NCBI GenBank assembly: GCA_910575665.1 | Contig: CAJTFB010000002.1 | Span: forward strand, 1-64,000 | From: Eubacteriaceae bacterium | Lineage (GTDB): Bacteria > Bacillota > Clostridia > Lachnospirales > Lachnospiraceae | Direction: 5' to 3' | DNA length: 64,000 nt | Shown: positions 1 through 64,000 of the stretch, piece by piece | Position numbering within the stretch: position 1 is the first letter of the stretch | Layout: every line of letters begins with the position of its first letter | Translations under genes and position numbers: made by a program | Notes under the pieces: generated by a model | Database searches by the model: none | What the model was told of the DNA's origin: nothing | The model's input: only the letters and a program-made list of their open reading frames with translations

Positions 1-1
1 T

Positions 2-97
2 ATAGAGGGCTGGTATAACCGCAAACGAATCCATAGTGCAATTGGTTATATGACACCTCAGCAAAAGGAGGATGAGGAACTCAAAAAAGCAGCATAA
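2..97 (+). CDS. IS3-family transposase, C-terminal end (cut by window edge)
   Basis: The open frame runs in from the left edge and ends at TAA 95-97, encoding 31 residues that begin IEGWYNRKRIHSAIGYMTP. The W-Y-N-x-x-R-x-H-x-x-x-x-Y-x-T/S-P pattern is the usual C-terminus of the DDE integrase (OrfB) of IS3-type elements. Only the tail is visible, so it cannot be told whether the gene is intact. The right inverted repeat of the element probably lies in the roughly 60 bases after the stop, but the left end is needed to define it. Confidence 0.8.
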   Translation: MEGWYNRKRIHSAIGYMTPQQKEDEELKKAA

Positions 98-156
98 TCT
101 TTCGACTTTTTTTGTCCAAAGTATTGACATAGGTCCATATTATCCCTTAAAAGACC

Positions 157-188
157 AGAACGGCATAGCTTTTCAGCTATGCCGTTCT
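157..188 (-). terminator. Intrinsic terminator of the XRE regulator gene
   Basis: Perfect 14-bp inverted repeat (arms 157-170 and 175-188) with a 4-base loop. Read on the minus strand it lies about 28 bases after the stop of the regulator gene and is followed by a T-rich stretch. There is no T-run on the plus side, so it most likely serves the minus-strand gene. Confidence 0.75.
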
Positions 189-215
189 GCATCAAGTCTA
201 ATACATACGCCCTGT

Positions 216-578
216 CTATTCTTCCAGTTTCAGATCTTTTCCGATCTTAAGCATTTTAAGAAGCTTGATTTTTTCTTCCATGGTATAGTGTTTCAAAACT
301 CTTGAGATCTCCTGGTCTACAACAGAATCATCATCTGCTTCAATCAATTCCGGATTTCCCGCATTGAGAAGTGAGTCTATGGAGATGTGGCAAAGTTTTG
401 AATAGTACATCAGCACACGAAGGTTGATCTTTGTCCGGTTATTTTCTATATTGCTGACAAAAGCGATGGTGCTGCCCAGATCTTTCGCGATCTTTTCCTG
501 CGTGATTCCCTGTTCGTTTCTAAGCTGTTTCATCCGCTTTCCCACTTTATCAAAGTCAATTTTTTCTATTACATCCAT
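216..578 (-). CDS. XRE-family helix-turn-helix transcriptional regulator
   Basis: A 120-residue protein. Residues about 13-65 form a Cro/C1-type HTH domain (GKRMKQLRNEQGITQEKIAK, then a recognition-helix region with FVSNIENNRTKIN). The C-terminal half is acidic and then lysine/leucine-rich with no recognisable domain, as in many small stand-alone XRE repressors. A minus-strand promoter precedes it (619-647) and a terminator follows (157-188), so it looks monocistronic. It is divergent from the VanZ-like gene. Target genes are unknown. Confidence 0.85.
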   Translation of the reverse strand: MDVIEKIDFDKVGKRMKQLRNEQGITQEKIAKDLGSTIAFVSNIENNRTKINLRVLMYYSKLCHISIDSLLNAGNPELIEADDDSVVDQEISRVLKHYTMEEKIKLLKMLKIGKDLKLEE

Positions 579-618
579 GTTATATGCCTCCTAATCGAAT
601 ATGTATATATCTTAGTTT

Positions 619-647
619 ATTATATAGATAGGTTGAAATCAAGTAAA
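619..647 (-). promoter_or_regulatory. Probable promoter of the XRE regulator
   Basis: On the minus strand TTTACT (647-642) is separated by 17 bases from a perfect TATAAT (624-619), about 40 bases upstream of the regulator start codon. The spacing and boxes fit a housekeeping sigma-A promoter. Judged by eye only. Confidence 0.55.
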
Positions 648-691
648 ATTTGTAGTATTATCAAAGAAATTTATAAAAATGGAGTGTCAGT

Positions 692-1189
692 ATGAAAAAA
701 ATTGCGTGCATCTTGTCTTTTGTACCGGTGGTGATCTGGATGGTTTTGATCTATTCCTTTTCCGCTGCGCCGGCGGTAGAATCCTCTGAGACCAGCGATG
801 GGATCTCTTATAAAATAGTGAAGGTGATGGCAGGACTTCCCTTTTTGGATTGGAAAGAAGAGGAGCTGGAAGAAAAGGCGGATACCCTGCATGTTCCGAT
901 CCGCAAAGCAGCACATTTCAGCGAATACGCATTGTTAGCCGTATTGTGGGTGGTACCTCTCGGCTGTATGACAAAGGTCAATAAGAAGAGAATGACAGTA
1001 GCATTATTGCTCTGTATTATGTATGCTGCCAGCGACGAGATCCATCAATTATTTGTCCCTGGCAGGGATGGAAATGTAAAAGATGTACTGATTGATTCGG
1101 TGGGAGCAGGATTTGGAATTCTGGTCTGGCGCTTCCTTTTCCATAATTTTTCTTGCCGCCGGAGGGCAAAAAACAGTATGCGGACTTGA
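692..1189 (+). CDS. VanZ-like family membrane protein
   Basis: A 165-residue membrane protein with a hydrophobic N-terminal segment and further hydrophobic helices. It carries the VanZ-family signature: RKAAHFSEYALLA near residue 70, SDEIHQLFVPGR near residue 110, and D-x-x-x-x-x-x-G in the last helix (DVLIDSVGAGFG). VanZ of Enterococcus gives low-level teicoplanin resistance, but most members have no known function, so resistance should not be inferred. An AUG start follows a GGAG-like ribosome binding site. The gene is divergent from the XRE regulator and is followed by the leuB promoter, so it is probably transcribed alone. Confidence 0.8.
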   Translation: MKKIACILSFVPVVIWMVLIYSFSAAPAVESSETSDGISYKIVKVMAGLPFLDWKEEELEEKADTLHVPIRKAAHFSEYALLAVLWVVPLGCMTKVNKKRMTVALLLCIMYAASDEIHQLFVPGRDGNVKDVLIDSVGAGFGILVWRFLFHNFSCRRRAKNSMRT

Positions 1190-1215
1190 CAGTTCAAGTT
1201 GTTTTGCTATATACT
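1186..1215 (+). promoter_or_regulatory. Promoter of the leuB-ilvD-ilvB cluster
   Basis: Consensus TTGACA (1186-1191) and TATACT (1210-1215) are 18 bases apart, 62 bases before the leuB start. No T-box leader, long attenuator or obvious operator fits in the short leader, so any control by amino acids must be by a repressor not recognisable here. Confidence 0.6.
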
Positions 1216-1277
1216 AAAAAAGTTAATAATTTAGAAACATGGGTTATTATACACTAACCTATTTGGGAGGAACATTT

Positions 1278-2363
1278 ATGAATTATCATATCGCAGTTAT
1301 CCCAGGCGACGGCATTGGGCCGGAGATCGTGGGAGAGGCAAAGAAGGTATTGAATAAAATTGGTGAGGTTTATGGACATACATTTGAATACGAAGAACTT
1401 CTGATGGGGGGCTGTTCCATTGATGCTTATGGGGAACCGCTGACAGAGGAGACTCTGGAGAGGGCAAAAAACAGTGACTCCGTGCTTTTGGGGGCCGTCG
1501 GCGGCAATGTGGGGCAGAGCAACTGGTACCAGCTGCCACCGGATAAGAGACCAGAGGCGGGACTTCTTAAGATTCGTAAAGGACTAGGGCTTTTCTGTAA
1601 TCTTCGGCCGGCGGTGCTCTTTGATGAACTGAGTGGAGCATGTCCGCTGAAAGAAGAACTGACCGAGGGCGGTTTTGATTTTGTCGTCACGAGGGAACTG
1701 ACAGGAGGACTTTACTTTGGTGAGAGATATACGAAAGAGGTAGACGGTTGTCTTCAGGCTACGGATACTCTTACATATAATGAGATTGAGATTCGACGTA
1801 TCGCGAAATGGGCTTTTGATATTGCGATGAAAAGGAATAAGCGGGTCTGCAGTGTAGATAAGGCAAATGTGCTGGATTCCTCCAGACTTTGGAGAAAGGT
1901 CGTGAAGGAGGTCAGCGCGGACTATCCAGAAGTAGAATTGACGGATATGCTGGTGGATAACTGTGCCATGCAGCTGGTGAAGGATCCGAAACAGTTTGAT
2001 GTGATCCTGACAGAGAATATGTTTGGGGATATTTTATCCGATGAGGCCAGTATGGTGACCGGTTCCATCGGCATGCTTTCCTCGGCGAGTCTCGGTGAGG
2101 GTACGCTGGGACTATATGAGCCGAGTCACGGTTCTGCGCCGGATATTGCCGGACAGAATAAGGCAAATCCCATTGCCACCATATTATCTGCCGCTATGAT
2201 GTTAAAGTATTCCTTTAATCTAATTGAGGAATCCGATGCCATCGAAAATGCGGTAAAGGCAGTGCTGAAAAAAGGACTGCGCACCATTGATATTATGGAT
2301 GAGGGCAAAACCTGTCTGGGAACTGTGGAGATGGGGAAAGCCATCTGTGAAGAGATTCACTAG
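1278..2363 (+). CDS. leuB: 3-isopropylmalate dehydrogenase
   Basis: Catalyses NAD-dependent oxidative decarboxylation of 3-isopropylmalate in leucine synthesis. The 361-residue protein has the expected family length and motifs: [11 protein letters not shown] at the N-terminus, LLGAVGG, the substrate-binding arginine region ([16 protein letters not shown]), [31 protein letters not shown], and [14 protein letters not shown] with the C-terminal NAD-contact region. Of several in-frame starts, ATG 1278 is best because TGGGAGGAAC lies just upstream and the protein then begins directly at the family's first strand. It leads a cluster with ilvD and ilvB; leuC and leuD are not in the window. Confidence 0.96.
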
Positions 2364-2398
2364 GATAGAAGGATCGGTATTTGAAAGGAGCAATAGAT

Positions 2399-4069
2399 AT
2401 GAAGAGTGATTCAGTAAAGAAGGGGATGCAGACAGCACCACAGCGTTCCCTGTTCAATGCATTGGGAATGACAAAAGAGGAACTGGAGAAGCCGTTGGTA
2501 GGTATCGTCAGCTCCTATAATGAGATTGTGCCAGGGCACATGAATATTGATAAAATAGTAGAGGCAGTGAAACTTGGTGTGGCGATGGCAGGAGGAACGC
2601 CTATCGTATTTCCAGCGATCGCGGTTTGTGACGGTATCGCCATGGGGCATGTGGGGATGAAATATTCTCTTGTGACCAGGGACTTGATCGCGGATTCTAC
2701 CGAGTGTATGGCGCTTGCTCATGCTTTTGATGCATTGGTCATGGTGCCTAACTGCGACAAGAACGTACCAGGGCTTCTGATGGCAGCAGCCAGAGTAAAT
2801 GTACCAACCGTATTTGTCAGTGGCGGTCCGATGCTTGCAGGACACGTACAGGGAAAGAAAACAAGCCTTTCTAGTATGTTTGAGGCGGTGGGCGCCCATG
2901 CGGCAGGAAAGATGACAGAGGAAGAAGTGGATGATTTTGTCAGCCATGCCTGTCCGACCTGTGGTTCCTGTTCTGGTATGTACACCGCAAACAGTATGAA
3001 CTGTCTGACGGAAGCTATTGGTATGGGGCTAAAAGGAAATGGAACGATCCCGGCAGTGTATTCGGAGCGCATCCAGCTGGCGAAACATGCCGGAATGAAA
3101 GTAATGGAGCTTTATGAGAAAAATATCCGTCCTAGGGATATTATGACGGAGAAGGCATTTATGAATGCTCTTACCGTGGATATGGCATTAGGCTGTTCAA
3201 CCAATAGTATGCTGCATCTTCCGGCCATCGCTCATGAAGCAGGGGTAGACCTGAATCTGGATGAGGCAAATGCCATCAGCGCCAAGACGCCGAATCTGTG
3301 TCATCTGGCACCGGCAGGTCATACGTATATAGAAGATTTGAATGAAGCCGGCGGCGTATATGCCGTCATGAATGAATTAAATAAAAAAGGACTTCTCCAC
3401 ACAGATCTTATCACAGCGACAGGAAAGACCGTGGGTGAGAACATCGAGGGATGCATCAATAAGAATCCAGAAGTGATCCGTCCGGTGGAAAATCCTTACA
3501 GTGAGACCGGAGGAATCGCCGTCCTGAAGGGAAATCTGGCGCCGGATTCCGCCGTCGTCAAACGTTCCGCCGTGGTAGAGGAGATGCTTGTTCACGAGGG
3601 ACCAGCGCGAGTCTTTGACTGCGAAGAGGACGCCATCGATGCCATCAAGAATGGAAAGATCGTGGCAGGGGATGTGGTCGTCATCCGCTATGAGGGACCA
3701 AAAGGTGGTCCGGGTATGAGAGAGATGCTCAACCCGACTTCTGCCATCGCAGGTATGGGACTTGGATCTTCTGTGGCACTGATCACAGACGGACGCTTTT
3801 CTGGAGCCAGCAGAGGAGCTTCCATTGGCCATGTGTCGCCGGAGGCGGCAGTGGGCGGTCCGATCGCGCTGGTAGAAGAGGGCGACCAGATCCGGATCGA
3901 TATTCCTGCCAACAAGCTGGAGCTCGCTGTAAGTGATGAGGTACTTGCTGAGAGAAGAAAGAACTGGCAGCCAAGAGAACCGAAGATCACTACTGGTTAT
4001 CTGGCACGTTATGCCAACCTAGTCACCTCAGGAAATACAGGAGCGATTCTGAAAAATGAATTGAATTAA
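2399..4069 (+). CDS. ilvD: Dihydroxy-acid dehydratase
   Basis: Dehydrates 2,3-dihydroxy-isovalerate or -methylvalerate to the 2-keto acids, the third step of valine/isoleucine synthesis. The 556-residue protein has the iron-sulfur cysteines and surrounding motifs: [42 protein letters not shown] and the C-terminal [12 protein letters not shown] and GRFSGA segments. ATG 2399 is preferred over an upstream TTG because the GAAAGGAG ribosome binding site is correctly spaced from it. It sits 35 bases after leuB and 30 before ilvB, in one probable operon. Confidence 0.97.
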
Positions 4070-4099
4070 TTATACTATACTGGAAAGAGGTGCATTTTT

Positions 4100-5776
4100 A
4101 TGCAGTTAAACGGCTCCCAAATCTTAATAGAATGTTTACTGGAGCAAGGAGTTGACACCATATTCGGGTATCCCGGAGGTGCCATATTAAATGTATATGA
4201 CGAGTTGTATCGTTATCAGGATAAATTGCGCCATGTGCTCACATCCCATGAGCAGGGTGCTTCCCATGCAGCAGACGGTTATGCCAGGGCCACCGGAAAG
4301 GTCGGTGTCTGTATGGCGACCAGCGGTCCGGGGGCGACAAACCTTGTAACGGGAATCGCTACCGCCTATATGGATTCGGTTCCGATGGTGGCGATCACCT
4401 GTAATGTTACCCTCCCTCTTCTGGGAAAAGATAGTTTTCAGGAGGTGGATATCGCCGGTGTGACGATGCCAGTCACGAAACACAGTTTTATCGTAAAAGA
4501 TATTAATGACCTTGCCGGCGTGGTGAGACGTGCCTTCAAGATCGCCCAAAGCGGCAGACCGGGACCGGTTCTTGTGGACATCCCAAAGGATGTGACAGCG
4601 GCTGTCACAGAATTTACACCGCAGACGCCGGAGATCATTCAGAGAAAGACAGATACTATCAAAGAGAGCGATATCGAAGCGGTGGTTCAGGCGATCCGCA
4701 GCTCGGAAAAACCGATGATCTTTGTGGGCGGCGGAAATATCTTATCCGGAGACAGCGCAGAACTGAAAGAGTTTGTTAAAAAAGTGGATGCACCGGTTAC
4801 GGATACATTGATGGGAAAAGGTGCTTTTGATGGAACGGAAGAGTACTATACAGGTATGCTGGGCATGCACGGAACAAAAACCGCCAATCTCAGTGTGACG
4901 GAGTGCGACCTTCTGATTGCACTGGGCGTTCGTTTTTCTGATCGCGTGATCGGAAATGCCTGTAAGTTTGCCTACAATGCTAAGATCGTCCACATTGATA
5001 TCGATGCGGCGGAGATCAATAAAAACATTCAGGTGGATTACTCCATCGTAGGAGACCTCAAATCCATTCTGGAGATCTTAAATAAAAAACTGGAAAATCA
5101 GTATCATAAGCCTTGGATTGACAAGGTGCTTGCCAGAAAGGCGGCACTGCCTATGCAGTACCGGGATGACGTGCTGACAGGACCCTACATCATTGAGCGG
5201 ATCAACGAGCTGACAGGCGGAGATGCTATTATTTCTACAGATGTAGGACAGCATCAGATGTGGGCGGCACAGTATTTTAAATATAAAAACCCGCGCACCT
5301 TCCTTACTTCCGGAGGCATGGGAACTATGGGTTATGGACTGGGCGCCTGCATCGGGGCAAAGGTAGGAATGCCGGAGAAGCATGTGTTTAACATCGCCGG
5401 AGACGGTTGTTTCCGTATGAATATGAATGAGCTTGCCACCGCTTCCCGTTATCGTATCCCGATCATCCAGGTGATCTTTGATAACCATGCTCTTGGGATG
5501 GTTCGCCAGTGGCAGACATTGTTCTATGGAAAACGATATTCCAATACAATATTAGAGGATAAGGTGGATTACGTAAAGGTATCCGAGGCGCTGGGAGCGA
5601 AGGCGTACCACATTACCAAGCGCGAAGAGGCAGACGATGTGATCCGGGCAGCGATGGAGTCCGATGAGCCGGTGGTAATCTGTTGTTCTCTGGCGCAGGA
5701 TGACAAGGTGTGGCCGATGGTGGCACCGGGGGCGCCAATCGAGGAAGCTTTTAACGAAGAAGATCTGAAAAAGTAA
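4100..5776 (+). CDS. ilvB: Acetolactate synthase, large (catalytic) subunit
   Basis: Thiamine-diphosphate enzyme condensing pyruvate with pyruvate or 2-ketobutyrate, the committed step of branched-chain amino acid synthesis. The 558 residues cover the N-terminal ThDP-pyrimidine domain (IFGYPGGAILNVYDEL, catalytic E in SHEQGASHAADGYA), the central FAD-binding type domain, and the C-terminal ThDP-pyrophosphate domain (GDGCFRMNMNELATASRY, with the GDG...N motif). The length suits a biosynthetic AHAS rather than the shorter catabolic AlsS only weakly; neighbours leuB and ilvD decide the assignment. No ilvN/ilvH regulatory subunit or ilvC follows, so these must be encoded elsewhere or be absent. 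Confidence 0.93.
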   Translation: MQLNGSQILIECLLEQGVDTIFGYPGGAILNVYDELYRYQDKLRHVLTSHEQGASHAADGYARATGKVGVCMATSGPGATNLVTGIATAYMDSVPMVAITCNVTLPLLGKDSFQEVDIAGVTMPVTKHSFIVKDINDLAGVVRRAFKIAQSGRPGPVLVDIPKDVTAAVTEFTPQTPEIIQRKTDTIKESDIEAVVQAIRSSEKPMIFVGGGNILSGDSAELKEFVKKVDAPVTDTLMGKGAFDGTEEYYTGMLGMHGTKTANLSVTECDLLIALGVRFSDRVIGNACKFAYNAKIVHIDIDAAEINKNIQVDYSIVGDLKSILEILNKKLENQYHKPWIDKVLARKAALPMQYRDDVLTGPYIIERINELTGGDAIISTDVGQHQMWAAQYFKYKNPRTFLTSGGMGTMGYGLGACIGAKVGMPEKHVFNIAGDGCFRMNMNELATASRYRIPIIQVIFDNHALGMVRQWQTLFYGKRYSNTILEDKVDYVKVSEALGAKAYHITKREEADDVIRAAMESDEPVVICCSLAQDDKVWPMVAPGAPIEEAFNEEDLKK

Positions 5777-5846
5777 GTTTCGCCGGGGGAAACCCTGACT
5801 GAATATACCAATGATTTTATAATGATATTTTAAGGAGGTTTTAGCA

Positions 5847-6938
5847 GTGGCTAGAGTGTACAATTTTTCAGCAGGACCAGCTGTTTTACCGGAAGAGGTA
5901 TTAAAGGAAGCAGCAGATGAGATGATGGATTACAAGGGAACCGGAATGTCGGTGATGGAGATGAGCCATCGTTCCAAAGCCTACGATGAGATCATCAAGA
6001 CCGCAGAGGCAGATCTTCGTGAGCTGATGAATATTCCTGACAATTACAAGGTGCTGTTTCTGCAGGGAGGAGCATCCCAGCAGTTCGCGATGATTCCGAT
6101 GAATCTGATGAAAAACGGTGTGGCTGATTATATCGTTACTGGACAGTGGGCAAAGAAAGCATACCAGGAGGCATGCAAATACGGAAAGGCGAATAAGATC
6201 GCTTCTTCTGAGGATGAGACATTTTCCTATATTCCGGACTGCTCCGACCTTCCGATCAGTGAAGATGCAGACTATGTGTACATCTGCGAGAACAATACCA
6301 TTTATGGAACCAAATATAAAACACTTCCCAATACAAAGGGAAAGACGCTGGTAGCAGACGTTTCTTCCTGCTTTTTATCCGAGCCAGTGGATGTAGAGAA
6401 GTACGGTGTGATCTACGGCGGTGTTCAGAAGAACATCGGTCCGGCGGGGGTTGTGATCGTTATTATCCGTGAGGACCTGATTCCTGAGACCGTGGATGAA
6501 AAAGTTCCTACCATGCTTCAGTATAAGACGCATTCCGACGCCCAGAGCCTTTACAATACACCGCCGGCATATGGTATCTATATATGCGGCAAAGTATTCA
6601 AATGGATCAAGAAGATGGGCGGCCTTGCTGTGATGAAGGAGAAAAATGAAGAGAAGGCAAAGATTCTCTATGATTTCCTGGATTCCAGTGAGATGTTCAA
6701 GGGTACGGTGCGCAAAGAAGACCGTTCTCTGATGAATGTGCCTTTTGTGACAGGAAATGAGGAGCTGGATGCCAAATTTGTCAAAGAGGCAAAGGAGGCG
6801 GGCTTTGAGAACCTGAAAGGACACCGTACGGTAGGCGGTATGCGCGCAAGCATTTACAATGCTATGCCGAAGGAAGGTGTGGAGAAGCTGGTTGAATTTA
6901 TGAAGAAATTTGAAGAAGCGGAAGCAACGCAGAAATGA
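5847..6938 (+). CDS. serC: Phosphoserine aminotransferase
   Basis: PLP enzyme transferring an amino group from glutamate to 3-phosphohydroxypyruvate in serine synthesis. The 363-residue product starts with the family signature YNFSAGPAVLPEEVL and has FLQGGASQQFAMIPMNL, the PLP-lysine segment GGVQKNIGPAG, and the C-terminal GHRTVGGMRASIYNA. The start is GTG 5847 after a strong AAGGAGG site. It is adjacent to serA, which supplies its substrate. No serB-type phosphatase is adjacent. Confidence 0.97.
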   Translation: MARVYNFSAGPAVLPEEVLKEAADEMMDYKGTGMSVMEMSHRSKAYDEIIKTAEADLRELMNIPDNYKVLFLQGGASQQFAMIPMNLMKNGVADYIVTGQWAKKAYQEACKYGKANKIASSEDETFSYIPDCSDLPISEDADYVYICENNTIYGTKYKTLPNTKGKTLVADVSSCFLSEPVDVEKYGVIYGGVQKNIGPAGVVIVIIREDLIPETVDEKVPTMLQYKTHSDAQSLYNTPPAYGIYICGKVFKWIKKMGGLAVMKEKNEEKAKILYDFLDSSEMFKGTVRKEDRSLMNVPFVTGNEELDAKFVKEAKEAGFENLKGHRTVGGMRASIYNAMPKEGVEKLVEFMKKFEEAEATQK

Positions 6939-6946
6939 GGGAAAGT

Positions 6947-8113
6947 ATGAGTATAAAAGTGAACTGCCTGAATCCGATCGCGGCATGCGGTCTGGATCTT
7001 CTGGATGATAAATATGAGATTGTAGAGGATGTAAATGCAGCAGAGGCTGTGCTGGTGAGAAGTGCCTCCATGCACGATATGGAGTTGTCGGATCACCTGA
7101 TCGCTGTGGCGAGAGCCGGTGCCGGCGTCAACAATATTCCGCTGGAGGAGTGTGCGGAAAAGGGAATCGTCGTATTCAATACACCGGGAGCTAATGCCAA
7201 TGGTGTAAAAGAGCTGGTTGTAGCAGCGATGATCCTTGCTTCCCGCGATATCGTCGGTGGTATCGAGTGGGTGAAAGACAATAAAGAGGATGGAGATATC
7301 GCCAAGGCAGCGGAAAAGGCCAAGAAGGCATTTGCCGGAACCGAGATCTCCGGTAAAAAGCTTGGTATTATCGGCCTAGGAGCCATCGGTGTGCTGGTGG
7401 CAAATGCGGCAAACCGTCTTGGAATGGAAGTATATGGATGCGACCCATATCTTTCCGTGGATAATGCGCTGAATATGTCCAGGGACATCACTCTTGTGAA
7501 AACCTATGAGGAGATCTACAGCGAGTGTGATTTTATCACCGTTCACGTGCCTCTTCTGGATTCCACCAAGGGAATGTTTGATAAAGAAGCTTTCGACAAA
7601 ATGAAGGACGGCGTGGTATTCCTGAACTTCTCCAGAGATACACTGGTCAATGAACCGGATATGAAGGCGGCATTGGAAAGCGGCAAAGTGAAAAAATACG
7701 TGGTGGATTTCCCAAATCCGACGACAGCAGCTCTTCCTAACACCATTGTTACACCACATCTGGGAGCTTCTACACAGGAATCCGAGGATAACTGTGCTAA
7801 AATGGCAGTAAAACAGATCCGGGAGTTTATGGAGAATGGTAACATTGTGAATTCTGTCAATTATCCCACATGTGATGCCGGAGTTTGTACCACAGAGGGA
7901 CGTATCGCCGTGGCGCATAAAAATGTCCACTCCATGCTTTCCAAATTTACCAATGTATTTGCCAAGGATGGAATCAATATTGAAAACATGGTCAATAAGA
8001 GCCGGGGTGACTTCGCCTATACGATCTTCGATATCTGCAGTGAGGCGACGGGAGCGATCGTGAAGGATCTGGAAGCGATCGATGGTGTGATCAAGGTAAG
8101 AATCATTAAGTGA
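6947..8113 (+). CDS. serA: D-3-phosphoglycerate dehydrogenase with C-terminal ACT-like domain
   Basis: First step of serine synthesis, oxidising 3-phosphoglycerate with NAD. The 388 residues show substrate-domain motif RAGAGVNNIP, Rossmann motif LGIIGLGAIGVLVAN, the catalytic region TVHVPLLDSTKGMF and HLGASTQESEDNCA (catalytic His), then an ACT-like domain over about the last 70 residues (HKNVHSMLSKFTNVF onward), which in the family senses serine. ATG 6947 is chosen over ATG 6935, which overlaps the serC stop, because GAGGGAAAG lies at good distance. It is translationally close-coupled to serC. Confidence 0.95.
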   Translation: MSIKVNCLNPIAACGLDLLDDKYEIVEDVNAAEAVLVRSASMHDMELSDHLIAVARAGAGVNNIPLEECAEKGIVVFNTPGANANGVKELVVAAMILASRDIVGGIEWVKDNKEDGDIAKAAEKAKKAFAGTEISGKKLGIIGLGAIGVLVANAANRLGMEVYGCDPYLSVDNALNMSRDITLVKTYEEIYSECDFITVHVPLLDSTKGMFDKEAFDKMKDGVVFLNFSRDTLVNEPDMKAALESGKVKKYVVDFPNPTTAALPNTIVTPHLGASTQESEDNCAKMAVKQIREFMENGNIVNSVNYPTCDAGVCTTEGRIAVAHKNVHSMLSKFTNVFAKDGINIENMVNKSRGDFAYTIFDICSEATGAIVKDLEAIDGVIKVRIIK

Positions 8114-8128
8114 TCCGTAATCAATGCC

Positions 8129-8188
8129 GGGCGGTGTCGGCAAAGTCTGTAAGACAGATTCTGCGGGACAGAATCTGTCTTACCGCCC
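8129..8188 (+). terminator. Nested hairpin after serA
   Basis: A 15-bp perfect stem (8149-8163 with 8169-8183, 5-base loop) can be extended by a second stem, GGGCGGT 8129-8135 with ACCGCCC 8182-8188. No T-run follows, so it may be an mRNA-stabilising or processing structure, or a weak terminator, between serA and the ABC importer genes. The structure is seen directly; the role is inferred. Confidence 0.45.
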
Positions 8189-8218
8189 GCGTGGGAATAA
8201 ATATAAAGGAGAATGAGG

Positions 8219-9223
8219 ATGAAATGTAAAAAGATAATCGCAATGGCACTGACAGCAGTGATGAGTTTATCACTGACTGCCTGTGGCGGAGCGGGAAAAG
8301 GAACTTCAGAATCAGGCGGCGGGGATGACGGAAAGACTTATAATGTGGGCATCTGTCAGCTGGTACAGCATGACGCACTGGATGCGGCAACCAAAGGATT
8401 TAAGGATGCGCTGACGGAGAAGCTTGGGGACAAGGTCAAATTTGACGAGCAGAATGCCCAGGGAGATTCACCTACTTGTGCGACCATCATCAATTCTTTT
8501 GTTTCTGGAAATGTAGATCTGATTCTTGCCAATGCCACAGCACCTCTTCAGGCTGCTGTTTCCGGTACGGTGGATATTCCGATTCTCGGAACTTCCGTAA
8601 CCAACTATGCCACAGCGCTGGACATCAAGGACTGGAAGGGAAGCACAGGAATCAATGTATCCGGAACTTCGGATCTTGCGCCTTTGGACGAGCAGGCAGC
8701 TATGATCAAGGAATTGTTCCCAGATGCCAAGAAAATAGGACTGTTCTACTGTTCGGCAGAGGCAAACTCACTGTATCAGGTTGAGACGATCAAGACCTAT
8801 CTTGAGAAAGACGGATATACCTGTACCAACTATTCTTTTGTGGATTCCAATGATATTGCTTCCGTGATCGCCAATGCGGCGAAGAACAGTGAAGTGATCT
8901 ACATTCCTACCGACAATACGGCGGCAGCCAATACCGAAGTGGTGAAAAACACTTGTGTGCCGGCAGGAGTTCCGGTAGTAGTTGGTGAAGTGGGAATGTG
9001 TAAAGGTTGCGGTGTGGCGACACTTTCCATCAGCTATTATGATTTAGGATACACAACAGGAGAGATGGCATACGACATCCTTGTAAACGGCACCGACGTA
9101 TCATCTATGCCGGTAAAATACGCTCCGAAGGTAACGAAACAGTACAATGAAAGCATTTGTAAGGAATTGAAGTTGGAGATTCCCGAAGGCTATGAGAAAA
9201 TTGAGACCGAGGAAAAAGAATAA
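8219..9223 (+). CDS. ABC transporter substrate-binding lipoprotein (TrpX-like, COG2984 type)
   Basis: A 334-residue exported lipoprotein: positively charged start, hydrophobic segment and a lipobox ending LTAC with Cys22, followed by a Gly/Ser linker. The mature part starts YNVGICQLVQHDALDAATKG, typical of the ABC_sub_bind family (PF04392), whose two Rossmann-like lobes resemble LacI/periplasmic binding folds. It forms an operon with a permease and an ATPase. Relatives have been proposed as tryptophan or other aromatic/nucleoside-like importers; the substrate cannot be read from sequence. ATG 8219 is preferred over ATG 8213 because AAAGGAG would nearly touch the latter. Confidence 0.88.
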   Translation: MKCKKIIAMALTAVMSLSLTACGGAGKGTSESGGGDDGKTYNVGICQLVQHDALDAATKGFKDALTEKLGDKVKFDEQNAQGDSPTCATIINSFVSGNVDLILANATAPLQAAVSGTVDIPILGTSVTNYATALDIKDWKGSTGINVSGTSDLAPLDEQAAMIKELFPDAKKIGLFYCSAEANSLYQVETIKTYLEKDGYTCTNYSFVDSNDIASVIANAAKNSEVIYIPTDNTAAANTEVVKNTCVPAGVPVVVGEVGMCKGCGVATLSISYYDLGYTTGEMAYDILVNGTDVSSMPVKYAPKVTKQYNESICKELKLEIPEGYEKIETEEKE

Positions 9224-9256
9224 TACTTTTCCCTCAGTGATTTGGAGGAAGGCGAT

Positions 9257-10174
9257 TTGGATATTTCAGTATTGCTGAGTGCCATGCCCGGTGCGGCAGC
9301 ACAGGGATTGATATGGGGAATCATGGCCATCGGCGTGTATATCACATATAAAATTCTGGATGTAGCAGACCTTACCGTGGACGGGTCACTCTGTACCGGC
9401 GGTGCGGTAAGCATTATGATGATGTTGAACGGATACAATGTGTGGGTGAGTATGCTGGCCGCACTGGCGGCGGGAATGCTGGCTGGACTGGTGACAGGAA
9501 TTTTACATACATTTATGGGGATACCTGCCATTCTTGCCGGAATTCTTACCCAGCTTGCACTGTATTCTGTCAACTTAAAGATTATGGGAAAAGCAAATCA
9601 GGCGATCAGTGTTATGAATTATGATCTGCTGGTATCTCTCCGGCACGTGAAAAATGTGCCTTTGTATCAGAATTCCATTTTTGTGGTGTCGATATTCTGT
9701 ATTGTGATCATCGGCATTCTGTATTGGTTTTTTGGCACGGAGCTTGGGTGCTCCCTGAGAGCTACCGGTTGTAACCCGAATATGAGCCGTGCCCAGGGTA
9801 TCAACACAAACTGGAATGTGGTTCTGGGACTGATGATCTCCAACGGGCTGGTGGCACTGGCGGGAGCACTCTGCTCCCAGTATCAGGGATTTGCAGATAT
9901 CAATATGGGCCGCGGCGCTATTGTGATCGGATTGGCGGCGGTGATCATTGGAAAAGTTGTATTTGAAAGAATATTCCGCAATTTTGCCCTGAAACTGCTC
10001 AGTGTAGTTTTGGGAGCGGTGATCTATTATGTCGTGCTGCAGGTAGTGATCTGGTTTGGTATGGATACCGACTTGTTGAAGTTGCTCTCTGCCGTGGTAG
10101 TGGCACTGTTTCTTGCTCTTCCTTACTGGAAGAAAAAATATCTGGTAAAACCAGTGAAGAGAGGAGTGGCCTGA
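9257..10174 (+). CDS. ABC transporter permease (TrpY-like, COG4120 type)
   Basis: Integral membrane subunit of about 305 residues with many hydrophobic helices and the branched-chain/sugar-type permease features ILDVADLTVDGSL, SLRATGCNPNMSRAQGIN and ALAGALCSQYQGFADINMG. It pairs with the lipoprotein upstream and the ATPase downstream, which starts one base after its stop codon region. The start is most likely TTG 9257, because GGAGGAAGG lies 5 bases before it; TTG 9242 has no site. Together the three genes make a complete importer. Confidence 0.88.
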   Translation: MDISVLLSAMPGAAAQGLIWGIMAIGVYITYKILDVADLTVDGSLCTGGAVSIMMMLNGYNVWVSMLAALAAGMLAGLVTGILHTFMGIPAILAGILTQLALYSVNLKIMGKANQAISVMNYDLLVSLRHVKNVPLYQNSIFVVSIFCIVIIGILYWFFGTELGCSLRATGCNPNMSRAQGINTNWNVVLGLMISNGLVALAGALCSQYQGFADINMGRGAIVIGLAAVIIGKVVFERIFRNFALKLLSVVLGAVIYYVVLQVVIWFGMDTDLLKLLSAVVVALFLALPYWKKKYLVKPVKRGVA

Positions 10175-10175
10175 C

Positions 10176-10970
10176 ATGCTGGAAGTAAATCAAATTTATA
10201 AAACCTTTAATCCGGGGACAGTAAATGAGAAGCTGGCACTGGATGGTCTTTCTCTGAAACTAAACGAAGGAGATTTCGTGACGGTGATCGGTGGCAATGG
10301 CGCCGGAAAATCCACCCTTTTGAATGCCCTTGCCGGGGTATGGTATGTGGATGAGGGAAGTATCGTCATCGATGGCAATGATGTCACAAAAATGCCAGAA
10401 AATAAGAGGGCGGCATTCCTCGGACGGGTATTTCAGGATCCGATGATGGGAACATCAGCTACGATGGGAATCGATGAAAACCTTGCTCTTGCCATGCGAC
10501 GGGGAAAGAGCAGGGGACTTCGGAGAGGCATCTCCAAGCAGGAGAGAGAACATTTCAGAGACCTTCTAAAAATTTTAGATTTGGGTCTGGAGAATCGGCT
10601 CACTTCTAAGGTTGGACTTCTGTCCGGTGGTCAGAGACAGGCCGTCACTCTTTTGATGGCCACGCTGAAAAAGCCAAGACTTCTTCTGCTGGACGAGCAC
10701 ACGGCAGCTCTTGACCCCAAAACGGCGGCCAAGGTGCTGGAGACCACGAATAATATCATTAAAAAGGATAATCTGACAACGTTAATGATCACACATAACA
10801 TGCGGGACGCCATAGCCAATGGAAACCGCCTGATCATGATGAACAGCGGAAAGATCATTCTGGATATCTCCGGAGAGGAAAAGAAAAAACTGACGGTGGA
10901 TGATCTGCTTCACAAGTTTGCCATGGCAAGCGGAGAAGATATGGATAATGACAGGATGCTGCTGTCCTAG
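10176..10970 (+). CDS. ABC transporter ATP-binding protein (COG1101 type)
   Basis: A 264-residue ATPase with Walker A GGNGAGKST near residue 39, signature LLSGGQRQA, Walker B LLLLDEHTAALD (H replacing the usual P after E, normal in this subfamily) and switch histidine in MITHNMRDA. It energises the importer formed with the two preceding genes. Its start almost overlaps the permease stop. A strong terminator follows at 11038-11091. Confidence 0.93.
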   Translation: MLEVNQIYKTFNPGTVNEKLALDGLSLKLNEGDFVTVIGGNGAGKSTLLNALAGVWYVDEGSIVIDGNDVTKMPENKRAAFLGRVFQDPMMGTSATMGIDENLALAMRRGKSRGLRRGISKQEREHFRDLLKILDLGLENRLTSKVGLLSGGQRQAVTLLMATLKKPRLLLLDEHTAALDPKTAAKVLETTNNIIKKDNLTTLMITHNMRDAIANGNRLIMMNSGKIILDISGEEKKKLTVDDLLHKFAMASGEDMDNDRMLLS

Positions 10971-11037
10971 GCGGTCTGGCCCCGAAACAGGGGTTAGGCT
11001 GATGCCGTGAAAATTGCGCCGTCAAGCTATGATAGAT

Positions 11038-11091
11038 AGAGCACCTCCTTAGCTCAACGGCGTCGTTGAGCTAAGGGGGTGTTCTATTTTT
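11038..11091 (+). terminator. Strong intrinsic terminator of the ABC importer operon
   Basis: Long stem of about 22 bp including G-U pairs (arms about 11038-11059 and 11064-11085, loop GCGT) followed by ATTTTT. Its tip, CTTAGCTCAACG paired with CGTTGAGCTAAG, recurs in the palindrome at 28598-28639. It lies between the importer operon and folC. Bases 10971-11037 hold a small CCCC/GGGG hairpin and no gene. Confidence 0.85.
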
Positions 11092-11114
11092 CAAAATAGA
11101 AAGAGGAGGAGCGC

Positions 11115-12425
11115 ATGGATTATTGGCAGGCAAAAGAATATATTCAGAGCATATCCACCGGAGCGAAGATCCGGCTGGGACTGGATACGACAAAACGACT
11201 GCTGGAACTTTTGGGAGATCCCCAGGAGAATCTGCAGTTTATTCACATTGCGGGAACCAACGGGAAGGGTTCCACTGCATCCTTCATAAGTACAGCCCTG
11301 GCATATGCCGGTTATAAAGTGGGAAGGTACGTGTCGCCGGTGGTCTTTGAAGAGTGGGAAAAGATCCGCTGGATGAAGGGAGAGGAAGTCGTGTATATAT
11401 CGGAGGAAGAGTTTGATGAAATCATCTCCAGAATACAGGCTGCGATCCAAATTATGCGGGAGGGCGGAGAGGTTCTGCCCACGGAATTTGAAATCGAGAC
11501 GGCGGCCGCATTTCTCGCCTTCGAAGAGTGGCATTGTGATGTTGTGGTTCTGGAGACGGGGATGGGAGGCAGACTTGACTCTACGAATGTAGTGAAAAAT
11601 GTGGTCTGCTCTGTCATCACTCCAGTGGCGATGGATCACATGAAGTTTCTTGGGGATACGTTAGAAAAAATAGCGATGGAAAAGGCAGGAATCATAAAAG
11701 AGAAGGTTCCAGTGGTGGTATGTCAGACAGAGCAGGTGGTGAAGGAATGCTTGCAACGTACGTGCATACAGAGGAATACGACCATGACGGAGGTTTGTCT
11801 GGAACAGATCTTCGTCCAGGAGACGGATTCGGAAGGCTCTCTTTTTGATTATGGTTCCTGGCAGGGGATTCGCATTGCACTAGCAGGGACCTTTCAGGTG
11901 GAAAATGCCTGCCTTGCGTTGGAGTGTATCGGACAGCTGAAGGGGAAGTTCGATATATCTCCCAGGCAGCTGCGGCAAGGATTTGAACACACCCTATGGC
12001 AGGGGCGGTTTGAGAAGATCAGCCGTGATCCGGTGGTGGTGGCAGATGGCGCCCACAATCCTGCCGCCATGTATTCATTTCGTGAATCGGTGTTATCCTA
12101 TTATAAAAAAAATCAAAAAATTGGAGTCATGGGAGTATTTGCAGACAAAGACTATGAAAAGATGGCTGAACTGACTGAGGGTATCTTTGAAAAAGTTTAT
12201 ACCATAACGCCATCTTCGCGGCGGGGACTTTCAGCAGAGATCCTCGCAGACACGTTGGAGCGCAAAGGAGTGGAAGCAGAGCCCTGTGATTCGATAAAAG
12301 AAGCCCTGGAACGGGCATTAGAAAGTGGTGGTAGCGCGGACACTGGGGAAGTGGATACCACAAGAGCAGTGTTTATATTTGGATCTCTTTCAATCTTAAA
12401 AGAAGCCTATCAGCTCCTTTACTAA
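11115..12425 (+). CDS. folC: Bifunctional folylpolyglutamate synthase / dihydrofolate synthase
   Basis: Mur-ligase-fold enzyme adding glutamate to dihydropteroate and to reduced folates. The 436-residue protein has the ATP loop AGTNGKGSTASFIS, the FolC motif LETGMGGRLDSTNVV, ITPVAMDHMKFLGDTLEKIA, EKAGIIKEKVPVV and the C-terminal-domain DGAHNPAA. AGAGGAGGAGCGC precedes the ATG. It follows a terminator, so it needs its own promoter, which could not be picked out with confidence. No other folate gene is adjacent. Confidence 0.95.
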   Translation: MDYWQAKEYIQSISTGAKIRLGLDTTKRLLELLGDPQENLQFIHIAGTNGKGSTASFISTALAYAGYKVGRYVSPVVFEEWEKIRWMKGEEVVYISEEEFDEIISRIQAAIQIMREGGEVLPTEFEIETAAAFLAFEEWHCDVVVLETGMGGRLDSTNVVKNVVCSVITPVAMDHMKFLGDTLEKIAMEKAGIIKEKVPVVVCQTEQVVKECLQRTCIQRNTTMTEVCLEQIFVQETDSEGSLFDYGSWQGIRIALAGTFQVENACLALECIGQLKGKFDISPRQLRQGFEHTLWQGRFEKISRDPVVVADGAHNPAAMYSFRESVLSYYKKNQKIGVMGVFADKDYEKMAELTEGIFEKVYTITPSSRRGLSAEILADTLERKGVEAEPCDSIKEALERALESGGSADTGEVDTTRAVFIFGSLSILKEAYQLLY

Positions 12426-12480
12426 CATTTTACATGGAATTTACCCGGCGTATATTTGAAATTTACATACGTATAATAAT

Positions 12481-12562
12481 ATGATAATGCAAGGGTCAAA
12501 AGGTCAAAATGCCGTTCATGCTTGCATGATAAGGCATTTGAACTTGGGACCCGCTAAACATG
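12481..12562 (+). repeat. Hairpin-forming interspersed repeat, copy 1 (in the leader of the phosphate symporter)
   Basis: This 82-base stretch is nearly identical to 46769-46851, including GGGTCAAAAGGTCAAAATGCC, a TGCTTGCATGATAAGGCATTTG core and TTGGGACCCGC. It can fold on itself: GGGTC with GACCC, TCAAA-ATGCC with GGCATTTGA, and ATGC with GCAT at the tip. Copy 1 lacks the longer right half seen in copy 2. It ends about 40 bases before the start codon of the next gene, so it is probably in that gene's 5' leader. Bases 12426-12480 hold nothing else recognised. Confidence 0.75.
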
Positions 12563-12603
12563 TAAATGTATTTACAGGATAGAGAAGCTGAAAGGAGAAA
12601 CCT

Positions 12604-14364
12604 ATGGATATCTTTGATGTACTGACTATGCTCGGTGGACTGGCATTATTTTTGTATGGAATGCACACGATGGGAGAAGGATTGACCAAGGTGTCAGGAG
12701 GAAAGCTAGAACGGATCTTAGAGAAGCTGACTTCTAATCCGCTCAAGGCGGTGCTTTTGGGAGCTATGGTCACAGCGGTGATTCAGTCCTCATCCGCTAC
12801 TACTGTGATGGTGGTTGGATTTGTAAATTCGGGAATCATGAAACTCAATCAAGCCATTGGTATCATTATGGGAGCCAATATCGGTACGACGATCACCTCA
12901 TGGATCCTCAGTCTTTCTGGCATTGAGAGCGATAATCTTTTTATGCAGTTTTTAAAGCCCTCGAATTTTGCTCCAGTCCTAGCATTGGTGGGCATCGTAT
13001 TTATCATGTTTCTTCACAGCCAGAAGAAGAAGGATATCGGAATGATCCTGATTGGCTTTGCGGTGTTGATGTTTGGAATGGATACGATGAGCGGTGCGGT
13101 GAAGCCACTGGCAGATGTTCCGGAGTTTACGGGAGTTCTTACGATGTTTTCCAATCCAGTACTGGGCATGCTAGCCGGCGCATTCCTCACGGCAGTGATC
13201 CAGAGCTCATCTGCCTCTGTGGGTATTTTGCAGGCACTTTGTGCCACCGGATCCATCACTTATGGGACAGCCTTTCCGATCATTCTGGGACAGAATATTG
13301 GAACCTGTGTGACTGCACTTATATCCAGTATTGGTGCGAACAAAAATGCCAGACGGGCGGCGCTGGTACACCTTTATTTTAATATTATAGGGACCACCGT
13401 TTTTATGATTATATTTTACTCGATCAATGCAGTAGTTTCCTTTGATTTCTTTGGGGATGTGGCGGGTCCCGCCGGCATCGCCGTCATTCACACGGTGTTC
13501 AATGTATTTGCCACGCTGATCTTGCTTCCTTTTGCCAAAGGGTTAGAGAAGCTGGCGTATATCTCAATCCGTGAGGATGAGGATGAAAAAGAGAAAAAAG
13601 AGATGGGCTCCCTTCTGGATGAGAGATTTTTAGAGCAGCCGGCATTTGCCATGGAGCGCTGCCGGCAGGTAGCGGCCGCGATGGCAGAACTGTCACAGAA
13701 GGCATTGATGGAGGCCATGTCTCTGATTACCAAATACGATGAGAAGAAGGCGAAGGCGGTATACCGGATGGAGGACGAGGTGGATCATTATGAGGATGTA
13801 CTGGGAAGCTATCTGGTGAAGCTCAGCAGCCGGAATCTGACGGAGAAGGACAGTCGGAGTCTGTCCACAATCCTTCACTGTATCGGAGATTTTGAGCGAA
13901 TTTCTGATCATGCTATTAACATTGAGGAGTCAGCGAGAAAACTCTACGATCAGAAGCTAAAATTTTCGGAAAAAGCAATGGGAGAGGTGCAGGTATTTAC
14001 CAGGGCGGTAACAGATATTCTCAATCTTTCCATCCGTGTCTTTGAAGAGGAGGATGGGGAGCTGGCAAATGATATAGAGCCCTTGGAAGAAGTGGTGGAT
14101 CGCTTGAACAAAAAAATGAAAAAGCGCCATGTAAAACGTCTCCAGAATGGAAAATGCAACATTGAGACGGGGCTGATCCTCAGTGAGTTGGCAACCAATT
14201 TTGAAAGGGTGGCAGATCATTGTTCCAACATCGGAGTTTGTGTCATTCAGATCAAAGAGGATTCCTTTGATACCCACGAGTATCTGGATACTCTTGATAA
14301 GGGAGAGGATACCTACTTTAATCAAAAATATAAGGAATATAAAAATATTTATAAATTACCATAA
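12604..14364 (+). CDS. Na+/phosphate symporter (NptA/PNaS family) with C-terminal PhoU-like domain
   Basis: A 586-residue membrane protein. The N-terminal about 310 residues contain the two inverted Na/Pi cotransporter repeats, each with the QSSSA motif (AVIQSSSATTVMVVGF and AVIQSSSASVGILQAL) plus GANIGTT and GQNIGTC. The C-terminal about 240 residues are helical, hydrophilic and PhoU-like (RMEDEVDHYEDVLGSYL, IGDFERISDHAINIEE, ANNFERVADH-like segment). The domain pair is standard in Firmicutes and suggests phosphate uptake or efflux balance. AAAGGAG precedes the ATG. The leader contains the structured repeat. Confidence 0.92.
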   Translation: MDIFDVLTMLGGLALFLYGMHTMGEGLTKVSGGKLERILEKLTSNPLKAVLLGAMVTAVIQSSSATTVMVVGFVNSGIMKLNQAIGIIMGANIGTTITSWILSLSGIESDNLFMQFLKPSNFAPVLALVGIVFIMFLHSQKKKDIGMILIGFAVLMFGMDTMSGAVKPLADVPEFTGVLTMFSNPVLGMLAGAFLTAVIQSSSASVGILQALCATGSITYGTAFPIILGQNIGTCVTALISSIGANKNARRAALVHLYFNIIGTTVFMIIFYSINAVVSFDFFGDVAGPAGIAVIHTVFNVFATLILLPFAKGLEKLAYISIREDEDEKEKKEMGSLLDERFLEQPAFAMERCRQVAAAMAELSQKALMEAMSLITKYDEKKAKAVYRMEDEVDHYEDVLGSYLVKLSSRNLTEKDSRSLSTILHCIGDFERISDHAINIEESARKLYDQKLKFSEKAMGEVQVFTRAVTDILNLSIRVFEEEDGELANDIEPLEEVVDRLNKKMKKRHVKRLQNGKCNIETGLILSELATNFERVADHCSNIGVCVIQIKEDSFDTHEYLDTLDKGEDTYFNQKYKEYKNIYKLP

Positions 14365-14401
14365 ACCGCTTTATCTTTTTTTCTTTTTTTACTATAATAA
14401 G

Positions 14402-14466
14402 AGCTGGCTCAATGATGCGTATTTGAACCATTGAGCTGGCTCGATGGCATCTTGGAGCCGTTTTTC
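14402..14466 (+). terminator. Terminator region after the phosphate symporter
   Basis: Two consecutive hairpins: GCTCAATG with CATTGAGC, then GGCTC with GAGCC directly followed by TTTTT at 14461-14465. Position and T-run fit an intrinsic terminator before the HAD gene. Confidence 0.65.
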
Positions 14467-14501
14467 TATTGCCATCAGGGAAATGCAAAGGAGAACATGT
14501 T

Positions 14502-15152
14502 ATGAATAAGGCTGTTATTTTTGATATGGATGGTGTCATTTTTGATTCTGAGGCAATGGTGCTTGCCTGCTGGAAGATCATTGCTGAAACTTATGGAATA
14601 CCTGGTATTGATGAGGTATTCTGCCGGTGTATCGGTACCAATTCCGCGGAGACAAAACGGATCATTGAGGACTATTATGGGGAAGATTTTGATTATGAGC
14701 ATTTTCGGGAAAAAGCTTCTGCCTTGTTTCAGGAAAAAACAAAAGAAAAAGGAGTGCCCGTGAAGCGCGGTGCGAGGGAACTTCTCAGTTATCTAAAGAT
14801 CAATGGTTACCGGGTCGGTCTTGCCACTTCCACAAGAAGAGTAAGGGCGGAGGAAGAATTGGAGCAGGTAGGACTGTTGAAATATTTTGAGACGGTGGTC
14901 TGCGGTGATATGGTGACTCACAGCAAACCCCATCCGGAGATCTATGAGCTTGCCTGCAGTAAGATGGGACTGGATCCTTCGAGGACTTATGCCATTGAAG
15001 ATTCCTTTCATGGTGTCCGCGCTGCCTCTGCCGCTGGCATGAAGGTGATTATGGTGCCAGATTTGATAGCTCCCGATAAGGAGATAGAAGCGCTTGCCTG
15101 GCAGATTTACCCGTCTCTGATGGGAGTACTAGGCTTGTTTCAGAGCTTTTAA
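14502..15152 (+). CDS. HAD-superfamily phosphatase, beta-phosphoglucomutase-like
   Basis: A 216-residue HAD subfamily IA protein. Motif I is VIFDMDGVIFDSE at the N-terminus, motif II STSTRR, motif III lysine in HSKPHPEIY, and motif IV EDSFHGVRAASAAG. A helical cap of about 70 residues follows motif I. The family dephosphorylates small sugar phosphates or nucleotides; the substrate cannot be told. ATG 14502 is used because AAAGGAG lies 7 bases before it, while an upstream ATG at 14469 has no site. Confidence 0.85.
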   Translation: MNKAVIFDMDGVIFDSEAMVLACWKIIAETYGIPGIDEVFCRCIGTNSAETKRIIEDYYGEDFDYEHFREKASALFQEKTKEKGVPVKRGARELLSYLKINGYRVGLATSTRRVRAEEELEQVGLLKYFETVVCGDMVTHSKPHPEIYELACSKMGLDPSRTYAIEDSFHGVRAASAAGMKVIMVPDLIAPDKEIEALAWQIYPSLMGVLGLFQSF

Positions 15153-15262
15153 AAAGCATTCACTGCGTCATTTGATATACCAATTCATGCCAGATAGAAA
15201 TCGTATATTTGGGACAGTTCTGGAGAGACTACTACAAGATCATGTCTTGTGGAGGTTTTGCT

Positions 15263-16105
15263 ATGAAAATAGTCCGTGTTTTTTTTATCGTAGTTCTGGT
15301 GTTTGTGATATTGATGCCCTATACGACGGCAAAACCTGGAGATTATGAATATAAGATTGTACAGTATGTGGCGTTAGGAGATAGTATCGCCGGCGGCTAC
15401 GGGCTGGAGGATGTTCAAAGGGAGTCTTATGTGGGAAGGGTGGCAGCGGCGCTTGAAGATCGCTATGGCGCTGTACGGTTGAAGAATTTTGGGGAAAATG
15501 GTCTTCGCAGCGATGAGCTATTGGATATCCTTGAGGATGAAGACAATGAGCAGCATGATTCTTATATGGAAGCGATACAAAAGGCGGATCTCATTACCCT
15601 TTCCATCGGTTCCAATGACCTTCTGCAGTATCTGTCCCGGGATGCGGACCTGCAGGACTTTAAGAAAAATGGAGACCGTTTATTTACGGAAGCCTGTCAG
15701 AAGTTTAGTCAAAACATTCCTGGGATTTTAGATATTATCAGCCAGAATGCCCCCAATGCACAACTTTTTGTGAACAATATTTACAATCCCTGCAATGATA
15801 TTTCTTTTGGAATCTCAGAAGAGATGGCAAAGAATTTGGAACAAATGGCAGAGCAGTATATTCAAAAGCTTAACAAGGGGTTTGAGACGAAGCGTGTACA
15901 AAGTGTCTTTAACCCGAAAAAGAAATCAAAGAAATCCCGGAAATATGCGCTGGTGGATGTGAAGGGCGCTTTTGAGAACAGTGATGAAAAGTTGATCAAT
16001 ATGATGATTTCCTGGCGGAGTATTGATCCTCATCCCAATCGGGAGGGGCATCGGGTGATCGCGGAGCTGATCATTCCCCAGATAGATCTGGATAAAGAAA
16101 AGTGA
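15263..16105 (+). CDS. Exported SGNH/GDSL-type lipase or esterase
   Basis: About 280 residues. MKIVRVFFIVVLVFVILMPY is a signal peptide or N-terminal anchor. The mature domain has SGNH block I VALGDSIAGGYG (catalytic Ser), Gly in FGENGLRSDELLDIL, block III SIGSNDLL and block V DPHPNREGHRVIAE (catalytic Asp and His). Such enzymes deacylate lipids, peptidoglycan or polysaccharides outside the cell; the substrate is unknown. ATG 15263 follows TGGAGG; a start at 15209 would add an unlikely extension before the signal peptide. Its stop lies 12 bases before the next gene's start, so the two are probably co-transcribed. Confidence 0.87.
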   Translation: MKIVRVFFIVVLVFVILMPYTTAKPGDYEYKIVQYVALGDSIAGGYGLEDVQRESYVGRVAAALEDRYGAVRLKNFGENGLRSDELLDILEDEDNEQHDSYMEAIQKADLITLSIGSNDLLQYLSRDADLQDFKKNGDRLFTEACQKFSQNIPGILDIISQNAPNAQLFVNNIYNPCNDISFGISEEMAKNLEQMAEQYIQKLNKGFETKRVQSVFNPKKKSKKSRKYALVDVKGAFENSDEKLINMMISWRSIDPHPNREGHRVIAELIIPQIDLDKEK

Positions 16106-16116
16106 GAGGGAAACCA

Positions 16117-16803
16117 ATGAAGATAAAAGGAGTTATATTTGATCTGGATGGGACATTAATTGATTCCATGTGGGTCTGGGATCAGGTGGATAAGGACTTT
16201 TTGGGAGCACGGGGGTTTGAGGTGCCACTGGACTATCAGAAGGAGATCCAGGCATTGGGATTTTATGAGACTGCCTGTTATACCATCGATCGCTTTGGAC
16301 TGAAAGAGAGGCCAGAGGATATCATGAAAGAGTGGAATGATATGGCAGAGCAGACCTATCATAAGGAAGTAAAGATAAAACCTTATGCCAGAGAGTTGCT
16401 GGTATGCCTTCGGGAGCAGGGGATTCATCTTGGAGTGGCGACAGCTTCCTACGCTTCTTTATTTGTGGAGTGTCTGAAAAGAAACAAAGTGTATGATTTA
16501 TTTGAGTGCTTTACGGAGACCAGCGAAGTGGAGCGGGGGAAAGGATATCCCGATATATACATAAAAGCGGCTGGAAAACTAGGGTGTTCCCCAGGAGAAT
16601 GCCTGGTATTTGAGGATATTCATAAGGGAATTCTGGGGGCAAAGGCCGGAGGTTTTTGCACCATGGGGGTATTTGACGAAAAATCAGCGGATTCTTGGGA
16701 AGAGATACAACGGGATTCTGATTATGCGATACGGGGATTTGAACAGCTTCTGCAGGATGTGCAGCTGTTTCAGGAGATTTTTGGCGAAGAGAGAAACTGG
16801 TAA
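16117..16803 (+). CDS. HAD-superfamily hydrolase (subfamily IA)
   Basis: A 228-residue phosphatase-like protein: motif I VIFDLDGTLIDSMWVWDQ, motif II TASYAS, lysine in RGKGYPDIY, motif IV FEDIHKGILGAKAGG. It belongs to the same superfamily as the gene at 14502 but is clearly divergent. It lies directly behind the SGNH hydrolase gene with GAGAGGGAAACC as ribosome binding site. The substrate is not deducible. Confidence 0.84.
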   Translation: MKIKGVIFDLDGTLIDSMWVWDQVDKDFLGARGFEVPLDYQKEIQALGFYETACYTIDRFGLKERPEDIMKEWNDMAEQTYHKEVKIKPYARELLVCLREQGIHLGVATASYASLFVECLKRNKVYDLFECFTETSEVERGKGYPDIYIKAAGKLGCSPGECLVFEDIHKGILGAKAGGFCTMGVFDEKSADSWEEIQRDSDYAIRGFEQLLQDVQLFQEIFGEERNW

Positions 16804-16813
16804 GGCAGGAATC

Positions 16814-16842
16814 TTGACGTATAAACAAATATCGTGTAGAAT
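16814..16842 (+). promoter_or_regulatory. Promoter of the zapA-U32-ftsW-PBP operon
   Basis: TTGACG (16814-16819) and TAGAAT (16837-16842) with exactly 17 bases between, 41 bases before the chosen zapA-like start. Judged by eye. Confidence 0.55.
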
Positions 16843-16882
16843 TGTATAGAATCATATAGTTTGTAAGGAAATGGGGCTGAAC

Positions 16883-17500
16883 ATGAAGAATAAAAATGAC
16901 GTTGAAGTATTGATCAATGGTAGAAAATATACAATTTGTGGATTTGAGAGTGCCGAGTATCTCCAGAAGGTGGCGACCTATATAAACAGTAAATTTATGG
17001 AATTTAAGGACAAGGATTATTATTACAGCCTGGATATGGACCTTCGTAACATTCTTCTGGCAGTCAATATTGCCGATGATTATTTTAAGGCGAAAAAAGA
17101 GGCCTGGAACATACAGCAGGAAAATGAGCGCAAGGATAAGATGGTACTGGAGATGAAGCATGAAGTCCTTGATTCTCAGAGTGGTACAGAAAAGGTTGGG
17201 CAGGAGAACGAGGCTCTGAAGGACGATCTGGAGGAAGCGGAAAAAAAGATTGTGGAGTTGAACGTGAAAAACGAGGATAATATGACGAAGGTGTCTGAGC
17301 TGGAAGAGAAGCTCTCTAAAGTCGAGGCGGAGAACAGCGGAAATGTGGCCAGATTGGAAGATGCCGAGAAAGAGTATACAGAACTGAAAGCTAAGTTGGA
17401 AGAGACAGAGAAGGAAAATGGTGAGCTGAAAGCCAAGATTGAGGCGGCAGAGAGGCGGATCACGGATCTGGAAAATAGAAACCGGCGGGGAAAACGATAA
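16883..17500 (+). CDS. zapA: Cell division protein ZapA-like, with long C-terminal coiled coil
   Basis: The first about 90 residues match ZapA (VEVLINGRKYTICGFESAEYL, VATYINSKF, NILLAVNIADDYFKAKKE), a small FtsZ-ring-associated protein. The remaining about 115 residues are a charged coiled coil full of E-K-x-L-E repeats (for example ELEEKLSKVEAENSG and KAKLEETEKENGELKAKIEA), an extension common in clostridial ZapA-like proteins. ATG 16883 is preferred to ATG 16871 because GGGG lies before it, but the choice is uncertain. It heads a division/cell-wall operon, which supports the call. Confidence 0.82.
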   Translation: MKNKNDVEVLINGRKYTICGFESAEYLQKVATYINSKFMEFKDKDYYYSLDMDLRNILLAVNIADDYFKAKKEAWNIQQENERKDKMVLEMKHEVLDSQSGTEKVGQENEALKDDLEEAEKKIVELNVKNEDNMTKVSELEEKLSKVEAENSGNVARLEDAEKEYTELKAKLEETEKENGELKAKIEAAERRITDLENRNRRGKR

Positions 17501-17520
17501 ATCATTGGTACATGCAAACA

Positions 17521-17553
17521 GACGGGAAACGGTGTTGCCGAGTTCCCGTTTTC
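17521..17553 (+). terminator. Attenuator-like hairpin between zapA and the U32 gene
   Basis: ACGGGAA (17522-17528) pairs with TTCCCGT (17543-17549), with a smaller CGG/CCG stem inside, followed by TTTTCT. It lies 20 bases after zapA and 24 before the U32 start, so it may trim rather than abolish transcription into the operon. Confidence 0.5.
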
Positions 17554-17576
17554 TAGTTACACGTAAAGGAGCAAGG

Positions 17577-19865
17577 TTGAAAGAAATGAAAAAGGTTGAG
17601 ATTCTGGCGCCGGGGGGATCCCGGGAAGCCATTTATGCAGGAATATATGGAGGAGCAGATGCTATTTATACCGGGACAAGCCGTTTTTCGGCGCGGGCTT
17701 TTGCGGAGAATCCAGATGTGGAAGAGGTGTGCCGCATATTGGACTTTGCCCATCTGCACGGAAAAAAGATCTACCTCACAGTGAATACCCTTTTGACAGA
17801 GGAAGAGTTGGAAGGAAGTTTATATGATATGATCCGGCCACTGTATGAACACGGGCTGGATGCGGTGATCGTACAGGATTTTGGGGTAATGGATTTTATC
17901 AGGGAATACTTTCCAGGGATGGATATACATGCCAGCACTCAGATGACTCTCCTGTCAGGAGAGGGCGCTGATCTTCTGAAACCTTTCGGGGTGACGAGGA
18001 TTGTGCCAGCGCGGGAACTGACGATTCAGGAGATCGGCCATATGCGGGAGGTGACGGATCTGGAAATCGAGGTATTTGTCCATGGCGCCCTGTGTTACTG
18101 CTATTCCGGGCAGTGCCTGATGAGCAAAGTGATCGGAGGCAGAAGCGGCAACCGCGGCATGTGTGCTCAGCCCTGCCGGCTACCTTACGAGGCAGAGGGA
18201 AAAAAAGTAGGTTATCTTTTGAGCCCGAAGGATCTCTGTACACTGGGACAGGTGGGAGAGCTGATTCAGGCAGGGGTGGATTCCTTTAAGATCGAGGGAC
18301 GGATGAAAAAACCTGCCTATACCGCCTATACTTCGTATCTGTACCGGAGCTATGCCGATGCCTGTCTTTCCGGTATACCCATAGATGACAGGGAACTTAA
18401 CAGGGATATGCAGAAGCTGGCAGATATCTATAACCGGGGAGGATTTACCAGGGGGTATTTATTTGAGCCATCCAAAAAAAATATTATATACCGCAGTAAA
18501 AATAGTCATTATGGCGTTCTGGCGGGGACGGTGCTGGCTGTCAACAAACATACGGTGGAATACCGGGCAGAAATCCCCCTTCATCCCCAGGATGTGGTGG
18601 AGTTCCGGGATGAGAAGGGAGGCAGTGTTTATGAATATACGCTAAAGGAAGGAGTTCCGAAGTCCGGAAAGGTGCAGGCACGTTATAAAAAAGGAAGTCC
18701 GCTGCGGGCAGGGCAGAAGTTGTACCGTACCAGGAACAATGAGCTCTTAAAGGAGATTGATGACCTGATCGAAGATGGCAGGAAAAATACAAAAGTACCA
18801 ATTCGGGGAATGTTTACGGCTGTCTGTGGTGAACCGGTCAGACTGGAGCTGTTTTTTGAAGATCTATCCTGTCAGCTAGAGGGAGCGGTGGCAGAGAGGG
18901 CAAAAGGAAAACCGGTAAGCACCGAGGATATAGAGAAACGTTTGAGAAAAACCGGGGAGAGCCAGTTCATATTTGATGATCTGACTCTGTCCGTAAGTGA
19001 GCAGCTCTTCGTGCCTCTGGGAAGCATCGCCGGTCTGCGGCGTCAGGCTTTTGAAATTATGGAACAAAAAATCCTGAAGCGGAGCTACCGGAAGGCGGAG
19101 CGAATTCCGGAACAGATTCCTGGGAGTGGGGAATTGAAAGAAACCTGTGGGGAGTTTTTCTGCGAGGAACCTTTTATTCTGATACAGATAACAGATTTCC
19201 GGCAAATAGAGGGAGTAAAAAAGGCGTCAATGGTAAATGCTACGAATACGAGACTGCATTTTCCGCTGGAGGAGTTTTCGCCAGAAGAATGGAGCAGGCT
19301 GGCAGAAGAAGCAGGAGAATTCAGGTATTACATTTCCCTTCCCAGAGTGTTACGAGAAAAAAATAAATCCCGTTTTCTCGATCTCTGGAGAGAGTACGGC
19401 AGCTGTTTTCAAGAACTAGGATGTGTCGGCGCTGTCTTGTCGTCCATCGAGGCGATTTCGGTTCTGGATCGGCTCTGGGACCAGAAGAGGCAGTGGATCG
19501 CAGGTCCGGAGCTCTATCTCTGGAATCGCAGGGCGGGCAGGGTGTATGACCGGCTGGGGCTGCGGGGGCACAGTTATATGGCATATGGAAGAACGGCAGT
19601 TATGACTACAGAAGGCTGTGCCGGAATGGAACTGGGCAGGTGTTCCGGTTCGGAAGGCAGAATCCGTGAATTGGAGATCAGCACGCCGAAAAAAGATGAC
19701 TTTACGGTGGTAAATTATTGTAATTACTGTTACAATGTAATATATGAAAAAAATCCGGGATGGCATGAGCCGGAGGATCTGGCGAAGATCCCGGAGATAC
19801 AGTTCCAGTCGGAAGATACAGAAGAGGTAAGAGAGGTTTTGGAGCAATGGAGCTTTTTATCGTAG
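17577..19865 (+). CDS. U32 family peptidase / rRNA-hydroxylation type protein with DUF3656-like domain
   Basis: About 762 residues. The N-terminal U32 domain begins VEILAPGGSREAIYAGIYGGADAIY and carries the family core (VHGALCYCYSGQCLMSK, GNRGMCAQPCRLPY, DSFKIEGRMKKPAY), including the conserved cysteines. The middle holds a beta-rich DUF3656/collagenase-like insert. The C-terminus has further cysteines near NYCNYC. U32 relatives act in collagenolysis, ubiquinone synthesis or 23S rRNA C2501 hydroxylation (RlhA); large clostridial members are uncharacterised. TTG 17577 follows AAAGGAG at good distance; ATG 17586 is the alternative. The end overlaps the ftsW-like gene by 19 bases. Confidence 0.86.
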   Translation: MKEMKKVEILAPGGSREAIYAGIYGGADAIYTGTSRFSARAFAENPDVEEVCRILDFAHLHGKKIYLTVNTLLTEEELEGSLYDMIRPLYEHGLDAVIVQDFGVMDFIREYFPGMDIHASTQMTLLSGEGADLLKPFGVTRIVPARELTIQEIGHMREVTDLEIEVFVHGALCYCYSGQCLMSKVIGGRSGNRGMCAQPCRLPYEAEGKKVGYLLSPKDLCTLGQVGELIQAGVDSFKIEGRMKKPAYTAYTSYLYRSYADACLSGIPIDDRELNRDMQKLADIYNRGGFTRGYLFEPSKKNIIYRSKNSHYGVLAGTVLAVNKHTVEYRAEIPLHPQDVVEFRDEKGGSVYEYTLKEGVPKSGKVQARYKKGSPLRAGQKLYRTRNNELLKEIDDLIEDGRKNTKVPIRGMFTAVCGEPVRLELFFEDLSCQLEGAVAERAKGKPVSTEDIEKRLRKTGESQFIFDDLTLSVSEQLFVPLGSIAGLRRQAFEIMEQKILKRSYRKAERIPEQIPGSGELKETCGEFFCEEPFILIQITDFRQIEGVKKASMVNATNTRLHFPLEEFSPEEWSRLAEEAGEFRYYISLPRVLREKNKSRFLDLWREYGSCFQELGCVGAVLSSIEAISVLDRLWDQKRQWIAGPELYLWNRRAGRVYDRLGLRGHSYMAYGRTAVMTTEGCAGMELGRCSGSEGRIRELEISTPKKDDFTVVNYCNYCYNVIYEKNPGWHEPEDLAKIPEIQFQSEDTEEVREVLEQWSFLS

Positions 19866-21226
19866 AGCTTGCCAGATATGTGATCATTTTGGTGTTTGGC
19901 ATTTATACTTTTTATGCATACCGGGCCTTTGCCAGCAAAGACAGAGCAAGGCAGAACCGGGTTTTCGCCGTCCAGAGAACCCTGACTGTTCTTTTGCACA
20001 CGGTGATGAGTTTGCTGCTGATCATGGAAAATACGTCTCTGGTATATATTTTTCTATGGCTGGCGGAACTTGCATTTTATTTTATCTTTATCAAAATCTA
20101 TCAGGTGTGCTACAAGGGGTTGTCCAAGCTTGTTCTGAATAATATGATGATGTGCATCATGGTAGGGTTTATTATATTAGGAAGGCTTTCATATAGTTAC
20201 GCCATTCATCAGCTGGTATTGGCGGCTATCGCCATGGTATTATGTATATTTGTTCCATTTTTCATTGAGAGATTTAGCATTCTGGAACGTCTCGGATGGC
20301 AGTACGCCCTGGCAGGGATTTTGTTTCTGCTTCTGGTCTTCGTGATTGGGGTGGAAAAATGGGGGTCCAGAAACTGGATCAGCATTGGTGGGGTATCTAT
20401 ACAGCCCTCAGAATTCGTGAAAATCCTGTATGTATTTTTTATTTCTTCGCTGTTGGCGAAGAGTACGAGATTTAAGCATATTGTATTAATTTCTGGTGTG
20501 GCAGCGCTTCACGTCATCATCCTTGTGGTAGAAAAAGATCTCGGCGCTGCGCTGATCTATTTTATCACCTATGTGATGGTGCTCTATGTGGCGACGATGA
20601 ATGTGGCATATCTGGGAGCCGGACTCGGAGGAGGTGCCCTGGCAGCAGTAGTAGCCTACCGTTTGTTTGCCCATGTGCGGACCCGTGTTTTGGCTTGGCG
20701 GGATCCCTGGGGGACGATAGAGAATGAGGGTTACCAGGTGGCGAGGTCGTTATTTGCTATTGGTACCGGAGGATTTATCGGTATGGGCTTGGGAAAGGGA
20801 CTTCCTTCTAGTGTGCCGGTGGTGGAGAGTGATTTTGTGTTCTCCGCGATCTCCGAGGAGCTAGGCGGTGTGTTTGCCATCTGTCTGATCCTGGTTTATC
20901 TCAGCAGTTATATTATGTTTGTCAATATTGCTATGAAAATGAAAAAACAGTTTTATAAATTAACAGCATTTGGTCTCAGCGTAGTTTTTATTTTTCAGGT
21001 ATTTTTATGTGTGGGGGGCGTGACCAAATTTATTCCGTCTACCGGAGTGACACTGCCGCTGATCAGTTATGGAGGAAGTTCCATCATGACCACGATCATG
21101 ATATTCAGTATCATTCAGGGAATGTATGTGTTGAACGGAAGAGAGGAGGAGAGCCTTGAGGAGGAAAGAAAGAGCGAAGGAAAAAGAAAGAGAGAAGGGA
21201 AGAGAAGAGCCAGGAACAGAGGTTAA
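19847..21226 (+). CDS. FtsW/RodA/SpoVE-family peptidoglycan glycosyltransferase
   Basis: A 459-residue SEDS membrane protein with about 10-12 hydrophobic helices. Family features include WGSRNWISIGGVSIQPSEF near residue 170, the catalytic-Asp loop type segment VVEKDLGAAL, VPVVESDFVFSAISEELG and GVTLPLISYGGSS. SEDS proteins polymerise lipid II and work with a cognate class B PBP, which is the next gene, overlapping by 71 bases. Whether it acts in elongation, division or sporulation cannot be decided; the ZapA neighbour hints at division. Confidence 0.92.
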   Translation: MELFIVELARYVIILVFGIYTFYAYRAFASKDRARQNRVFAVQRTLTVLLHTVMSLLLIMENTSLVYIFLWLAELAFYFIFIKIYQVCYKGLSKLVLNNMMMCIMVGFIILGRLSYSYAIHQLVLAAIAMVLCIFVPFFIERFSILERLGWQYALAGILFLLLVFVIGVEKWGSRNWISIGGVSIQPSEFVKILYVFFISSLLAKSTRFKHIVLISGVAALHVIILVVEKDLGAALIYFITYVMVLYVATMNVAYLGAGLGGGALAAVVAYRLFAHVRTRVLAWRDPWGTIENEGYQVARSLFAIGTGGFIGMGLGKGLPSSVPVVESDFVFSAISEELGGVFAICLILVYLSSYIMFVNIAMKMKKQFYKLTAFGLSVVFIFQVFLCVGGVTKFIPSTGVTLPLISYGGSSIMTTIMIFSIIQGMYVLNGREEESLEEERKSEGKRKREGKRRARNRG

Positions 21227-22637
21227 GAAACGGAAGCGGATGAACCGTGAAATGGCTGCTGTCACCTATATTTTTATGTTTCTTTTTGTCTTTATGGCTT
21301 CCTATGTAATCTGGTTTTTGATGGGAGATACGGATAAAATTCTAAATAATCCGCAAAATAAGAGACAGGAGCTTTTGGCAGAGAGGATACAAAAAGGAAG
21401 TATTCTCTCGGACAAGGGAAAGGTACTGGCAAAAACAGAAACAGACAGCAAGGGGAATGAAAAAAGGGTGTATCCTTACAATGAGCTGTTTGCCCATGTG
21501 GTAGGGCGAGTTAGTCACGGGAAAACGGGGCTGGAGGCATCGGAAGGGTATACGATGCTGACTACAGGGATTAATCCTCTGACTGGATTATTCAATGAGT
21601 TGAAGGGAGAAAAAAATCCCGGAAACAATGTAGTCACCACGCTGAACGTAAAGTTATCCCAGGTCGCCAGTGATTCCCTCGGCAGCCGTCGAGGCGCTGT
21701 GGTGGTGACAGAGCCTTCCACTGGAAAGATCCTTGTTCTGGTGTCAAAGCCATCTTATAATCCGAACCAGCTGGACCGGAACTGGGAAGCGCTGATCCGG
21801 GACAGTGACGATAATTCTGCACTGTACAACCGGGCCACCCAGGGTCTGTACCCGCCAGGATCCACCTTTAAGCTTTATACGACGTTGGAGTATATGAGGG
21901 AAACCCGCCAATATGAAGAATTTCGTTATACCTGTACCGGCAGCATCGGCAAGGGGAAAGAGGCGATCAACTGTTATGGGCATGAGGTCCATGGAACTAT
22001 TGGACTAAAAAAAGCCTTTTCTGAGTCCTGCAATGCCGCCTTTGCCCAGATCGGTGCAGGGCTGAACGCCTCTGACTGGAATAGTTTGTGTAATTCCCTG
22101 TATTATAATAAGACACTGCCCATCAAGGAACTGGAGCAGAAATCGTCCCGGTTTGATGCTGCCAGTGTGGAGGCAAAGGGCGATATCATGCAGGCGGCCA
22201 TCGGCCAGGGAACGGTCCTGACAACGCCTCTGCAGAATTCTTTTCTGGTATCGGCTGTTTTGAATGAGGGTAAGTTGATGAAACCCTATCTTGTAGACCG
22301 TATCGAGAACACCTACGGCAATGTGGTGAGACAACAGGAACCTTCTGAAGTGGCGGCACCAATCACCAAAAAAGAGGCAAAGGTTCTGAAAGAATATATG
22401 AGAGAGGCGGTGCTGAGCGGTACTGCCACAGCGTTGAACACCAGCCGGTACAAAGCGGGAGGTAAAACTGGTTCTGCGCAGTTTAAGGAGGGGTCCACGG
22501 ATTCCCATGCCTGGTTTGTAGGATATGCAGAAAAGGAAGGAAGACAGCTGGTAGTAAGTATCATTGTGGAGGGAGCAGGGACAGGAAGCGCCCATGCGGT
22601 TCCCATCGCACGAAAGATATTCGATGCATACTTTTAG
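21156..22637 (+). CDS. Class B penicillin-binding protein (transpeptidase)
   Basis: Membrane-anchored D,D-transpeptidase partner of the preceding SEDS protein. The 493 residues have a highly charged Arg/Lys/Glu cytoplasmic tail, one transmembrane helix (about residues 34-54) and a transpeptidase domain with STFK (in PPGSTFKLYT, nucleophile Ser), SxN as SCN (SESCNAAF) and KTGSAQ. Length and layout resemble PbpA of actinobacteria and the clostridial FtsI-like family. TTG 21156 follows GAGGAGGAG; an ATG at 21240 would remove the tail and has no clear ribosome site. There is no PASTA domain. Confidence 0.9.
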   Translation: MRRKERAKEKEREKGREEPGTEVKKRKRMNREMAAVTYIFMFLFVFMASYVIWFLMGDTDKILNNPQNKRQELLAERIQKGSILSDKGKVLAKTETDSKGNEKRVYPYNELFAHVVGRVSHGKTGLEASEGYTMLTTGINPLTGLFNELKGEKNPGNNVVTTLNVKLSQVASDSLGSRRGAVVVTEPSTGKILVLVSKPSYNPNQLDRNWEALIRDSDDNSALYNRATQGLYPPGSTFKLYTTLEYMRETRQYEEFRYTCTGSIGKGKEAINCYGHEVHGTIGLKKAFSESCNAAFAQIGAGLNASDWNSLCNSLYYNKTLPIKELEQKSSRFDAASVEAKGDIMQAAIGQGTVLTTPLQNSFLVSAVLNEGKLMKPYLVDRIENTYGNVVRQQEPSEVAAPITKKEAKVLKEYMREAVLSGTATALNTSRYKAGGKTGSAQFKEGSTDSHAWFVGYAEKEGRQLVVSIIVEGAGTGSAHAVPIARKIFDAYF

Positions 22638-22657
22638 ATTGGAAGGAGGGAAACTGC

Positions 22658-23113
22658 GTGCGTCAGATCGTTAGCTGCGGCGGAGTTGTAATCTTTAAAG
22701 GCAAAATTCTGTTGTTGTATAAAAAATATAAAAAACGGTATGATGGCTGGGTTCTTCCCAAGGGAACGGTAGAGGCAGGAGAAGAGTTTGAAGAGACTGC
22801 GTTTCGGGAAGTACGAGAAGAAAGCGGAGTGTTTGGCAGGATTGTAAAATATATAGGTTCTAGCAACTATAGTTTTAATGTTCCGGATGATGTGGTGGAG
22901 AAAAACGTACATTGGTATCTGATGCAGACGGACAGCTTTTCCTGCCATCCCCAGAGAGAAGAAGATTTTTATGATGCCGGGTTTTATAAATTTCATGAAG
23001 CGTACCATCTGCTTAAGTTTGGCAATGAACGGCAGATTCTCGAACGGGCATACAAGGAGTACCAGAAGTTAAAAAGAGAAAGTATGTGGAGTGAGCATAA
23101 GATCGGGATTTGA
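22658..23113 (+). CDS. Nudix hydrolase
   Basis: A 151-residue Nudix protein. The Nudix box runs from G in LPKGTVEAGE through REVREESGV, matching G-x5-E-x7-R-E-U-x-E-E-x-G-U. The fold start (VVIFKGKILLLYK) resembles diadenosine-polyphosphate or nucleotide hydrolases, but the substrate is not determinable. The start is GTG 22658 behind GGAAGGAGGG, 20 bases after the PBP stop, so it ends the division operon. Confidence 0.9.
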   Translation: MRQIVSCGGVVIFKGKILLLYKKYKKRYDGWVLPKGTVEAGEEFEETAFREVREESGVFGRIVKYIGSSNYSFNVPDDVVEKNVHWYLMQTDSFSCHPQREEDFYDAGFYKFHEAYHLLKFGNERQILERAYKEYQKLKRESMWSEHKIGI

Positions 23114-23243
23114 AATCTGTCAAACTTGTTTGGCCGGAAAAATAGCATATTACAAATGTCGGGAGCACTAACGGATTCGTCATCTGGAGGTGCTTCTTTT
23201 GCGTCCTGTTTCAATAGTCCCTGCCTGCATTCTGGTGAGCCAG

Positions 23244-23375
23244 CTACGATTCGATCATATATCCTAATGTCGTCAGATCAGTGGAGAGCATTTTTAATTT
23301 CTTTTTATCTAAACATTCTGTAAGCTGACAGGCCAGGGTTGACAGGAAATAAAAGTTTTGGCAGTTGTTTTCCAT
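23244..23375 (-). CDS. Small hypothetical protein, DUF6774-like
   Basis: A 43-residue ORF starting MENNCQNFYFLSTLACQLTE. The pattern F-L-S-T-x-A-C-x-x-x-x-C, then a charged stretch and L-x-x-L-x-x-M-I, resembles the short DUF6774 proteins common in Lachnospiraceae, in which an ACxIAxC-like segment precedes LxxLGDxLxxI. An AGGAACC ribosome-site-like sequence lies a little far upstream. A longer frame extends to 23462 without a ribosome site. Function unknown; it could also be non-coding. It sits at the border of the A/T-rich island. Confidence 0.35.
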   Translation of the reverse strand: MENNCQNFYFLSTLACQLTECLDKKKLKMLSTDLTTLGYMIES

Positions 23376-23442
23376 GATCTGGACGGTTCCTGTAGGTGTG
23401 ATTAATACATTATATGCACGGAAATATGGAGTGTGCGAAATG

Positions 23443-23460
23443 GCAACTAGAAACAGTTGC
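23443..23460. promoter_or_regulatory. Short inverted repeat upstream of the hicAB remnant
   Basis: GCAACT (23443-23448) and AGTTGC (23455-23460) form a perfect 6-bp repeat with a 6-base gap, 45 bases before the hicA-like start. HicB antitoxins repress their own promoter, so this could be the fossil operator; it is too short to be sure. Confidence 0.25.
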
Positions 23461-23505
23461 ATATTTCCTTGCGGAGTGGTACATTATATGTAGAAGAGAA
23501 ATGTC

Positions 23506-23907
23506 ATGAGTAAAAAAGATAAGTTGATAGATAGATTACTGAAGAAGCCTAAAGATTTTACTTTGATGAAATGGAATTGTTGTTATCATATTTTGGATAT
23601 GAGTTAAAACAAGGTGGAACGGACTCAGGTGTGAAATTTATAATAGATGGAAGTATTAAATTTTCATAAGCCACATCCTTTTGAAGGTGATTCTGTACAA
23701 GAATTGGAACAGGACTTTCAGAACGTGATTGATGAATATTTGACGGATTGCAAGGAACGGAACGTAGAGCCTGAGCAGCCATATAAAGGAACATTTAATG
23801 TGAGAATTAGTCCGGAACTTCATCGGAATATTGCAGTGTATGCGATTGAACATGGAAAAAGTTTAAATGCTGCTGTTGAAGAAGCTATTGGAAATATGGT
23901 TGGATAA
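23506..23907 (+). pseudogene. Collapsed hicAB toxin-antitoxin locus (hicA start joined to hicB end)
   Basis: Frame 1 from ATG 23506 reads MSKKDKLIDRLLKKPKDFT, a HicA toxin N-terminus. After a one-base loss in a T-run the next frame reads DEMELLLSYFGYELKQGG and TDSGVKFIIDGSIKF. After a one-base gain in a second T-run the third frame reads FHKPHP, the HicA C-terminal motif. That frame then continues straight into FEGDSVQELEQDFQNVIDEY and PYKGTFNVRISPELHRN, the C-terminal part of a HicB antitoxin with its RHH-type region. So two frameshifts and a deletion of the hicA 3' end and hicB 5' half are visible. No active toxin is expected; a free-standing HicB DNA-binding half (ATG 23647-23907) could still be made. 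Confidence 0.75.
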
Positions 23908-23999
23908 ATGAGAATGGAGGAATTAATCTGAAAAAGATACAGACAATAGAAATGAATTTATTCAGATACTTCTAACACCAGCAGGATGGTGAAGACAGT

Positions 24000-24206
24000 A
24001 TGAAAGAGGATGCTGTTGAGAGAAGGGGAGCTGGCGAACGGATTATTTGTGCAATCGAAATTTCTTCTTGTAGAGATGTGGGGATTCCACCCGAGTATAC
24101 TGTTGAAGATTTGGAATCCGTTGCAGAGGTATTATTTACTGAGATGATGGTAGGAACTCCTGATATAATTAGAATGAAAGTAAACACGTATTTTAATAAA
24201 ATCTAA
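24000..24206 (+). CDS. Hypothetical protein (68 residues), possibly a gene remnant
   Basis: A short acidic ORF starting MKEDAVERRGAGERIICAIE and containing VGIPPEYTVEDLESVAEVLF. No family is recognised. Between the HicB end and this ORF there are short in-frame scraps such as KKIQTIEMNLFRYF, suggesting eroded genes. A minus-strand frame of similar length overlaps it but is serine-rich without a ribosome site. It ends 26 bases before the DUF4062 gene, so it could be co-transcribed. Confidence 0.3.
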   Translation: MKEDAVERRGAGERIICAIEISSCRDVGIPPEYTVEDLESVAEVLFTEMMVGTPDIIRMKVNTYFNKI

Positions 24207-24232
24207 GTTTTATATAACCAAAGGAGAAAAAT

Positions 24233-25168
24233 ATGGCAAAATCAGATATTAGACAAAGTGTACCAGTATTTGTTTCATCCACTTATGAGGATTTGATTCC
24301 ATATCGTAATGAGGTTCAGCGTGTATTAATACGTTTAGAGCAGATTATAAAAGGAATGGAATATTTTGGTTCAAGTCCTAAAAAACCATTAGATGTATGT
24401 CTTGAAACAGTTAGAAACTGTAAAGTGTTTGTTGGTATTATAGGAATGAGATATGGCTCTATTGAGGAAACGACTAAAAAATCTTTTACTCAACTTGAAT
24501 ATGAAGAGGCGATAAAAAATAAAATTCCCATTCTAATATATATAATTAATGAAAATCATCCGATTTCGCCTAGATTTGTTGATAAAGATGAAAGGGCTGC
24601 GATGTTGTCTGATTTTAAGGAAATAATAACAAAAAATCATACAATAAGTTATTTTACCACTCCAGAAGATTTAGGTAAGAAATTAGCATCTGATTTATTA
24701 GAAGTTTTAGAATCATTAGATGATATTAAAATAGAATACAGCGAAAATATAAATGTGAAAGAAAATTTTGATGAAATATTTAAAAATTTTATTTTTCGTC
24801 CAGCAAAATACAGTGCTCAAGAAGGAGTTTTAAATATTAAAATAACAGATAAAAAAAAGTTATGTGTAAATATAAAACCTAACGTTATTAAAGAATTGCA
24901 TTTAACGTTTGGAGATACAATTAGTGTGCCTGTTTTTGTCATTGACGAAAAAACTAATACTAATCTAATAGCTGATTATATATATTTATATGGAGAAAAA
25001 GAATTAGCTGATTGGATTGAAAAAGTATTACCTGGAACTATAGCTAAAGTAAAAGTTCGTCTTGATTTTTTGATGTCACAAGAGATTGTTTCATATGATG
25101 GAGGATCAATATTAAAAGATGTTCCATATACAAATCTTGTATTATTGGAAGTTATTAATGAAAAGTAA
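24233..25168 (+). CDS. Stand-alone DUF4062 (TIR-like fold) protein
   Basis: A 311-residue protein. The N-terminal about 110 residues match DUF4062: PVFVSSTYEDLIPYRNEV, an LDVCLETVRNCKVFVGIIG segment, then MRYGSIEE and SFTQLEYEEAIKNKIPILIY, the last resembling the E-containing helix of TIR/SIR2-like effector folds. The C-terminal half is Lys/Ile-rich with no recognisable domain. DUF4062 is usually the N-terminal sensor or effector part of large STAND NTPases, where it is linked to defence and signalling; here the NTPase is missing and only a short beta-rich tail follows. The base composition is markedly more A/T-rich than neighbouring genes, suggesting transfer. An AAAGGAG ribosome site is present. 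The function is unknown. Confidence 0.75.
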   Translation: MAKSDIRQSVPVFVSSTYEDLIPYRNEVQRVLIRLEQIIKGMEYFGSSPKKPLDVCLETVRNCKVFVGIIGMRYGSIEETTKKSFTQLEYEEAIKNKIPILIYIINENHPISPRFVDKDERAAMLSDFKEIITKNHTISYFTTPEDLGKKLASDLLEVLESLDDIKIEYSENINVKENFDEIFKNFIFRPAKYSAQEGVLNIKITDKKKLCVNIKPNVIKELHLTFGDTISVPVFVIDEKTNTNLIADYIYLYGEKELADWIEKVLPGTIAKVKVRLDFLMSQEIVSYDGGSILKDVPYTNLVLLEVINEK

Positions 25169-25213
25169 TCAAATAAAATCAGATATTCAATTGAATACAT
25201 AAAAGATAGCAAA

Positions 25214-25237
25214 GGGGTTGTCAGGAAATGACAGCCC
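25214..25237 (+). terminator. Small hairpin after the DUF4062 gene
   Basis: GGGTTGTCA (25215-25223) pairs with TGACAGCCC (25229-25237) with one G-U pair and a 5-base loop, 46 bases after the stop. No T-run follows, so termination is uncertain. Confidence 0.35.
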
Positions 25238-25258
25238 TATATTACCATATGCATCTAT

Positions 25259-26286
25259 GTGGGTTGGAAAACATCAGAATCAATCCATATTTTTTCCAAT
25301 ACAGCTTATACAGCAGCCGGAGGTGAAATTCAGTCTGAAAATATGGTCAGTGCTGGGGAAGAAGAGCTTCGGATGATGGTGTGGCTACCTGGGACTGTAT
25401 TTGGTTTGGAAACTACTGGCAGGAGTACACGAACGGGGACGGAAAAGCCGACAAAGAGGATGACAAAACCCCCATCAAGTGGCGGGTGCTATCAGTCAAA
25501 GGTGATGATGTCTTCTTAATGGCTGACAAGAATCTGGACTGCCAGAAATATAACGATTCAAAGTCAGAAGTCACTTGGCAGACTTGTACAATGCGTAGCT
25601 GGTTGAATGGTTATGGAGCAGGATTGAATCAGGAAGGAAAAGATTTTAGTGGAAATAGTTTTCTGAACAATGCTTTTACAACATTGGAGCAACAGGGAAT
25701 AAAGACGACGACTGTAGTAAACAATGACAACTTGGAGTATAGTACTGAGGCAGGAAACGATACCTACGATCAAGTGTATTTGCTCTCTATTGATGAGGTG
25801 ACAGATGCGGCATATGGGTTTTCAACATATTGGAGCACTTCAAACAAAAGAAAAGCAGAAAATACAATGTATGTGACTGGGGGAGGCCAGATTCAAGTTG
25901 GTCCCATGATTGGAAGTGAAAGTATGTGGTGGCTTCGGTCACCAGGTGGTGTTAATGATTGTGCTTCTCTCATGTTTAGTGAGGGGACTGTTAATACATA
26001 CGGTTACGATGTTGATAATGATGTAGATGGTCTTGCTGTCCGTCCGGCTTTACATTTAAATTTATCATCTGATTCGGGATGGTCATACGCTGGTACCGTA
26101 ACCTCAGATGGAAGGATAAAAGAGCATGAATTGCCAAAACCTACAGTTTCTCCATCACCGACAGAACCGGGGAAGACAGCCGGACCAGACAGCACAGAAA
26201 AACCATTGGTCACTCCTGCAGTTTCAGAGATGCCATCTACACCGGAAAGTACACAAAAACCAAAGGAGACCACCATACTTAATTAA
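25259..26286 (+). pseudogene. Decayed DUF6273 surface protein gene (5' part lost)
   Basis: Paralogue of the intact gene at 37103-39268. In one frame, 25283-25360 encodes the end of a first DUF6273 domain (NTAYTAAGGEI, compare NTAYTAVGGEI in the intact gene). The frame shifts, and from about 25381 a full second domain is readable: TWDCIWFGNYWQE, WRVLSVKGDDVFLMADKNLD, TCTMRSWLNGYGA, WWLRSPG, then VRPALHLNLSS, followed by a Pro/Ser/Thr-rich linker (PKPTVSPSPTEPGKTAG). The signal peptide, most of domain 1 and the C-terminal FN3-like domain are missing. GTG 25381 could still start a cytoplasmic fragment. Confidence 0.75.
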
Positions 26287-26301
26287 CATCCATTGTACTT
26301 A

Positions 26302-26430
26302 TATACAGACCTGGAGGAACTGGAGGCGGCGGGTCTGGAAAACGCCGTCATGTCGTTGGAAGAGATCCGTGAGCTGATCGGGGAGCCATTGGAGATCATA
26401 CGGGAAGCAGTGTCCTGGCTTGATAATTAG
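26302..26430 (+). pseudogene. Internal-deletion remnant of an Rpn/PD-(D/E)XK nuclease gene
   Basis: A 42-residue stretch reading YTDLEELEAAGLENAVMS and then EEIRELIGEPLEIIREAV. These match residues about 48-63 and about 283-301 of the intact Rpn protein at 39599-40504 (YTDPEELEAAGLENAV and EEISELTGEPVETIRKAV). About 220 codons are deleted in frame; the junction lies at a TGTC shared by both sides, consistent with microhomology-mediated loss. As at the intact locus, it directly follows a DUF6273 gene. Confidence 0.8.
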
Positions 26431-26476
26431 ATGAAGACATCAGGAAAAGCAGAGAGGATTTTTGAATATGAGAGAA

Positions 26477-26538
26477 AGCAGCCCTCCGTTCTGCAGAGGG
26501 CTGCTAAAAAGGTGCGCGCTTCTCAGCCGCACCTTTTT
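26477..26538 (+). terminator. Double hairpin terminator
   Basis: Two adjacent perfect stems: AGCAGCCCTC (26477-26486) with GAGGGCTGCT (26496-26505), then AAAAAGGTGCG (26506-26516) with CGCACCTTTTT (26528-26538). The A-run before and T-run after make the second a bidirectional terminator between the island and the minus-strand ABC permease gene. The bases just before (from about 26436) resemble the leader of the intact Rpn gene (39540-39600). Confidence 0.8.
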
Positions 26539-26558
26539 AGCTCGATGTTTATTTTACG

Positions 26559-26620
26559 TGGAAGGCACAAGCCATGGCGCCGCCCGCGAACGTGAGAAAC
26601 TCGCAAAGTGTGTTTTTCAT
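26559..26620 (+). repeat. Rpn-downstream repeat, copy A
   Basis: GGAAGGCACAAGCCATGGC, GCCCGCGAA, GTGAGAAACTC and AGTGTGTTT occur here in the same order and spacing as at 40586-40650, downstream of the intact Rpn gene. This is a roughly 60-bp element associated with the 3' side of both Rpn loci. It is either part of the duplicated cassette or a small mobile end. Confidence 0.75.
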
Positions 26621-26634
26621 CGCTATGCTTCCGC

Positions 26635-27435
26635 TTACAGCAGATTCAACTTTTTCTTCAAAATATAATTGGACAGGAAGAAAAATACTACGGAGAAGAC
26701 AACGCTTAAAACCATGGAGAATAAATATACTTGGATGGGCATGCCACCGGTCTGAGTGCTCACAGACATACCGAAGGTTTCCATTCCGGCGGACATGTCT
26801 TTGCCTATCTCTGTGATCATAAAGGGCAGAATTGCCACAATACTTATGATCTGCTGTATCGTATAAAGGGCTGCATAAAATGCCAGAGATGCGATGACAC
26901 GGTGGTCTCTTACCAGCTGTCCCAGAGATATGGAGGTAAAGATCTGTAGGATCGACAGCGCGCAGGAGAGCAGAAATGAAAAAATCTGAATCACCATTAA
27001 TTCATTTTTTCCGTTAAATAGAAAGCGAAACATATCTTTCACGTTAGTGCCTCCTGCTGCGAAGAGGATAGAAATAGAAAAGTATGCCAGGATCAAGGTT
27101 GCTAATGTCCACGCAAATGATACAATGAATTTGCCCAGCAGGATCTGATGTGTCTCAGCGGGAATCGTAAAGGTCAGATACGCTTCCCTGGTGGCAGTTG
27201 TTTTATAAAAGCGCATACTAAGAAAAATATACGGAGAAATAAATACAAAAATAATGCCAAAAACAAGAAGTATGATTCCAAATCCCGAAATAATGGTGAG
27301 GGGCGTTGAGTTATAATGTTTCAGCAGCTGGGTAAATAGGCAGCCCGCCGAGATGAGAAGCGCCAGTCCGATATATATGGGAACAAAAATCCTGTATGTG
27401 GATTTGAATTCGTGTTTCATTATTTTTCCTAACAT
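26635..27435 (-). CDS. ABC-2 type transporter permease
   Basis: A 266-residue membrane protein with six or so hydrophobic helices (for example FVPIYIGLALLISAGCLFT and IISGFGIILLVFGIIFVFIS) and no periplasmic domain, as in the permeases of GntR/YtrA-controlled exporters. Its start overlaps the ATPase gene by 7 bases, with GGGAGG at 27443-27448 as ribosome binding site. It forms an exporter or antimicrobial-peptide-response system with the next two genes; the substrate is unknown. Confidence 0.82.
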   Translation of the reverse strand: MLGKIMKHEFKSTYRIFVPIYIGLALLISAGCLFTQLLKHYNSTPLTIISGFGIILLVFGIIFVFISPYIFLSMRFYKTTATREAYLTFTIPAETHQILLGKFIVSFAWTLATLILAYFSISILFAAGGTNVKDMFRFLFNGKNELMVIQIFSFLLSCALSILQIFTSISLGQLVRDHRVIASLAFYAALYTIQQIISIVAILPFMITEIGKDMSAGMETFGMSVSTQTGGMPIQVYLFSMVLSVVFSVVFFFLSNYILKKKLNLL

Positions 27436-28124
27436 TTGAATACCTCCCTAAACAGTGCATCCACTGATTTATTTTCTTTTTCCCGGATTTCATCCACACT
27501 CTGATGAAGGCGGATCTGTCCATTTTGAAGGAAGACGGCCTCGTCCAGAATGTTTTCCACGTCTGCAATCAGGTGGGTGGAGATAATGACTGTGGAATTT
27601 TCACAATAATTCCCCACAATCGTTTTTAGAATATAGTCTCTGGTAGCAGGATCCACACCTCCAATGGGTTCATCCAGACAGTAGAGGTTGGCATCCCGGC
27701 TCATGGCGAGTACCAACTGAACTTTTTCCAGCGTTCCTTTTGACATATGAGCCAGCTTCATGGTGGTGGCGATGTCAAGTTTTTTCAACATATCTTCCGC
27801 TTTCTCCTGCTGGAAATCGGCAAAAAAATCCGAAAAGTATTCAAATAAATTATTTACCTTCATCCAGCGGGGAAAGTAGTTGGCGTCTGGCAGATAGGAC
27901 ACATGCTGCTTGGAAATGACGCCGGGACCATAACCTCCGATGTTGATGGTTCCGCTGGTAGGAGCCAGAAGTCCATTGAGAAGTTTCAGCAGCGTGGTTT
28001 TGCCGCTGCCGTTTGGTCCAAGCAGACCAACGATCTTTCCGCATTCCAGTGCGAGATCCACGTTCTGGAGCGCTGTGTAGCCGCCAAATTTTTTTGACAG
28101 CCCTTTGGTCTCTAATAATATCAT
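27429..28124 (-). CDS. ABC transporter ATP-binding protein
   Basis: A 231-residue ATPase with Walker A GPNGSGKTT near residue 34, a signature motif degenerate to MSKGTLEKVQL (S-K-G-T in place of LSGGQ), Walker B LYCLDEPIGGVD and H in ISTHLIADVENIL. The altered signature is typical of YtrB/EcsA-like export ATPases. GGAGGATTATT precedes the ATG. It lies between gntR and the permease, in one operon. Confidence 0.9.
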   Translation of the reverse strand: MILLETKGLSKKFGGYTALQNVDLALECGKIVGLLGPNGSGKTTLLKLLNGLLAPTSGTINIGGYGPGVISKQHVSYLPDANYFPRWMKVNNLFEYFSDFFADFQQEKAEDMLKKLDIATTMKLAHMSKGTLEKVQLVLAMSRDANLYCLDEPIGGVDPATRDYILKTIVGNYCENSTVIISTHLIADVENILDEAVFLQNGQIRLHQSVDEIREKENKSVDALFREVFKC

Positions 28125-28176
28125 AATAATCCTCCATTCTTTCCTTCTTTTCTGTGCATAAAGTCACAGAAAATGT

Positions 28177-28551
28177 TTAATTTGTGGAACAGAAGTCCCA
28201 CTGTGAGGTGACAAAAGCCAGTTGTTCTTCACAGTTAAAACCAAGCCTTCCCAACTCTGTCTTAAACTGGCATAGTTTGGCATTTGCCAGTTCCTCTCTC
28301 ATTGCCTGTATCATGGAAGTATCACTGGTGATCTTTCTTCCATTTGTCCGCTCATTGATGAGCAGCCCTTCTCGTTCTAGTTCGACGAGAGCCCGCTGCA
28401 TCGTATTTGGATTTACATTTGCATTAAGTGCCAGTTCCCGGACAGAAGGGAATGGCTGTCCTGCTTCATATTCACTCGAAAGGATTCGTAATTTGATGTG
28501 CTCGATCAGCTGAATATAAAGAGGTCTGTCATTGGTCAGTTCCCATAACAT
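28177..28551 (-). CDS. GntR-family regulator, YtrA type
   Basis: A 124-residue protein. Residues about 8-75 are a GntR winged helix (RPLYIQLIEHIKLRILSSEY, FPSVRELALNANVNPNTMQR, LEREGLLINERTNGRKIT). The short C-terminal helical tail of about 45 residues is typical of the YtrA subfamily, which represses adjacent ABC transporter genes. It is first in its operon and an inverted repeat overlaps its promoter (28662-28718), which supports autorepression. Confidence 0.9.
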   Translation of the reverse strand: MLWELTNDRPLYIQLIEHIKLRILSSEYEAGQPFPSVRELALNANVNPNTMQRALVELEREGLLINERTNGRKITSDTSMIQAMREELANAKLCQFKTELGRLGFNCEEQLAFVTSQWDFCSTN

Positions 28552-28597
28552 GGATTCACCTCCTTAATATAGATAGCATAGACGCTAGTACCCTTTT

Positions 28598-28639
28598 CTT
28601 AGCTCAACAGCGTGAATTTGAACCCGCCGTTGAGCTAAG
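28598..28639. repeat. Palindrome shared with the terminator at 11038-11091
   Basis: CTTAGCTCAAC (28598-28608) and GTTGAGCTAAG (28629-28639) form a perfect 11-bp stem with a 20-base loop in the gntR leader. The same arm sequence forms the top of the terminator at 11048-11075. There is no T-run here, so it is not a simple terminator. Confidence 0.55.
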
Positions 28640-28661
28640 GGTAAGCCATGTGCTGTATCAA

Positions 28662-28718
28662 TGTATTATTGTATTAATTGATTAACACAATAATACAACA
28701 TAGATTTCTCTTTGTCAA
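28662..28718 (-). promoter_or_regulatory. Promoter and operator of the gntR-ABC operon
   Basis: On the minus strand TTGACA (28718-28713) and TATTAT (28695-28690) are 17 bases apart. TGTATTATTGT (28662-28672) and ACAATAATACA (28687-28697) are perfect 11-bp inverted repeats, and the right arm covers the -10 box. An inverted repeat of this kind over the promoter is what a YtrA-type repressor would bind; binding is inferred. Confidence 0.65.
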
Positions 28719-28731
28719 GTAAAATCAGAAA

Positions 28732-28797
28732 TGTTCTTATAATTCGACAAGAACAACCGGATTTTGCCTTTACTTTTTAAAGGGATAGTGCTAAAAT
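28732..28797 (+). promoter_or_regulatory. Probable promoter of PFOR 1, with upstream inverted repeat
   Basis: TTTACT (28769-28774) and TAAAAT (28792-28797) are 17 bases apart, 61 bases before the PFOR start. Just upstream, TGTTCTT (28732-28738) and AAGAACA (28749-28755) form a perfect 7-bp inverted repeat that could bind a regulator. It does not match Rex or CcpA consensus. Confidence 0.4.
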
Positions 28798-28858
28798 GAT
28801 AGCTAGTGATAATAAATTTTAATGATTTATTAAATTAAATAAGGAGGATTCTATAAAA

Positions 28859-31800
28859 ATGGCTAGAGCAAAACAATCCATGGATGGAAATACAGCTGCC
28901 GCTCATGTCGCTTATGCGTACACAGAAGTTGCTGGTATTTATCCGATCACCCCTTCCAGCCCGATGGCAGACACTGTTGATATGTGGTCTGCAGCAGGAC
29001 AGAAGAACATTTTTGGAAACACAGTTAAAGTAGTAGAGATGCAGTCTGAGGCAGGTGCAGCAGGTACCGTACACGGTTCCCTGGCAGCCGGTGCCCTCAC
29101 AACGACCTTTACCGCTTCACAGGGACTTCTTCTTATGATTCCTAATATGTATAAGATTGCTGCTGAGCAGCTCCCTTGTGTATTTGATGTATCCGCACGT
29201 ACCGTATCGACACAGTCCCTGAATATTTTCGGTGACCACAGTGACGTATACGCATGTCGTCAGACAGGTTTTGCCATGCTTGCTGAGACAAATCCGCAGG
29301 AAGTTATGGATCTTAGCCCGGTGGCACATCTTGCTGCCCTGGAGGGAAAAGTTCCTTTCATTAACTTCTTTGATGGATTCCGTACATCCCATGAGATCCA
29401 GAAGATCGAAAAATGGGACTATGAAGATCTGAAAGAAATGTGTCCGATGGATGCCGTTGAAGAATTCCGTGCCCATGCCCTGAATCCAGAGCACCCGGCA
29501 ATGCGTGGTTCCCATGAAAATGGTGACGTATTCTTCCAGCACCGTGAGGCATGTAACACCGTTTATGATGCATTACCGGCTGTTGTTGAAAAATATATGG
29601 GTAAAGTCAATGAAAAACTTGGCACAGACTATGATCTTTTCAATTATTATGGTGCACCAGACGCTGACCGCGTGATTATCGCGATGGGATCCATCTGCGA
29701 CGTGGCAGAAGAGGTGATTGATTACCTGACAGCAAAGGGTGAGAAAGTCGGACTGATTAAAGTACGTCTGTATCGTCCATGGTCTTCTGAGCACATTCTC
29801 AAAGCAATTCCGAAGACAGCAAAGAAGATTGCTGTACTTGACCGTACCAAAGAGCCTGGTTCTCTTGGCGAGCCTCTTTTCATTGATGTGGCGACGACAC
29901 TTCGCGAGGCAGGCATGAATGATGTCGTGCTGACGGGTGGACGTTATGGCCTTGGTTCCAAGGATACACCGCCTTCATCCATTTTCGCTATCTACAAAGA
30001 GCTGGAAAAGGATGCTCCAAAAGCCCGCTTTACCATCGGTATCGTGGATGATGTGACAAACCTGAGTCTGCCAGAGGTGAAGCCGGCTCCGATCACATCT
30101 GCTCCTGGTACCAAAGAGTGTAAGTTCTGGGGTCTTGGCGGAGACGGTACCGTTGGTGCGAATAAGAACTCCACAAAGATCATCGGTGACCACACAGACA
30201 AATATATTCAGGCCTACTTCCAGTATGACTCCAAGAAGACCGGAGGTATTACGATCTCCCATCTTCGTTTCGGTGACAACCCGATCAAGAGCCCATACTA
30301 TATCAATCAGGCGGACTTCGTTGCCTGCCACAACCCATCTTATGTTGTAAAAGGCTACAAGATGGTACAGGATGTAAAACCGGGCGGAATCTTTATGATC
30401 AACTGCCAGTGGTCTGACGAAGAGCTGAATAAGCATATGCCTGCAGAATCAAAGAAATATATCGCAGATAACAACATACAGCTTTACACCATCAATGCGA
30501 TCGATAAGGCGATCGAGATCGGTATGGGCAAACGTACCAATACGATCCTTCAGTCCGCATTCTTCAAGCTGGCTGATATTATGCCGATCGATGAGGCTGT
30601 TGAGTACATGAAGGCAGCCGCTAAGAAATCTTACTCCAAAAAGGGTGACGCTGTGGTAGAGATGAACTACAAAGCTATCGATGCCGGTGTGGATGCCGTA
30701 CATAAAGTAGAAGTTCCAGCTTCCTGGGCAAATCCAGAAGCAGACGCTCCAGCCAAAGAGCTGACAGGACGTCCAGAGGTAGTGAAGATGGTAAAAGATC
30801 TTCTTGAGCCGATCTCTCTTATGGATGGAGACAGCCTTCCAGTATCTGCATTTAAAGATATCGCCGACGGACAGTTTGAGATTGGTGCTTCCGCTTATGA
30901 GAAACGTGGTACTGCTGTCATGGTTCCACAGTGGGATCCTTCTGTATGTGCTCAGTGTAACAGCTGTGCTTTCGTATGTTCCCATGCTACACTTCGTCCT
31001 TTCATTCTGAATGCAGAGGAAGTAGCAGCCGCTCCATCCCAGATCAAGCTTGCTGATTCCAAGCATGCGACAGCTGAGGGAATGAAGTACACCATGAGTG
31101 TATCTCCTCTGGATTGTATGGGATGTGGTGAGTGTGTGACCGTATGTCCTGCTGCGGAAAAAGGCGCTCTCAAGATGGTTCCACAGGAATCACAGGCAGA
31201 AGAGCAGCCAGTATTTGATTATCTGGTAGAGAATGTTGGAAAGAAAGACATCAAACCGGTATTTACCGATGCTACACCGATCGGTTCCCAGTACAATCAG
31301 CCGCTTCTTGAGTTCTCCGGAAGCTGTGCGGGCTGTGCCGAGACATCTTATGCAAGACTGATCACTCAGCTCTTCGGTGAGCAGATGTACATTTCTAACG
31401 CCACAGGATGTTCCTCCATCTGGGGTGGTCCAGCAGCTACATCACCATACACTGTAAACAAAGACTCCAAACAGGGGCCAGCATGGTCCAACTCTCTGTT
31501 TGAGGACAATGCAGAGCACGGACTTGGTATGTATCTTGGTCAGAAGGTTCTTCGTGACCAGGCAATTGATAAGGTAAAAGAATTGGCTGCTTCCGACAAG
31601 GCTTCTGCTGAACTGAAGGCTGCTGTAGATAAGTTCCTTGAGACAAAGGATGATACAAAGGCAAATGCACCGGCGGCAAAGGCTATGATCGCTGAGATCG
31701 AGAAAGCTGCGGCCGCAGGATGTGATCTTTCCAAAGAAATCCTTGACAAGAAACAGTATCTCGCTAAGAAGTCCGTATGGATCTTAGGTGGTGACGGATG

Positions 31801-32425
31801 GGCTTATGATATCGGTTTCGGTGGATTAGACCATGTACTTGCTTCCGGCGAGAATGTAAATGTTATGGTATTTGATACAGAGATGTACTCCAATACCGGC
31901 GGTCAGGCTTCTAAGGCTTCCAATATTGGTGAAGTTTGTCAGTTTGCTGCTGCTGGTAAAGAGATCGGCAAGAAGAGCCTTGCAGAGATCGCTATGAGTT
32001 ATGGTTATGTATACGTTGCTCAGATCGCTCTCGGCGCAAATCCTGCCCAGGCTGTTAAAGCGATTGCAGAGGCAGAGGCTTACAACGGCCCATCTTTGAT
32101 CATCGGATACGCTCCATGTGAGCTCCACGGAATCGCTAAAGGTGGTATGAACCACTGCCAGGATGAGATGAAGAAAGCCGTTAAGTCTGGTTACTGGAAT
32201 CTCTTTAGCTTCAATCCGGAGCTTAAGGCAGAAGGAAAGAATCCATTTACCCTGACATCCAAAGAGGGTGACGGATCTTATCAGGATTTCCTCAACAACG
32301 AGGCACGTTATACACGTCTTGTTAAGCCATTCCCAGAAAGAGCAGAGAGACTCTTTAAGGAATCCGAGGAGGCTGCAAAGGCACGTTATGAGCATTTGCA
32401 GAAGCTGGTTGAGCTTTATAAATAA
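28859..32425 (+). CDS. nifJ: Pyruvate:ferredoxin (flavodoxin) oxidoreductase, copy 1
   Basis: A single-chain 1188-residue enzyme decarboxylating pyruvate to acetyl-CoA and reducing ferredoxin, central to anaerobic fermentation. The N-terminus (DGNTAAAHVAYAYTEVAGIY, PITPSSPMAD) is the TPP-pyrimidine domain. Ferredoxin-type clusters lie near residue 697 (CAQCNSCAFVCSH) and 753 (CMGCGECVTVCP), and a third set of cysteines is in FSGSCAGCAETSYARL. The TPP-phosphate motif GGDGWAYDIGFGGLDH is near residue 976. The length is normal for the family. AAGGAGG precedes the ATG. A strong terminator follows the gene. Confidence 0.97.
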   Translation: MARAKQSMDGNTAAAHVAYAYTEVAGIYPITPSSPMADTVDMWSAAGQKNIFGNTVKVVEMQSEAGAAGTVHGSLAAGALTTTFTASQGLLLMIPNMYKIAAEQLPCVFDVSARTVSTQSLNIFGDHSDVYACRQTGFAMLAETNPQEVMDLSPVAHLAALEGKVPFINFFDGFRTSHEIQKIEKWDYEDLKEMCPMDAVEEFRAHALNPEHPAMRGSHENGDVFFQHREACNTVYDALPAVVEKYMGKVNEKLGTDYDLFNYYGAPDADRVIIAMGSICDVAEEVIDYLTAKGEKVGLIKVRLYRPWSSEHILKAIPKTAKKIAVLDRTKEPGSLGEPLFIDVATTLREAGMNDVVLTGGRYGLGSKDTPPSSIFAIYKELEKDAPKARFTIGIVDDVTNLSLPEVKPAPITSAPGTKECKFWGLGGDGTVGANKNSTKIIGDHTDKYIQAYFQYDSKKTGGITISHLRFGDNPIKSPYYINQADFVACHNPSYVVKGYKMVQDVKPGGIFMINCQWSDEELNKHMPAESKKYIADNNIQLYTINAIDKAIEIGMGKRTNTILQSAFFKLADIMPIDEAVEYMKAAAKKSYSKKGDAVVEMNYKAIDAGVDAVHKVEVPASWANPEADAPAKELTGRPEVVKMVKDLLEPISLMDGDSLPVSAFKDIADGQFEIGASAYEKRGTAVMVPQWDPSVCAQCNSCAFVCSHATLRPFILNAEEVAAAPSQIKLADSKHATAEGMKYTMSVSPLDCMGCGECVTVCPAAEKGALKMVPQESQAEEQPVFDYLVENVGKKDIKPVFTDATPIGSQYNQPLLEFSGSCAGCAETSYARLITQLFGEQMYISNATGCSSIWGGPAATSPYTVNKDSKQGPAWSNSLFEDNAEHGLGMYLGQKVLRDQAIDKVKELAASDKASAELKAAVDKFLETKDDTKANAPAAKAMIAEIEKAAAAGCDLSKEILDKKQYLAKKSVWILGGDGWAYDIGFGGLDHVLASGENVNVMVFDTEMYSNTGGQASKASNIGEVCQFAAAGKEIGKKSLAEIAMSYGYVYVAQIALGANPAQAVKAIAEAEAYNGPSLIIGYAPCELHGIAKGGMNHCQDEMKKAVKSGYWNLFSFNPELKAEGKNPFTLTSKEGDGSYQDFLNNEARYTRLVKPFPERAERLFKESEEAAKARYEHLQKLVELYK

Positions 32426-32490
32426 TTCATTGGTGACATCAAGCTAGTTCGATGACGCTGATATAATGAGGCACTTTGCCTGTTATACAG

Positions 32491-32530
32491 AAAAGTTCTT
32501 TTCAGATATTATTGTCTGAAAAGAACTTTT
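32491..32530 (+). terminator. Intrinsic terminator of PFOR 1
   Basis: Perfect 16-bp stem, 32491-32506 with 32515-32530, 8-base loop; the right arm ends in TTTT and TTCTGT follows. Because the left arm starts with AAAA it may work in both directions. Confidence 0.9.
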
Positions 32531-32564
32531 TCTGTAAATACACCCGTTTTAGGAGGGAAAAAAT

Positions 32565-32978
32565 ATGTGGTTTGTCTTTGCTGTGCTGTCAGCGGTCTTT
32601 GCAGCGCTGACTTCGATCCTTGCGAAGATCGGTATACATGGTGTCCATTCCAATCTTGCCACAGCGCTTCGCACGATCGTTGTGCTGGCTATGGCATGGG
32701 GGATGGTATTTTTGACCCATGCCCAAAAAGGGCTTCCGGACATCACTAGAAAGAGCTGGCTGTTTCTTATCTTATCTGGTCTGGCGACGGGAGCATCGTG
32801 GCTGTGTTACTATAAGGCGCTGCAGGTGGGAGAGACTTCCAAAGTGGCGGCGGTGGATAAACTCAGTGTGGTGATCACACTATTGCTGGCGGTGGTTTTT
32901 CTTCATGAGGAGTTTACAGTGAAATCCCTTCTTGGATGTGTTTTGATCGGGGCAGGCACACTGTGTATGGTGCTTTAG
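32565..32978 (+). CDS. Small EamA-family transporter (single domain)
   Basis: A 137-residue membrane protein with about four to five hydrophobic helices and one EamA domain (FAALTSILAKIGI near the N-terminus, SGLATGASWLCYYKALQVGE, VDKLSVVITLLLAVVFLHEE). Most EamA/DMT exporters have two such domains; single-domain members work as dimers. GGAGGGAAAAA precedes the ATG. It stands alone between the PFOR terminator and the GH2 gene. The substrate is unknown. Confidence 0.85.
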   Translation: MWFVFAVLSAVFAALTSILAKIGIHGVHSNLATALRTIVVLAMAWGMVFLTHAQKGLPDITRKSWLFLILSGLATGASWLCYYKALQVGETSKVAAVDKLSVVITLLLAVVFLHEEFTVKSLLGCVLIGAGTLCMVL

Positions 32979-33135
32979 ACTGGCAGTGCGTCTCTGATTA
33001 AAAATTCAATTTTTTAAAAAGAAATAATAATTTTCATAAAATTTGTATACCATAACCATTAAGAAAACGTGGGATACGCTGGCATATTTTTGTGCTAAAG
33101 TATCTACAACGGACAAGCAGACGGAGGAATGGGAT

Positions 33136-35379
33136 ATGAGACAAATTTATGAGTTAAATACAAAATGGGCATTTTCCAAAGAAGCCCAGGCAGTTCCAGA
33201 AAAGAAGCCGAAAAACTGGTATGTGGTAAATCTTCCCCATACCTGGAATGCCATTGATGGCCAGGATGGGGGAGCAGATTATTACCGAGGAATCTGTTTT
33301 TATGCCAAACAGGTAAAAAAGAGTGAATTGCCGGAAGGGGATCAATATTTTCTGGAAATTAAGGGGGCCAATTCATCGGCGGATGTGTATGTAAATGGAA
33401 AAAAACTGGCGCATCATGACGGAGGATATTCTACCTGGAGAGTGAATATGACAGATGTGCTCCAGGATAAGAATCTGATTGTGGTGGCGGTGGATAACGG
33501 TAAGAGTGGTTCTGTCTATCCGCAAAATGCCGATTTTACTTTCTATGGAGGGCTTTACCGTGGAGTGAACATCATCGCTGTCAGCCATTCTCATTTTGAT
33601 CTGGAGTATTATGGAGCTCCGGGGATTCAAGTGACGCCGGAGATCTGCGGACAGGATGCCAGAGTGAAGACGGAGGTTTATGTGACCAATGCAAAAGCTG
33701 GGCAGAAGCTTTGTTTTAGAATCCTGGATTCAGAGGGAGAGGTGATTGCCCAGTGTGAAAAAGATGTCAATGAGAATGTGGCAGAACTAGATATTCCGAA
33801 GGTGCATCTGTGGCAGGGAAGAAAAGATCCCTATCTGTATACCGCAGAGGTGACTTTGATGGAGGGAGAAGAGGTACTGGATCAGGTAAGTACCCGGTTT
33901 GGGTGTCGGAGTTTTGAAATCGATGCCGAGAGGGGCTTTATTCTGAATGGGGAAAGTTATCCACTGCGGGGTGTGTCAAGACATCAGGACCGCTGGGGGA
34001 TTGGAAATGCCCTGCTTCCGGAACATCATAGAGAGGATATGGAGCTGATCTGTGAAGTGGGAGCCAATACGATCCGCCTGGCGCATTATCAGCATGATTC
34101 CTATTTTTATGATTTGTGTGATGAAAAGGGAATGGTGGTCTGGGCAGAGATTCCATACATTTCCCACCATATGGAGAGGGGAAGGGAGAATACCATTTCT
34201 CAGATGAAGGAGCTGATCATACAGAATTATAATCATCCGAGTATCGTCGTATGGGGATTGTCCAATGAGATCACGATGTCGGGAAAATCCACAGAGGATC
34301 TGCTGGAAAATCACCGTCTGCTGAATGATCTCGCCCACGAGCTGGATCCCACGAGAAAGACGACCATCGCGGCGGTGTCGATGTGTGATATCCATGATCC
34401 CTATATCCAGATATCCGATGTGGTATCCTATAACCATTATTTTGGATGGTATGGCGGGAATACGTCTATGAACGGACCGTGGTTTGACGAGTTTCACAGA
34501 GAATTTCCGGAGATTCCCATCGGTTGCAGTGAATATGGCTGTGAGGGACTGAACTGGCACAATTCCAATCCAGAACAAGGGGATTACACCGAGGAATATC
34601 AGGCGTATTATCATGAGGAGCTGATCAAACAACTGTTTACCAGGCCCTATCTGTGGGCGACGCATGTCTGGAATATGTTTGATTTTGGTGCGGATGCGAG
34701 AAATGAAGGTGGAGAAAACGGCCAGAATCATAAAGGACTAGTGACTTTTGACCGAAAGTACAAAAAAGATGCTTTTTATGCCTACAAGGCATGGCTGTCC
34801 CAGGATCCCTTCGTGCATATTTGCGGGAAACGCTATGTGGACAGGGTAGAAGAAGTCACGAAAATTACGGTGTATTCCAATCAGCCGGAGGTGGAATTGC
34901 TGGTAAATGGAGAGAGTCTTGGCAAACAGAAGAGTTCGGAACATTTTTTCTACTTTGAGGTGCCCAACAAAGGAGAATCCATGTTAAAGGCAGTCGCAGG
35001 GCAGTGTCAGGATGAGAGCCGGATCCGGAAGGTGGATGAGATGAATCCCGCTTACCGATTGGTGGAGAAGGGTGCTGTGCTAAACTGGTTTGATATCACG
35101 GAACGCGAGGGGTATTACTGCCTCAATGACAAGATCGAGGATGTGATTCATTCTGACGAGGGAATGAAATTCTTCCATAGAATATTGGAAGATGTCGGGA
35201 TGTTTCGTGAGGCGTCCTTTGCAGAGCCGGAAAATATGGAAAAGCTGATTCGTATGATGGGAGGATTTACGGTGATCCGTATGCTGAATACATTGGGTTC
35301 CGTGGGCGATACGATGACCAAAGAGCAGCTGTTGTCTCTGAACGAGCAGCTCAATCAGATTCCGAGAAAGAGCAGCTGA
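33136..35379 (+). CDS. Glycoside hydrolase family 2 (beta-galactosidase-like)
   Basis: A 747-residue cytoplasmic enzyme with no signal peptide: GH2 sugar-binding domain (NLPHTWNAIDGQDGG, GANSSADVYVNGKKLAHHDGG), Ig-like domain, and TIM barrel with the acid/base motif WGLSNEI (Asn-Glu) and nucleophile in IGCSEYGCEG. The segment WNMFDFGADARNEGG and NHKGLVTFDRKYKKDAFYAYK is beta-galactosidase-like, but the adjacent mannonate dehydratase makes a beta-glucuronidase or other uronic-acid-linked activity possible. About 100 C-terminal residues match nothing recognised. ATG 33136 follows GGAGGAATGGG; earlier in-frame codons lack a site. Confidence 0.88.
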   Translation: MRQIYELNTKWAFSKEAQAVPEKKPKNWYVVNLPHTWNAIDGQDGGADYYRGICFYAKQVKKSELPEGDQYFLEIKGANSSADVYVNGKKLAHHDGGYSTWRVNMTDVLQDKNLIVVAVDNGKSGSVYPQNADFTFYGGLYRGVNIIAVSHSHFDLEYYGAPGIQVTPEICGQDARVKTEVYVTNAKAGQKLCFRILDSEGEVIAQCEKDVNENVAELDIPKVHLWQGRKDPYLYTAEVTLMEGEEVLDQVSTRFGCRSFEIDAERGFILNGESYPLRGVSRHQDRWGIGNALLPEHHREDMELICEVGANTIRLAHYQHDSYFYDLCDEKGMVVWAEIPYISHHMERGRENTISQMKELIIQNYNHPSIVVWGLSNEITMSGKSTEDLLENHRLLNDLAHELDPTRKTTIAAVSMCDIHDPYIQISDVVSYNHYFGWYGGNTSMNGPWFDEFHREFPEIPIGCSEYGCEGLNWHNSNPEQGDYTEEYQAYYHEELIKQLFTRPYLWATHVWNMFDFGADARNEGGENGQNHKGLVTFDRKYKKDAFYAYKAWLSQDPFVHICGKRYVDRVEEVTKITVYSNQPEVELLVNGESLGKQKSSEHFFYFEVPNKGESMLKAVAGQCQDESRIRKVDEMNPAYRLVEKGAVLNWFDITEREGYYCLNDKIEDVIHSDEGMKFFHRILEDVGMFREASFAEPENMEKLIRMMGGFTVIRMLNTLGSVGDTMTKEQLLSLNEQLNQIPRKSS

Positions 35380-35452
35380 TTCGACAGGAGTTAATGAAAT
35401 GGAGACTGGCATGTCTGGCCAGTGTAGAATAAGATGGAGGTAGATGGAAGAT

Positions 35453-36523
35453 ATGGAAATGACATTGAGATGGTATGGATCCGATTTTGATACAGTTACA
35501 TTAAAACAGATACGACAGATCCCCGGCGTCACGGGGGTGATCACAACATTATATGATACCGCTCCCGGAGAGGTATGGAGCAGAGAACGTATCCGGGCAT
35601 TGAAAGAAGAGGTGGAAGCCGCGGGACTTCATATCGCCGGCATCGAGAGTGTGAATATTCACGATGCCATCAAGACAGGGGCGCCTGACAGGGACAAGTA
35701 TATTGATAACTATATTGAGACGTTAGAGAATCTTGGAAAAGAAGATCTTCACCTGGTCTGCTATAACTTTATGCCAGTGTTTGACTGGACGAGAACGGAA
35801 CTTGCCAGGGTGAGACCGGATGGCTCCACCGTACTTGCTTATACCCAGGAGGCAGTGGACGCCCTGGATCCGGAGAAAATGTTTGAGTCCATCGCCGGGG
35901 ACATGAATGGTACGGTGATGCCGGGATGGGAGCCGGAACGGATGGCAAAGGTAAAAGAATTGTTTGAGATGTACCAAAATATTGATGATGATACATTGTT
36001 TGAAAATCTCAAGTATTTTTTAGAGAGGATCATGCCGGTCTGCGATCAGTATGACATCAATATGGCGATCCACCCAGATGATCCAGCGTGGAGTGTCTTT
36101 GGACTGCCCCGTATCATTATTAATAAAGAAAACATTCTCAGAATGATCAAGATGGTGGACAATCCCCATAACGGTGTTACCTTTTGTTCCGGTTCCTACG
36201 GAACCAATCTGGATAATGACCTGCCGGATATGATCCGTTCCCTCAAAGGAAGGGTTCATTTTGCCCATGTGCGCAACCTCAAATTTATCACCCCGACAAA
36301 TTTTGAAGAGGCAGCACATCTTTCTTCCGATGGTACCTTTGATATGTATGAGATCATGAAAGCGTTGTATGATATTGATTTTCAGGGACCGATCCGTCCG
36401 GATCACGGAAGGATGATCTGGGATGAGGTGGCGATGCCGGGCTATGGGCTGTACGACCGGGCGCTTGGAGCCGCTTATCTGAACGGGTTGTGGGAAGCCA
36501 TCGAGAAAAGCCAGCGTCGATAG
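35453..36523 (+). CDS. uxuA: Mannonate dehydratase
   Basis: Converts D-mannonate to 2-keto-3-deoxygluconate in glucuronate breakdown. About 356 residues starting MEMTLRWYG, with the UxuA core: IPGVTGVITTLYD, GEVWSRERI, ESVNIHDAIKTG, YNFMPVFDWTRT, MAIHPDDPAW, TFCSGSYG and VHFAHVRNLKF, where His and Cys residues bind the divalent metal. ATG 35453 matches the family N-terminus; ATG 35444 is a nearby alternative. It follows the GH2 gene by about 70 bases. uxuB, uxaC, kdgK and kdgA are not in the window. Confidence 0.95.
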   Translation: MEMTLRWYGSDFDTVTLKQIRQIPGVTGVITTLYDTAPGEVWSRERIRALKEEVEAAGLHIAGIESVNIHDAIKTGAPDRDKYIDNYIETLENLGKEDLHLVCYNFMPVFDWTRTELARVRPDGSTVLAYTQEAVDALDPEKMFESIAGDMNGTVMPGWEPERMAKVKELFEMYQNIDDDTLFENLKYFLERIMPVCDQYDINMAIHPDDPAWSVFGLPRIIINKENILRMIKMVDNPHNGVTFCSGSYGTNLDNDLPDMIRSLKGRVHFAHVRNLKFITPTNFEEAAHLSSDGTFDMYEIMKALYDIDFQGPIRPDHGRMIWDEVAMPGYGLYDRALGAAYLNGLWEAIEKSQRR

Positions 36524-36581
36524 AGTCAGATTTTTATGTAGATATTCATTGTGGTATTTGAGATGCAGAGAAACTATCAAG

Positions 36582-36625
36582 AATAAGCATCCTAAGCTTT
36601 GAAGGGCAGAGGGTGCTTATTTTCT
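36582..36625 (+). terminator. Terminator between uxuA and the XRE regulator
   Basis: AATAAGCA and CC (36582-36592) pair with GG and TGCTTATT (36611-36621), followed by TTCTG. It lies between convergent genes and may serve both, more strongly the plus strand. Confidence 0.6.
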
Positions 36626-36646
36626 GTCTAATTCAGTTCTTTCCAT

Positions 36647-36982
36647 TTAATCATAATACTTATCTAAAGATGTTTTAGTGGATTTTAGTACATCTATGAT
36701 GACATTTAGTTTGCGGGCAGAGCAGGAATCAATCAGTTCTGACAATTCCTGTTTGACAGAGGTTTTGTTTATCTGTGGAGTTTCATAAATAATTGCGTCC
36801 GTCTGTACCGAAAGAGTATTTGCAATATTCACTAGTACAGGCAGACTTAGTTTTGTATTTCCTGTTTCAATGTGGCTCATATGGGTTACAGAAATTCCAG
36901 CCTTTTCTGCCAGTTGTTCTTGAGAAAGGCTTGCTGCCTTTCTGTACTTGCGAATTCGTTGGCCAATTTCATAATAATTCAT
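36647..36982 (-). CDS. XRE-family transcriptional regulator, divergent from the DUF6273 gene
   Basis: A 111-residue protein with an N-terminal HTH (IGQRIRKYRKAASLSQEQLA, EKAGISVTHMSHIETGNTKL) over residues 5-60. The C-terminal about 45 residues are helical (SVKQELSELIDSCSARKLNV). It is divergently transcribed from the large surface protein gene, and an inverted repeat in the shared promoter region (36997-37024) is a likely operator. It is therefore a candidate repressor of both genes. Confidence 0.85.
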   Translation of the reverse strand: MNYYEIGQRIRKYRKAASLSQEQLAEKAGISVTHMSHIETGNTKLSLPVLVNIANTLSVQTDAIIYETPQINKTSVKQELSELIDSCSARKLNVIIDVLKSTKTSLDKYYD

Positions 36983-36996
36983 TTATATCACCGCCT

Positions 36997-37042
36997 ATAC
37001 AATTAAATTATACTTGAATTGTATGGGTATTTATGCTATATT
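36997..37042. promoter_or_regulatory. Divergent promoter/operator between XRE regulator and DUF6273 gene
   Basis: ATACAATT (36997-37004) and AATTGTAT (37017-37024) are perfect inverted repeats. A plus-strand promoter, TTGAAT (37014-37019) and TATATT (37037-37042) with 17 bases between, has its -35 box inside the right arm. A minus-strand TATAAT (37012-37007) lies between the arms. One bound dimer could thus control both directions. Confidence 0.55.
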
Positions 37043-37102
37043 AGAATAACTTATATAGGCTAAAATATGCTTATACAGTTAAAAAATAAGGAGAGTGATA
37101 TT

Positions 37103-39268
37103 GTGAACAAAAGCAAACAAAAAAATTTTTTTTTTCGGAAGCAGGCAGCCCTGCTTCTGATAGGAGCCCTGATGGCAGGTCTCCTTCCCATGGGAACAGG
37201 GATGAAAAGCTGGGCAACGGAGCAACCCACACTTCGGAATCCCCGGATTCTAAAGACTACCCAGGAAGTGGCGCCGGGATCAGTTAGGAAAGAACTGAAA
37301 AATCCAACCACGGAAAACGGTATCACCACTTGGGACTGTATCTGGTTCGGGAACTACTGGCAGGAGGACATCAACGGAGATGGAAAAGCCGACAAGAACG
37401 ACGAGAAAACTCCCATTAAGTGGCGTGTGTTGTCAGTGGAGGGCGACGACGTATTTCTGTTGGCGGATAAGAACCTGGATGTGCAGAGGTACAATGATAC
37501 AGATACAGACGTCACCTGGGAGACTTGTACGATGCGCAGCTGGTTGAACGGCTATGGGGCGGAAATAAACAAGGATGGGAAGGACTATAGTAATAATAAC
37601 TTCCTTAATAATGCATTTTCGCTAGATGAGCAGTCAGCAATCAAGCCGACAAATGTTGTGAATAACGACAATCCGGAATATGGGACAGAAGGTGGAAATG
37701 ATACGTCAGACAAGGTGTATTTACTGTCTATCGACGAGGTGACAAATCTGGAGTATGGGTTTGACTCTTCTGAAGACTATACAAACATAAGGCAGGCAGT
37801 AAATACAGCCTATACAGCGGTCGGAGGAGAGATCGGGAATAGTGGTATGTCCTGGTTTGGAAGCACTGAAGGACGCTGGTGGCTCCGGTCGCCGGGTGAC
37901 TATAGTAATAACGCTTCCGTTGTGTATGGCGATGGAGGCATCGCTTCGTCTGGCGATTATGTCTACGACAGTTATGACGGTGTCCGTCCGGCTTTGCATT
38001 TAAATTTATCATCTATTCCAAATTGGTCATATGCTGGTACCGTTCCCTCTGATGACGTGTCTGAATGGGACTGTATCTGGTTTGGGAACTACTGGCAGGA
38101 GGACACCAACGGGGATGGCAAAGCCGACAAGAACGACGAGAAAACTCCCATTAAGTGGCGTGTGTTGTCAGTGGAGGGCGACGACGTATTTCTGTTGGCG
38201 GATAAGAACCTGGATGTGCAGAGGTACAATGATACAGATACAGACGTCACCTGGGAGACCTGTACGATGCGCAGCTGGCTGAATGGTTATAGGGCGGAGA
38301 TGAACAAGGATGGGAAGGACTATAGTAATAATAACTTCCTTAATAATGCATTTTCGCTAGATGAGCAGTCAGCAATCAAGCCGACAAATGTTGTGAATAA
38401 CGACAATCCGGAATATGGGACAGAAGGTGGAAATGATACGTCAGACAAGGTGTATTTACTGTCTATCGACGAGGTGACAAATCTGGAGTATGGGTTTGAC
38501 TCTTCTAGAGACTACTATGCGGAAAACAGAACAGCCTTGAATACCATTTTTGTGAAATGGCGGGGAGCATGGACGAGCCAATCTGAGGAGTATGAGGGGA
38601 ACGGCTATTGGTGGCTCCGGTCGCCGGGCTACAATAGTAATTTAGCTTCCAGCGTGGATTTTTCTGGTCTTGACGATATGTTTGGCCGCAGTGTTGACGA
38701 CTTTCTTATTGTCGTCCGTCCGGCTTTGCATTTGAATCTATCATCTGCTTCAGGCTGTCAATATGCTGGTATTGTGAACTCGGATGGCAAAGTGGAAGAG
38801 ATTGAGGCTCCAGCACCGTCAGTCATTCCTTCACCGATAGAACCAGGAAACACGCAGAAACCGCAGGAGACCATTGTACCAGAAACATCGTCCCAGCCGG
38901 GCGATCCTTCTGTGGTCCCATCTACACAGCAGCCAGATCCCTCTGCGACTCCGGATCCAGGCATTACATCTGGTTCGGGAAAAGCCGCGGTCGGAAAAGT
39001 ATTGGCTTTAAAACTCAAACAGAAGAAGGGCATCGTGACGGCTTCCTGGAAAAAGACCATTGGAGTAAAAGGCTATCAGATCTGTTATAGCACCTCGAAG
39101 AAGTGGAAGAACAAAAAACAGAAGCTGATCAAAAAAAATAAAGCAGTAATCAAGAATCTGAAAAAGAAAAAGACTTATTACTTCCGTGTTCGGGCTTATC
39201 GTCTGGAAGGGACAAAGAAAGTCTACGGGGCATGGAGCGGTGTGAAAAAGATCAAGATTAAGAAGTAA
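37103..39268 (+). CDS. Exported cell-surface protein with two DUF6273 domains and C-terminal FN3-like domain
   Basis: About 721 residues from GTG 37103 (AAGGAGAGTG before it). Signal peptide: basic start, then AALLLIGALMAGLLPMG. Two DUF6273 domains (about residues 76-315 and 320-560) each begin WDCIWFGNYWQED, contain WRVLSVEGDDVFLLADKNLD and TCTMRSWLNGY, and end WWLRSPG, a 28-codon variable stretch and VRPALHLNLSS, a C-lectin/FGE-like layout. A Pro/Ser/Thr-rich linker follows, then a Lys-rich FN3-like domain (GVKGYQICYSTSKKWKNKKQ, YYFRVRAYRLEGTKKVYGAW). There is no LPXTG motif; the basic C-terminus may bind the wall. Its role is unknown, with an adhesin or ligand-binding protein most likely. 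Codons near the start include an A7T10 run. Confidence 0.85.
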   Translation: MNKSKQKNFFFRKQAALLLIGALMAGLLPMGTGMKSWATEQPTLRNPRILKTTQEVAPGSVRKELKNPTTENGITTWDCIWFGNYWQEDINGDGKADKNDEKTPIKWRVLSVEGDDVFLLADKNLDVQRYNDTDTDVTWETCTMRSWLNGYGAEINKDGKDYSNNNFLNNAFSLDEQSAIKPTNVVNNDNPEYGTEGGNDTSDKVYLLSIDEVTNLEYGFDSSEDYTNIRQAVNTAYTAVGGEIGNSGMSWFGSTEGRWWLRSPGDYSNNASVVYGDGGIASSGDYVYDSYDGVRPALHLNLSSIPNWSYAGTVPSDDVSEWDCIWFGNYWQEDTNGDGKADKNDEKTPIKWRVLSVEGDDVFLLADKNLDVQRYNDTDTDVTWETCTMRSWLNGYRAEMNKDGKDYSNNNFLNNAFSLDEQSAIKPTNVVNNDNPEYGTEGGNDTSDKVYLLSIDEVTNLEYGFDSSRDYYAENRTALNTIFVKWRGAWTSQSEEYEGNGYWWLRSPGYNSNLASSVDFSGLDDMFGRSVDDFLIVVRPALHLNLSSASGCQYAGIVNSDGKVEEIEAPAPSVIPSPIEPGNTQKPQETIVPETSSQPGDPSVVPSTQQPDPSATPDPGITSGSGKAAVGKVLALKLKQKKGIVTASWKKTIGVKGYQICYSTSKKWKNKKQKLIKKNKAVIKNLKKKKTYYFRVRAYRLEGTKKVYGAWSGVKKIKIKK
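37119..37135 (+). repeat. A7T10 homopolymer tract at the start of the surface protein gene
   Basis: Seven A (37119-37125) directly followed by ten T (37126-37135), inside codons 6-11 of the DUF6273 gene, just before the hydrophobic part of the signal peptide. Runs of this length are prone to slipped-strand mispairing; gain or loss of one base would shift the frame and stop translation early. Confidence 0.8.
37331..37771 (+). repeat. Long direct repeat within the surface protein gene, copy 1
   Basis: This 441-bp stretch recurs at 38066-38506 (offset 735) with only about a dozen base differences by eye, most of them silent; the last about 220 bases look identical. It encodes the conserved first half of each DUF6273 domain. 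Identity stops abruptly after GACTCTTCT. Confidence 0.9.
38066..38506 (+). repeat. Long direct repeat within the surface protein gene, copy 2
   Basis: Partner of 37331-37771. Such high identity between two in-gene copies points to recent duplication or ongoing gene conversion, and would allow RecA-dependent loss of one domain. Confidence 0.9.
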
Positions 39269-39320
39269 GTTTAAAGATTAGGAGCTTTCCAAGTTTCACC
39301 GGAAAAATAAATATTGCAGA

Positions 39321-39387
39321 ACAGAAACCATCCCTTCTATGCATAGTCATGAAGACCATGCTGTGGCAGAGGGGATGGTTTTTCTGT
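39321..39387 (+). terminator. Terminator of the DUF6273 surface protein gene
   Basis: ACAGAAACCATCCC (39321-39334) pairs with GGGATGG and the following T-rich TTTTTCTGT (39372-39387), with a smaller CATG/CATG stem inside. It lies about 50 bases after the stop. Confidence 0.75.
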
Positions 39388-39426
39388 TGACAGTTTTTTC
39401 ATTAGACAAAAAATTAAACAATCCGG

Positions 39427-39455
39427 TTGACAAAATCATACTTGTATGTTATGGT
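39427..39455 (+). promoter_or_regulatory. Promoter of the Rpn gene
   Basis: TTGACA (39427-39432) and TATGGT (39450-39455) with a 17-base spacer. About 140 bases of leader follow before the start codon and include AGGAAGCAGCCCTCTGCGGG, similar to 26472-26500 near the decayed copy. Confidence 0.5.
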
Positions 39456-39598
39456 ATTAAAAAGCATTACCATTCTTTCATTATCTGAAAATTCTTTCAT
39501 TCTCAAAGAACGTCAATGCTTGATTCCAGAAAATCAGAAAAAAGCAGGGAGGTTGTTTGAAAATGAGAGGAAGCAGCCCTCTGCGGGACGGAGGGTAA

Positions 39599-40504
39599 AT
39601 GAAAAAAAGAGAAGAAATACTGGCAGATCCGATTCCGGGAACGCTAGCACAAAGAAACTACAAAGACACTGTATTCCGGATGCTGTACCGGGACAAGTCA
39701 GAACTTCTGGAACTATACAACGCAGTAAACGACACGCAGTATACAGACCCGGAAGAGCTGGAAGCAGCGGGACTGGAAAATGCCGTCTATATGTCAATGA
39801 AAAACGACGTATCCTGTGTGGTGGACCTGCGGCTGAACCTGTACGAACACCAGTCCACGGTAAATCCGAACATGCCGCTGCGCGATCTGTTCTACATAGC
39901 AAAACTGTATGAAAAAATGATTCAGAAAGAAAAAAGAGACCTGTATTCTGGAAAAAGGATCCAGATTCCGTCACCCCGTTTTGTTGTATTTTACAACGGG
40001 TCAGAGGAACAGCCGGAGAAGAGGATCTTGCGCCTGTCGGAATCCTTTTACCGGCAGACAGAAGAAGCCGGCCTTGAACTGACAGTACTCCAGTTGAACA
40101 TCAATTCAGGAAATAATGAAGAGCTATTAGGAAAATGCCGTTCCCTGCATGATTACATGAAGTACGTGGAGCGTGTCCGGAGCTATAGCCGGGAGATGGA
40201 TTTTCAGGAAGCGGTGGAGAGGGCAGTGTCAGAATGTATTGAGGAAGGAATTCTGGAGGAATTCTTAAGAGCCAACCGGGCGGAGGTGATCCAGATGAGT
40301 ATATTTGAATATGATGAAGAACTGCATATGGCGACGGTGAGGGAAGAAGGCAGAGAAGAGGGCTGGAATGAAGGCAGGGAGGAAGGAGTTGTCTTGGAAC
40401 GTAACAGGCTGCTGGCCGGCATGCTGGAGAGAGGCCTGTCGCCAGAAGAGATTAGTGAATTGACTGGGGAGCCGGTGGAGACCATACGGAAAGCAGTACA
40501 CTAG
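39599..40504 (+). CDS. Rpn-family PD-(D/E)XK nuclease / putative transposase
   Basis: A 301-residue protein. The N-terminal half has Rpn/transposase_31-like features: YKDTVFRMLYRDKSELLELY, NAVYMSMKNDVSCVVDLRLN and LYEHQSTVNPNMPLR, where Asp and Glu-x-Gln are the likely catalytic D and E-x-Q/K of a PD-(D/E)XK fold, followed by RFVVFYNG. The C-terminal part has EEGREEGWNEGREEG repeats and a small helical module SPEEISELTGEPVETIRKAV. Rpn proteins promote RecA-independent recombination in E. coli; many multi-copy relatives are uncharacterised. A strong GGAGGG site precedes ATG 39599. Confidence 0.85.
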   Translation: MKKREEILADPIPGTLAQRNYKDTVFRMLYRDKSELLELYNAVNDTQYTDPEELEAAGLENAVYMSMKNDVSCVVDLRLNLYEHQSTVNPNMPLRDLFYIAKLYEKMIQKEKRDLYSGKRIQIPSPRFVVFYNGSEEQPEKRILRLSESFYRQTEEAGLELTVLQLNINSGNNEELLGKCRSLHDYMKYVERVRSYSREMDFQEAVERAVSECIEEGILEEFLRANRAEVIQMSIFEYDEELHMATVREEGREEGWNEGREEGVVLERNRLLAGMLERGLSPEEISELTGEPVETIRKAVH

Positions 40505-40585
40505 CGAGAAATTATGATTTATAACAGATAAAAAAACAGTGCAGTATCCGGTTTATCGCCAGGATGCTCCACTGATTTTTTTTGC

Positions 40586-40650
40586 GGAAGGCACAAGCCA
40601 TGGCACACTGCCCGCGAAGGTGAGAAACTCACATAGTGTGTTTCCCATCA
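40586..40650 (+). repeat. Rpn-downstream repeat, copy B
   Basis: Partner of 26559-26620, 82 bases after the intact Rpn gene. Shared blocks GGAAGGCACAAGCCATGGC, GCCCGCGAA, GTGAGAAACTC and AGTGTGTTT come in the same order. The rest of 40505-40782 holds no gene, and no promoter for the GPH symporter was identified with confidence. Confidence 0.75.
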
Positions 40651-40782
40651 TTGCATTATAATTTAAAAATCATGAATTTTCTTCTACTCGTATGATATTA
40701 CATAAAATTGTTTCAATTGGACATACTGGTATTGACAATAATATGCGCTTTGAAACAGTAAATGGTGCGATTGGAGGAAAAA

Positions 40783-42174
40783 ATGAAAGAGAATAGCTCT
40801 GCAAAACCATTTGGTTTTCGCGATAAACTGGGATATATGTTCGGGGATTTCGGTAATGACTTTACATTTATCCTGTCAAGTACGTTACTGATGAAATTTT
40901 ATTCGGATGTCATGGGAGTGTCTGTGGGTCTGGTGGGTATCATGATGATGGTGGCGCGTTTTGTAGACGCTTTCACTGATGTGGCGATGGGGCAGATCGT
41001 AGACCGGAGCAAACCTAGGGTCTACGGAAAATTCAAACCATGGATTCTGCGGATGTGCGGTCCGGTGGCGGTTTCATCTTTTCTTATGTATGCTTCCTGG
41101 TTTCAGAACATGCCCATGACTTTTAAGGTCTTCTGGATGTTTTTTACCTATCTGCTCTGGGGCAGTGTCTTTTATACCAGCATCAACATTCCCTATGGTT
41201 CCATGGCGTCAGCGGTGTCAGCAGAGCCAAAGGACCGGGCGCAGCTCTCGAACTGGAGAACCATCGGAGCCAGTTTGGCAGGTACGATTATCGGAGTATT
41301 GATTCCGGTGCTTGTATATTATGAGGATGCCACTGGTAATAAGATTCTCTCTGGGCAGAGGGTTATGATCGTTGCTCTGGTGTGTTCCATCGGGGCTGTA
41401 ATCTGCTATTTTCTCTGTCACTGGCTGATCACGGAGCGGGTTAAGGTGGAGCAGAAGAGCGAAAAGTTTAATTTTGGAAAACTGATTTCCGGGCTTGTAC
41501 ACAACAAGGCTTTGATCGGAATAGTAGTTGCCACGGTATTTATGCTTTTGGTGCAGCTGACCTCCCAGACCATGACAACCTATGTATATCCGAACTATTT
41601 TAGAAACACAGTGGCACAGTCGGCAGCAGGGCTGGTAGGAGTCGTGGTTACGCTGATCTGTGCAGCATTTACTGTAAGGCTTTCAGAGAAATTCGGAAGA
41701 AAGGAGCTGGCGATCTTTTCCTCTATTCTGGGGGCAGTGGTATTTTTCTTTGCCTTTTTCATTCAGACCACGAACGCCTGGGTGTTTGTGGGACTTTATG
41801 CGCTGTCCTTCATCGGTCTCGCGGTATTCAGCCTGATCTGCTGGGCGATGATCACCGATGTAATCGACGATACTGAGGTACAGAGTGGCGAGCGATCGGA
41901 TGGAACGATCTATGCGGTATATTCCTTTGCCAGAAAACTGGGACAGGCGGCTTCTTCCGGTATTTCCGGACTTCTGCTTTCGATGATCGGCTATACTGCC
42001 CAGACACAGTTTGAACCCTCTGTGACAAAGGGTATCTACAATGTGTCCTGTCTGGTACCCGCTGTGGGGTATATTCTGCTGGCTCTGGTTTTGTGGTTTT
42101 TATATCCGCTGGGCAGACGCCGGGTACAGTCCAATGCACAGATCCTGGCAGAAAAGAGAGAAAACAATGGATAA
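40783..42174 (+). CDS. GPH-family sugar:cation symporter (MFS)
   Basis: A 463-residue transporter of the glycoside-pentoside-hexuronide family with 12 hydrophobic helices. Typical motifs: FGFRDKLGYMFGDFGNDFTF, MMVARFVDAFTDVAMGQIVD, RSKPRVYGKFKPWILRM, NIPYGSMASAVS and DVIDDTEVQSGERSDGTIY. It likely imports an oligosaccharide or glycoside that the GH3 (and perhaps GH2) enzymes hydrolyse inside the cell. ATG 40783 follows TTGGAGGAAA; it overlaps the HAD gene by 8 bases. Confidence 0.93.
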   Translation: MKENSSAKPFGFRDKLGYMFGDFGNDFTFILSSTLLMKFYSDVMGVSVGLVGIMMMVARFVDAFTDVAMGQIVDRSKPRVYGKFKPWILRMCGPVAVSSFLMYASWFQNMPMTFKVFWMFFTYLLWGSVFYTSINIPYGSMASAVSAEPKDRAQLSNWRTIGASLAGTIIGVLIPVLVYYEDATGNKILSGQRVMIVALVCSIGAVICYFLCHWLITERVKVEQKSEKFNFGKLISGLVHNKALIGIVVATVFMLLVQLTSQTMTTYVYPNYFRNTVAQSAAGLVGVVVTLICAAFTVRLSEKFGRKELAIFSSILGAVVFFFAFFIQTTNAWVFVGLYALSFIGLAVFSLICWAMITDVIDDTEVQSGERSDGTIYAVYSFARKLGQAASSGISGLLLSMIGYTAQTQFEPSVTKGIYNVSCLVPAVGYILLALVLWFLYPLGRRRVQSNAQILAEKRENNG

Positions 42175-43009
42175 GACATGGGAGCAGTTTCGTAGAAAAA
42201 AAGAATTTCTGGTCTGTGTGGATTCCGATGGCTGCGCCATGAATTCCATGGATGTAAAGCATATCCGGTGTTTTGGTCCCTGTATGGTGGAAGAATGGGG
42301 GCTGGACAGATGGAAGGCGCCGATTCTGGAACGCTGGAACGAGATCAATCTGTATCGGATGACTAGGGGGATCAACCGTTTTAAGGGATTGGCAAAGGCG
42401 CTGCGGGAAATTGACGCCAAATATGAGAAAATTGAAGGAATCGGAGATCTGGAACGATGGGTGGAACAGACCAGAGAATTGTCTAATACCGCACTGTCCG
42501 GGGCTATTCAGGAGAGGAATAGTATTTGCTTGAAAAAAGCGTTGTCCTGGTCAGAAAAGGTAAATAAGCGGATCCATGATCTGCCGTCAGAGCTGGGAAG
42601 GCCCTTTGAGGGGGTAAAGGAAGCCCTTTGTCGTGCCAGGGATATAGCGGATGTGGCGGTGGTGTCCTCCGCCAATCCCCAGGCGCTCGATGAAGAATGG
42701 AACCGGTATGGCGTGATGGAATACGTGGATGTGCTTTTGGCACAGGATATGGGGAGCAAGACCCATTGTATCAAAGAATTATTAAAAAAAGGATATGAGA
42801 GCAGCCATGCGCTGATGATTGGGGATGCCCTGGGAGATTATGAAGCAGCGGAGAAGAACGGGATATTTTTTTATCCGATTCTTGTAAGAAATGAGGAACA
42901 CTCCTGGGAAGAATGTCGGAAGACTGCTCTGAACCGGCTGTATCAGGAGAATTATGGCGGGAATTATCAAGATCAGGTGCTAAAAGAATTCAGGAAAAAT
43001 TTAGAATAG
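42167..43009 (+). CDS. HAD-superfamily hydrolase in the glycoside operon
   Basis: A 280-residue protein. Motif I FLVCVDSDGCAMNSM (D-x-D), a large helical cap (about residues 30-170), motif II VVSSANPQALDEEW, and motif IV MIGDALGDYEAAEKNG. It lies between the symporter and the GH3 gene with overlaps or short gaps, so it probably acts on a phosphorylated intermediate from the imported sugar. The exact substrate is unknown. Confidence 0.83.
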   Translation: MDKTWEQFRRKKEFLVCVDSDGCAMNSMDVKHIRCFGPCMVEEWGLDRWKAPILERWNEINLYRMTRGINRFKGLAKALREIDAKYEKIEGIGDLERWVEQTRELSNTALSGAIQERNSICLKKALSWSEKVNKRIHDLPSELGRPFEGVKEALCRARDIADVAVVSSANPQALDEEWNRYGVMEYVDVLLAQDMGSKTHCIKELLKKGYESSHALMIGDALGDYEAAEKNGIFFYPILVRNEEHSWEECRKTALNRLYQENYGGNYQDQVLKEFRKNLE

Positions 43010-43024
43010 AGAGGAGAGACTATA

Positions 43025-44794
43025 ATGGTAGATTTGAAAGCGAAGCCCTATCATTTATCGGAGGAGGACTGCCAGTGGGTGAAGGAGACCATCGAGGGCA
43101 TGAGCGATGAGGAAAAGGTGGGCCAGCTGTTTTTTCAGCTGACCTCTTCCCATGAAGAGGACTATCTCAGGGAGCTGATGGAAAAATATCATCTGGGAGG
43201 CTGCCGGTATAACCCAGCGCCGGGCGCTGCCATTCAGGAACAGAACCGGACCCTGCAGAAATATGCAAAAATTCCGATATTCATCGCATGCAATACGGAG
43301 CAGGGAGGAGACGGTGCCTGTGCTGACGGAACGTATATCGGATTTGGCGTAAAGATTGGCGCCACAGGGGAAGAACAGTATGCCCACGACCTAGGGAAAC
43401 TTTCCAACGAAGAGGCTTCCGCCATCGGCTGCAATATGGCGTTTTCCCCAGTTTGTGATATCGCCTATAACTGGGAGAATACAGAGATCATCAACCGAGC
43501 CTTTGGAAACGATCCGGAGCGGGTGGCGAAGATGAGTACCGCCTATCTAAAAGGGGCCCATGAAAATCCTTCCTTTGCCTGTGCGGCAAAGCATTTTCCA
43601 GGAAACGGACTGGATTTCCGGGATGCTCATGTATCTAATAATGTCAATGCACTGGACCTGGAAGAATGGGAGAAGACTTACGGGATGGTGTACCGTACCT
43701 TGATCGACAATGGACTGGATGCTATTATGGGCGGCCACATACTTATGCCAAAGGTGGCCAGGGAGCTGAATCCCAGCCTTACGGAGGAAGAAATGATGCC
43801 GGCGACTTTGAGCCCGGAGATCATGACAGGACTTCTTAGGGAACGGCTTGGTTTTAACGGCATGGTGGTGACGGATGCTTCCCACATGGTTGCTATGACA
43901 AACCGGATGAAGCGGACCGAGATGCTGCCGGCTGCCATCAACGCCGGGTGTGATATGTTTCTCTTTTTCAACGATCCAGAAGAGGATTTTGACACGATGC
44001 TACGGGCCTACAGAGAGGGTGTGATTCCGGAAGAACGGATGACAGAGGCGTTGAGCAGAATCCTTGGATTGAAGGCGCATCTTGGGCTCCACCGTAAAAA
44101 GAAAGAAGAGCTGGTGCCCCAGCCCTCTGTGCTGTCAGAGATGCTGGGCAGGGAGCGGACGAAGGAGATTCAGAAGCAGATCAGCCAGAAGGCGATCACC
44201 CTCGTAAAATATAAAGACAAGGATGTCCTGCCGATTACGAAGGAACGCTATCCAAGAATTATGATCGTCCATGTAAAGGGCAGCGGCGGTGCCATGGGTG
44301 AGCTGATGAAATTGATGGGGATGGGCAGCAAAAAGAATCCGGCTGAGGTGTTACAGCAAAAATTACAGGAAAAAGGATTTGAGACATTTATTTACGAGAG
44401 TCCCCTGGAAGAGATGAGAAAGCAGATCGCCGCGGGTGAAAAACCGGATGTCAATATTTATTTCGCTGGGAAAAATGCCATCTCGGATTTTACGAAAGAT
44501 ATGGATCTTGTCATTACCCTGTGCGATGTGTCTAATGGCAGACCAAATTTCGGCATGTCCAAGGGCGGCGGAGAGATCCCCTGGTATGTATTTGAGCTTC
44601 CGGTGGTGGTTGTGGGATGCGGACAGCCCACGATGCTGGCGGATATTCCCCAGGCAAGGACGTATATCAATACCTATGACAACAAAGAAAATACGCTGGA
44701 GATCCTGGTCGAAAAACTGATATCAGGGGAAGAAGCTTTTACCGGAAAGGATCCTGTGGACAGTTTCTGCGGGCTGTTTGATGCGAGGATCTAA
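43025..44794 (+). CDS. Glycoside hydrolase family 3, N-acetylglucosaminidase (NagZ)-like
   Basis: A 589-residue cytoplasmic GH3 enzyme. The TIM-barrel domain has AAKHFPGNGLDFRDAHVSNN, which matches the K-H-x-P-G-x-G-x(4)-D-x-H loop of NagZ-type enzymes where Asp-His act as acid/base, and nucleophile Asp in GMVVTDASHM. A C-terminal alpha/beta sandwich domain (ISQKAITLVKYKDKDVLPIT onward) is retained. The nearest guess is beta-N-acetylglucosaminidase, hydrolytic or phosphorolytic; other beta-glycosides are possible. AGAGGAGAG precedes the ATG. It is last in the symporter-HAD-GH3 operon. Confidence 0.87.
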   Translation: MVDLKAKPYHLSEEDCQWVKETIEGMSDEEKVGQLFFQLTSSHEEDYLRELMEKYHLGGCRYNPAPGAAIQEQNRTLQKYAKIPIFIACNTEQGGDGACADGTYIGFGVKIGATGEEQYAHDLGKLSNEEASAIGCNMAFSPVCDIAYNWENTEIINRAFGNDPERVAKMSTAYLKGAHENPSFACAAKHFPGNGLDFRDAHVSNNVNALDLEEWEKTYGMVYRTLIDNGLDAIMGGHILMPKVARELNPSLTEEEMMPATLSPEIMTGLLRERLGFNGMVVTDASHMVAMTNRMKRTEMLPAAINAGCDMFLFFNDPEEDFDTMLRAYREGVIPEERMTEALSRILGLKAHLGLHRKKKEELVPQPSVLSEMLGRERTKEIQKQISQKAITLVKYKDKDVLPITKERYPRIMIVHVKGSGGAMGELMKLMGMGSKKNPAEVLQQKLQEKGFETFIYESPLEEMRKQIAAGEKPDVNIYFAGKNAISDFTKDMDLVITLCDVSNGRPNFGMSKGGGEIPWYVFELPVVVVGCGQPTMLADIPQARTYINTYDNKENTLEILVEKLISGEEAFTGKDPVDSFCGLFDARI

Positions 44795-44851
44795 GGTTTT
44801 CAGGCAGCAGTCTAGTGTTATTTCATATTCGTTGTACCTTCAGTAAATTTT

Positions 44852-44881
44852 ATAGGCGGCAGATTTTGATATGCCGCCTAT
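44852..44881. terminator. Terminator between convergent GH3 and chemoreceptor genes
   Basis: ATAGGCGGCA (44852-44861) with TGCCGCCTAT (44872-44881), a perfect 10-bp stem with a 10-base loop midway between two convergent stops. T-runs on both sides are weak; it probably serves both genes. Confidence 0.6.
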
Positions 44882-44919
44882 GCTCATTTATGTTCCTACA
44901 AAATCCCCACCAAGCGAAA

Positions 44920-46587
44920 TCAGATGCGATTATTTAAGTGGAACATATTGATCAGTTTTGTTAGAAGTCCTGCCTGGTCATTGAGCTGCTCGCTGGTAGC
45001 AGCACTCTCCTGTGCAGTAGCAGATGTGGTCTGTACCACTTGGGAAATCTGACTGATCTGCTCCTGGATTTGTGAGACGGATTCTGCCTGTGTATGGGAG
45101 GCGTCTGCGATCCAATTGATATTCTCTACAATTTCAGTAACTGCAGATACAGCCGATTCTAGCTGGGTAGCGGTATCGTTTGCGATTCTTGTTCCCTGTC
45201 CCACAGCCTGAATGGAGTGCTCGATCAATTCGGTAGTTGATTTGGACGCATCAGAACTTTTTCCAGCGAGAGTACGTACTTCTTCTGCCACGACTGCAAA
45301 TCCTTTTCCATTGGAACCAGCGCGTGCTGCTTCCACAGCTGCATTTAATGCGAGTATATTTGTCTGGAATGCGATATCATCTATTGTTTTAATGATCTTC
45401 TCAATCTCACTGGATCGTGTATTGATTTCTTGCATTGCAAGTATCATTTCTTGCATTTGACGGTTGCTCTCATCAATCTGCTTGCCGACATTTGATACCT
45501 TGAGGTTTGCTTCTCCGGCATTTTCAGCGGTATGTGCTACCTGCTGGGAAATTTCGCGGATTGTCGAATCCAGCTCTTCAATAGCACTTGCCTGCTGGGT
45601 TGCGCCCTGGCTCAGGATCTGGGCACCATGCGATACTTGATCCGATCCGGCAGCAACAAGGCGGGAGCTCTCTGTGATCTGTGAGATCGTGTGATTCAGT
45701 TTCTGTAGGATATTTTCTAAAGAAGTTTTGATGGAGGAGAAGTCTCCTACATAGTTCTGCGTTGGCTGTACAGTTAAATCACCTTCGGAAATAGCGGCAA
45801 GGATCGTTGAAATTTCGCCGATATAGTCTCTTAAATGATTCATTGTATTTTGGAAAATATCGGCAAGATAGCCGATCTCATCATTGGAACGGATATTAAT
45901 GTTCAGGTTTTGATTATCCCCAAGACCAAGTTCACCTTGCTCCATTTTCTGTGCCAGTTTTGTCACCTTAGTGAGCGGGCGGGTAATGACAAGGCGGATG
46001 AAGATAGATAACAGGAAGATAACCATTACGATCAGGGCAATACCAACAAAACATGCTACCTTGATGGTGTTATTGATTTGTGCGGATGCGTCAGAGAGGG
46101 AGATACCAGAAAAAATGAGACCATTGATTTTTCCGCTGGCATCTTTTGTTGGGACATAAGAACATAGGTGGGTTACTCCAAGAATTTCTGCTTCCCCCAC
46201 ATAAGTCTGTCCTTCTTCCAGAACCGTTTTGGCAAGATCGGCAGACAGTGTTGTACCAACAACACGTTTGCCATCCTGCTGTATCGTTGTATATGTACGC
46301 ACATCTCCATCGAAGATCGTAAATTCGCATCCGACCAGCTCTTTTAAATCATCTAAAAGCTGCGTTTTATCTTCTGGTCCTGTGTAGTTATCCAACTGAT
46401 AGGCAAGCACATTTGTTCCGTTGACGCACTGATCCTGCATCATGTTCATGGTAAGTTTATAAAACATAGAGACGCATAATGCCACTAAAGCAACAATACT
46501 TATGGCAAACATGCCGGCTACAAGAAAACTTACCTTGCGACCTATTTTTTTCCATTTCCTCTTTTTGGGTTTCATCTCCGTATTCAT
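44920..46587 (-). CDS. Methyl-accepting chemotaxis protein
   Basis: A 555-residue receptor: N-terminal helix ([20 protein letters not shown]), extracellular Cache-like sensor (about residues 45-175, with [20 protein letters not shown]), second helix ([20 protein letters not shown]), HAMP domain, then a cytoplasmic helical hairpin with the conserved tip [18 protein letters not shown] and [16 protein letters not shown]. It detects an unknown ligand and signals to CheA. It implies that the organism, or its ancestor, had chemotaxis. It is monocistronic and convergent with the GH3 gene. Confidence 0.94.
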
Positions 46588-46759
46588 TTTCTACTCACTC
46601 CTGTATAACATTTTTTATAACTCGATATTTTATAAAAAAATAAAATATCTGATCTTTTAATATATAGTAACATTTATATTAAAAAAAGCAAGAGGAAGTT
46701 ATAGAAATGACTATTAAAAATAGCTTGTCATAAAACCTTCCTTTTTTGCATATACTTAC

Positions 46760-46976
46760 CATAGTATGATGCCAGGGTCAAAAGGTCAAAATGCCGTTCG
46801 TGCTTGCATGATAAGGCATTTGATCTTGGGACCCGCCAAACATGAGAAAGGAGCGATTTACGTAGTAAATCAGCGGATTTCGAATGTTTGAAGGATTGCG
46901 GAAGTTGTGAAACAACGAAGCAATCCGTAGCATCCGTTGGGGGCAAAATGCCTTTTGACCCCAACATCATAGTATG
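46760..46976 (+). repeat. Hairpin-rich interspersed element with terminal inverted repeats (MITE-like), copy 2
   Basis: Imperfect terminal inverted repeats of 26 bases (46760-46785 and 46951-46976, 22 of 26 matching) bound 217 bases without an ORF. Inside are several stems: GGGTC/GACCC with TCAAAATGCC/GGCATTTGA, GATTTAC/GTAAATC around GTA, and GGATTGC/GCAATCC enclosing GTTG-TGAAA-CAAC. The left 83 bases match copy 1 at 12481-12562. It fills most of the gap upstream of PFOR 2 and ends 20 bases before its start. Bases 46588-46759 show no gene. Confidence 0.75.
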
Positions 46977-46996
46977 TATGAAATGGAGGGTTTTTT

Positions 46997-49900
46997 ATGT
47001 CTGAAAATAAGAGAAGCAAAAAGACAATGGATGGAAATATGGCAGCGGCCCATGTTTCCTATGCCTTTACGGAGGCGGCCGCGATCTATCCGATCACACC
47101 GTCTTCGCCCATGGCAGATTATGTGGATCTGTGGGCAAATGAGGGGCTGAAAAACATATTTGGACAACCTGTGATGATGAGCGAGATGCAGTCAGAGGCG
47201 GGGGCCGCAGGAGCGCTTCACGGGTCACTGCAGGCGGGAGCGCTGTCTACTACCTATACCGCTTCCCAGGGACTTTTGTTGATGGTTCCTAATATGTATA
47301 AGATGGCAGGAGAACTTTTGCCGGCGGTGATCCATGTATCCGCCAGGGCGCTGGCGAGCCATGCCCTTTCTATCTTTGGCGATCATTCGGATGTATATGC
47401 CTGCCGCCAGACCGGATTCGCCATGCTGTGTGCTGGCAATGTACAGGAAGTAATGGATTTGGGAGCCGTGGCACATCTGGCCGCCATTGAGGGACGAGTT
47501 CCTTTTCTTCACTTCTTTGATGGGTTCCGCACCTCTCATGAAATCCAGAAGATCGAGGTGTGGGATTACAAGGATCTGAAAGAAATGTGTCCGATGGACG
47601 CGGTCCGTGAATACCGGAAGAGGGCGCTGAACCCGAATCATCCGGTACAGCGTGGAACTGCACAGAACCCGGATATCTTTTTCCAGGTACGGGAGGCATG
47701 CAATCCCTACTATGACAGACTGCCTCAGATCGTGGAGAAGTATATGCAGAAGGTCAATGAAAAGGCGGGGACGGATTATAAACTTTTCAATTACTATGGC
47801 GATCTCGATGCGAAGAAAGTAATCATTGCCATGGGTTCGGTCTGTGATGCCACAGAGGAGACTATCGACTACCTGAGAGGGAAGGGAGAAAAGGTGGGAC
47901 TGGTTAAAGTGCGCCTGTTCCGTCCTTTCAGTGCCGAACATTTGATCCAGGCGCTGCCGGCTACGGTGGAACAGATCACGGTATTAGACCGCAGCAAAGA
48001 GCCAGGCGCTCAGGGAGAGGCGCTGTATCTGGATGTGGTAGCGGCGCTGAAAGACAGCCGATTCCAGAATGTACCAGTCTATGGCGGGCGATATGGCCTT
48101 GGTTCCAAAGACACCTATCCTTCCGATCTGCTGGCGGTATATCACAATGAGGCGAAGAAAAAATTTACCATCGGCATCGTGGATGATGTGACAAATCTTT
48201 CTCTGGAGCGCACCGAAAGCCCTCACACGGCGCCGGAAGGGACAACCAGTTGTAAGTTCTGGGGCATGGGTGCCGACGGAACGGTGGGTGCCAATAAAAA
48301 CTCCATCAAGATCATCGGAGATAACACCGATAAATATGTACAGGCTTATTTTGACTACGACTCTAAGAAATCTGGTGGCGTAACCATTTCCCACCTGCGA
48401 TTTGGAGATCAGCCCATCAAGTCCTCGTATCTGATCGAGAAGGCGGATTTTGTGGCCTGCCACATGCCGGCATATATCCGCAAATACCATATGGTCCAGG
48501 ATCTCAAACCGAAGGGCTCCTTCCTGCTGAATTGTGCCTGGAGTGCAGAAGAGTTAGAAGAGGCCCTTCCGGGACAGGTAAAACGCTATATCGCGGAAAA
48601 TGACATTCACCTGTACACCATCGACGGATTTAAACTGGGCAAGGAAATCGGCCTTGGCGGGCGCATCAATACGATCCTGCAGGCAGCATTTTTCGTTATA
48701 TCTGGTATTATTCCGAAGGATGAGGCCATTGAGCACATGAAGACAGCGGCCAAGAAAACCTATTCCAAAAAGGGCGACGACATCGTGGAGATGAATTATC
48801 GTGCCATTGAAGCAGGGGCAGAAAAGTTTGTGGAGATACCCGTGCCGGAGAGCTGGAAACAGGCAGAAGAAGAGGATATTACGGATAAAATGAGCGGAGT
48901 CAATGACGACTTGATGGAGTACGTTAATGATATCCAGAGCAAGATCAATTCCCAGCAGGGCAATGACCTGCCGGTGTCGGCATTTAAAAAATATGTGGAC
49001 GGAACGGTGCCTCTTGGATCTGCGGCTTATGAAAAGCGTGGTGTGGGGATCGATGTGCCCCGGTGGAATCCAGATGGATGTATCCAGTGTAACTTCTGTT
49101 CCTATGTCTGTCCTCATGCCTGCATCCGTCCGCTAGCTCTGGACGAAGAGACGGAAAAAGAAGCGCCAGAGGGAACGATTACGGATATGAACGGCATCGA
49201 AGGCATGAAATTTGCTGTGACCATTTCCCCGCTGGATTGTACCGGATGCGGCAACTGCGCCAACGTATGTCCAGGAAATAAGCGCAATGACGTGTTAAAA
49301 ATGATCTCTGTGGATGAGGGGATGTATCAGCAGAAACTCTTTGATTACGGTGTCAATATTAAGACGCCAGAGAAAGTGTTAGAAAAATTTAAAGTGGATA
49401 CGGTGAAGGGAAGCCAGTTCAAGAAACCACTTCTGGAGTTTTCTGGCGCCTGTGCTGGCTGCGGGGAGACCCAGTATGCCAAACTGGCGACCCAGATGTT
49501 TGGAGACCGCATGTATATCGCCAATGCCACCGGTTGTTCTTCCATCTGGGGCGGATCTTCTCCGGCCTCTGCCTATACGGTGAACCACGATGGCGAAGGA
49601 CCGGCATGGGCAAATTCTCTCTTTGAAGACAATGCAGAGTTTGGTTTCGGTATGGAGCTGGCACAGAGAACCCTGCGAAACAAAGTGATCTCTGCTGTCA
49701 AAGAGCTGAGTGGCCAGTCGGTTTCCATCAGTGATAAGGCAAAGGAAAAGATGAGCGCATATCTGGAGACACTGGAAGATGGCTCGGCGAACAAGACGGC
49801 TACCAAGGAAATGCTGGAAGTTCTGGAGCAGGAGAAGATCTCCGGAGAGGCGGCGGAGACGATCTTAGAGTACCGGGATTTTGCGTCAAAGAAGTCCCAA

Positions 49901-50533
49901 TGGATCTTCGGCGGTGACGGCTGGGCATATGATATCGGTTACGGCGGATTGGATCATGTGATCGCCAGTGGACAGGACGTCAACATTCTCGTATTTGATA
50001 CAGAGGTTTATTCCAACACCGGAGGGCAGGCATCCAAATCCACGCCGATGGGAGCCATCGCCCAGTTCGCGGCAGGCGGTAAGGAGATTAAGAAAAAAGA
50101 CCTGGCAGCAGTGGCGATGAGCTATGGCTATGTGTATGTAGCCCAGGTGGCTATGGGTGCGGATATGGCCCAGACGGTCAAGGCATTCGAGGAGGCAGAG
50201 CGCTATCCGGGACCATCTCTGATCATTGCCTATGCTCCATGTATCAACCACGGAATCCGCATCGGCATGGGAAATTCCATGGATGAGGAGAAAAAGGCGG
50301 TAGAGACGGGATACTGGCATCTGTTCCGGTTCAATCCGGAACTGGCAGAGCAGGGCAAAAATCCATTTATTCTGGATTCTAAAGAGCCAAAGGGAGGATT
50401 CCAGGAGTTCCTGATGGGTGAAGTGCGCTATAACCGCTTGATGAGGTCGAACCCAGAGCGGGCAAAGAGACTTTTTGAAAAAGCAGAGAAGGAAGCGTCG
50501 GAGAAATACAAGAGACTTGCACAAATGTCATAA
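46997..50533 (+). CDS. nifJ: Pyruvate:ferredoxin (flavodoxin) oxidoreductase, copy 2
   Basis: A 1178-residue paralogue of the gene at 28859, with the same domain order: DGNMAAAHVSYAFTEAAAIY at the N-terminus, ferredoxin-type cysteines near residue 695 (CIQCNFCSYVCPHACIRP) and 748 (CTGCGNCANVCPG), FSGACAGCGETQYAKLA, and TPP motif GGDGWAYDIGYGGLDH. Both copies look catalytically complete, but they differ throughout, so they are old paralogues. They may serve different 2-oxo acids or growth conditions. TGGAGGG precedes the ATG; the leader carries the repeat element. Confidence 0.96.
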   Translation: MSENKRSKKTMDGNMAAAHVSYAFTEAAAIYPITPSSPMADYVDLWANEGLKNIFGQPVMMSEMQSEAGAAGALHGSLQAGALSTTYTASQGLLLMVPNMYKMAGELLPAVIHVSARALASHALSIFGDHSDVYACRQTGFAMLCAGNVQEVMDLGAVAHLAAIEGRVPFLHFFDGFRTSHEIQKIEVWDYKDLKEMCPMDAVREYRKRALNPNHPVQRGTAQNPDIFFQVREACNPYYDRLPQIVEKYMQKVNEKAGTDYKLFNYYGDLDAKKVIIAMGSVCDATEETIDYLRGKGEKVGLVKVRLFRPFSAEHLIQALPATVEQITVLDRSKEPGAQGEALYLDVVAALKDSRFQNVPVYGGRYGLGSKDTYPSDLLAVYHNEAKKKFTIGIVDDVTNLSLERTESPHTAPEGTTSCKFWGMGADGTVGANKNSIKIIGDNTDKYVQAYFDYDSKKSGGVTISHLRFGDQPIKSSYLIEKADFVACHMPAYIRKYHMVQDLKPKGSFLLNCAWSAEELEEALPGQVKRYIAENDIHLYTIDGFKLGKEIGLGGRINTILQAAFFVISGIIPKDEAIEHMKTAAKKTYSKKGDDIVEMNYRAIEAGAEKFVEIPVPESWKQAEEEDITDKMSGVNDDLMEYVNDIQSKINSQQGNDLPVSAFKKYVDGTVPLGSAAYEKRGVGIDVPRWNPDGCIQCNFCSYVCPHACIRPLALDEETEKEAPEGTITDMNGIEGMKFAVTISPLDCTGCGNCANVCPGNKRNDVLKMISVDEGMYQQKLFDYGVNIKTPEKVLEKFKVDTVKGSQFKKPLLEFSGACAGCGETQYAKLATQMFGDRMYIANATGCSSIWGGSSPASAYTVNHDGEGPAWANSLFEDNAEFGFGMELAQRTLRNKVISAVKELSGQSVSISDKAKEKMSAYLETLEDGSANKTATKEMLEVLEQEKISGEAAETILEYRDFASKKSQWIFGGDGWAYDIGYGGLDHVIASGQDVNILVFDTEVYSNTGGQASKSTPMGAIAQFAAGGKEIKKKDLAAVAMSYGYVYVAQVAMGADMAQTVKAFEEAERYPGPSLIIAYAPCINHGIRIGMGNSMDEEKKAVETGYWHLFRFNPELAEQGKNPFILDSKEPKGGFQEFLMGEVRYNRLMRSNPERAKRLFEKAEKEASEKYKRLAQMS

Positions 50534-50565
50534 ATCGTGTAAACTATGCATAAGAGAAGTTTTGA

Positions 50566-50597
50566 CAGCTGTCCCTGGCAAAAGCCAGGAACGGCTG
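50566..50597 (+). promoter_or_regulatory. Hairpin in the asnS leader
   Basis: CCTGGC (50574-50579) with GCCAGG (50584-50589) and an outer CAGC/GCTG form a hairpin in the 90-base gap upstream of asnS. The gap is too short for a T-box. It may be a small terminator of PFOR 2 (no T-run) or a leader structure. Confidence 0.3.
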
Positions 50598-50624
50598 CGT
50601 ACATATTAGATGGAGGAATTTGAA

Positions 50625-52016
50625 ATGGAACTTACAAGTATACGGAGCCTGTTCCGTGACAAAGAAAAATACACTGGCAAGGAGGTTACGGTAGGCGGCT
50701 GGATACGGAGTATCCGGGATTCCAAGACCTTTGGATTTATTGTGATCAACGATGGTACTTTTTTTGAACCACTGCAGGTTGTCTACAGTGACAAACTGGA
50801 CAATTTTGATGTCATATCCAAACTGAATGTGGGAGCTGCCATTATCGTGAGAGGAACGCTGGTGGAGACGCCAAATGCCAAACAGCCTTTCGAGATACAG
50901 GCGGAGAGTGTGGAAGTAGAGGGACCATCTACCGGGGAATATCCACTGCAGAAAAAACGTCACAGCTTTGAATATCTGCGGACGATCTCCCACCTGAGAC
51001 CGAGAACCAATACCTTTCAGGCGGTATTTCGTGTGCGCTCACTGATCGCCTATGCGATTCATAAATTTTTCCAGGAACGGGAATTTGTTTACGTGCATAC
51101 GCCGCTGATCACCGGCAGCGACTGTGAGGGCGCCGGAGAGATGTTCCGGGTGACGACACTGGATATGGAGAACCTGCCGAAGACTCCGGAAGGGGCCATT
51201 GACTATGCCCAGGATTTCTTTGGAAAAGAGACCAACCTTACCGTGAGCGGTCAGCTCAACGGTGAGACCTTCGCTCAGGCATTTAAAAATATATATACCT
51301 TTGGGCCGACATTCCGGGCGGAAAACTCCAATACCACCCGCCATGCCGCCGAGTTCTGGATGATCGAGCCGGAGATCGCTTTTGCCGATCTGAAGGATGA
51401 TATGATGCTGGCGGAGAGCATGTTAAAGTATGTGATTCGTTATGTTCTGGATCATGCGCCGGAGGAGATGAATTTCTTTAACAGTTTTGTGGACAAGGGA
51501 CTCATTGACCGCCTTAAGCATGTAGAACAGTCGGAATTTGCCCATGTCACCTATACAGAAGCCATTGAGATCCTTGAAAAGAATAACGATCGTTTTGAGT
51601 ACAAGGTATCCTGGGGAGCGGATCTCCAGACAGAACATGAGAGATATCTCACCGAAGAGGTGTATAAGCGCCCGGTATTTGTCACAGACTATCCGAAGGA
51701 GATCAAGGCATTTTACATGAAACTCAATGAAGACGGAAAAACTGTGGCGGCCATGGACTGTCTCGTTCCAGGTATTGGTGAGATCATTGGCGGTAGCCAG
51801 AGGGAGGATGACTATGACAAACTGGTGAAGCGTATGGAGGAGTGCGGTCTGAACCAGGAGGACTATGATTTCTATCTGGATCTTAGAAAATACGGTTCTA
51901 CAAGGCATGCGGGATTTGGCCTTGGTTTTGAGCGCTGTGTGATGTATCTCACAGGAATGCAGAATATCCGCGATGTAGTTCCATTCCCAAGAACAGTTAA
52001 AAACTGTGAACTTTAA
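50625..52016 (+). CDS. asnS: Asparaginyl-tRNA synthetase
   Basis: Class IIb synthetase charging tRNA-Asn. The 463 residues comprise an N-terminal OB fold ([20 protein letters not shown]) and a catalytic domain with [13 protein letters not shown], the class II motif 2 region [21 protein letters not shown] and motif 3 [21 protein letters not shown] with the catalytic Arg in PFPRT. ATG 50625 follows GGAGGAATTTG. asnA follows 11 bases later, coupling asparagine synthesis to charging. Confidence 0.97.
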
Positions 52017-52027
52017 GAGGAGGAAGA

Positions 52028-53044
52028 GTGAAAAATATGATGTTGCAAGTACCAGAGGATTATCGCTCCCCGCTATCCATTCGTGAGACGGAGGAAGCGA
52101 TTAAGAAAGTAAAAGATTTTTTTGAAAAGGCATTGGCGGTAAACCTGAATCTTACCAGGGTTTCGGCACCACTTTTTGTGCCGCCGGAGACGGGATTGAA
52201 TGATGACTTAAACGGAGTAGAGCGGCCGGTGGCATTTGGAATTCGGGAGCAGGGAGAGAGAAAGGTGGAGATCGTCCATTCCCTTGCCAAATGGAAACGC
52301 CATGCTTTAAAGCGATATGGATTTGAAAGAGGAGAAGGTCTGTATACGGACATGAATGCCATCCGCCGGGATGAGGACACCGATCATATTCATTCTATTT
52401 TTGTGGATCAGTGGGACTGGGAGCGGATCATTGACCCGTCAGAGCGCAATATAGACACCTTAAAGGCCATAGTAAAGAAGGTATATCAGTCTTTGGAAGA
52501 GACCGAGGACTTTATGTCGATCAAATATCCTTACATAAAAAAGTCACTGCCCCAGAATATTACATTTGTTTCCACCCAGGAGTTGGAGGATCAGTATCCA
52601 GATAAATCTCCCAAGGATCGGGAATATCTTGCGGCAAAAGAACATGGAGCCATTTTCCTGATGCAGATCGGGGATAAGCTGGCTTCTGGGGAGCCTCATG
52701 ACGGCAGGGCGCCGGATTATGATGACTGGTCATTGAACGGGGACATCATTGTGTATTACCCAGTGCTGGATATTGCCCTGGAGTTGTCTTCCATGGGAAT
52801 TCGTGTGGATGAGAAAGCGTTGAAGGACCAGCTTGCAAAAGCAGGCTGTGAGGAGCGCAGCAAACTGCCATTCCAGAAGGAGATTATAGAGGGAAAACTT
52901 CCCTATACCATCGGGGGGGGGATCGGGCAGTCCAGGATCTGTATGTTTTTCCTGAAAAAGGCTCATATTGGCGAGGTTCAGTCCTCTATTTGGCCAGAAG
53001 AAGTGATGAAAGAAGCAGAGGAAAAAGGAATTCAGATACTATAA
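52028..53044 (+). CDS. asnA: Aspartate-ammonia ligase (asparagine synthetase A)
   Basis: Makes asparagine from aspartate, ammonia and ATP; it is evolutionarily related to class II aminoacyl-tRNA synthetases. The 338 residues have NLTRVSAPLFVPPETGLNDD, VEIVHSLAKWKR, YTDMNAIRRDEDTDHIHSIF, DQWDWERII and the C-terminal GGGIGQSRICMFFL motif. The start is GTG 52028 after AGGAGG; ATG 52037 is the alternative. It is in an operon with asnS. Confidence 0.96.
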   Translation: MKNMMLQVPEDYRSPLSIRETEEAIKKVKDFFEKALAVNLNLTRVSAPLFVPPETGLNDDLNGVERPVAFGIREQGERKVEIVHSLAKWKRHALKRYGFERGEGLYTDMNAIRRDEDTDHIHSIFVDQWDWERIIDPSERNIDTLKAIVKKVYQSLEETEDFMSIKYPYIKKSLPQNITFVSTQELEDQYPDKSPKDREYLAAKEHGAIFLMQIGDKLASGEPHDGRAPDYDDWSLNGDIIVYYPVLDIALELSSMGIRVDEKALKDQLAKAGCEERSKLPFQKEIIEGKLPYTIGGGIGQSRICMFFLKKAHIGEVQSSIWPEEVMKEAEEKGIQIL

Positions 53045-53066
53045 TACACAAAGCAGGAGGATGATC

Positions 53067-54245
53067 ATGGAAAACTTTACGTTTTATGCACCTACTTATT
53101 TTGATTTTGGGAAAGGAGCAGAACAGCATGTGGGAGAGCTGATCCGTCGTTTTGGCGGAAAAAAGGTGCTCTTTCATTACGGGGGCGGTTCCATAAAAAA
53201 GTCCGGTCTCTACGATACCGTAAAGAAATGCCTGGCCTCAGAGAAAATTTCTTTTGTGGAGCTTGGAGGCGTTAAACCCAATCCCCGCAGCGGGCTTGTA
53301 TATGAAGGAATCGAACTTTGCCGGAAAGAAGGCGTGGATTTTATTTTAGCGGTAGGCGGTGGAAGTGTTATCGATTCTTCCAAGGCCATTGCTGCCGGGT
53401 GTTGTTATGATGGAGACTTTTGGGATTTCTACTCCGGAAAGGCAAAGATTCAGCAGGCAGTTCCCGTAGGGACGATTTTGACCATTGCGGCAGCCGGTTC
53501 TGAGGGGTCTACCAACTCTGTTATCACAAATGAAGAGACGGGATATAAAAAGGGAGCTGGTTCGGATGTGTTGCGCCCTAAGTTCTCCATATTGAATCCG
53601 GAATTCACCTGCTCTCTTCCGCCCTATCAGACAGCTGCGGGAGCTACCGATATCATGATTCATATCTGCGAGCGGTATTTTTCCAACACCGAAGAGGTGG
53701 AGATCACAGACCGACTTTGTGAGGCCGTTTTAAAAACGATGATACATGAGACACCACGGGTGATTGAAGATCCCCAGAACTACGATGCCAGGGCCAATAT
53801 TATGTGGGCGGGAATGCTTGCCCACAATAATGTATGTGGAGTGGGCAGGGTTCAGGATTGGGCGAGCCATCATATCGAGCATGAACTCTCTGCACTCTAT
53901 GATGTGACTCATGGTGCGGGACTGGCCGTGATCGCTCCTGCTTGGATGCGGTATGTTTTGAAGATCAACCCACATAAACTGGTTCAGTTTGCCCTGCGGG
54001 TGTGGGATATCGAGCCCCAGGAGAATGACGAAAAGACCGCTTTGAAGGGCATAGAGGCCTTTGAGCGCTTCTTGAAAGACATTGGCATGCCGCTGACCTT
54101 CGCAGAGATCGGCGCCGATGAAAAGGATGCGGAGCTTATGACCAGTAAGCTTCTGAATACAAAGGATACCGAGGGAAATTATGTGAAACTTCGGGCGGAG
54201 GATGTCATGAAGATTTATCATTATGCGGCGACAGGAGAGATGTAG
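53067..54245 (+). CDS. Iron-containing alcohol dehydrogenase (butanol dehydrogenase/YqhD type)
   Basis: A 392-residue family III ADH. The nucleotide-binding region has FHYGGGSIKKSGLYDTV and AVGGGSVIDSSKAIA; the metal site includes Asp and His in ATDIMIHICERYF and the histidines of WASHHIEHELSALYDVTHGAG. It reduces aldehydes with NAD(P)H during fermentation; the layout resembles clostridial BdhA and E. coli YqhD, which are NADPH-dependent. ATG 53067 lies 6 bases after AGGAGG. The stop abuts the start of the sigma-like gene. Confidence 0.93.
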   Translation: MENFTFYAPTYFDFGKGAEQHVGELIRRFGGKKVLFHYGGGSIKKSGLYDTVKKCLASEKISFVELGGVKPNPRSGLVYEGIELCRKEGVDFILAVGGGSVIDSSKAIAAGCCYDGDFWDFYSGKAKIQQAVPVGTILTIAAAGSEGSTNSVITNEETGYKKGAGSDVLRPKFSILNPEFTCSLPPYQTAAGATDIMIHICERYFSNTEEVEITDRLCEAVLKTMIHETPRVIEDPQNYDARANIMWAGMLAHNNVCGVGRVQDWASHHIEHELSALYDVTHGAGLAVIAPAWMRYVLKINPHKLVQFALRVWDIEPQENDEKTALKGIEAFERFLKDIGMPLTFAEIGADEKDAELMTSKLLNTKDTEGNYVKLRAEDVMKIYHYAATGEM

Positions 54246-55043
54246 ATGCGTGACCAGAATGAATTTATGAGACAGATGCTTGAATTGGTGGATCTGGCCA
54301 AGACCCAGGAGAGCCGGATCACCAAAGGTCAGGTCAAAGATTTCTGTAGTGATCTGAATCTGACGGCGCCGCAGCTGAAGCTGGTATATGATTTTCTGGA
54401 CGAGCATAATATCGAGGTGGCAGGACATTCTTCAAAGAAACATACCGGAAAAGCTGCTTCCCAGAGTGCGGGATTTGAGACCGGGGACGGAGAACTCCAG
54501 GAGTCGGAGTTGAATACGGAGGATTCCAAATATCTTCGCATCTACCGGCGGGAACTGCGTGAGCTCCCGGAGCTGTCTGCGGAGGAGAAAGAGGATCTCT
54601 ATGGGAGGCTTTTGTCCGGTGATGCCAGTGTACAGCATAGGGTGATCGAGTCCTTTCTTAAGCGTGTTGTTACCTTGGCGGGGAAATATAAAAACCGTGG
54701 GGTGCCTCTGGAGGATCTGATCCAGGAGGGAAACCTTACATTGATCACGACGGTGGACATGCTCTGTAACAATTCTGACATCTCTGATGTAAAAAAAGAG
54801 CTGGAACGCAGCGTAAGGGGACGCATGATCGAGCTGGCAGACAGCCAATTGGAAAGCCGGGGACAGGAAAATACGATCTTGGCGAAAACAAACCTGATCC
54901 ACGAGGCGACAAAGGTACTTGCCGAGGAGTGGGGGAGACTTGCTACGGTAACAGAGCTGGCAGAGTACACCAGGATGACAGAAGATGAAATCAGGATGTA
55001 TGTGGAACTTTCCATGGATGAGATCAAAGTGGGAAGGGATTGA
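54246..55043 (+). CDS. Sigma-70-like protein lacking region 4
   Basis: A 265-residue protein. Residues about 1-60 resemble sigma region 1.1 (ITKGQVKDFCSDLNLTAPQL, VYDFLDEHNIEVAG). Region 1.2/2 follows (YLRIYRRELRELPELSAEEK, then FLKRVVTLAGKYKNRGVPLE and DLIQEGNLTLI, the core-RNA-polymerase-binding helix). Where RpoD has the aromatic F-x-x-Y-A-x-W-W-I-R-Q of regions 2.3-2.4 there is only DISDVKKELERSVRGRMIEL. Region 3 is recognisable (ATVTELAEYTRMTEDEIRMY), then the protein ends: there is no region 4 HTH. It should bind core polymerase but not promoters in the usual way. The gene is coupled to the ADH gene by an abutting stop and start. Confidence 0.75.
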   Translation: MRDQNEFMRQMLELVDLAKTQESRITKGQVKDFCSDLNLTAPQLKLVYDFLDEHNIEVAGHSSKKHTGKAASQSAGFETGDGELQESELNTEDSKYLRIYRRELRELPELSAEEKEDLYGRLLSGDASVQHRVIESFLKRVVTLAGKYKNRGVPLEDLIQEGNLTLITTVDMLCNNSDISDVKKELERSVRGRMIELADSQLESRGQENTILAKTNLIHEATKVLAEEWGRLATVTELAEYTRMTEDEIRMYVELSMDEIKVGRD

Positions 55044-55077
55044 CCGTTTGCAAAGATCCCGATGTCGATGAATAAAA

Positions 55078-55128
55078 GAATCAGTGAAGCTGATTCTTGC
55101 GAGGTGCGCTTCTCAGCTGCACCTTTTT
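55078..55128 (+). terminator. Double hairpin terminator before nrdD
   Basis: GAATCAG (55078-55084) with CTGATTC (55090-55096), then AGGTGC (55102-55107) with GCACCT (55119-55124) followed by TTTT. The second hairpin, including its TTCTCAGC loop, resembles the one at 26511-26533. Confidence 0.8.
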
Positions 55129-55204
55129 ATATTCTACAAATATAGCCAAACCACATCATATGGTATCTCTTGTGAAAATATCAAAAAAAAATTACAAGAT
55201 ATAG

Positions 55205-55241
55205 TGGACATCCCATCTCATTAGTGATATAATCACTAATG
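55205..55241 (+). promoter_or_regulatory. nrdDG promoter with palindromic operator over the -10 box
   Basis: TGGACA (55205-55210) and a perfect TATAAT (55228-55233) are 17 bases apart. CATTAGTGAT (55219-55228) and ATCACTAATG (55232-55241) are perfect 10-bp inverted repeats with a 3-base centre, so the -10 box lies in the middle of the palindrome. This is a convincing repressor site. It does not resemble the NrdR box or the CRP/FNR site with a 6-base spacer; the regulator is unknown. Confidence 0.7.
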
Positions 55242-55292
55242 TTCGATATTGAGATAATCACGAGTAGAATTTGAAAGGTAGGGGATAATAAG

Positions 55293-57419
55293 GTGAAGGT
55301 TATCAAGAGAGACGGGCGTGTCGTGGACTATGACCGCAATAAAATTCTGGTGGCAGTCAGGAAGGCGAATGCAGAAGTAGAGCCCTATGAAAAAGTATCT
55401 GAGGACGATATGGATGGTATCATCGCCAGTATCGAGAATGCGGGACGGGAGACCATGCAGGTCGAGGATATCCAGGATATGATTGAGCAGAAGCTGATGG
55501 CGGCTGGAAAATTTGTACTTGCTAAGACTTACATCATCTATCGTTATACGAGAGAGCTGGTGAGAAAGGCAAATACGACGGATGATTCGATCATGAGCCT
55601 GATCCAGAACAGCAATAAGGACGTTATGGAAGAGAATTCCAATAAAAATGCTTATATCGCATCCACCCAAAGGGATTTGATCGCAGGAGAAGTATCAAAG
55701 GACTTGACAAAACGAGTTCTGCTTCCAGAAAAGATTGTAAGGGCACATGAAGAAGGGGTACTACATTTTCACGATATGGATTATTTTGTACAGCCTATCT
55801 TTAACTGTTGTCTGATTAATATCGGGGACATGCTGGAGAATGGCACCGTGATGAATGGAAAGCTCATTGAAAGTCCGAAAAGCTTTCAAGTGGCGTGTAC
55901 GGTTGTGACACAGGTAATCGCTGCGGTGGCCAGCAGCCAGTATGGCGGCCAGTCTGTTGACATACGCCATCTGGGTAAATATTTACGTAAGAGTGCCGAT
56001 AAATACCGCCAGCGGTATAAAGATAAGTTTGGAGATACCTTAGATGACAAAACGATTGAAACCATGGTGGAAGAGCGTGTGAAAGATGAGCTTCGCTCTG
56101 GTGTTCAGACGATACAGTATCAAATTAACACACTGATGACGACCAATGGGCAGTCGCCTTTTGTAACCCTGTTCCTTAATCTGGACAAGGACGATGAGTA
56201 CATAGAAGAGAATGCAAAGATTATTGAGGAAGTTCTTCGTCAGAGACTGGAGGGAATCAAGAATGAAAAGGGTGTGTTTGTCACCCCGGCATTTCCTAAG
56301 CTGATTTATGTTCTGGATGAGCATAACTGTCTCAAGGGCGGAAAATACGATTATATTACGAGACTGGCGGTAAAATGTTCTGCTAAGCGGCTCTATCCCG
56401 ATTATATCTCAGCCAAGAAAATGAGGGAAAATTATGAGGGGAATATATTCAGTTGTATGGGATGTCGCAGCTTCCTCTCCACCTGGCAGGATGACCAGGG
56501 AAATTATAAATGGGAGGGGCGCTTTAATCAGGGAGTAGTTAGTCTGAATTTGCCTCAGATCGGAATTATGGCAAAGGAAAATGAAGAATACTTCTGGCAG
56601 CTGCTGGAGGAAAGGCTTTCCCTTTGCTTTGAGGCACTGATGTGCCGACATTCAGCCCTGGAGGGAGTGACCTCCGACGTCAGCCCGATCCACTGGCAGT
56701 ACGGGGCGATTGCAAGGCTGGAAAAGGGAGAAAAGATTGACAAGCTTTTGCATGACGGATATTCTACTATATCGCTCGGATATATCGGTCTGTATGAAGT
56801 GACAAAATTGATGACTGGGGAGAGCCATACCACGGAAAAGGGAAGTAAATTTGCCCTGAAAGTTATGAACCGTTTGCGCCGCGCCACCGATACCTGGAAG
56901 GAAGAGACTGGGCTCGGATTTGGGTTGTACGGTACACCGGCAGAATCTTTGTGCTATCGTTTTGCAGAGATTGATAAGAAGCGTTTTGGTGTGATCAAGG
57001 ATATTACGGACAAGGGATATTATACCAATTCCTATCATGTGGATGTGCGTGAAAAGATCGATGCATTCAGTAAATTTACCTTTGAGAGCCAGTTTCAGAC
57101 GATTTCTTCTGGAGGTGCCATCTCCTATGTGGAGATCCCAAACATGCAGCACAATCTGCCAGCTCTCGAAGAGATCGTAAAGTTTATATATGATAACATT
57201 CAGTATGCGGAGTTTAATACGAAGTCAGATTATTGTCATGTATGTGGTTTTGACGGAGAGATCGTGATCAATGAAGATCTCATATGGGAATGCCCGAATT
57301 GTGGCAACAGAGATCACAACAAAATGAATGTGACCAGAAGAACCTGTGGCTATCTAGGGGAGAATTTCTGGAATGTGGGCAAGACGAAAGAGATCAATTC
57401 CAGAGTCCTGCACATATAG
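55293..57419 (+). CDS. nrdD: Anaerobic ribonucleoside-triphosphate reductase (class III)
   Basis: Oxygen-sensitive glycyl-radical enzyme making dNTPs. The 708 residues start with an ATP-cone (VIKRDGRVVDYDRNKILVAV) for dATP/ATP allostery, followed by the radical-enzyme barrel (HFHDMDYFVQPIFNCCLINI, CMGCRSFLSTW, SVSPIHWQ-like segment). The C-terminus has a zinc site of four cysteines (CHVCGF and CPNCGNRD) and the glycyl-radical loop RRTCGYLGE. The start is GTG 55293. nrdG follows 75 bases downstream. Confidence 0.97.
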   Translation: MKVIKRDGRVVDYDRNKILVAVRKANAEVEPYEKVSEDDMDGIIASIENAGRETMQVEDIQDMIEQKLMAAGKFVLAKTYIIYRYTRELVRKANTTDDSIMSLIQNSNKDVMEENSNKNAYIASTQRDLIAGEVSKDLTKRVLLPEKIVRAHEEGVLHFHDMDYFVQPIFNCCLINIGDMLENGTVMNGKLIESPKSFQVACTVVTQVIAAVASSQYGGQSVDIRHLGKYLRKSADKYRQRYKDKFGDTLDDKTIETMVEERVKDELRSGVQTIQYQINTLMTTNGQSPFVTLFLNLDKDDEYIEENAKIIEEVLRQRLEGIKNEKGVFVTPAFPKLIYVLDEHNCLKGGKYDYITRLAVKCSAKRLYPDYISAKKMRENYEGNIFSCMGCRSFLSTWQDDQGNYKWEGRFNQGVVSLNLPQIGIMAKENEEYFWQLLEERLSLCFEALMCRHSALEGVTSDVSPIHWQYGAIARLEKGEKIDKLLHDGYSTISLGYIGLYEVTKLMTGESHTTEKGSKFALKVMNRLRRATDTWKEETGLGFGLYGTPAESLCYRFAEIDKKRFGVIKDITDKGYYTNSYHVDVREKIDAFSKFTFESQFQTISSGGAISYVEIPNMQHNLPALEEIVKFIYDNIQYAEFNTKSDYCHVCGFDGEIVINEDLIWECPNCGNRDHNKMNVTRRTCGYLGENFWNVGKTKEINSRVLHI

Positions 57420-57494
57420 CCCCAGGATTCTGCCAGGTCGGTTCAGTGGCACCAGATGCGCTGCCGTGTGCCAGACTAAGAAAGGGAAAATAAA

Positions 57495-58028
57495 ATGAAT
57501 TATGCAGATATTAAGCAGTATGATGTGGCGAATGGTCTGGGAGTCCGGGTATCTGTCTTTGTCAGTGGTTGTACCCATCACTGCAAAAACTGTTTTAATC
57601 CGGAGGCTTGGGATTTTGATTATGGCAAACCCTTTACCCAAGTGGAGATCCAACGAATCTTAGATTATTTAAAGCCTTCCTATGTGGCTGGATTATCTAT
57701 TCTAGGCGGTGAACCCTTTGAGAAAACAAACCAGGAGGAACTTGTTCCTCTGCTGAAGCAGGTAAAAGAGAGATATCCGGAGAAGGACATCTGGTGCTAT
57801 TCTGGATATTTATTTGACAGCCAGATTCTGGGGCAGATGTGTCAGGAGTCGGAGACGACTCAAAAGATGCTTTCCTATATTGATGTTTTGGTGGACGGAC
57901 GGTTTGTAGAGGAGAAAAAAAATCTAAAATTAAGGTTCCGGGGTTCAGAGAACCAGAGGATCATTGATGTAAAGAAATCACTGGAGGCTGGCAGGATAGT
58001 ACTCTGGCAGGGGGAAGAGAAGTTGTAA
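57495..58028 (+). CDS. nrdG: Anaerobic ribonucleotide reductase activating protein
   Basis: Radical-SAM activase that generates the glycyl radical on NrdD. The 177 residues have the CxxxCxxC motif as CTHHCKNC near residue 30 and the SAM-binding GGEP in SILGGEPFEKTNQ. The family length is about 155-180. GAAAGGGAAAA precedes the ATG. It is co-transcribed with nrdD and probably dut. Confidence 0.96.
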   Translation: MNYADIKQYDVANGLGVRVSVFVSGCTHHCKNCFNPEAWDFDYGKPFTQVEIQRILDYLKPSYVAGLSILGGEPFEKTNQEELVPLLKQVKERYPEKDIWCYSGYLFDSQILGQMCQESETTQKMLSYIDVLVDGRFVEEKKNLKLRFRGSENQRIIDVKKSLEAGRIVLWQGEEKL

Positions 58029-58049
58029 CAATATTACATGGAGGATAAG

Positions 58050-58496
58050 ATGGAGCAAGTAAAAATAAGTTTTATGAAAATGGATTCCAGAGCAAAGCTG
58101 CCTGTATATGGCACGGAGTATTCGGCAGGGGCAGACTTGTCTGCTTGTATGGAAATGCCAGTTACGATACATGCGGGGACGACGGAATTTATCCATACGG
58201 GAATTGCTGTGGCGATTCCCAGGGGATTGGTGGGGCTGATTTATGCCAGAAGTGGTCTTGCCTGCAAGCAGGGGCTGGCTCCAGCGAACAAAGTCGGTGT
58301 GATCGATTCGGATTACCGGGGAGAGATTATTGTGGCACTGCACAATCATTCCGCGGAGGATCTGGTGGTGGAGCCTGGGCAGAGGGTAGCGCAGATGGTC
58401 ATTGCACCTTACATTTATGCGGAATATGAGGAGAATTACAGTCTGGATGAAACAGACCGGGGAGATGGCGGATTTGGTTCGACAGGAAATAGATAG
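58050..58496 (+). CDS. dut: Deoxyuridine 5'-triphosphate nucleotidohydrolase (dUTPase)
   Basis: Trimeric dUTPase of 148 residues that keeps uracil out of DNA and supplies dUMP. All five motifs are present: SAGADLSA, ARSGLA, GVIDSDYRGEI, RVAQMVI and RGDGGFGSTG. ATG 58050 follows GGAGG; ATG 58038 overlaps that site. It lies 21 bases after nrdG, so dNTP synthesis and sanitation are grouped. Confidence 0.96.
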   Translation: MEQVKISFMKMDSRAKLPVYGTEYSAGADLSACMEMPVTIHAGTTEFIHTGIAVAIPRGLVGLIYARSGLACKQGLAPANKVGVIDSDYRGEIIVALHNHSAEDLVVEPGQRVAQMVIAPYIYAEYEENYSLDETDRGDGGFGSTGNR

Positions 58497-58513
58497 GAAA
58501 CTGATGTAAAAAC

Positions 58514-58542
58514 TTTACAGGAATACCGTTTCATGGTATAAT
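58514..58542 (+). promoter_or_regulatory. Promoter of the hybrid histidine kinase gene
   Basis: TTTACA (58514-58519) and a perfect TATAAT (58537-58542) with a 17-base spacer, 40 bases before the chosen start codon. Confidence 0.65.
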
Positions 58543-58582
58543 ATGTGTTAGAGAAAACAGCAGAAAAGGTAGGGGTGTTACA

Positions 58583-60682
58583 TTGAAAAAAGCTAGAAAT
58601 AAAATTTCCCTGACACTGGATGAGACAACAATGCCTATAATCGAACAGCTGACCGACGGTATGCCAGGAGGTTTCTTTATATATCGCGCCGAAGGAAAGG
58701 AAGAAATCCTTTATTTTAATACGGCAATGCTGCGTATTTATGGCTGTGAGACCAAAGAAGAGTTTATAGAACTGACGGACAATTCATTTAGAGGGATGGT
58801 GCATCCAGAAGATATAGAAAAAGTTGAAAAAAGTATAAGGGATCAGGTTGAGAAGAGTATCTATGATCTTGATTATGTAGAATATCGCATTATCCGCAAG
58901 GATGGATCCATTCGATGGGTGGAGGACTATGGACACTTTTTATATACCGAAAAATATGGCAATATATTTTATGTGTTTATAGAAGATGCCACGGAACGGC
59001 TCAAAGACCGTATTCAGGAATTGGAAACTATTAATACAGAGTTAAAGCGCCTTCACGCCAGGGAAGTCCAGTATAAGAAGGCGTTGTTAAAGGATGCCGT
59101 TTCTTTTTGTGAGATTAATTTGACACGGGACGAGTTCTTAACCGTATCCGCTCAGATCCAAGACGGAGATGAGTACGATCTGACAAAAAGGACAGAGGAT
59201 TATCCTATCAGGAAATATTCTGAATATGTAAAATACTGGGAAAGAAGTATAAGTGAAGAACGCTTGGAAACCTATCGTATATTTTTTCAGGCAGAACGAT
59301 TAAAACGCTGTTATAAAGAGGGGAAATTGGAACAATCCTACGAGTGCCAGATCACAGATGCAAAGGGAAGGTCGCGATTATGGCAGTTTGTGTTGTTGCT
59401 GGGGAAAAATATAAATTCGGATGATATTATTGCTTTGGTTATCATTAAGGACATCACAGAACAGTTGGCAAAACAAAATCTTTTGTTGGCCGCGCTCGAG
59501 CAGGCGCAGATGGCGAAAGTGGCAAGAAATACATTTTTATCGAACATGTCCCATGACATCCGCACCCCATTGAATGCGATCATAGGATACACAGACCTGG
59601 CAAGAGACCATAAAGATGAAGTGGGCAAAGTGGAAAACTATATGGACAAAATTCAGGTGTCCAGTGAACAGTTGTTGGCGATCCTCAATGAATCGCTAGA
59701 AGTTACACGAATCGAGTCAGGAAAGGTGAGCCTGATTGAGCGGAAATGTCATCTGACGGATCTTTTGGAGGATGTAGAAAGTACGTTTCGTATTGGAATT
59801 CAGGAAAAGGGCATAAGATTTTACGTGGAAAAGGATGATGTCAAGCATTTTTCAGTGGTGGTAGATTACATAAGACTCAAGGAGATTTTATGCCAACTGG
59901 TGGATAATGCCATGAAATATACAGAACCAGGGGGTAAGATTTGTCTCACTATGAAAGAGTCTGACATTGCCGTGAATGGATATGCCAAGTTTCAGTTTAT
60001 GGTCAAAGATGATGGAATCGGCATATCAGAAGAATTTCAGGCAAATCTATTTGAACCCTTTAAGAGAGAGAATAATACGACAGCAAGCGGGGTTTCCGGT
60101 ACCGGGCTCGGCCTTACCGTAGTAAAAGGACTGGTTGATATCATGGGAGGGGAGATCTCTGTCAAAAGTGAACCAGGGAAAGGCTGCTGTTTCACCGTAA
60201 GTATGTTGATGAAATTGCAGAAAAAGCAACAGGGAGAACATTTGGAGAACAGCGGAAATGACAGTATTGACCAGGGTTCTCTGGAGGGGAAGCGGATCTT
60301 AGTGGTAGAGGACAACGAGATCAATCGTGAGATTGTGGAAGAAGTCCTGAAAAGTGAGGGTCTTTTAGTGGAGACCGCAGAGAACGGTGAAGAAGCATTG
60401 GAACGAATACAGGAATCTGAGCCCGGATATTATTCGTTGGTTTTGATGGATATTCAGATGCCGGTGATGGATGGTTATGAGGCAACAAAGGCCATAAGAA
60501 ATTTAGAAGACAAAAGGCTGGCAGGTGTTCCTATTGTTGCGTTGTCGGCAAATGCCTTTGCAGAAGATTATCAACATTCTTTGGATGTGGGGATGGATGC
60601 TCACGTTCCCAAACCGATTGACCGAATAAAACTCAGAGAGCTTTTGCAGCAGCTGATCGGAAAGGATTCTCATGAATTATAA
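58583..60682 (+). CDS. PAS-domain hybrid sensor histidine kinase with receiver domain
   Basis: A 699-residue cytoplasmic protein without membrane helices. PAS domain at about residues 15-135 (PGGFFIYRAEGKEEILYFNT, IRKDGSIRWVEDYGHFLY), a second PAS-like region to about 300, HisKA with phospho-His in FLSNMSHDIRTPLNAIIGY near residue 325, HATPase (N box DNAMKYTEPGG, DDGIGISEEF, GTGLGLTVVKGL) and C-terminal REC (ILVVEDNEINREIVEEVL, phospho-Asp in LMDIQMPVMDGYEA, PKPID). There is no HPt domain or response regulator nearby. TTG 58583 follows GGTAGGGG. The signal is unknown. The end overlaps recG. Confidence 0.9.
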   Translation: MKKARNKISLTLDETTMPIIEQLTDGMPGGFFIYRAEGKEEILYFNTAMLRIYGCETKEEFIELTDNSFRGMVHPEDIEKVEKSIRDQVEKSIYDLDYVEYRIIRKDGSIRWVEDYGHFLYTEKYGNIFYVFIEDATERLKDRIQELETINTELKRLHAREVQYKKALLKDAVSFCEINLTRDEFLTVSAQIQDGDEYDLTKRTEDYPIRKYSEYVKYWERSISEERLETYRIFFQAERLKRCYKEGKLEQSYECQITDAKGRSRLWQFVLLLGKNINSDDIIALVIIKDITEQLAKQNLLLAALEQAQMAKVARNTFLSNMSHDIRTPLNAIIGYTDLARDHKDEVGKVENYMDKIQVSSEQLLAILNESLEVTRIESGKVSLIERKCHLTDLLEDVESTFRIGIQEKGIRFYVEKDDVKHFSVVVDYIRLKEILCQLVDNAMKYTEPGGKICLTMKESDIAVNGYAKFQFMVKDDGIGISEEFQANLFEPFKRENNTTASGVSGTGLGLTVVKGLVDIMGGEISVKSEPGKGCCFTVSMLMKLQKKQQGEHLENSGNDSIDQGSLEGKRILVVEDNEINREIVEEVLKSEGLLVETAENGEEALERIQESEPGYYSLVLMDIQMPVMDGYEATKAIRNLEDKRLAGVPIVALSANAFAEDYQHSLDVGMDAHVPKPIDRIKLRELLQQLIGKDSHEL

Positions 60683-62708
60683 TGACAGTGTCCGCAAGAT
60701 TAAGGGAGTAGGGGAAAAGGCGGAAAATTATTTACATAAATTGGACATCTTTCAGGTGGGAGATCTGTTGGAACATTACCCCAGAGATTATGATGAGTTT
60801 AAAGAACTTGTACCCATATCTGAGCTGCAGGAAGGAAAGATTATGGCGGTGGAGGGAGTGCTTCGCAGAAAGCCAACGGTAAAGAATACGTCAAATCTGA
60901 AGATCATCACAGCCTTTCTGGAGGATGAGACAGGTGTCATGCAGATTACCTGGTTCAATATGCCTTTTCTGATGAATCAACTCCGACTGGGAACGAGATA
61001 TATCATGAGGGGAAAGATCGGCCGTCACAACGGAAAGTTGGTTCTGGAACAACCTAAGTTATATAGTAAAAATGAGTTTTATAAAAAGGTGGGAAAGATG
61101 CTTCCCATCTATCCCCTTACGGCGGGGCTGACAAATCATCAGATGACGAAAGTCATACAAACTGCCCTGTCGGAGTGCGAGGGGATTCTGGAGTTTCTGC
61201 CTCAGGAGATTCGAAAGCGTAATGACCTTGTGGGATACAAAAAGGCGGTGCAGGATATACATTTTCCCAAAAACCGGATAGATTTTATAAAGGCGAGAAA
61301 ACGTCTTGTATTTGATGAATTATTTTTATATCAGGCGGCTCTTCGGGCGATTCGTTTTCAGAATGATCAGAAGAGCTGCCATGTTATGATTCAGAAAAAA
61401 GAAGTGGAAGAGTTTGTGGAGAATCTGCCCTTTGCTCTGACTGGCGCGCAGAGAAGGGTTTATGATGAGATACTGACGGATTTGTCCGGCGGATGTGTTA
61501 TGAACCGACTGGTGCAGGGGGATGTGGGATCAGGTAAAACAGTGGTAGCGGTGCTGGCTCTCTATCTGACAGTCTGCAACGGTAGTCAGGGAGCGTTTAT
61601 GGTGCCCACAGAGGTTCTGGCCCTTCAGCATTATGCATCCCTTCAGAATATGCTTGGGGTACTCGGTGTTCGGGTTGGGCTGCTCACCGGCTCCCTGACG
61701 GCAAAGCAGAAGCGGGAAGGGAAGGAAAAACTAGCGTCGGGGGAATGGAATATCGTGGTGGGAACCCATGCGATTTTGCAGGATAATGTGGAATTTCAGG
61801 ATCTGGCGCTTGTCATTACCGACGAACAACACCGTTTTGGAGTCAGACAGCGGGAAGTGCTCTCGGAGAAGGGAGAAGCCCCTCATATACTCGCCATGAG
61901 TGCGACGCCGATCCCAAGAACCCTTGCGTTGGTTCTATATGGTGACATGGATCTTTCGGTTATGGACGAGCTGCCGGCGAACCGTCTTCCCATCAAAAAC
62001 TGTGTCGTGGGGACAGATTATCGACCGAATGCTTACCGGTTTATGAAAGAGCAGATTGAAAAGGGACATCAGGTCTATATCATTTGTCCCATGGTGGAAG
62101 AAAATGAAGATGTGGAGTTAGAAAGTGTGGCGCTCTATACGGAACAGCTGCGGCAGATTTTTCATGGTACGGCTGTGGTGGACAGTCTACATGGAAAGAT
62201 GAAGCCGGCTCAGAAGAATGAGGTGATGGAGCGCTTTGGAGCAGGGGAAACCGATATCCTGGTATCAACTACCGTGATAGAGGTGGGCATCGATGTGCCC
62301 AACGCCACGGTGATGATGATCGAAAATGCAGAGCGATTTGGTCTTGCCGGCCTTCATCAGCTGAGGGGCCGAGTGGGCCGGGGTGAGGCTCAATCCTATT
62401 GCATTCTTATGTATGGCAATGATACGAAGGAGGGAAAGGAGAGGCTTTCGATCCTTGCCTCTTCCAATAATGGATTTCACATCGCCAGAGAAGATCTGAG
62501 ACTCCGCGGACAAGGAGACTTTTTTGGGGTGCTGCAGAGTGGGGATAAACTGTTTAAACTGGCAGATATTTACGAGGATGCAAAATTGTTGCAGGATGCC
62601 AACGAAGAGGCAAAACGCTATGATTTTCATGAGATCAGCCGCTTTTATGCTAGGAACCGGCGTCTCTCGGAAAAGTTGGAGCACTATATGGGTAAGGTAT
62701 CGCTGTAA
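60672..62708 (+). CDS. recG: ATP-dependent DNA helicase RecG
   Basis: Branch-migration helicase that remodels stalled forks. The 678 residues include the N-terminal wedge/OB domain (GVGEKAENYLHKLDIF, LLEHYPRDYDEFKEL), then helicase motifs: Walker A GDVGSGKTVVA, MVPTEVLALQHY, DEQHRFGVRQR, MSATPIPRTLAL, STTVIEVGIDVPNA and LRGRVGRGEAQSYC. The length is normal. It overlaps the kinase gene by 11 bases and is followed by rsmD, a common clostridial pairing. Confidence 0.97.
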   Translation: MNYNDSVRKIKGVGEKAENYLHKLDIFQVGDLLEHYPRDYDEFKELVPISELQEGKIMAVEGVLRRKPTVKNTSNLKIITAFLEDETGVMQITWFNMPFLMNQLRLGTRYIMRGKIGRHNGKLVLEQPKLYSKNEFYKKVGKMLPIYPLTAGLTNHQMTKVIQTALSECEGILEFLPQEIRKRNDLVGYKKAVQDIHFPKNRIDFIKARKRLVFDELFLYQAALRAIRFQNDQKSCHVMIQKKEVEEFVENLPFALTGAQRRVYDEILTDLSGGCVMNRLVQGDVGSGKTVVAVLALYLTVCNGSQGAFMVPTEVLALQHYASLQNMLGVLGVRVGLLTGSLTAKQKREGKEKLASGEWNIVVGTHAILQDNVEFQDLALVITDEQHRFGVRQREVLSEKGEAPHILAMSATPIPRTLALVLYGDMDLSVMDELPANRLPIKNCVVGTDYRPNAYRFMKEQIEKGHQVYIICPMVEENEDVELESVALYTEQLRQIFHGTAVVDSLHGKMKPAQKNEVMERFGAGETDILVSTTVIEVGIDVPNATVMMIENAERFGLAGLHQLRGRVGRGEAQSYCILMYGNDTKEGKERLSILASSNNGFHIAREDLRLRGQGDFFGVLQSGDKLFKLADIYEDAKLLQDANEEAKRYDFHEISRFYARNRRLSEKLEHYMGKVSL

Positions 62709-62812
62709 CAGGCTAGAAATTGTATGTTTGAGGGACAGAAAACAGTTGAAAAAAACCAAGATTTATTATACAATAGCAGAAAAAGCGAATGACCACGGAA
62801 ATGAGGGAAGAT

Positions 62813-63367
62813 ATGCGCGTTATTGCGGGAAAGGCAAGAAGGCTACCGTTGATTACTCCAGAGGGGAAGGATACGAGGCCTACTACGGATCGGATTAAGG
62901 AGACATTATTTAATATCATACAGGATGAAATTCCCGGCAGTGTATTTCTGGATTTATTCAGTGGCAGTGGGGGAATTGCCATTGAGGCGTTGAGCAGAGG
63001 GGCAGAGAAGGCAGTTCTTGTAGAGTTTGGGAAAGAACCTCTGCGGTGCATTCAGGCCAATCTGGCAAAAACCAGACTGGCAGACCAAGCGGTGGTGCTG
63101 CCGGTAGAGGTTACCTATGGAATATCCAAATTAGAAAAAATGGGACAAGCATTTGACATTATTTATGCTGATCCGCCTTATCGAAAGGGATTTGAAGCAA
63201 AGTTGGCAGATTTGCTGTCACACTCAGGGATTGTGAAGGAAGATACGCTGGTGATCCTGGAAACAGCCTTGGATACATCGGTAGACTATGTGGATGAAAA
63301 TTATTACGATTTGGTAAGGATAAAGGAATATAAGACGAACAAGCACGTGTTTTTGCGAGTAAGGTAG
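62813..63367 (+). CDS. rsmD: 16S rRNA (guanine(966)-N2)-methyltransferase
   Basis: A 184-residue SAM methyltransferase: MRVIAGKARRLPLITPEG start, TRPTTDRIKETLFNII, SAM-loop FLDLFSGSGGIAIEALSRG and catalytic DPPY in IIYADPPYRKGFE. ATG 62813 follows GAGGGAAGAT and gives the standard N-terminus; an upstream ATG at 62789 is less likely. It follows recG by about 100 bases. Confidence 0.95.
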   Translation: MRVIAGKARRLPLITPEGKDTRPTTDRIKETLFNIIQDEIPGSVFLDLFSGSGGIAIEALSRGAEKAVLVEFGKEPLRCIQANLAKTRLADQAVVLPVEVTYGISKLEKMGQAFDIIYADPPYRKGFEAKLADLLSHSGIVKEDTLVILETALDTSVDYVDENYYDLVRIKEYKTNKHVFLRVR

Positions 63368-63391
63368 AAGAGAAAGGAACAGGTAAATGGT

Positions 63392-63997
63392 ATGAACCCA
63401 TCAAGAATTGAGAAAGCGATAGACGAGATCTATGAATATGTGGAGAACTGCAAGCCATCTAAGTTGTATCCCAATAAAGTAACGGTTTCTAAGGATGAAT
63501 TGTATGATCTTCTGGATGCCCTCCGGATGTGTGCACCGGATGAGATCAAGAGATACCAGAAGGTGATCAACAACCGCAATGAGATCCTTCAGGAAGCGCA
63601 GACCCAGGCGGAGCAGATTATGAGTAAGGCAGAAGCCCAGACGCAGCAACTGCTGGATCAAAATGAACTGGTGCAGACAGCTTATGCCCAGGCAGAACAG
63701 ATCATAGCTCAGGCTCAGGCCCAGGCGGAGCAGATTCTTAAGCAGGCAGTGGGAGAGAGTGATCAGGTCAGGACGTCTGCGCTGTATTATACAAGTGATC
63801 TTCTGGGAGAGGCGGGGAGAAATATTGAGATGTCCCTGAAGGAACTGGAGAGTAAATCTACGATGCTCATTAGTGCATTGAAGAAAGATATCGAGATCAT
63901 AAAAAGTAACCGCACGGAACTCAAGGACCAGATTGAGGGAAAATTTCCGGAAGAGGAAGGTCAGGAGGAGGAAAATGCTTCTGGTGGGGGAGAATAG
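63392..63997 (+). CDS. Hypothetical coiled-coil protein downstream of rsmD
   Basis: A 201-residue, strongly helical, soluble protein. Its centre (about residues 65-125) is a Gln/Ala/Glu repeat with AQTQAEQIMSKAEAQTQQLL and QAEQIIAQAQAQAEQILKQA, resembling ATP-synthase b-subunit or DivIVA-type coiled coils. The N-terminus (IEKAIDEIYEYVENCKPSKL, VSKDELYDLLDAL) is a small helical module. The end is Glu/Gly-rich. In related clostridia a similar gene lies near rsmD and coaD. No function is assigned; a cell-envelope or division scaffold is only a guess. The frame ends at TAG 63995-63997. Confidence 0.7.
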   Translation: MNPSRIEKAIDEIYEYVENCKPSKLYPNKVTVSKDELYDLLDALRMCAPDEIKRYQKVINNRNEILQEAQTQAEQIMSKAEAQTQQLLDQNELVQTAYAQAEQIIAQAQAQAEQILKQAVGESDQVRTSALYYTSDLLGEAGRNIEMSLKELESKSTMLISALKKDIEIIKSNRTELKDQIEGKFPEEEGQEEENASGGGE

Positions 63998-64000
63998 TTT

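Follow-up and report, generated by a model that had tools for sequence, protein, structure and literature searches.

We propose that the hypervariable tips of a two-headed DUF6273 protein from the Lachnospiraceae are, very probably, the orphaned and frozen target of a diversity-generating retroelement (DGR), a pair of variable repeats that a DGR wrote before its machinery was lost from the lineage. Both tips bear the imprint of template adenines, genus mates carry DGRs with matching templates, and no DGR parts were found in the assembly to which the gene belongs. Also, a related genome (G026) retains a partly deleted DGR at a site homologous to a scar in this one.

The biochemistry of DGR copying is established. 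In the history proposed here, a reverse transcriptase (RT) working with Avd would have made a copy of a template repeat with misincorporation at the adenines, and this cDNA would have taken the place of the tip segment in DUF6273 domains both close by and distant, so that AAY codons became NNY codons with their third bases unchanged. Template, RT, and Avd would then have been lost; a site that carries a DGR in a close relative is here reduced to a target tail. What would remain is a secreted, two-headed, C-type-lectin-like protein whose tips are fixed and drift as any other sequence does.

The target gene and the codons of its tips

The window analyzed here is a stretch of 64,000 bases, bases 1 to 64000 of contig C2, from a draft assembly of 4.19 Mb in 163 contigs (97.98% complete), which is labelled G000 in comparisons with genus mates (handles: G, genome; C, contig; L, locus). 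A Pfam profile search matched the target protein to PF19789 (DUF6273) in two stretches (1.7e-55), while the fn3 match in its tail, at 24.6 bits, lies slightly below the cut-off of 25. The N terminus was judged by eye to be signal-peptide-like. The open reading frame (ORF) as listed begins with an ATG at 37067; the start preferred here is a downstream GTG at 37103 that has GGAG upstream of it. Relatives in named records come mostly from Lachnospiraceae (uncultured Roseburia, Lachnoclostridium, Lachnospiraceae bacterium, and Eubacterium sp.). By its PF19789 match the protein belongs to a known DGR target family, as evidenced by the available text of two reports on DUF6273 targets (PMC11792537, PMC10743442). 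Published models would make the tip an exposed loop on a C-type lectin fold, and receptor or glycan binding by the tips would follow from the same models; the tips presumably bind a surface ligand.

Table 1. Positions of the target gene, its repeats, and the features compared with them
Feature	Location	Strand	Remarks
Truncated DUF6273 paralogue	25381..26286	+	Variable-repeat-like tip 25948-26037; weaker imprint
Rpn-like fragment behind paralogue	26351..26418	+	85% identity to L097 Rpn-like gene
Target gene, probably an orphaned DGR target	37103..39268	+	~721 aa; two DUF6273 domains, Pro/Ser/Thr-rich linker, fn3-like C-terminal tail
DUF6273 domain 1	37328..38008	+	First of the two DUF6273 domains
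Variable repeat 1	37877..37990	+	WWLRSPG core 37877-37897, tip 37898-37981, VRP
DUF6273 domain 2	38066..38740	+	DNA almost the same as domain 1 in the 5' part, diverged in the 3' part
Variable repeat 2	38609..38722	+	Core 38609-38629, tip 38630-38713, VRP
Rpn-like gene (recombination-promoting nuclease/putative transposase)	39599..40504	+	Overlapping ORF 39427-39912
DGR of G016 (L100)	Avd 5337-5747; template from 5786; RT ORF 6038-7165; target from 7114		In a row; Avd and RVT_1 profiles, template-variable comparison
Large DUF6273 protein with nearly fixed tip	L201 (G000:C87:1-8944), L160, L155, L157, L103		Five genomes; non-variable family branch

An earlier note, made from the sequence of the window alone, had described these tips as equal-length stretches of almost pure NNY codons, and a recount agrees with its figures. 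Each tip has 28 codons between WWLRSPG and VRPALHLNL, of which 25 are NNY. Between tips, 7 codons are identical and 19 differ at the first or second base, 12 of these with the same third base. The paralogue tip is likewise NNY-rich (25/30 codons). Agreement at 12 of 19 third bases is by itself unimpressive, because about half would be expected (our estimate) if C or T were drawn at random.

The same note had set diverged tips against a nearly identical scaffold, which holds for the first 420 aligned bases (11 mismatches) but not farther on: divergence is strong from about position 37772, already some 100 bases ahead of the tip, as the note itself cautioned, and it continues behind VRPALHLNL. 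Something beyond tip writing must therefore contribute, which weighs against our reading as a full account of the pattern. Because the 5' parts of the domains are nearly identical, the 3' parts diverge from about that position, and the pre-tip part of each domain resembles, in alignment, that of the corresponding domain of the target in a relative (G022, L052), we conclude that conversion or recent duplication of the scaffold, besides tip writing, shaped this contrast.

Ordinary positive selection or drift on a ligand loop rich in Asp, Asn, Tyr, and Ser, with no DGR at any time and NNY codons as a by-product of the amino acids, is disfavored and, in our judgment, very improbable. This explanation draws on the unimpressive third-base agreement between tips and on the caveat, also raised in the earlier note, that such residues are NNY-coded anyway. 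The caveat is sound as far as it goes: with the same amino acids assumed and codon usage taken from 19 window ORFs (11,458 codons, 48.6% NNY), 20.8 of 28 NNY codons are expected in the tip of domain 1 (P=0.019) and 19.5 of 28 in that of domain 2 (P=0.0017). Nevertheless, an excess remains within degenerate codons, where the pooled tips have 27/32 NNY codons against 17.3 expected (P=8.4e-5). The NNY excess is thus greater than amino-acid choice provides, although it is modest for domain 1 alone.

Templates in genus mates and the imprint of their adenines

Of the 39 genomes of the genus, 37 have DUF6273 matches (E 0.001 or better) and 17 have RVT_1 matches, the latter at 35 places. Twenty regions, 18 of them around an RT, were compared with themselves under a template-variable pair filter of 50 bases, 5 mismatches, and 70% of these at A or T. 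This self-comparison, in which the window played no part, returned A-biased pairs in seven regions (L097, L099, L100, L104, L105, L110, and L111), and an eighth template was recognized by eye in L102. The bias can be nearly complete, with mismatches at A in 15/15 and 12/12 cases in L097 and in 18/19 in L100. DGR loci are present in at least 7 of the 39 genomes (G016, G021, G022, G028, G035, G036, and G037), a lower bound because 18 of the 35 RT places were covered as wide regions and 17 lie outside them. The loci L104, L105, L110, and L111 (G028, G037, and G021) are further DGRs with other RT branches. DGR-type RTs have the motif GxxxSQ, and this motif is found in all nine RTs of the DGR group (the eight loci and a truncated RT in L101); among nine other RTs, L108 has GxxxSQ, six have GxxxSP, and L107 and L112 gave no match to the motif pattern.

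A complete DGR is found in G016, where Avd (bAvd profile, 42.4 bits against a cut-off of 40), template, RT (RVT_1 match, motif GNQTSQ), and target lie in a row and the repeats differ specifically at A. Between the borders that define the window tips, the G016 and G035 templates likewise span 28 codons, and the tip length thus fits DGR templates. Across the G016 contigs C33, C43, and C55 (L100, L172, and L153), the G016 template also matches variable repeats outside its own contig. One of these, on C43, differs from the template at 22/40 adenines and 0/44 other bases, and such a clean repeat on another contig points to writing away from the cassette in this genus. One of the two repeats on C55 appears out of frame or interrupted. 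A single genome can hold as many as 18 DUF6273 matches (G022), many of them in large proteins, and the lectin-like repertoire of the genus far outnumbers the DGRs found. A match to the G016 template in G002:C61 was considered as an orphan template and rejected, as the surrounding sequence holds no such repeat. We also rejected a phage origin of this DGR branch as unlikely: the phage set gave one match, 26% identical, to domain 1, and a scan of viral_contigs returned no relative of the window protein and three relatives of the G016 RT (33-37% identity).

All templates compared with the tips come from relatives (G022, G016, and G035), and none comes from this genome. Against the G022 template, tip 1 differs at 16/27 adenines and 4/33 other bases (P=1.4e-4) and tip 2 at 17/27 and 4/33 (P=4.7e-5). 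Against that of G016, the counts are 24/40 versus 9/44 for tip 1 and 27/40 versus 12/44 for tip 2 (P=2e-4 each). Codon position is not the cause of this bias, since it holds at positions 1 and 2 alone (G022 template: 16/26 adenines versus 1/14 others in tip 1, 16/26 versus 2/14 in tip 2). Moreover, 15 of 20 rewritten AAY codons retain their third base in the comparison with the G022 template (7.8 expected, P=3e-4), and 21 of 30 do so with that of G016 (12.5 expected). A comparison of these two templates gives 0/27 differences at adenines and 7/54 at other positions. Between tips, 8/33 non-adenine positions differ, four private to each tip, and because the other tip keeps the G022-template base in every case, a G022-like template appears to lie central to both. 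On sequence evidence, the tips are historical DGR variable repeats, their differences being concentrated at the adenines of the G022 and G016 templates. The retained third bases also speak against selection or drift alone, as does the retention of 29/33 non-adenine template bases in each tip when a fixed-tip DUF6273 protein of the same genome keeps 13/33.

Some comparisons run against our reading. The G035 template does not separate tip 1 (17/32 A versus 21/52 others, P=0.18) and separates tip 2 weakly (P=0.02). Also, of the five fixed-tip controls, four give P of 0.14 or more against the G022 template and one (G027) gives 0.019, while the lowest of five values against the G016 template is 0.032 (G036). 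In these controls 16-21 of the 33 non-adenine G022-template bases differ, and they are thus not conserved.

In all, 74 tips were found by pattern in the fetched stretches, with some missed (e.g., one with WWLRLPG); 40 have 28 codons, and two of these are templates. With the templates set aside, 38 remain, of which 11 fall below P=0.01 in the comparison with the G022 template; these are the two window tips, five tips from G022, and one each from G014, G016, G027, and G034. No RVT_1 match was found in the assemblies of G014, G027, and G034 (87%, 92%, and 78% complete). Both cassette repeats of G022 are clean, with 0/33 non-adenine differences, as is the G016 cassette repeat (0/44). Four further 28-codon tips in G022 have 3, 6, 6, and 9 of 33, and its fixed-tip one 21; drifted copies thus coexist with clean ones in that genome.

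The paralogue tip differs from the G022 template at 17/27 adenines and 11/33 other bases (P=0.02). In 25300-26286, the sequence ahead of the paralogue looks, by eye, like the portion of an earlier DUF6273 domain that precedes its tip, fused to the domain that follows, as if recombination between domains had removed one tip. An Rpn-like gene or fragment trails DUF6273 target genes at several loci, namely, twice in the window (39427-40504 and 26351-26418) and in L097, L063, L048, and L214; the homologues in L097 (14619-15605), L048, and L063 stand behind DUF6273 genes. The Rpn-like gene of the window matches TIGR01784 with an E value of 4.4e-6, yet at 26.7 bits against a cut-off of 52.1, and it has no Pfam match at 0.001. 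Such a gene might help to copy targets around.

DGR machinery and the homologous site

The earlier note had reported that the window holds no RT or template repeat, and our searches of the window agree (best RT E value 0.14; no template-variable pair). The note had also held that the absence of these parts from complete genomes of the species would refute a DGR, and this draft assembly has yielded neither a DGR-type RT nor a template. Its single PF00078 (RVT_1) match is a 567-aa enzyme of the group II intron type with RVT_N and GIIM domains and the motif QGxxxSP; no DGR-type RT was found in the assembly, where the G022 RT as a query retrieves only that intron type enzyme. No template repeat was found there with tip 1 or the G016 and G022 templates as queries; what they returned was the variable repeats of this genome itself and matches that are short and weak, and with the G022 template the only matches at E 1e-4 are the two window variable repeats. 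The G016 Avd as a query gave no Avd in the assembly (best E 0.29), and not every DGR has one. We therefore rejected an active DGR within the window or the assembly: judged by this assembly, no active DGR targets the tips in their own genome. Of the note's suggestion of a DGR target, the fit to genus mates' templates and the changes at template adenines stand, while RT and template were not found. The group II intron type RT in L001 (G000:C43) is followed by another reading frame that resembles, we presume, a conjugation ATPase, and this intron may sit in a conjugative element.

The draft assembly, in 163 contigs and 98% complete, could have missed a DGR. Under this explanation, a cassette in the unassembled part, or on an element absent from the isolate or bin, would still write the window tips in trans. 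G016 offers a precedent for writing away from a cassette, and remote repeats are not all clean, as the four drifted G022 tips illustrate. We nevertheless consider an active DGR improbable. RT, template, and Avd are all missing from the assembly, and the site at which a DGR would be expected by homology is a scar on a gap-free stretch of the assembly. Moreover, the tips carry 4/33 non-adenine differences each from the G022 template, close to the 14% nucleotide divergence between G000 and G022 at three flanking genes, when the cassette repeats of G022 and G016, one remote G016 repeat, and a fusion in G026 carry none.

That site suggests the history of loss that we prefer. In G022, the DGR sits between a 109-aa ORF and a thymidine-phosphorylase-like gene (this name and that of TmcAL among the flanking genes are ones we presume from the gene sequences). 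Its Avd frame is interrupted, and, relative to G016, its template is without the 3' part and its RT without the N-terminal part. This DGR looks damaged; because it matches a metagenome bin contig, assembly error is possible. In G000, the same neighbors lie on a single uninterrupted contig (C24), where 262 bases of target tail are fused in frame to the 109-aa ORF to give a 185-aa ORF; Rpn-like remnants in two frames are also present, and nothing further lies between the neighbors.

A three-gene tree places G026 as the sister of G022 (support 1.0). At this site G026 retains a fragment of Avd that lies in two frames, and behind it comes the upstream flank of the template, which runs straight into a variable repeat and then a target tail. 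Over 60 bases this flank shows 5 mismatches when aligned with the template flank, against 38 and 33 for the two variable-repeat flanks, and the fused repeat differs from the G022 template at 16/27 adenines and 0/33 other bases. No RT was found at the site, and the G026 assembly has no RVT_1 match. By its sequence, the arrangement appears to be the remnant expected from recombination between template and variable repeat. Elsewhere, the site holds a two-domain target in G027, with no Avd or RT match at E 0.001; in G015, it has Rpn-like pieces and an inserted long ORF, which we take to resemble a transposase, and no target. In G036, G010, and G014, sites of 0.8-1.4 kb were without any of the parts, and in G016 and G029 about 35 bases separate the two flanking genes. 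Relatives thus give a series from a complete DGR (G016, at another site) through a damaged one (G022) and a fusion (G026) to the bare scar of this genome.

We infer that a DGR once stood at the C24 site and that it wrote these very copies, in cis or in trans, before it was lost. Across three flanking genes, G000 and G022 are 86.3% identical, and because the non-adenine divergence of the tips (4/33, or 12%) is close to the 14% divergence of those genes, the numbers, small as they are, would fit an end of rewriting around the split of the two lineages.

The target could instead have been written in another, DGR-bearing lineage and have arrived by horizontal transfer or as a copied target-Rpn unit, with this lineage never having borne a DGR. 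The scar attests only the target tail and Rpn-like remnants, target and Rpn-like gene recur at several loci, and G000 may branch early among its close relatives, where its position has weak support (0.67). Because the scar holds no DGR part, we have shifted our confidence slightly from loss in the lineage toward such an arrival. We still judge arrival from elsewhere rather unlikely: the site carries a DGR in G022, a DGR remnant in G026, and a truncated target in G000, for which one ancestral DGR locus is the simplest explanation.

Beyond this gene, we tentatively suggest a wider pattern, in which a cellular DGR diversifies a secreted lectin-like family, written copies spread (perhaps as target-Rpn units), and the writer is repeatedly discarded, in G026 possibly through recombination between template and variable repeat. 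If so, the fixed repertoire of lectin tips would be a memory of past selection.

Relation to known systems

In the DGR of Bordetella phage BPP-1 (Mtd, Brt, and Avd), the target is a phage tropism protein. That system shares Avd, template, RT, and a C-type lectin target with G016 (the fold of DUF6273 being taken from the literature) and differs in target family, host, and gene order.

The available text of published reports already establishes DUF6273 targets and remote or remnant DGR targets as a kind (PMC7517822, PMC11792537, PMC10743442). DUF6273 is a DGR target in Faecalibacterium prophages and in the gut phages nd4 and nd12 (PMC11792537, PMC10743442), whose domains were modelled as C-type lectins by the authors (PMC10743442), and the accessible part of another report describes an RT gene adjoining a DUF6273 gene in a lytic F. 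prausnitzii phage (PMC13432834). Like the window gene, the phage targets, as far as the available text of the two reports describes them, have DUF6273 with a variable region at the C-terminal end of the domain; they are phage genes with the DGR in the same genome (PMC11792537, PMC10743442). The window target, unlike these, is cellular; its protein starts with a signal-peptide-like segment and carries two variable repeats, and no RT or template was found for it in the assembly. The IgA protease ThomasA has an N-terminal DUF6273 domain, according to the accessible part of its description (PMC12402451), and PDB 9qa6, an IgA protease chain that we take from its name and length to be ThomasA, is the only solved chain matched at E <0.001 by a 17-domain profile. 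Both belong to the same domain family as the window gene, but with one domain, on a protease, and the accessible text on ThomasA makes no mention of DGRs.

A global DGR survey is, by its own statement in the text available, blind to targets that are not adjacent to an RT (PMC8144416). Targets that outlive their DGR are harder still to detect than remote ones, yet templates from relatives make the imprint legible even when no RT is present, and two questions become testable, namely, how DGRs are lost and whether selection keeps frozen variants. Our literature search, which left subscription papers largely outside, found no report of a cellular target that combines two repeats, the absence of an RT, and a decayed locus that can still be traced, and nothing on DGR loss by recombination between template and variable repeat. 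The nearest parallel comes from cyanobacterial DGRs, for which the available text describes remote variable proteins, among them all3226 of PCC 7120, which has remnant template-variable homology and no nearby RT (PMC7517822). As in the window, these are C-lectin genes away from a DGR; unlike in the cyanobacterial case, RT, template, and Avd were found nowhere in the present assembly, and the relatives document decay at a single site in several stages.
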